A stretch of DNA of 14,307 nt from Pseudomonadota bacterium (GTDB taxonomy: Bacteria > Chloroflexota > UBA6077 > JAJPHF01): positions 1 to 14,307 of the forward strand of contig JAJPHF010000021.1 in NCBI GenBank assembly GCA_021325365.1, in the 5' to 3' direction. Numbering within the stretch: the first letter of the stretch is position 1; each line of letters opens with the position of its first letter. Under the pieces are notes generated by a model that was given only the letters and a program-made list of their open reading frames with translations, ran no database searches and was not told the origin of the DNA. Positions 1 to 14,307 of this stretch are shown here, piece by piece. Both the position numbers and the translations under genes were made by a program.

Positions 1-565
1 AGCGCCGCACCAGCAAGAGCAACTGGCGCGCCCACGCGGCGAGCGTCTTGTGGCGCCGGCCGCGCTGCTGGTCGTACCGTTCCGACGGCGCCAGCGCGGT
101 CAAGAACCGCAGTGCCCAGACGCGCCCGGCCCGGGGAATCGGCACCAGGAGCATGAGACAAAGCCAGCGCAACCCGCTGGCCTTGACGAAGTGCTCCTGG
201 CTGGAGCGCACGGGGTCCCGGTAGATGCCTTTGGCGGCGATGCGCTTGCCCCGGCGCCGCTCGATGGTCTCAGCGATGCCGAGCAGCAGCGGCCCGGTCG
301 GGGCAAAGGCGGCCCCCAACAGAGTCAGCAGCACGCGACTGACCGCGAGACGCGACCACCGCGCCCGGTTCAAGACGCGATGGTAGCGCTCGAAACGGGG
401 CGCCGGCGCCAGCCGCATCACCCGCAGCGCGGTGGTGACCGTCCGCTGGCCGGGCGCGAGCCGCGTGCCGGCCACCAGGACGAGCACGCGCGGCCAGCTG
501 CGGCGACTGAACAATGGCCCGAATGGCTCCAACGCCTGTAGCAGGGCGAGCGGTAGGGTAGGCAT
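1..565 (-). CDS. DDE transposase, IS701/IS4-like, N-terminal part, catalytic Asp lost
   Basis: The reading frame is open from the ATG at 565 to the left edge (188 residues), so the gene is cut by the window and has no visible stop. The start at 565 is chosen because GGAGG lies 7 bases upstream; an ATG two codons earlier (571) sits almost on top of that site. The protein resembles the DDE transposases annotated IS701/IS4-like: an N-terminal block with YHRVLNRARW at about residues 61-70, then GIYRDPVRSS (113-122), HFVKASGLRW (125-134) and SERYDQQRGRRHKTL (161-175). From memory of the family, the block just after the YHRVLNRARW region normally reads Gly-Ile/Leu-Asp-Glu/Asp-Thr and carries the first catalytic Asp. 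Here it reads GIAET, with Ala98 encoded by GCT at 274-272. The rest of the visible frame is intact. The element is therefore probably catalytically dead, or recently inactivated. The family call is strong; the exact IS family name is less sure. Confidence 0.85.
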   Translation of the reverse strand, partial: MPTLPLALLQALEPFGPLFSRRSWPRVLVLVAGTRLAPGQRTVTTALRVMRLAPAPRFERYHRVLNRARWSRLAVSRVLLTLLGAAFAPTGPLLLGIAETIERRRGKRIAAKGIYRDPVRSSQEHFVKASGLRWLCLMLLVPIPRAGRVWALRFLTALAPSERYDQQRGRRHKTLAAWARQLLLLVRR

Positions 566-765
566 CGTCATCCCTCCGGCTAGAGAGACGACGAGCTTAC
601 CCTATCTCCCTATTCCCGCCCAATGGCCAAAGTCGAGCTTAGTTGATATTTCTGAGCGTACTGCTGGCGCCGAGGGGCACGGTCTCTGCGGTACTTTCCC
701 CAACGCGACCAGTCCGGCGTGCTTAGGGTTCAGTTGTGGCCACCTGCGACTGCGGCTAGCTCGTC
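566..765. other. Intergenic stretch next to the transposase
   Basis: About 200 bases separate the transposase start from the stop of the small gene at 766. The terminal inverted repeat of the insertion sequence should lie here. I cannot identify it because the other end of the element is outside the window. No coding region is recognised. Confidence 0.4.
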
Positions 766-987
766 CTAATCAGGCGGACTCATGTACTTGGCCGCGAGCG
801 CATCGGCACTATCCAGTGCATCCAAAGCGGTGCGGAGATATGTGCGCCACTCCGCCCAGTCCTGGGTGGTGCTTAAGCGCTCTGCCAAGCGGCGCCGCGC
901 CTGCCACACCGCAAAACTGGCCGCCTCTAGGCAATACTCCAGACTACTTCCATCGACGACATCTAATCGAGTGTGCCCCGCGTTCAT
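766..987 (-). CDS. Small hypothetical protein (73 aa)
   Basis: I do not recognise this protein. The ATG at 987 is preferred over an in-frame TTG at 999 because the GAGG lying across that TTG is a well-placed ribosome-binding site for the ATG (6-base spacing). The product is 73 residues, soluble and mostly helical by eye: after an N-terminal region of about 20 residues comes an amphipathic stretch rich in Ala, Leu, Arg and Asp (EYCLEAASFAVWQARRRLAE, then TYLRTALDALDSADALAAKY). There is no signal peptide, membrane segment or metal site. It lies between the transposase and another small unknown gene on the opposite strand, a typical place for cargo or accessory genes. Function unknown; the main support is the start-site arrangement and balanced composition. 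Confidence 0.55.
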   Translation of the reverse strand: MNAGHTRLDVVDGSSLEYCLEAASFAVWQARRRLAERLSTTQDWAEWRTYLRTALDALDSADALAAKYMSPPD

Positions 988-1049
988 CGGTTTCCTCAAT
1001 AATCGACGGGCGCCGTCCTCCTCTCGGCGGCGCTCCGGCTACGCGCGTT

Positions 1050-1126
1050 AGGAGGCGATATTGCAAGGTGTGCGCCGGGCCCATCCAGGCGGAGATGTGC
1101 ACACAGCGACGTGGAGGCACATGATG
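1050..1126 (+). promoter_or_regulatory. Two in-frame ribosome-binding-site/start pairs
   Basis: Two start options for the same frame each have a strong Shine-Dalgarno. AGGAGG at 1050-1055 is followed 5 bases later by TTG at 1061. GGAGG at 1113-1117 precedes ATGATG at 1121-1126, with 3 bases to the first ATG and 6 to the second. The second pair uses ATG and is taken as the main start; the upstream pair would add 20 residues. Confidence 0.5.
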
Positions 1127-1339
1127 GACGAGGACGAGTCCCACTTGAGGCAAGTGATGCTGGCCGTCTGCCTGGTGGATCTGAGCCCCGCCCTGTGCGA
1201 CACGATCCGCAACTTCTACAGGGCCCTCCCGTCTCAGCTGCGGCCGGCATTTCTGCATTTGTTGGCCCGCGCCCGAGCGGAGAGCGCGCAGTTGGCGGAC
1301 ATGATGGGGGGCAAGCTGATGGAGGGGCGGCAGAACTAG
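1121..1339 (+). CDS. Small hypothetical protein (72 aa; possible 92-aa form)
   Basis: I do not recognise this protein. From the ATG at 1121 (or 1124) it is 71-72 residues. It opens with an acidic segment (MMDEDES) and continues with helices rich in Leu, Ala and Arg (LRQVMLAVCLVDLSPALCD, PAFLHLLARARAESAQLADM). It has a Cys at two positions but no metal-binding pattern, no signal peptide and no clear membrane span. An upstream TTG at 1061 with its own strong ribosome-binding site could give a 92-residue form. It is transcribed away from the similar-sized gene at 766-987, with no obvious shared promoter. The real-gene call rests on the ribosome-binding site and the composition; the function is unknown. 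Confidence 0.55.
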   Translation: MMDEDESHLRQVMLAVCLVDLSPALCDTIRNFYRALPSQLRPAFLHLLARARAESAQLADMMGGKLMEGRQN

Positions 1340-1535
1340 CGTATGTGGCGAGACACCCGATTCGTCGTGTGCCGTGTCTAGAAGAGGACGCATGCCGCCG
1401 ACACACGCGGAACGAGTGCCCCGCCCCAAGCGGGTGGGCGCCCATACAGCGGGGTGGCGTCCTGCGCGGCGGCGGTGAGCGCGGCCGCTGGAGTCGCGCC
1501 CTCCACCACGAGCAGGAGCAGCGTGGGCACGGCCA
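1340..1535. other. Intergenic, nothing recognised
   Basis: This stretch of about 200 bases lies between two convergent genes (ends at 1339 and 1536). No gene, RNA or clear terminator hairpin is recognised in it. Confidence 0.4.
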
Positions 1536-1850
1536 TCACACGCCCTCTTGCAGGCGCGTGCCGTCGCGCGGGCGGCGCGCCCGCCGGTTGATTAACGTCG
1601 TCTGCTCCAGCGGCTCCCCCATGGTCCAGTTCGTGTACGCGCCGAGGTCCAGGTAGCGGTAACGCTTGCGCCACCAGAGCGCGTCGTACCCGTACTGGCG
1701 AATCGTCTGGACGACCGCGACAAACGCCGCGTCGTCGGTCCAGGCGCGGCGCAGCGTGTAGGCGTGGGGGAACTGCCGCAGCCGGGTGGCGCGGCGCCAC
1801 GCGGCCGTCTCCAGTGCCGCTTGCGCCGCGCGGAGACTGTCGTCAGTCAT
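1536..1850 (-). CDS. Conserved small hypothetical protein, second gene of the SWIM operon
   Basis: The product is about 104 residues from ATG 1850; a GTG directly before it (1853) is an equally possible start. A G-rich stretch (AGGGGG) 5-8 bases upstream could serve as ribosome-binding site. The middle has the pattern PHAYTLRRAWTDDAAFVAVV, then IRQYGYDALWWRKRYRYLDL, TNWTMGEPLEQTTLINRR. I recall this arrangement (Tyr-Thr-Leu-Arg ... Gly-Tyr ... Tyr-Leu-Asp ... Trp-Thr-Met-Gly-x-Pro-Leu ... Leu-Ile-Asn-Arg) from small uncharacterised bacterial proteins of varied genomes; I cannot name a domain. It is soluble and rich in Trp and Tyr. It begins about 12 bases after the stop of the SWIM zinc-finger gene, so the two are probably co-transcribed from the promoter at 2437-2465 and may work together. 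Molecular function unknown. Confidence 0.75.
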   Translation of the reverse strand: MTDDSLRAAQAALETAAWRRATRLRQFPHAYTLRRAWTDDAAFVAVVQTIRQYGYDALWWRKRYRYLDLGAYTNWTMGEPLEQTTLINRRARRPRDGTRLQEGV

Positions 1851-1862
1851 CACCGCCGCCCC

Positions 1863-2348
1863 CTACGCCACGGGGGCGGCGTCGAGCGCCGCCAGGTAGG
1901 CCCGACCCGCCGGGGTTAGCGTGACGCGGTCGTCGTCAGCATAGACACGCTGGGGGAAGGCGATGGGGGTAGGCGGGGGCTCCGGCCCCCGCTCCCGCTC
2001 GACCGCCTCGCACTTTTGCAATAGGCGCACCGCGATCGCGTGCTTGCACGGCCCGCCGCGCTGCTGGTAGTCGGGGCAGGTGCAGCGGTCGCCGCGATAG
2101 CCGCGCTCGCTCAGGCAGACCCAGTATTCGCAGCTGCCGTCCTGGGACTCCACCCAGTAGGCGTGCCCGACGTTCTCGGGGGCCATGGCCGGGGCGACGG
2201 AGCGGAGGGCGACGATCTCGGCGGCGCGTTGCATGCGGCAGGCTAGCTCGGGGTGGGCCGCCTGGCCCTTCGCCAGGACGGCGCAGAGGGTCGCCAAGGA
2301 CACGTCGAGCGCCGGCGTGCTAGGCTGTACGCTGGGGGTAGCGACCAT
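1863..2348 (-). CDS. SWIM zinc-finger protein
   Basis: The protein is 161 residues from the ATG at 2348, chosen because AGGAG lies 9 bases upstream; a longer reading to 2465 would run through the promoter and a leader hairpin. A SWIM-type zinc-binding motif is plain at residues 89-103: Cys89-x-Cys91, then nine residues, Cys101-x-His103, embedded in CTCPDYQQRGGPCKHAIAV. Before it is a beta-rich block (AYWVESQDGSCEYWVCLSER, about 64-82). The first 60 residues are helical. The C-terminal tail (125-161) includes a short helix, LTPAGRAYLAAL. SWIM domains are known to bind DNA or protein partners and occur in SWI2/SNF2 proteins, MuDR-like transposases and many small stand-alone proteins. No other enzymatic domain is present, so a binding or adaptor role is the inference. 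It heads a two-gene minus-strand operon divergent from the zinc-finger/HNH pair. Confidence 0.88.
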   Translation of the reverse strand: MVATPSVQPSTPALDVSLATLCAVLAKGQAAHPELACRMQRAAEIVALRSVAPAMAPENVGHAYWVESQDGSCEYWVCLSERGYRGDRCTCPDYQQRGGPCKHAIAVRLLQKCEAVERERGPEPPPTPIAFPQRVYADDDRVTLTPAGRAYLAALDAAPVA

Positions 2349-2365
2349 GGCTCGCTGCTCCTTTC

Positions 2366-2396
2366 GCCCCCGGGGTGCTGCCAACGCCCCGAGGGC
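2366..2396 (-). promoter_or_regulatory. Leader hairpin just upstream of the SWIM gene ribosome-binding site
   Basis: Ten-base arms at 2366-2375 and 2387-2396 pair with a single G-U wobble in the transcript, closing an 11-base loop. The hairpin ends only 3 bases before the AGGAG at 2362-2358, inside the roughly 80-base leader predicted from the minus-strand promoter. It could affect translation or mRNA stability, or act as an attenuator. There is no U-run directly after it, so it is not a classical terminator. Confidence 0.55.
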
Positions 2397-2436
2397 TTTG
2401 CTACGTGCGCGGCGGGGAGTATGCCCCGCTAACCTC

Positions 2437-2465
2437 ATTCTAGCGCGCTGGTCCCATCTTGTCAA
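2437..2465 (-). promoter_or_regulatory. Sigma70-type promoter for the SWIM operon
   Basis: On the minus strand TTGACA (2465-2460) is followed by a 17-base spacer and TAGAAT (2442-2437). This is a perfect -35 box and a one-mismatch -10 box at ideal spacing in otherwise GC-rich DNA. Transcription would start near 2430, about 80 bases upstream of the ATG at 2348. Confidence 0.8.
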
Positions 2466-2487
2466 TAGATTTACGCTAATCTATAAT
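2459..2487 (+). promoter_or_regulatory. Sigma70-type promoter for the zinc-finger/HNH operon
   Basis: TTGTCA (2459-2464), a 17-base spacer and a perfect TATAAT (2482-2487). Transcription would begin near 2494, about 50 bases before the ATG at 2547. Its -35 box overlaps the -35 box of the opposite promoter by five bases, so RNA polymerase could hardly occupy both promoters at once. Confidence 0.82.
2465..2484. promoter_or_regulatory. Inverted repeat within the divergent promoter, candidate operator
   Basis: ATAGATT (2465-2471) and AATCTAT (2478-2484) are perfect 7-base inverted arms around a 6-base centre. The repeat fills the spacer of the plus-strand promoter, reaches its -10 box, and starts next to the -35 box of the minus-strand promoter. 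A dimeric repressor bound here would probably block both. The zinc-finger proteins encoded on either side are candidate binders, but this is inference. Confidence 0.6.
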
Positions 2488-2546
2488 ACCGAATGGAGCG
2501 CTCCGATTTACCGTATGACCGCCCCGGTCAAGCAGAAGGAGAGTCG

Positions 2547-2789
2547 ATGGCCGAGTCCGATCTATCGCCGGCCGCCCATGCGCGGGCGCTGGCCGCCCAG
2601 CGAGCGCGCGTGCCGCATACGTGTGTGGTGTGCGGGCAGGCGTTCGTCGCGGTGCGCCAGGCCCGCTATTGCTCGAACCGGTGCGCCCAGCGAGCAGCGT
2701 ACGCGCGCCATGCGGAGCAGCGCCGGGCGGACCGGCGCGCAAAATATCGGGCGCAGCGGCGCCCTGCGTCATCGCGTGGGGAGGGATAG
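2547..2789 (+). CDS. Small Cys4 zinc-finger protein
   Basis: The product is 80 residues from the ATG at 2547, which has AAGGAG 5 bases upstream; an earlier in-frame ATG at 2493 lies on the predicted transcription start and is rejected. A treble-clef-like Cys4 site is clear: CVVC at about residues 26-29, then an Arg-rich turn and YCSNRC at about 41-46. The C-terminal third is strongly basic (RRADRRAKYRAQRRP), which suits nucleic-acid binding. Small proteins with CxxC ... RYCSxxC are common in phages, plasmids and genomic islands and are usually annotated only as zinc-finger proteins. The stop lies 3 bases before the GTG of the HNH gene, so the two are an operon. A regulatory or DNA-targeting accessory role for the HNH protein is possible but unproven. 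Confidence 0.8.
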   Translation: MAESDLSPAAHARALAAQRARVPHTCVVCGQAFVAVRQARYCSNRCAQRAAYARHAEQRRADRRAKYRAQRRPASSRGEG

Positions 2790-2792
2790 GCT

Positions 2793-3782
2793 GTGCTAAC
2801 CGATAAATCGCGGCGTAGAGCAGAGCACTGTCTTTTCTGCTCAAACCCGACTATCGGAGAGGGCTTCGCCAGTAAGGAGCACGTGATCCCCGGGTCTATG
2901 GGAGGAACCCTTCTGACACGCGATGTGTGCAAGCCGTGTAATGGTTACTTCGGGTGTGCGGTGGACTGTGTCGCGGACGCGCCACTCCTAATCCGGCTGC
3001 GCTGTGAGGCTGGGCTTGCGCCCCGGCGCCGGCTACTCGGGGAGTATTACGACGAGTACCTGGGCGTCTCCCTCCCCGCGTGGCAGGACTCCAATAACAC
3101 GGTTGTGCCGGTCCGCCCCGTCCAGCGTGAGCGGGCGGGCAACACCGTAATCATCAGCGGAGCGTCCAGGAGCTCGGCCGAGCGAGAGATGCGCCGCGAA
3201 GAGGAGCGGCTCAGGAACGAGGGGCTGGGCTTTGCCCCCGAGCCTATCGTGCAGATCCATGAACGGCAGGTGCCATTCCAAAGCGTGGAAGCACAGGAAA
3301 GTGTGCAGACCCTGCGCAGCCTCCTGGGTCGGGAAGCCGCGAAGATCGCCATTGAACTCATCGGGCTGCGGGCCTCCGCGAAGGTGGCCAGCGATGCCGC
3401 GTTGGATCCAGTTCGCGACTACGCCCGGCACGGTAGCCCGCTAGACGGGGTAACGATCGCCGTTCTCGGCCCTGAGCGCCTCTGGCTCCCGCGGGCAAAG
3501 CTCCTCCTGCGTTTCGGGCCGGAGCCCGCGCCGCCCGAGGGCGCCGTGCCGAACCTGCCTGATCCAACCGTCCCCACGATGCAACCACCAGGTGTACCTC
3601 AACTGATGGACGTCGTACATGTGCTCGGCTTTCACCGGGATCACGACGGCGGCCACTTCGTGCTGTTGCTGTTTGGGGTAGTGAGAATCCACGTGCCGTT
3701 GCCCGAACACTTGCCGCTTCCCTGGAAGCGGGTGGAGTACTACGACCTCCTGCGCGGGCGCTCGCTCGTCCGCTACAGCTGA
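2793..3782 (+). CDS. HNH-domain protein, probable nuclease (329 aa)
   Basis: It starts with GTG at 2793, which has GAGGG 7 bases upstream. The N-terminus carries a zinc-supported HNH fold: Cys13-x2-Cys16, Glu29-His30-Val-Ile-Pro, Gly37-Gly38, and Cys46-x2-Cys49-Asn50 with Gly54. His30 and Asn50 are the expected active-site positions of Cys-containing HNH endonucleases, which cut DNA with a metal ion. The remaining 270 residues are not recognised. They contain a charged helical stretch (about 125-150), a second helical region (SVQTLRSLLGREAAKIAIEL, about 169-188), a Pro-rich linker (about 245-270) and a beta-rich C-terminus. No membrane segment is seen. The large extra domain sets it apart from small phage HNH proteins and may bind a target or partner. 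Co-transcribed with the small zinc-finger gene. A restriction or defence role is possible; a homing or mobile-element role is the alternative. Confidence 0.82.
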   Translation: MLTDKSRRRAEHCLFCSNPTIGEGFASKEHVIPGSMGGTLLTRDVCKPCNGYFGCAVDCVADAPLLIRLRCEAGLAPRRRLLGEYYDEYLGVSLPAWQDSNNTVVPVRPVQRERAGNTVIISGASRSSAEREMRREEERLRNEGLGFAPEPIVQIHERQVPFQSVEAQESVQTLRSLLGREAAKIAIELIGLRASAKVASDAALDPVRDYARHGSPLDGVTIAVLGPERLWLPRAKLLLRFGPEPAPPEGAVPNLPDPTVPTMQPPGVPQLMDVVHVLGFHRDHDGGHFVLLLFGVVRIHVPLPEHLPLPWKRVEYYDLLRGRSLVRYS

Positions 3783-3821
3783 GCTGCGCCGATTCGCTGT
3801 AACAGGGCCGTGCTCGCACAT

Positions 3822-4397
3822 CTACGGCGCGGCGGCGGACCGAGGGCGCGGGCCGCCCCAGGATGCATTATCGGCAAACGCCTGCTCATGCTTGTCAAGC
3901 AGCGCTTCCCAGTCCTCGCGTAGCGGCGGCACCTGGAGATCGCGGATAGCGACGCGGATGACCGACTCCAAGGAGACGCGCCCGGAGGGCCAGTGCCCGT
4001 GGCTGAGGTTTATAGGCGCCGTGTAGCTGCGCAGATGGACGTGTGGCCAGCGCACAGGGTCGCCTACTTGGCCGTCGGGATGCCAGTCGTAGCAGACCAA
4101 CGTGCGCCCGTCCTCCGCGCTCAGCTCGTAGTGATACCCGCGGCTGTGCACCCGGTAGCGCTCATCCCCGCTGCCGACTTCGATCACCTCGTACTCGTGG
4201 GTGATGAACAGCCCGATCTTGAGCGGTCCGGGCAGCCGTACCGGGTCGCGCTGCCCGAGTAAGGCCAGCAGGCACGACTCGCCGAGTCTCGCGCCGTGCG
4301 CACGGAGCTGCACAGTAGGTGGCAAGATGCAAGCGAGCGACTCGCGGAGCGGGGTCGAGAAGGCCTCGACCGCCGCCCGCGGAGTTCTACCGGGCAA
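3822..4397 (-). CDS. Conserved hypothetical protein, second gene of an overlapping pair (toxin-antitoxin-like)
   Basis: The frame is open to 4472, but that start would overlap the preceding gene by 86 bases and add a low-complexity Arg/Ala/Ser stretch. The TTG at 4397 overlaps the upstream stop by 11 bases and gives 191 residues beginning just before AVEAFSTPLRESLACILPPT, which fits the family as I remember it. Other notable blocks are PGPLKIGLFITHEYEVIEVG, GYHYELSAEDGRTLVCYDWH, PHVHLRS, SGRVSLESVIRVAIRDLQV and REDWEALLDKHEQAF. The His-rich centre (WHPDG ... PHVHL ... HGHW) could hold an active site or metal. I recall homologues only as hypothetical proteins, often behind a small partner gene like the one here. 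The gene order (small gene first, overlapping stop and start, operator-like repeats upstream) resembles a type II toxin-antitoxin operon. The toxin role is inferred from layout alone. Confidence 0.75.
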   Translation of the reverse strand: MPGRTPRAAVEAFSTPLRESLACILPPTVQLRAHGARLGESCLLALLGQRDPVRLPGPLKIGLFITHEYEVIEVGSGDERYRVHSRGYHYELSAEDGRTLVCYDWHPDGQVGDPVRWPHVHLRSYTAPINLSHGHWPSGRVSLESVIRVAIRDLQVPPLREDWEALLDKHEQAFADNASWGGPRPRSAAAP

Positions 4398-4602
4398 AGG
4401 GGATGAGCGCCGCCAGGCGGCGGATGCGCGACGCCTGGGGCTCGTCCGCGCAGCCGGCGTACTCGCCGGCATCCCAGCGACTCAGGAAGTCGACACCGCT
4501 AATGCCGAGCATGGCCCGGGCCTGCTCATCGAAGAGGGCACGGCTCTCGTTATCGTCTAGCCACTGAATTGGCGTAGTGGTAGGGTCGGTTTTTAGTGCC
4601 AT
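4387..4602 (-). CDS. Small conserved protein, first gene of the overlapping pair (antitoxin-like)
   Basis: From the ATG at 4602, which has GGAGG 8 bases upstream, the product is 71 residues; an earlier in-frame start at 4638 lies in the operator region. The sequence ends RRLAALIPFAR and has the central pattern LFDEQARAMLGISG followed by FLSRWDAGEY. This Ser/Gly-x-x-Phe-Leu-x-x-Trp-Asp-Ala-Gly-Glu-Tyr block recurs in small uncharacterised bacterial proteins in my memory. No DNA-binding domain is certain, although the N-terminal part (IQWLDDNESRALFDEQARAM) is helical. Its stop overlaps the start of the next gene by 11 bases, implying translational coupling. Position, size and the repeats upstream suit an antitoxin or chaperone-like partner, but no activity can be assigned from sequence. 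Confidence 0.72.
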   Translation of the reverse strand: MALKTDPTTTPIQWLDDNESRALFDEQARAMLGISGVDFLSRWDAGEYAGCADEPQASRIRRLAALIPFAR

Positions 4603-4632
4603 GTCCGCTTCCTCCACGTTACCTCTATCGTA

Positions 4633-4673
4633 CACCATTGGTGGTGAAAAAATTCACCACTCTTCACCACCAC
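4633..4673. promoter_or_regulatory. Cluster of TTCACCAC half-sites upstream of the two-gene cassette
   Basis: GTGGTGAA (4641-4648) and TTCACCAC (4653-4660) form a perfect 8-base inverted repeat around AAAA. A third TTCACCAC follows at 4663-4670 in direct orientation with a 10-base period, about one helical turn. A further CACCA/TGGTG inverted pair overlaps at 4633-4645. The cluster lies 30-70 bases upstream of the ATG at 4602, where the promoter should be. The arrangement looks like a cooperative operator, as in autoregulated toxin-antitoxin operons. No good -35/-10 pair is evident; TACGAT (minus strand, about 4632-4627) is a weak -10 candidate. Confidence 0.6.
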
Positions 4674-4679
4674 GGCGTA

Positions 4680-5036
4680 TTTCGGCAGACTGCAACCGGC
4701 GCCTCACGTGAGTGCAAGGTTGGGCGGGCGCCACCGCCACGCGCCCCACTGCCTGCGCTGGCACACAGCATCCCTGCCACGGTATTTACAAATCTGGGCC
4801 GTCGCGCTACGCTTCAGGTAGGCGCCGTGGGCGCCGAGGAGGGCAGGGGCGCGGGGCAGGCGCAGATCGCGAGCCCAGCCCCACCAGCACTGTGTGGGGA
4901 CAACCGGTATTGCCGTACGAAGCGGCCACCGTCCGGCCTGCTTTGCCAACAGCGCGCCTCATGCGGCGGCTCCTGCACCACCGAATTCTGGGCGCGCGAT
5001 GCCGCCAGCGGCCCGCTGCGGACAGCGCATGGACAG
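4680..5036. other. Intergenic, no gene recognised
   Basis: About 360 bases between the half-site cluster and the end of the solute-binding gene. Open frames cross it on both strands, but none shows a recognisable motif or a good ribosome-binding site. A short GC palindrome (CAGCGG-C-CCGCTG, 5006-5018) lies 19 bases beyond the stop of the solute-binding gene. It has no T-run, so it is not a convincing terminator. Confidence 0.4.
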
Positions 5037-6254
5037 CTAGTTTGTGGCGGCCGGCGGGCGATATTCGCCGAGGTAGCGCACGGCGAACTCGCGGTACTTC
5101 GGCTCGAAGGCGCCGCTCAGATCGAGCGGCTCCTTCATCACGTCGAGACGGCGCAGGAGCTCGGCGTCCGCCTCCAGCGTCTCCCGCTGGACCAGCCCGT
5201 TGGGATCGACCCAGGCATACTTGATCTGCTTGTAGGTGTCGTGGTCCTTCAGCGGCGTCTCGGCGACCAGGATGTCCACGATCGCGTCCAGGTCGACGCC
5301 GTACTCGAACGCGTTGATGTAGTCGCGGGCCGCGCGCAGGTACGCCACCATGAAGCGCTCGCCCACCTGCGGCCCCATCTGGTCGATGCCCTTGTAGTAC
5401 AGCGCGTACAGCCGCGCCGTGGTCGGGTACATCTCCTCCTGGGTCGCCAGGATCTCGTGCACACCGCGCGTCAGCCCCAGCGTGACCAACGGCTCGGTGG
5501 AGAAGCCCACGTCCACCGCTCCGTTCTGCATGGCCGCGAACACCTCCGGGTAGTTCATCGCCGGAAACTCGACGCGGCGCGGATCGATGCCCTGCCGCTC
5601 CAGCCAGTGCGCCGCCACGACGTGTGGCCCGCTGCCCTCCCCCGCGATCGTGTACACCGAGCGGCCGACCAGGTCCGGGGCGGTGCGGATCGTCCCCGCG
5701 TCCCAGACCGGCTTCCGGACCACTAGCGCGAGGTTGCCGGTCGACTTCGCGGTCTTGCCGGCCGACTGGAGGTCCGCCACGATCTGGATGTCGGTGCGGC
5801 GGTTGAGCGCGTTGTAGCAGGCGACGCCCGTCGAGCACGAGCCTACCTGCAACTGCCCTTGCGCGATGGCAGGTAGCTGCTCCAGCACATTGCCGGTGGG
5901 GATCAGCTCGACGTTCAGCCCGAGCTCCTGAAAGTAGCCGCGCCCCTGCGCAATGAAGAACGGCGCGTAGCTCGCTTGCGGGATCACGCCGGCCTTGAGG
6001 CTGACAGCCGGAATGCTCACCAGCGTCGGCGGACTCGACGCCCCGGCGGCCGGCGCGGTGGGAGCCACCGGCGCGGCCGGCGCCGTGGTGGGAGCCACCG
6101 GCGCGGCCGGCGCCGTGGCCGCCGCGGGAGCCGTCGCCATGCGGGTCGGCGCGGCCGCCGGGCCAGCGGGCGTGGGGGCGGCGGGCGCGCATGCCAGAGC
6201 GAGCGCCAGCAGCGCCAGCCCGGTGCCGAGTCGGGCGCGCAGGCGGTCCAGCAT
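5037..6254 (-). CDS. NMT1/SsuA-like ABC transporter solute-binding lipoprotein
   Basis: It is 405 residues from the ATG at 6254, which has GAGGAGG 8 bases upstream; a GTG three codons earlier touches that site and is rejected. The N-terminus is a lipoprotein signal (LGTGLALLALALAC, Cys22 as the lipidated residue; Ala at -3 is slightly unusual). A low-complexity Ala-Pro-Thr linker of about 60 residues follows. The mature domain has the fold signature of the nitrate/sulfonate/thiamine-precursor binding family: ASYAPFFIAQGRGYFQELGL, then AIAQGQLQVGS, LVGRSVYTIAGEGSGPHVVA, and AAMQNGAVDVGFSTEPLV. Such proteins capture a small organic anion or amine outside the membrane and deliver it to an ABC importer. 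No permease or ATPase gene is nearby, so the ligand cannot be inferred and the gene is an orphan here. Length is normal, and the frame is intact. Confidence 0.88.
   Translation of the reverse strand: MLDRLRARLGTGLALLALALACAPAAPTPAGPAAAPTRMATAPAAATAPAAPVAPTTAPAAPVAPTAPAAGASSPPTLVSIPAVSLKAGVIPQASYAPFFIAQGRGYFQELGLNVELIPTGNVLEQLPAIAQGQLQVGSCSTGVACYNALNRRTDIQIVADLQSAGKTAKSTGNLALVVRKPVWDAGTIRTAPDLVGRSVYTIAGEGSGPHVVAAHWLERQGIDPRRVEFPAMNYPEVFAAMQNGAVDVGFSTEPLVTLGLTRGVHEILATQEEMYPTTARLYALYYKGIDQMGPQVGERFMVAYLRAARDYINAFEYGVDLDAIVDILVAETPLKDHDTYKQIKYAWVDPNGLVQRETLEADAELLRRLDVMKEPLDLSGAFEPKYREFAVRYLGEYRPPAATN
6046..6120 (-). repeat. 30-bp tandem repeat in the lipoprotein linker
   Basis: Two copies of a 30-base unit lie at 6061-6090 and 6091-6120 (28 of 30 identical), preceded by a partial copy at 6046-6060. 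They encode repeats of Ala-Pro-Val-Ala-Pro-Thr type in the linker between the lipid anchor and the binding domain. Copy number could vary by slippage without breaking the frame. Confidence 0.8.
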
Positions 6255-6263
6255 CAAGGGCAC

Positions 6264-6472
6264 CTCCTCGTCGTACGCGGCGCAGCGCGGGGAATACGGC
6301 CGCGGTTACGCCCCGAGCGACCGCGCGAGCCGCGCTGTGTCCCCAGCATACACCCGGACCCGCGCGCGTGGCGCATACCACCCGCGCGCCTCAGCGCGCG
6401 GCCGCGGGCGCCCGGCGGTCGGGCGCGGGAGTGCGCGGCCGACCGAGCCGTCCGCGGCGCGGCGCCGCCTAG
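6264..6472. other. Intergenic, GC-rich, with one strong hairpin
   Basis: A perfect 8-base inverted repeat, CCGCGCGC (6382-6389) and GCGCGCGG (6394-6401), closes a 4-base loop. It has no T-run on either side. It lies upstream of the solute-binding gene on the minus strand, 128 bases from the start codon. No promoter consensus is visible in this GC-rich stretch. Confidence 0.5.
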
Positions 6473-6640
6473 CCCAGCTGGCCCTCGACCGCGCAGCGCC
6501 ATGAGGGCTGTCGCCAGCTGCACGCCCCCGCGTTCCAGTCGTACGTGGATGCCTACGCGGCCTGGATCGACGGCGACGTCGAGTCGTTCGTCGCCCTGGA
6601 GCAGCGCCTGTGGTGTGCCAGCAATGACACTACGCCGGCA
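6473..6640 (+). pseudogene. Possible gene remnant (coding-like fragment)
   Basis: After a TAG at 6470, one frame reads RHEGCRQLHAPAFQSYVDA followed by YAAWIDGDVESFVALEQRLW. This acidic, aromatic, evenly composed stretch looks like real protein, unlike the other frames here, and resembles the end of a globular domain. There is no suitable start or ribosome-binding site. After about 6620 the frame turns into low-quality sequence before the protease gene. I take it as a possible remnant of an unknown gene; chance coding likeness in GC-rich DNA remains possible. Confidence 0.3.
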
Positions 6641-6808
6641 CGCTGGACGGCATGGTCGGGCGTCTCGCCAGTAGCCAGGCGCGAAGGGGCTTGTGCCCCG
6701 CCCACAGGTGGGAGTAGGATGGAGCCGCGCCGCGGTGCCCTGCAGCGTGGCTACACACGGCTCCCCCTACGCCTGGGGCTTCACGCTCGGCGGCGAGAGG
6801 TGAGTGCC

Positions 6809-8161
6809 ATGCACAACGCCGGCCGCGCCGACATCCGCATACTGGTCATCACGTTAGGCTTGGCGCTGGGGGTGGGCAGCCTGGCCGCCGTGGCCGGCTG
6901 GGTGTTGTGGCGCAGCGGCGCCCTCCCGTGGCAAGAGCCTGCACTGCTCGCCAGCGTCCAGCTGGCGCCGAGCCCTACCGTGACGGCACCCACGGTGATC
7001 CCGCTCACCGTGCAGCCGAGCGCAACGCCGGCGCTCGACAACGTCGCCACGCGCGCGAAAGGGTTTACCGTGCTAGTGGCAACGGCCGCCGGCAGCTTCG
7101 GCTCCGGCGTGTCGCTGGGCTAGGGCCGCATTCTCACGAATGCCCATGTCATCGAGGACGGGACGCCGGCCACGGTGCGGTATGCCGACGGGCACGAGGC
7201 GCCGGTCAAAGTCGTACACGTCGATTTCCGGCGCGATCTAGCGCTGCTGGAGTCGGACTGGGTGGACGAGCCGGCGGCGCCGCTGGGGGATGCGCGCCAG
7301 TTGCGCGTCATGGATACCCTGCTCGCCGTCGGCTATCCGCGGGCTGATCTCCTCGGGGCCGACGACACGACGGTGACCCACGGCAGCTTCTCGGGGCTGC
7401 GCCAGATCGAGGGCGTCTGGTACGTGCAGACGGATGCGCCCGTCAACCCGGGCAACTCAGGTGGCCCGCTCCTGAATAGTGGGGGCCAAGTGGTCGGCGT
7501 GGTGGCGCGTAGCGTGGCCCACGCGGTGGGCCTGAATGAAGCGGTCGCCAGCGATGAGATCGAGGCGTTTCTCCACAGCGCGAGTGTTGCACCGGTGCCC
7601 TTGCCCACAGCCACGGCCACCCGAACCCCCCGGCCGACGCGCACGCCCACGGCCGTCCCGACCCCCACCGCCACGCCGCAACCGACGAGCACGCTTACTG
7701 CTACCGCCACCACCACCGCCACGGTTGCGCCCACACGGACCGCGACGCCCCAGGTCGCGGCCAATCGCGCGCCGGGGCGGCAGACCGCCCCGCCATCCCC
7801 CGGCACGATGCCCGCATCTGCGCTGGGGCGGACCCCGGACCAGCTCGTCTACGACTACTACGGCGCGGTGAGCCAGCACCGGTATGAAGATGCCTACGCG
7901 GTGCTCAGCCGTGCCGCCCAGCAACGCCAGTCGTACAACGCCTTCGTGCAGCAGTTCCGCGCGTTGCTCAGCGTCGCCGTCCGGTTCCTGGAGCCGACGG
8001 AGACCGGGCGCACGACGGCCGCCCTGACCGCCCACACGGTCACGATTAGCCAGGACAGTACGGGCGAGCGGACCGAATGCTGGCAGGTGAAGTGGCAATT
8101 CACTCAAGAAGCGGGGCAGTGGAAGCGCGACCGCGCGACCCAGACGGCGGAGGACTGCTAA
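6809..8161 (+). pseudogene. HtrA/DegP-like membrane-anchored serine protease with in-frame TAG
   Basis: The gene starts at ATG 6809 (GAGG 8 bases upstream) and spans 450 codons plus the final stop, with a TAG at codon 105 (7121-7123) in the same frame as everything downstream. Parts in order: a membrane anchor (residues 12-33, LVITLGLALGVGSLAAVAGW), a short Pro/Thr linker, a trypsin-like protease domain (about 88-250), a Thr-Pro-Arg linker (about 255-330), and a C-terminal domain of about 110 residues that looks NTF2/DUF4878-like (YDYYGAVSQHRYEDAYAVLS). The triad is complete: His113 in TNAHVI, Asp143 in RRDLALLE and Ser217 in GNSGGPLL. The 30 and 74 residue spacings are close to those of DegP (30 and 75). 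No PDZ domain follows. The TAG sits between GSGVSLG and GRILTNAH, so a protein stopping there lacks the whole catalytic centre. It is a fresh pseudogene, a read-through gene, or a sequencing error; selection appears to have kept the downstream frame. Confidence 0.85.
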
Positions 8162-8162
8162 C

Positions 8163-8640
8163 CGCCCGGCCACGCTGCAACGACTCTGTCGGGACGACCC
8201 GGCGGCGTTGGACGCGCTGGACAAGGCGATCACGGGTACACATGGCGGCGATCACAAGTCCGAGGCGTACCAAGAAATCAAGCATAACAATGTAATGCTT
8301 GATTCTGAGGACAGTGTGGCTGTCGATCAGGGCAACAGCGAGCGCTACGCCCTGCGCCGCCTCCGCAACAAATGCGACGACTTGCACAAGCGCGTGCTGG
8401 CTGGGGAACTCATACCGAATCCGGAGGTGGCGTTCCCTTACTCCCTCTCCCCCTGGGAGAGGGTTGGGGTGAGGGCGCGTCTCGGTAGGCGAACCCCCGG
8501 GCCGGATCCGATAGCAGTGCCCACGCGGCGATGATCGAGGCGGGGTTTCGCCAGCGGACCGTCACGGTGGCGCCGCCAGTGGAGGGGCTGGCCAAGGCGC
8601 CGACCCGGTATCTCACCCCAGAGCAATGCGCCGCCGCCTC
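8163..8640 (+). pseudogene. Broken phage/plasmid-type hypothetical gene split by a palindromic repeat
   Basis: Two coding-like pieces in different frames look like halves of one known type of hypothetical protein. The first (about 8163-8425) reads ATLQRLCRDDPAALDALDKA, then HGGDHKSEAYQEIKHNN, VDQGNSERYALRRLRNKC and DLHKRVLAGEL. The second (about 8518-8640, shifted frame) reads SAHAAMIEAGFRQRTVTV and RYLTPEQCAA. In homologues as I remember them, GELSxxAAxIEAGFR is continuous, so the junction is a precise insertion point. The segment between (about 8426-8517) is a palindromic repeat. The family is uncharacterised and common on phages, plasmids and islands of cyanobacteria and Chloroflexi, with a pattern (HGGD ... 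Gly-x-Ser-x-x-Tyr-x-Leu-x-Arg-Leu) suggesting DNA binding. No intact start is visible upstream; the fragment begins right after the protease stop. The gene is dead. Confidence 0.7.
8426..8517. repeat. Small palindromic repeat element inserted in the hypothetical gene
   Basis: The core at 8443-8463 is a perfect 9-base inverted repeat, CCCTCTCCC and GGGAGAGGG, around CCT, followed by GTTGGGGTGAGGG. I recall this CCCTCTCCC ... TTGGGGTGAGGG sequence as an abundant dispersed repeat in many bacterial genomes, resembling REP or MITE elements. The outer limits are inferred from where the interrupted protein resumes and are only approximate. I see no clear target-site duplication. Confidence 0.65.
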
Positions 8641-8783
8641 TGCTCCCCGCGCCCGAGAGGAGTTGAACGGTTCCCGCGGCGGGCTGGTCAGCGTGCGTAT
8701 CGTGTTGAAGGAATGTACGGCAGTCGCTTTGTGTGGATGGGGAGCGCGTTGGGCGCAAACGTTGCCCAGCAGGGAGGGCGGAG

Positions 8784-10214
8784 ATGGACAGCACGCGGAC
8801 GCAGCCGAGCGCGGACGGCGCGCAGGTCCATACCAGCACCACCCACGGACCTAAGCCGCTCTGGACGCACCTGTACTTCCAAGTCCTCGTCGCCATCGCG
8901 ATCGGTGTGCTGCTCGGTTACTTCCGTCCGTCGGTGGCCACGGAGATGAAGCCGCTCGGCGACGCCTTCGTGAAACTCATCCGGATGATGATCGCGCCGA
9001 TCATCTTCACCACGGTGGTCGTGGGCATCGCGAAGATGGGTGACATGAAGGAGGTCGGCCGGGTCGGGCTGAAGGCGCTCGTCTACTTCGAGGCAGTCAC
9101 CTGCCTCGCCCTCCTCATCGGCCTGGTGATTGTCAACGTCCTGCGACCGGGCGCCGGCATCAACGCCGACCCCAACGCGCTGAATACCAGCGCGATCGCC
9201 AGCTACACGCGCGGCGCCGAGGAGCTCCACGGCGTGGACTTCGTCATGAACATCATCCCGACCACGGTCGTGGATGCCTTCGCCAAGGGCGAGATCCTGC
9301 AGGTGCTGCTCTTCTCGGTGCTGTTTGGGCTGGCGCTCTCCCACTACGGCGCGAAGGGGCGCCCGCTGGTGGAGCTACTGGACCAGGCCAACCACGCCCT
9401 CTTCGGCGTCATCCGCCTGATCATGTACGTCGCGCCGCTCGGCGCCTTCGGCGCGATGGCCTTCACCATCGGTCAGTACGGCATCGGGACGCTGTTCGCG
9501 CTGGGCAAACTGATGGCGGGCGTCTACCTCACGTCAATCCTGTTCGTGGCCGTCGTGCTGGGGCTCATCGCCTTCTGCACCGGCTTCAACCTGTGGCATT
9601 TCCTCAAGTACATCAAGGAGGAGATCCTGATCGTGCTCGGCACGTCGTCGTCCGAGGCGGCGCTGCCGCGCATGATGACCAGGCTGGAGAACCTGGGCTG
9701 CGCCCGGCCCGTCGTGGGCCTGGTGATCCCGACCGGCTACTCGTTCAACCTCGACGGGACGTCCATCTACCTGACTATGGCCGCCATCTTCATCGCCCAG
9801 GCCACGAACGTCGATCTGAGCATCGGCCAGCAGCTCGGCATCCTGGGCATCCTGCTGCTGACGTCGAAGGGGGCGGCGGCGGTCACCGGCGGCGGCTTCA
9901 TCACGCTGGCGGCCACGCTCGCGTCGATCGGCACCGTGCCGGTCGCCGGGCTGGCGCTGCTGCTCGGGGTGGACCGTTTCATGTCCGAGTGCCGGGCCAT
10001 CACGAACCTGATCGGCAACGGCGTGGCGACCGTCGTGGTCGCGCGCTGGGAAAACGCGCTCGACGTGGCCCGCATGCGCGCCGTGCTGACGCGCGAGACG
10101 GACGTGGCGGCGGAGGCGCCGGAGGAGCTGCTCGACGCCCAGGAGGTCCCGGCCGGCCTGGCGGTCGTGGCCGCCCCCGTTCAGACTGCCAGCGGAGCCC
10201 GCGAAGCTACCTAA
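8784..10214 (+). CDS. dctA: C4-dicarboxylate/proton or sodium symporter (DAACS family)
   Basis: It is 476 residues from the ATG at 8784, which has GGAGG 6 bases upstream; a longer frame from 8733 adds a poor N-terminal extension. It belongs to the dicarboxylate/amino acid:cation symporter family (DctA, GltP). These are trimeric inner-membrane carriers that take up succinate, fumarate, malate or acidic amino acids with H+ or Na+. The diagnostic blocks are all present: [11 protein letters not shown] of hairpin 1 at 286-296, [13 protein letters not shown] of TM7 with Asn322-Leu-Asp, [19 protein letters not shown] of hairpin 2, and [20 protein letters not shown] of TM8 from Asp397. The Arg in SECRAITN and the pattern AALPRMM favour a dicarboxylate carrier (DctA) over a glutamate carrier. 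The N-terminus has about 30 extra soluble residues, and a basic-acidic tail follows TM8. The frame is complete. It stands alone, without dctB/dctD regulators. Confidence 0.92.
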
Positions 10215-10224
10215 GCGGCCGATG

Positions 10225-10604
10225 GGTTCAGGAAGCGGCTGCCCACAATGCCGGCACCGCTCTGGCGCCACGGCCACGATCTCGTCCACCTGCTCGACCG
10301 GCAGCCGGGCACGGCAGGCGCTGCGGTGGCCGGGTTGACCACCGTGCTTCCGTCCCGTGGGCGGCGCTTTCGACCGCGGCGGGGCCTGGGGCGGGTCCGC
10401 CGACGGGGGCCGGGAGGAAGTGGGCGAGTTCTGGCGAAGCCCAGCTTCCAACTCGCGGCTGCGCTCTTGCAAGGCGGCATTCTGCGCGCGCGGTACGGGG
10501 TTCTCCAGCCGCAGCGTCGTCAACTGGTCCAGCAGCGGCGCAGGATCAGGAGCCGATACCGCCGCCTGTAACTCAGGCGTCAGCGGGCACAGCGTGTCGA
10601 TCAT
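10225..10604 (-). pseudogene. IS66-like transposase, N-terminal fragment
   Basis: From an ATG at 10604 the minus strand reads LRLENPVPRAQNAALQERSR, then GLRQNSPTSSRPPSADPPQA, a Pro/Lys/Arg stretch with GRKHGGQPGHRS, VDEIVAVAPERCRHCGQPLP. This is the classic beginning of IS66 transposases: a leucine-rich coiled segment, the NSSxxSxPPSxD motif (here NSPTSSRPPSAD), GxxGGQPGH, and the first Cys pair of the zf-IS66 domain (CRHC). The homology stops within about 20 bases of the TAA of dctA (10212-10214), and the central DDE domain is absent. The element has therefore lost its 3' part by deletion at this point. The remaining frame beyond it is antisense to dctA and meaningless. A weak ribosome-binding site (TGAGG) lies upstream. 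Confidence 0.85.
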
Positions 10605-10672
10605 GCTGCGGTTGTAGCGCCTCACGGGCGGCCGGGCAAGCTCGCGGCCGCGCCCTCGAACGAGGGTGCTGA

Positions 10673-10792
10673 ACACTCACCACGGTAGAAATCACAGCGA
10701 AAGACGGTCGTCAGCTGCGCCTGGCTCAGCTGCGTGCGGCGGAGGCCGAGCAGATCATGGCCCTAATTCGCCACCGCATCCGCAGCAGATAG
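10673..10792 (+). pseudogene. Short coding remnant, possibly from a PH-like domain
   Basis: A 39-codon frame, open between a TGA at 10670 and a TAG at 10790, reads TLTTVEITAKDGRQLRLAQL followed by RAAEAEQIMALIRHRIRSR. This is a beta-strand pair plus a C-terminal helix, of the kind that ends bacterial PH-like domains. There is no start codon or ribosome-binding site; it lies directly upstream of the IS66 fragment's start on the opposite strand. It is probably the severed 3' end of a gene. The family guess is weak. Confidence 0.3.
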
Positions 10793-10851
10793 AGCGGGAT
10801 CAGGCGCACTGCCCAGAGGACAGGGGGTGTACACAGCGTGGGTCGCTTCTG

Positions 10852-11946
10852 CTAGCGGCCTCTCACCGCCGCGGCGAGGTCGCGCTGGGCGGTGTGGAGC
10901 GGACCCCAATCCGTGAACGAGGCCGGGTCGAGCGGTACCGGCGTGTCGCGCTGGGCGTTTTGCAGCTCGATCAGCTCCTGAATGCCGCTCGCCGGCACCG
11001 TGCCATCCGTGCTGAGCCCGTCCAGGGCCCCTTGGTACAGGCCTGCGGCCACCGCGTCGTCCTTCACGTCCAACGCCTGGTTGATCGTCGCCAACACGAC
11101 CTCCCGATTGGTCGGGTTGTGCATGAACTGCAGCGCCCGCAGCAGCGTGCGCAGGACGGCGACGACTTCGGTGGGGCGCTCCTCCACGCGCGTGCCGAGC
11201 GTCCAGACGCCCGACTGGGGGACGTTCGACACGTCGCTGGCGCGGCCCAGCATCCGGTATCCCAGGGTTTGCGCCATCGCGATTGCGGGCGGGGTGAACA
11301 CGGCCGCTTCCACGGAGCCGGCCTGCATGGCCGTGAGGCGCGCCTGCTCCGTCCCGATCGGCAGCACGTGCATGTCGGCGACCGGGTCGAGGCCGTTAGC
11401 TTGCCAGAGGAGCTTCGCGGCGCGATGGCCCGTGTCGCCGGCGGCTTTCACGGCGAGCGTGCGGCCCTTGAGCGCCGCGATGGATGGATATTGGGGCTGC
11501 GCGAGCACCGCGTGCTGCGGCCGAGCCGCGAGCACCGCGAGCAGCCGCACCGGCAGGGTGCCGTGGGCTTCGAGGAGTCCGCTCACATGCCCGGTCATGT
11601 CCATGGCGTACTGCGCATCGCCCGTCAACACCGCGGCGAGCATCTGCGCGCTGGGCAGCGACACGAACTGCGGCTCGAGCCCCACGTCGCGGAAGTACCC
11701 GAGGTTGATCGCAAGCGACCAGACCAGACTGCTGATCTCCGTCGGCGACGAACCGACCACCGTGATGCTCTCGAGCGCGGCGGGCGCTGGCGCGGCCTCA
11801 CCAAGGGCGCTCGGCGCGCCCGCCTGAACCTGTCCCGGGCTGGCGGCCGGCGCGGAGCGCTGCGGCGTGGCACAGGCAACCATAAGCCCGACCAAGATCA
11901 GGACAGCACCCATCCGCGTCACCACGCTACATCGTTGGCGGTACAT
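10852..11946 (-). CDS. NMT1/SsuA-like solute-binding lipoprotein
   Basis: The product is 364 residues from the ATG at 11946, which has GGAGG 8 bases upstream. The signal peptide ends in a lipobox (VLILVGLMVAC, Cys25), followed by an Ala/Pro/Gln linker. The mature part shows the pattern of the nitrate/sulfonate/taurine binding family: SLAINLGYFRDVGLEPQFVS, AAVLTGDAQYAMD, SIAALKGRTLAVKAAGDTGH and AMQAGSVEAAVFTPP. It would bind a small organic molecule at the cell surface for an ABC importer. No permease or ATPase gene is in view, so the ligand is unknown. The frame is intact and length normal for the family. It differs strongly from the gene at 5037-6254, so the two are not recent duplicates. 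It sits between two IS66-like remnants, which may explain how it was moved here. Confidence 0.87.
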   Translation of the reverse strand: MYRQRCSVVTRMGAVLILVGLMVACATPQRSAPAASPGQVQAGAPSALGEAAPAPAALESITVVGSSPTEISSLVWSLAINLGYFRDVGLEPQFVSLPSAQMLAAVLTGDAQYAMDMTGHVSGLLEAHGTLPVRLLAVLAARPQHAVLAQPQYPSIAALKGRTLAVKAAGDTGHRAAKLLWQANGLDPVADMHVLPIGTEQARLTAMQAGSVEAAVFTPPAIAMAQTLGYRMLGRASDVSNVPQSGVWTLGTRVEERPTEVVAVLRTLLRALQFMHNPTNREVVLATINQALDVKDDAVAAGLYQGALDGLSTDGTVPASGIQELIELQNAQRDTPVPLDPASFTDWGPLHTAQRDLAAAVRGR

Positions 11947-12004
11947 CTACGCACCCTCCGCTCGCGCGGTGCTCGCCCAGTAACTGCTGCTCGCATCTTG
12001 GGTG

Positions 12005-12205
12005 CTAGCATGGTCGATCGGTAGACACCTGGAGTGGGTCCGACCAGGGCGGCCGCGAGGCATTGGCTGAGTTCTGGGCCAGCCCGGCTTCCCGCTCCCG
12101 GACGCGGGCTTGCAGGACGTAATTCTCCGCCCGCAGAGGAGTTGGGTCAAGCGCCGGAGTCATCGCCGCTCGCTGGCGCGCCAGCGGCAGCATCGTCACA
12201 CTCAT
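12005..12205 (-). mobile_element. Second IS66-like transposase 5' fragment
   Basis: A 66-codon frame starts with ATG at 12205 and contains RAENYVLQARVREREAGLAQ, then NSANASRPPWSDP, the equivalent of the NSPTSSRPPSADP motif of the fragment at 10225-10604. The 18 bases directly before the two ATGs match at 15 positions (10605-10622 against 12206-12223), so these are left ends of related elements. About ten residues are missing from the linker relative to the other copy, so the copies have diverged. The homology ends near 12025. No zf-IS66 Cys pair or DDE region remains. Confidence 0.75.
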
Positions 12206-12251
12206 GCCGCCGTTGTAGCGCTTCGCCCCTCCTGGAGCAAGCCCGCCGCCG

Positions 12252-12948
12252 GTGCATCTGAAGGCGGGCCTGAACGCTTACGCTATCCTTCTCGGCGCTC
12301 GTGCAGCCGAGCATCCAGGCCGCGACCGACCTGCGCGACAAGCGCATCGGTGTCACGCGGCGCGGCTCGAACAGCGAGATCTGGTCCACCGCCGTGCTGG
12401 CGAAGTTCGGGATGCAGCCGGACCGCGACTATACGGTGCTGTCCGTGGGCGGGCAGGCCGAGCAGCTCGCGGCGCTGCAGAACGGCGCGCTGGACGCCGC
12501 CATCCTCACGCCGCCCACGAATCTCGTCGCGCGCCAGCTAGGCTTCAAGGAGCTGCTCAGCTACCGCGACTACAGCCTCGACTTCGCCAACGTCGGCGCC
12601 GTGACCACGCGCCGCTTCCTCCAGGCGCAACCCGACGTGGTGGACCGCTTCCTGCGCGCCTCGGCCGAGGGGGTGGCCGTCATGTTGACGAACCCCGAGG
12701 TCACGCGCAAGGTGCTCACGCACTATACCGACGCCGACGATCCGGCTATGTTGGACGAGGCGATCGCCTTCGAGCGCAGCCGCACGGCTCGCGACATGCT
12801 GCCGACGCCCGAGGCGATGCGCGGCGCGATGGAAGAGCTGGCGAGCACCAACCCGAAGGCGGCCACCGCGAACCCCGACGATTTTCTGGAGCTGGGGCCG
12901 ATCAAGCGCCTGAACGACAGCGGCTTCATCGCGAGCCTCTACCCTTGA
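12252..12948 (+). pseudogene. Solute-binding protein with deleted 5' part
   Basis: From about 12274 the frame encodes the C-terminal two-thirds of an NMT1/SsuA-like solute-binding protein: LVQPSIQAATDLRDKRIGVT, then RGSNSEIWSTAVLAKFGMQP, GGQAEQLAALQNGALDAAIL, TPPTNLVARQLGFKEL, and an end of KRLNDSGFIASLYP. The first lobe and the whole signal peptide are missing, so even an internal GTG start at 12301 could not give an exported protein. Just upstream another frame reads KAGLNAYAIL, which matches the residues expected before this point, so a frameshift near 12285 is likely as well. The break lies about 30-50 bases from the IS66 remnant, which suggests that the insertion or a later deletion removed the 5' end. 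The last 23 bases overlap the convergent gene. Confidence 0.8.
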
Positions 12949-14307
12949 GCCGGTGGACCGAGGGGGGCGGGGGGTGACAACGACCGGCGCGCAGCCGGCG
13001 CGCGCCAGCTAGCAGCCCGAGGGCGGCCAGGCCCACCGCTAGCAGGGCCAGGCTGTCGCTCTCGGGCACGACGGGCACCTCCGCGAGACGGCCGGCGATG
13101 GGCGGCTGCGCCGCCGGGGGCGGCAGGACCAGCGGTGGTGGTGGGGGCGGGGGGAGCGGCGGCAGCAGGGGCGGCACCGCCAGCGCTGCGGCCGCAGGGA
13201 CCGCGCCGGGGCCGGTCACCGTTCCGAGCAGGCAGGCCGTCGCCGCCGTGAAGCAGAGCGCCGCGCTCGAGCCCTGGAGGGCGTTGCCGGGCAGCGTCCC
13301 CGCGCAGGTGTAGCGGGAGCCCGGCCCGCCGCTGGGCGCGGCGCAGGCGACGGCCTGGACGCCCTGGTCGGTCGCGAACACCGCTATGGGCGTCGTGCCA
13401 GCCGGCACGCCGGCCGGTACTGTCGTCGACAGCGTAAAGGCCATGCTGCCGCTGCGCGTGAGGGTGCCGGCCAGAGCGCCGCTGACGGCGCAGGACTCGC
13501 CCGCCAGGGCGGCGCACGGCTCGGGCAGGCCGCCCTGGAACCCGGCGGTCGCGAGCGCCCGCGCCTGGGCCTGGGCCAGCGTCAAGTTGGACGGCGGGAG
13601 GGTCGCGGTCGGGAGCGTGGCCGTTGCGGTTGCCGTTGAGGTTGCGGTCGGCGTGGCGGTCGTCGTTGGTGTCCGAGTGGGTGTGGGCGTGCTCGTACTG
13701 GTCGCCGTCTGCGTGGGCGTGGGCGTGCTCGTGCTGGTCGCCGTGGGGGTCGGCGTTGGGGCGACCTGGTGCGTGATGATCTCCCAGATGCCCGCCCCCT
13801 GCGTGGCCACCCGCAGAATCTGGTCGGGGGTGCCCTGGCCGCCGCGCTGGAACGCCATGTCGAACACGGCCACGCGCGGCAGCCCGTTGCTGTAGGCGGT
13901 CCAGGTCACGCCCCCGTCGGTCGAGCGGAACACGCCAACCTGCGTCCCGGCGTAGAGGTTGTTCGAGTCCAGCGGGTCCACGACGAAGGCGTTTACCGGC
14001 ACGCTGGGGATGCCGTTAGCCGCCGCCGTCCAGGTGGGCGTGGGGGCGTTCAAGTTGGTGGTCTTCCAGATGCCCTGCCCGGCCGGCGTATAGAAGTCGA
14101 AGGTCACGTACGCCGTGTTGGCGTTGTTCGGGTCGATCACCGCGCGGCCGATGAACGGCGCGATGCCAGGGGTGCGGGGGAAGCACGGACAGGTCACGTC
14201 GGCGAGCATGCTCGCCCCGCTGGTGGTGGCGAACACCCGGCCGTTCTCCAGGCCGACAATGCGGACGTTGTCGTTCTGGGGCGAGATGCCGATGGCCGTA
14301 ATCGGGA
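12926..14307 (-). CDS. Secreted Asp-box (BNR-like) repeat protein, C-terminal part, PEP-CTERM-like tail
   Basis: The frame is open to the right edge, so the N-terminus lies outside; 459 residues are visible. Near the visible start is a beta-propeller-like region with an Asp box, STDGGVTWT, and a degenerate copy before it (IWKTTNLNAPTPTWT); such repeats occur in sialidase-like and photosystem-assembly propellers. A Thr-Pro-Ser linker of about 60 residues follows, then a Cys-containing beta-rich domain (ESCAVSGALAGTLTRSGSM to AACLLGT region), a poly-Pro stretch, and a C-terminal sorting-signal-like end: VPESDSLALLAVGLAALGLL with a basic GARRLRAGR. Unlike usual sorting signals, about 17 more residues follow the basic cluster and run into the 3' end of the neighbouring solute-binding pseudogene. 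It is probably an extracellular, surface-displayed protein of unknown activity. Confidence 0.8.
   Translation of the reverse strand, partial: PITAIGISPQNDNVRIVGLENGRVFATTSGASMLADVTCPCFPRTPGIAPFIGRAVIDPNNANTAYVTFDFYTPAGQGIWKTTNLNAPTPTWTAAANGIPSVPVNAFVVDPLDSNNLYAGTQVGVFRSTDGGVTWTAYSNGLPRVAVFDMAFQRGGQGTPDQILRVATQGAGIWEIITHQVAPTPTPTATSTSTPTPTQTATSTSTPTPTRTPTTTATPTATSTATATATLPTATLPPSNLTLAQAQARALATAGFQGGLPEPCAALAGESCAVSGALAGTLTRSGSMAFTLSTTVPAGVPAGTTPIAVFATDQGVQAVACAAPSGGPGSRYTCAGTLPGNALQGSSAALCFTAATACLLGTVTGPGAVPAAAALAVPPLLPPLPPPPPPPLVLPPPAAQPPIAGRLAEVPVVPESDSLALLAVGLAALGLLAGARRLRAGRCHPPPPSVHRLKGRGSR
13685..13756 (-). repeat. 36-bp tandem repeat in the Thr-Pro linker
   Basis: Two adjacent 36-base units (13685-13720 and 13721-13756; 31 of 36 identical) encode a 12-residue Thr/Pro/Ser repeat. 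The linker probably forms an extended, O-glycosylatable stalk. The repeat keeps frame, so copy number can change without loss of function. Confidence 0.75.

Follow-up and report, generated by a model that had tools for sequence, protein, structure and literature searches.

The locus described here, part of a 14,307-nucleotide stretch of DNA analysed as a whole (the window), resembles a switch that controls a mobile element more than it resembles one new defence system. With about even confidence we take it to be the divergent control region of a mobile element, or of the remnant of one, in the chromosome of a Chloroflexota bacterium, with gene C regulating and gene D carried as cargo; the best reading is of C as a divergent regulator that can be exchanged and of D as the cargo behind it. 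The arrangement of the genes, the promoter sequences, the recurrence of the A-C pair and the different divergent genes found in similar sister loci were all observed directly.

Gene arrangement and control region

The four genes that the original prediction had placed in this locus are all present, A and B being divergent from C and D:

2-565, minus strand: DDE_5 transposase gene, running off the left window edge
1536..1850, minus strand: gene B, the second in the SWIM operon, encoding a small Trp/Tyr-rich protein
1863..2348, minus strand: gene A, small SWIM zinc-finger protein of 161 aa (PF04434)
2343..2408, minus strand: leader of gene A; a GC-rich hairpin of 10 bp (2366-2396) directly precedes the ribosome-binding site
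2437..2465, minus strand: promoter-like site of gene A, TTGACA-17-TAGAAT
2459..2487, plus strand: promoter-like site of gene C, TTGTCA-17-TATAAT
2465..2484, no strand: inverted repeat ATAGATT-6-AATCTAT, which lies within the C promoter and is a candidate operator
2547..2789, plus strand: gene C, Cys4 mini zinc-finger protein of 80 aa, proposed divergent regulator
2793..3782, plus strand: gene D, HNH_5 protein of 329 aa (PF14279), proposed cargo
3822-4638: two-gene pair flanking the locus on the right

The intergenic gaps are 9-12 nt from A to B and 3 nt from C to D, and the GC content at the three codon positions (A.73/.55/.91; B.68/.55/.91; C.79/.65/.79; D.72/.47/.75) is a gene-like pattern, more pronounced in A and B than in C and D. 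The likely start of A is ATG 2348, and B, the codon pattern of which is that of a coding sequence, has 104 aa from ATG 1850 or 105 aa from GTG 1853. The listed start of C, ATG 2493, lies 6 nt beyond the -10 box; the alternative start at ATG 2547 is preceded by AGGAGAG and fits the relative in L022.

The prediction of divergent operons under a common control region was borne out by two near-consensus promoters, the -35 boxes of which overlap back to back. Two promoter-like sites were found in 1300-4800, as against 0.3 expected in shuffled sequences, and back-to-back promoters of one control region are present as judged by sequence only. As about 5% of the 2000 sequences simulated contained arms as long as the 7-bp arms of the inverted repeat, this palindrome is a weak operator candidate, although it may be used as such. 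When the hairpin in the leader of A was aligned with two SWIM leaders of genome G076, three of its ten pairs were changed on both sides and 96.7% of cells were paired, an alignment equalled by 19 of 500 shuffles; the folding z-score is -1.54. A leader model (R1) run against 29 genomes of the likely Chloroflexota class gave strong matches only at the two G076 genes behind the model (next E 0.028), and an Rfam search of 1300-4700 returned no match.

The surroundings had been described as a mobile, gene-poor island, which holds in part: the transposase on the left and the two-gene pair on the right fit the description, whereas no integrase or replication gene was found among the 18 window frames scanned with Pfam.

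Sister loci and relatives of C

The divergent pair of a SWIM gene (A) and a Cys4 gene (C) recurs in two other genomes, at G076:C116 and G172:C340, where the relatives of C sit in the same divergent slot (45% identity in the former, 50% over 46 residues in the latter). Sister SWIM loci of the same genomes carry a ribbon-helix-helix or XRE gene in this slot. Loci C2 and C340 of G172 are 85.7% identical over 624 bp comprising downstream sequence, SWIM gene and leader; the next about 335 bp, holding an XRE gene in C2 and a Cys4 gene in C340, give no BLASTN match, and beyond the slot the identity is again 85% over 80 bp. Likewise, C46 and C116 of G076 are 81.8% identical over 477 bp (leader and SWIM gene) and show no match upstream, where a ribbon-helix-helix gene stands in the one and a Cys4 gene in the other. 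In five of ten SWIM loci the divergent position is held by a small gene of DNA-binding type (two Cys4, one RelB/ribbon-helix-helix-like, one XRE and one HTH_17); four have no recognisable divergent regulator and one is cut by a contig end.

The zinc-finger assignment of C was correct in that the Cys4 finger is present. Relatives of C are found in 12 of the 29 class genomes (25 matches), and in 21 fetched regions, several of them cut by contig ends, a SWIM gene adjoins C in two and was not found in 19. In phage contigs, 14 loci with C relatives have no nearby SWIM gene. The gene behind C varies, being the HNH gene in the window and a DUF433/HTH gene in G076.

The SWIM protein A and its partner B

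Protein A is a SWIM protein, as predicted (PF04434, 33.7 bits against a curated cut-off of 19.6), with 53 homologues besides itself, one of which is named as from a Chloroflexota bacterium; it has the SWIM core in common with small SWIM proteins of Chloroflexota. Its AF2 model has a mean pLDDT of 91.6, and Foldseek gave no match for A in the PDB at E 0.001. Ranks 1-5 of the viral library, which are four proteins named as SWIM and one of Bacillus phage G, share the SWIM core (Foldseek probability 0.51-1.00; the best E is 0.0097, with no match at 0.001), but the TM-scores by query are low (0.25-0.34) and the remainder of A is not covered. No SWIM relative was confirmed in genome_contigs or viral contigs. 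The nearest known proteins also include eukaryotic SWIM proteins such as ZSWIM8; Sws1 of the Shu complex is another eukaryotic SWIM protein. Large serine recombinases adjoin SWIM relatives at G220:C1011 and G319:C12, AAA_25 proteins with primase-type domains are encoded near SWIM genes at G076:C46 and G319:C12, and a weak Rad52-like match lies near one SWIM locus.

Protein B is 36% identical over 91 residues to a Rhizobium plasmid protein, had no match in a family search at E 0.01 and matched a viral contig once, weakly and over 18 residues. As it had no match in the 29 class genomes, in a search run without a positive control, B was set aside as a general partner of SWIM proteins.

The HNH protein D

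The HNH assignment of D proved right: residues 13-58 match HNH_5 (PF14279) with 38.9 bits against a curated cut-off of 27.5, and C13, C16, E29, H30, C46, C49 and N50 fall on conserved positions of the family, with which D shares the CxxC...EH...CxxCN core. To the extent that sequence can tell, this core is sound, and D may cleave DNA. Since an HNH_5 match occurs in 362 of the 400 phylum genomes, the presence of the domain by itself is uninformative.

The tail is far more isolated. Residues 64-324 have a relative in G140 with 33-34% identity, the one convincing relative, on sequence comparison, of the 237-residue tail. D has one strong match in the 29 class genomes, a fragment at a contig end, and weak matches among the 400 phylum genomes in G004, G023 and G109 (E 7.5e-5 to 5.5e-4), those in G023 and G109 being HNH_5-like proteins on partial inspection; among 5.8 billion proteins D found itself alone. 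Structure prediction, which had been proposed as a check, gave a poor model (mean pLDDT 48). A four-row profile search collected 79 proteins, mostly of an HNH_5 group of roughly 335 aa, but full-length membership of D in this group found no support in tests of the tail: hhalign against the group (alignment A5) matched residues 11-92 only, and with a tail-only profile the tail of D was absent from the best 12, all of them shuffles or background frames. By eye only, the two tails have a K/E/R pattern in common. Sequence searches of solved structures with A5 and A7 gave no match. D was also considered as a homing endonuclease and this was set aside, as no intron or additional domain was seen.

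Discussion

Based on these data we propose that a leftward transcript would encode the small SWIM protein A and then B, and a rightward one the Cys4 mini-finger C. C, a putative DNA-binding protein, would bind the common promoter region and determine how the two transcripts are balanced, a role that an XRE or ribbon-helix-helix protein apparently fills in the sister loci. D, as an HNH_5 nuclease, would be cargo on one transcript with C and hence be expressed according to the state of the element; its purpose would most likely be to cut the DNA of rival elements or to process DNA during the element's own movement. Counting against this reading are the C relatives without a nearby SWIM gene in phage contigs and in most of the fetched class regions, the SWIM loci in which no divergent regulator was recognised, the weakness of the palindrome and the lack of a hit to an integrase or replication gene among the window frames scanned. 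Divergent switches of early genes and a repressor are known in temperate phages and integrative elements. The locus shares with them the back-to-back promoters, a repressor slot filled by a small gene of DNA-binding type and slot genes that differ between related loci, and departs from them in that the slot holds a Cys4 mini-finger, presumed to bind DNA, rather than a helix-turn-helix protein.

It is possible, if doubtful, that two unrelated cassettes of a decayed mobile region simply met at a common promoter region, with A-B and C-D having no joint function. This would agree with the class genomes that carry A-C pairs and give no B match and no strong D match, with the frequent occurrence of C without SWIM genes and with the transposase gene at the left edge, whereas the divergent A-C pair in two other genomes and the -35 region common to both promoters argue against it.

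The original prediction had joined the four genes in one undescribed module with a possible role in defence, in which the HNH protein would be the effector and A, B and C the targeting or control parts of an anti-phage or anti-plasmid system. We consider this unlikely. None of the 29 class genomes showed all four families (the empty result for B came without a positive control), and only the divergent A-C pair was found to recur elsewhere. PADLOC lends the defence role no support: C, D, E and F match none of its families, for which reason D was discarded as a known defence effector, A has short partial matches only (42 residues of PDC-S62 and 29 of SWIM_XIII), and B reaches 0.017 to Tmn. On the other side, distant relatives of D in the HNH_5 family are encoded next to CBASS genes on plasmid p172_1 of Bradyrhizobium sp. 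172 and next to multiubiquitin/E2/ThiF genes on pACMV5 of Acidiphilium multivorum, and the A-C pair of G076 has a type IIG restriction-like gene in its vicinity. The two plasmid proteins resemble D in length (334-335 aa) and over the HNH part (36% identity), but the roughly 335-aa group found through them has no detectable kinship to D past about residue 92, and their neighbours are HTH and ImmA/IrrE genes, with no annotated SWIM or Cys4 gene in the stretches shown.

We consider it about as unlikely that C and D are a DNA-processing pair of the element (a packaging, transfer or homing nuclease with its zinc-finger partner) and A and B serve replication or recombination: C relatives lie upstream of terminase-like genes, called by eye, on the same strand in three of six inspected phage contigs, so that C may be linked to packaging or another role, C partly matches phage HNH families (phrog_1271, 9.6e-07) and some SWIM loci have the primase-type and Rad52-like neighbours mentioned above, but no D relative was found in the searched viral contigs and phage records, no HNH frame was recognised behind the two C relatives that adjoin SWIM genes, and D has no further Pfam domain.

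Returning to C as an exchangeable divergent regulator, one may speculate further that its class comprises Cys4 mini-finger repressors cassette-swapped with XRE and ribbon-helix-helix proteins among related elements, that the gene behind C serves as a weapon or in immunity, can be exchanged and obeys the same switch, and that Chloroflexota elements carry the SWIM/Cys4 locus as a modular cassette of immunity and cargo, a generalisation that we offer tentatively. Among the best matches of the open-licence literature searched on SWIM proteins in defence, elements or phages and on zinc fingers in immunity regions, the SWIM/Cys4 arrangement was not found. To our knowledge, the repressors of bacterial mobile elements are as a rule helix-turn-helix proteins. 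If C is a repressor, bacterial mobile elements would use a very small Cys4 finger in the place of a helix-turn-helix protein, the two being swappable, which would make it possible to test directly how control changes in mobile elements, and would guide the search, in a phylum that has been little studied, for cargo nucleases like D that lie behind such switches.

The four genes and their control region

The original prediction placed a four-gene zinc-finger/HNH module at 1536..3782, guessed to serve in defence or element maintenance. Its four genes are real and lie where it put them:

1536..1850, minus strand, B, small Trp/Tyr-rich protein, second gene of the A operon
1863..2348, minus strand, A, small SWIM zinc-finger protein
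2547..2789, plus strand, C, Cys4 mini zinc-finger protein
2793..3782, plus strand, D, 329-residue HNH_5 protein

GC content by codon position gives a coding pattern in all four, strong in A and B and less so in the C-D pair; the naming of A as a SWIM protein and of D as an HNH_5 protein held above the curated cut-offs. Two starts were revised, that of A to ATG 2348 (161 residues) and that of C to ATG 2547 (80 residues), the latter because ATG 2493 lies only 6 nt beyond the -10 box, because AGGAGAG precedes ATG 2547, and because the relative of C in genome G076 aligns from this residue. The gaps of 3 nt between C and D and 9-12 nt between A and B would fit two short operons.

A promoter scan of 1300-4800 returned two sites, as against 0.3 expected in shuffles. 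Both match at 11 of 12 positions with a 17-bp spacer, and they are oriented back to back, their -35 boxes overlapping inside 2459-2465. The sequence thus supports a putative shared control of the A and C operons, and divergent control in the window is likely. An inverted repeat at 2465-2484, within the spacer of the C promoter-like site and equalled by about 5% of 2000 simulated sequences, might tentatively be taken as a candidate operator. The 12-mer TATGACCGCCCC (2514-2525) is also found upstream of the C relative in G076:C116 (genome:contig), and a common string of that length occurred in 0.4% of 2000 simulated pairs.

The leaders of A and of both G076 SWIM genes have in common a hairpin immediately 5' of the ribosome-binding site. 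In three of its ten pairs both partners differ between the sequences, and paired cells amount to 96.7%, as compared to at most 60.7% when slid, values matched by 19 of 500 shuffles of the three sequences; folded singly, these leaders gave z-scores of -1.54, -1.49 and -0.45. Among three further leaders folded, the G220 SWIM leader has a hairpin too (z -4.02) and the two from G172 have no such hairpin (z 1.33 and -1.18). With three aligned sequences, a conserved hairpin in the A leader is suggestive only. The exact 16-mer that leads up to and includes the SWIM start is found within G076 only at its two SWIM genes and is absent from G172.

Distribution of the four families

We searched 29 genomes of the class (G076, G140, G164, G172 and G220 among them) and 400 of the phylum, which we take to be Chloroflexota, completeness being stated for neither sample; the source given for one homologue of A is a Chloroflexota bacterium. 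Among the class genomes, the SWIM profile A1 (E 1e-8) matched in three, the C profile A2 (E 1e-3) 25 times in 12, and the D profile A4 (E 0.5) in three, strongly in G140 only. B was found in none of the 29, by a search without a positive control whose empty result shows nothing alone. In the phylum sample, where the best few first-look candidates per genome were scored, there were nine SWIM matches in six genomes (E 1e-6) and D matches in four (E 1e-3), three of them weak. The G140 relative aligns with residues 64-324 of D (33-34% identity) and is cut short by its contig end, leaving the neighbours on that side out of view. As no genome showed all four families, with the above reservation for B, the proposed four-gene system was not borne out, and the results lean towards families that occur independently, more firmly for D than for B.

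Regions were fetched for 21 of the 25 C matches, several of them cut by contig ends, and a SWIM frame adjoins C in two, G076:C116 and G172:C340. SWIM pattern matches in loci L061 and L070 lie far from C and were counted neither way, and L072 was scanned for SWIM with no C located there. The remaining four C matches, in short loci, had no SWIM profile match.

Different genes divergent from SWIM in sister loci

In ten SWIM loci inspected, with genes chosen by a simple script, a small DNA-binding-type gene is divergent from the SWIM gene in five:

G076:C116, Cys4
G172:C340, Cys4
G076:C46, RelB/ribbon-helix-helix (RelB 21.3 bits, just below the cut-off of 22.4)
G172:C2, XRE-type HTH
G220:C1011, HTH_17

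No divergent regulator was recognised by eye in four (three in G164, one in G107), and the G319 locus stops at a contig edge. For G164:C108, which is among the ten, Pfam itself gives no SWIM match. Large serine recombinases lie close to the SWIM genes of G220:C1011 and G319:C12. AAA_25 proteins that carry primase-type domains occur near those of G319:C12, where the Toprim match is below cut-off, and of G076:C46, and weak Rad52-like and ParB-like matches near that of G107. Locus L022 (G076:C116) also carries, at 3-1013 and some 0.7 kb from a DUF433 gene that is itself behind the Cys4 gene, a frame resembling type IIG restriction-methyltransferases (PADLOC 1.5e-10; Pfam gave no match).

The sister loci G172:C2 and G172:C340 are 85.7% identical over 624 bp, comprising the SWIM gene, its downstream sequence and its leader. 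The next ~335 bp, holding an XRE gene in C2 and a Cys4 gene in C340, give no BLASTN match, and beyond them 85% identity returns over 80 bp, the last ~17 codons of the divergent gene plus flank. G076:C46 and G076:C116 share 81.8% identity across the 477 bp of leader and SWIM gene and do not match upstream of this stretch, where one has the ribbon-helix-helix gene and the other the Cys4 gene. In a third G172 locus, C508, the flanks remain, as does the last part of a Cys4 gene; the first part of this gene and the SWIM gene are gone, and the locus is apparently a relic of the same element family. In both genomes, therefore, the Cys4 gene occupies the place that a gene of a recognised DNA-binding type has in the sister locus, and it is mainly for this reason that we read C as a putative regulator of the divergent locus. 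Counting against this reading, C relatives in 14 phage contigs have no SWIM profile match nearby, and in three of six phage contigs inspected they lie upstream of a gene read by eye as terminase.

Neighbouring genes

2-565, minus strand, DDE_5 transposase gene, continuing past the left window edge
3822-4638, minus strand, two-gene pair E/F
5037-6263, 10852-11946 and 12301-12948, three NMT1-type substrate-binding protein genes
9534-10676 and 12005-12205, minus strand, two DUF6444 pieces

Relatives of E (30.5% identity over residues 26-205) and F (45% over 53) are adjacent genes of a mobilizable Dermacoccus plasmid, and for neither gene did Pfam, NCBIfam or PADLOC give a match, be it above cut-off or at E 0.01; they look like a toxin-antitoxin-type pair outside the families of these databases. 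Of the 29 class genomes, it is G076 that has the best relative of the 5037-6263 gene (60% identity), and the window therefore probably comes from a relative of G076. This 4.4-Mb genome has at least 63 matches to the gene (all 63 candidates scored, of 199), a striking expansion. The DUF6444 pieces, presumably the N-terminal part of IS66-type transposases, are apparently remnants.

The HNH_5 protein

The HNH_5 core of D is sound. Of two plasmid relatives of this core, one adjoins CBASS genes (Bradyrhizobium p172_1), the other multiubiquitin, E2 and ThiF genes (Acidiphilium pACMV5). Membership of D in the group of these two proteins is not detectable past about residue 92, and structure prediction of D gave no usable model. 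Each of the two plasmid genes also has an HTH and an ImmA/IrrE gene next to it, possibly a separate unit (L006 3744-6002 and L007 3380-5407). PF14279 is among the endonucleases found with integrons (PMC7370490), and a SWIM protein is in a table of Deinococcus radiation response genes (PMC5552922); these passages place such proteins in mobile or repair settings and are silent on the window locus.

A probable switch with a putatively exchangeable slot

The most likely role of the window locus is that of an element's switch. Observed are its gene arrangement and promoter sequences, the recurrence of A with C and the different genes that sister loci have in the slot divergent from SWIM. A would be transcribed leftward while the element is active; C would occupy the control region, presumably by binding an operator there, balancing its own operon, and D would be produced together with C as cargo. 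That D cleaves, and the purpose its cleavage would serve, we infer. What recurs, and is of more interest than a four-gene system, is the proposed SWIM/Cys4 switch, whose slot seems to be exchangeable and is followed by varying genes.
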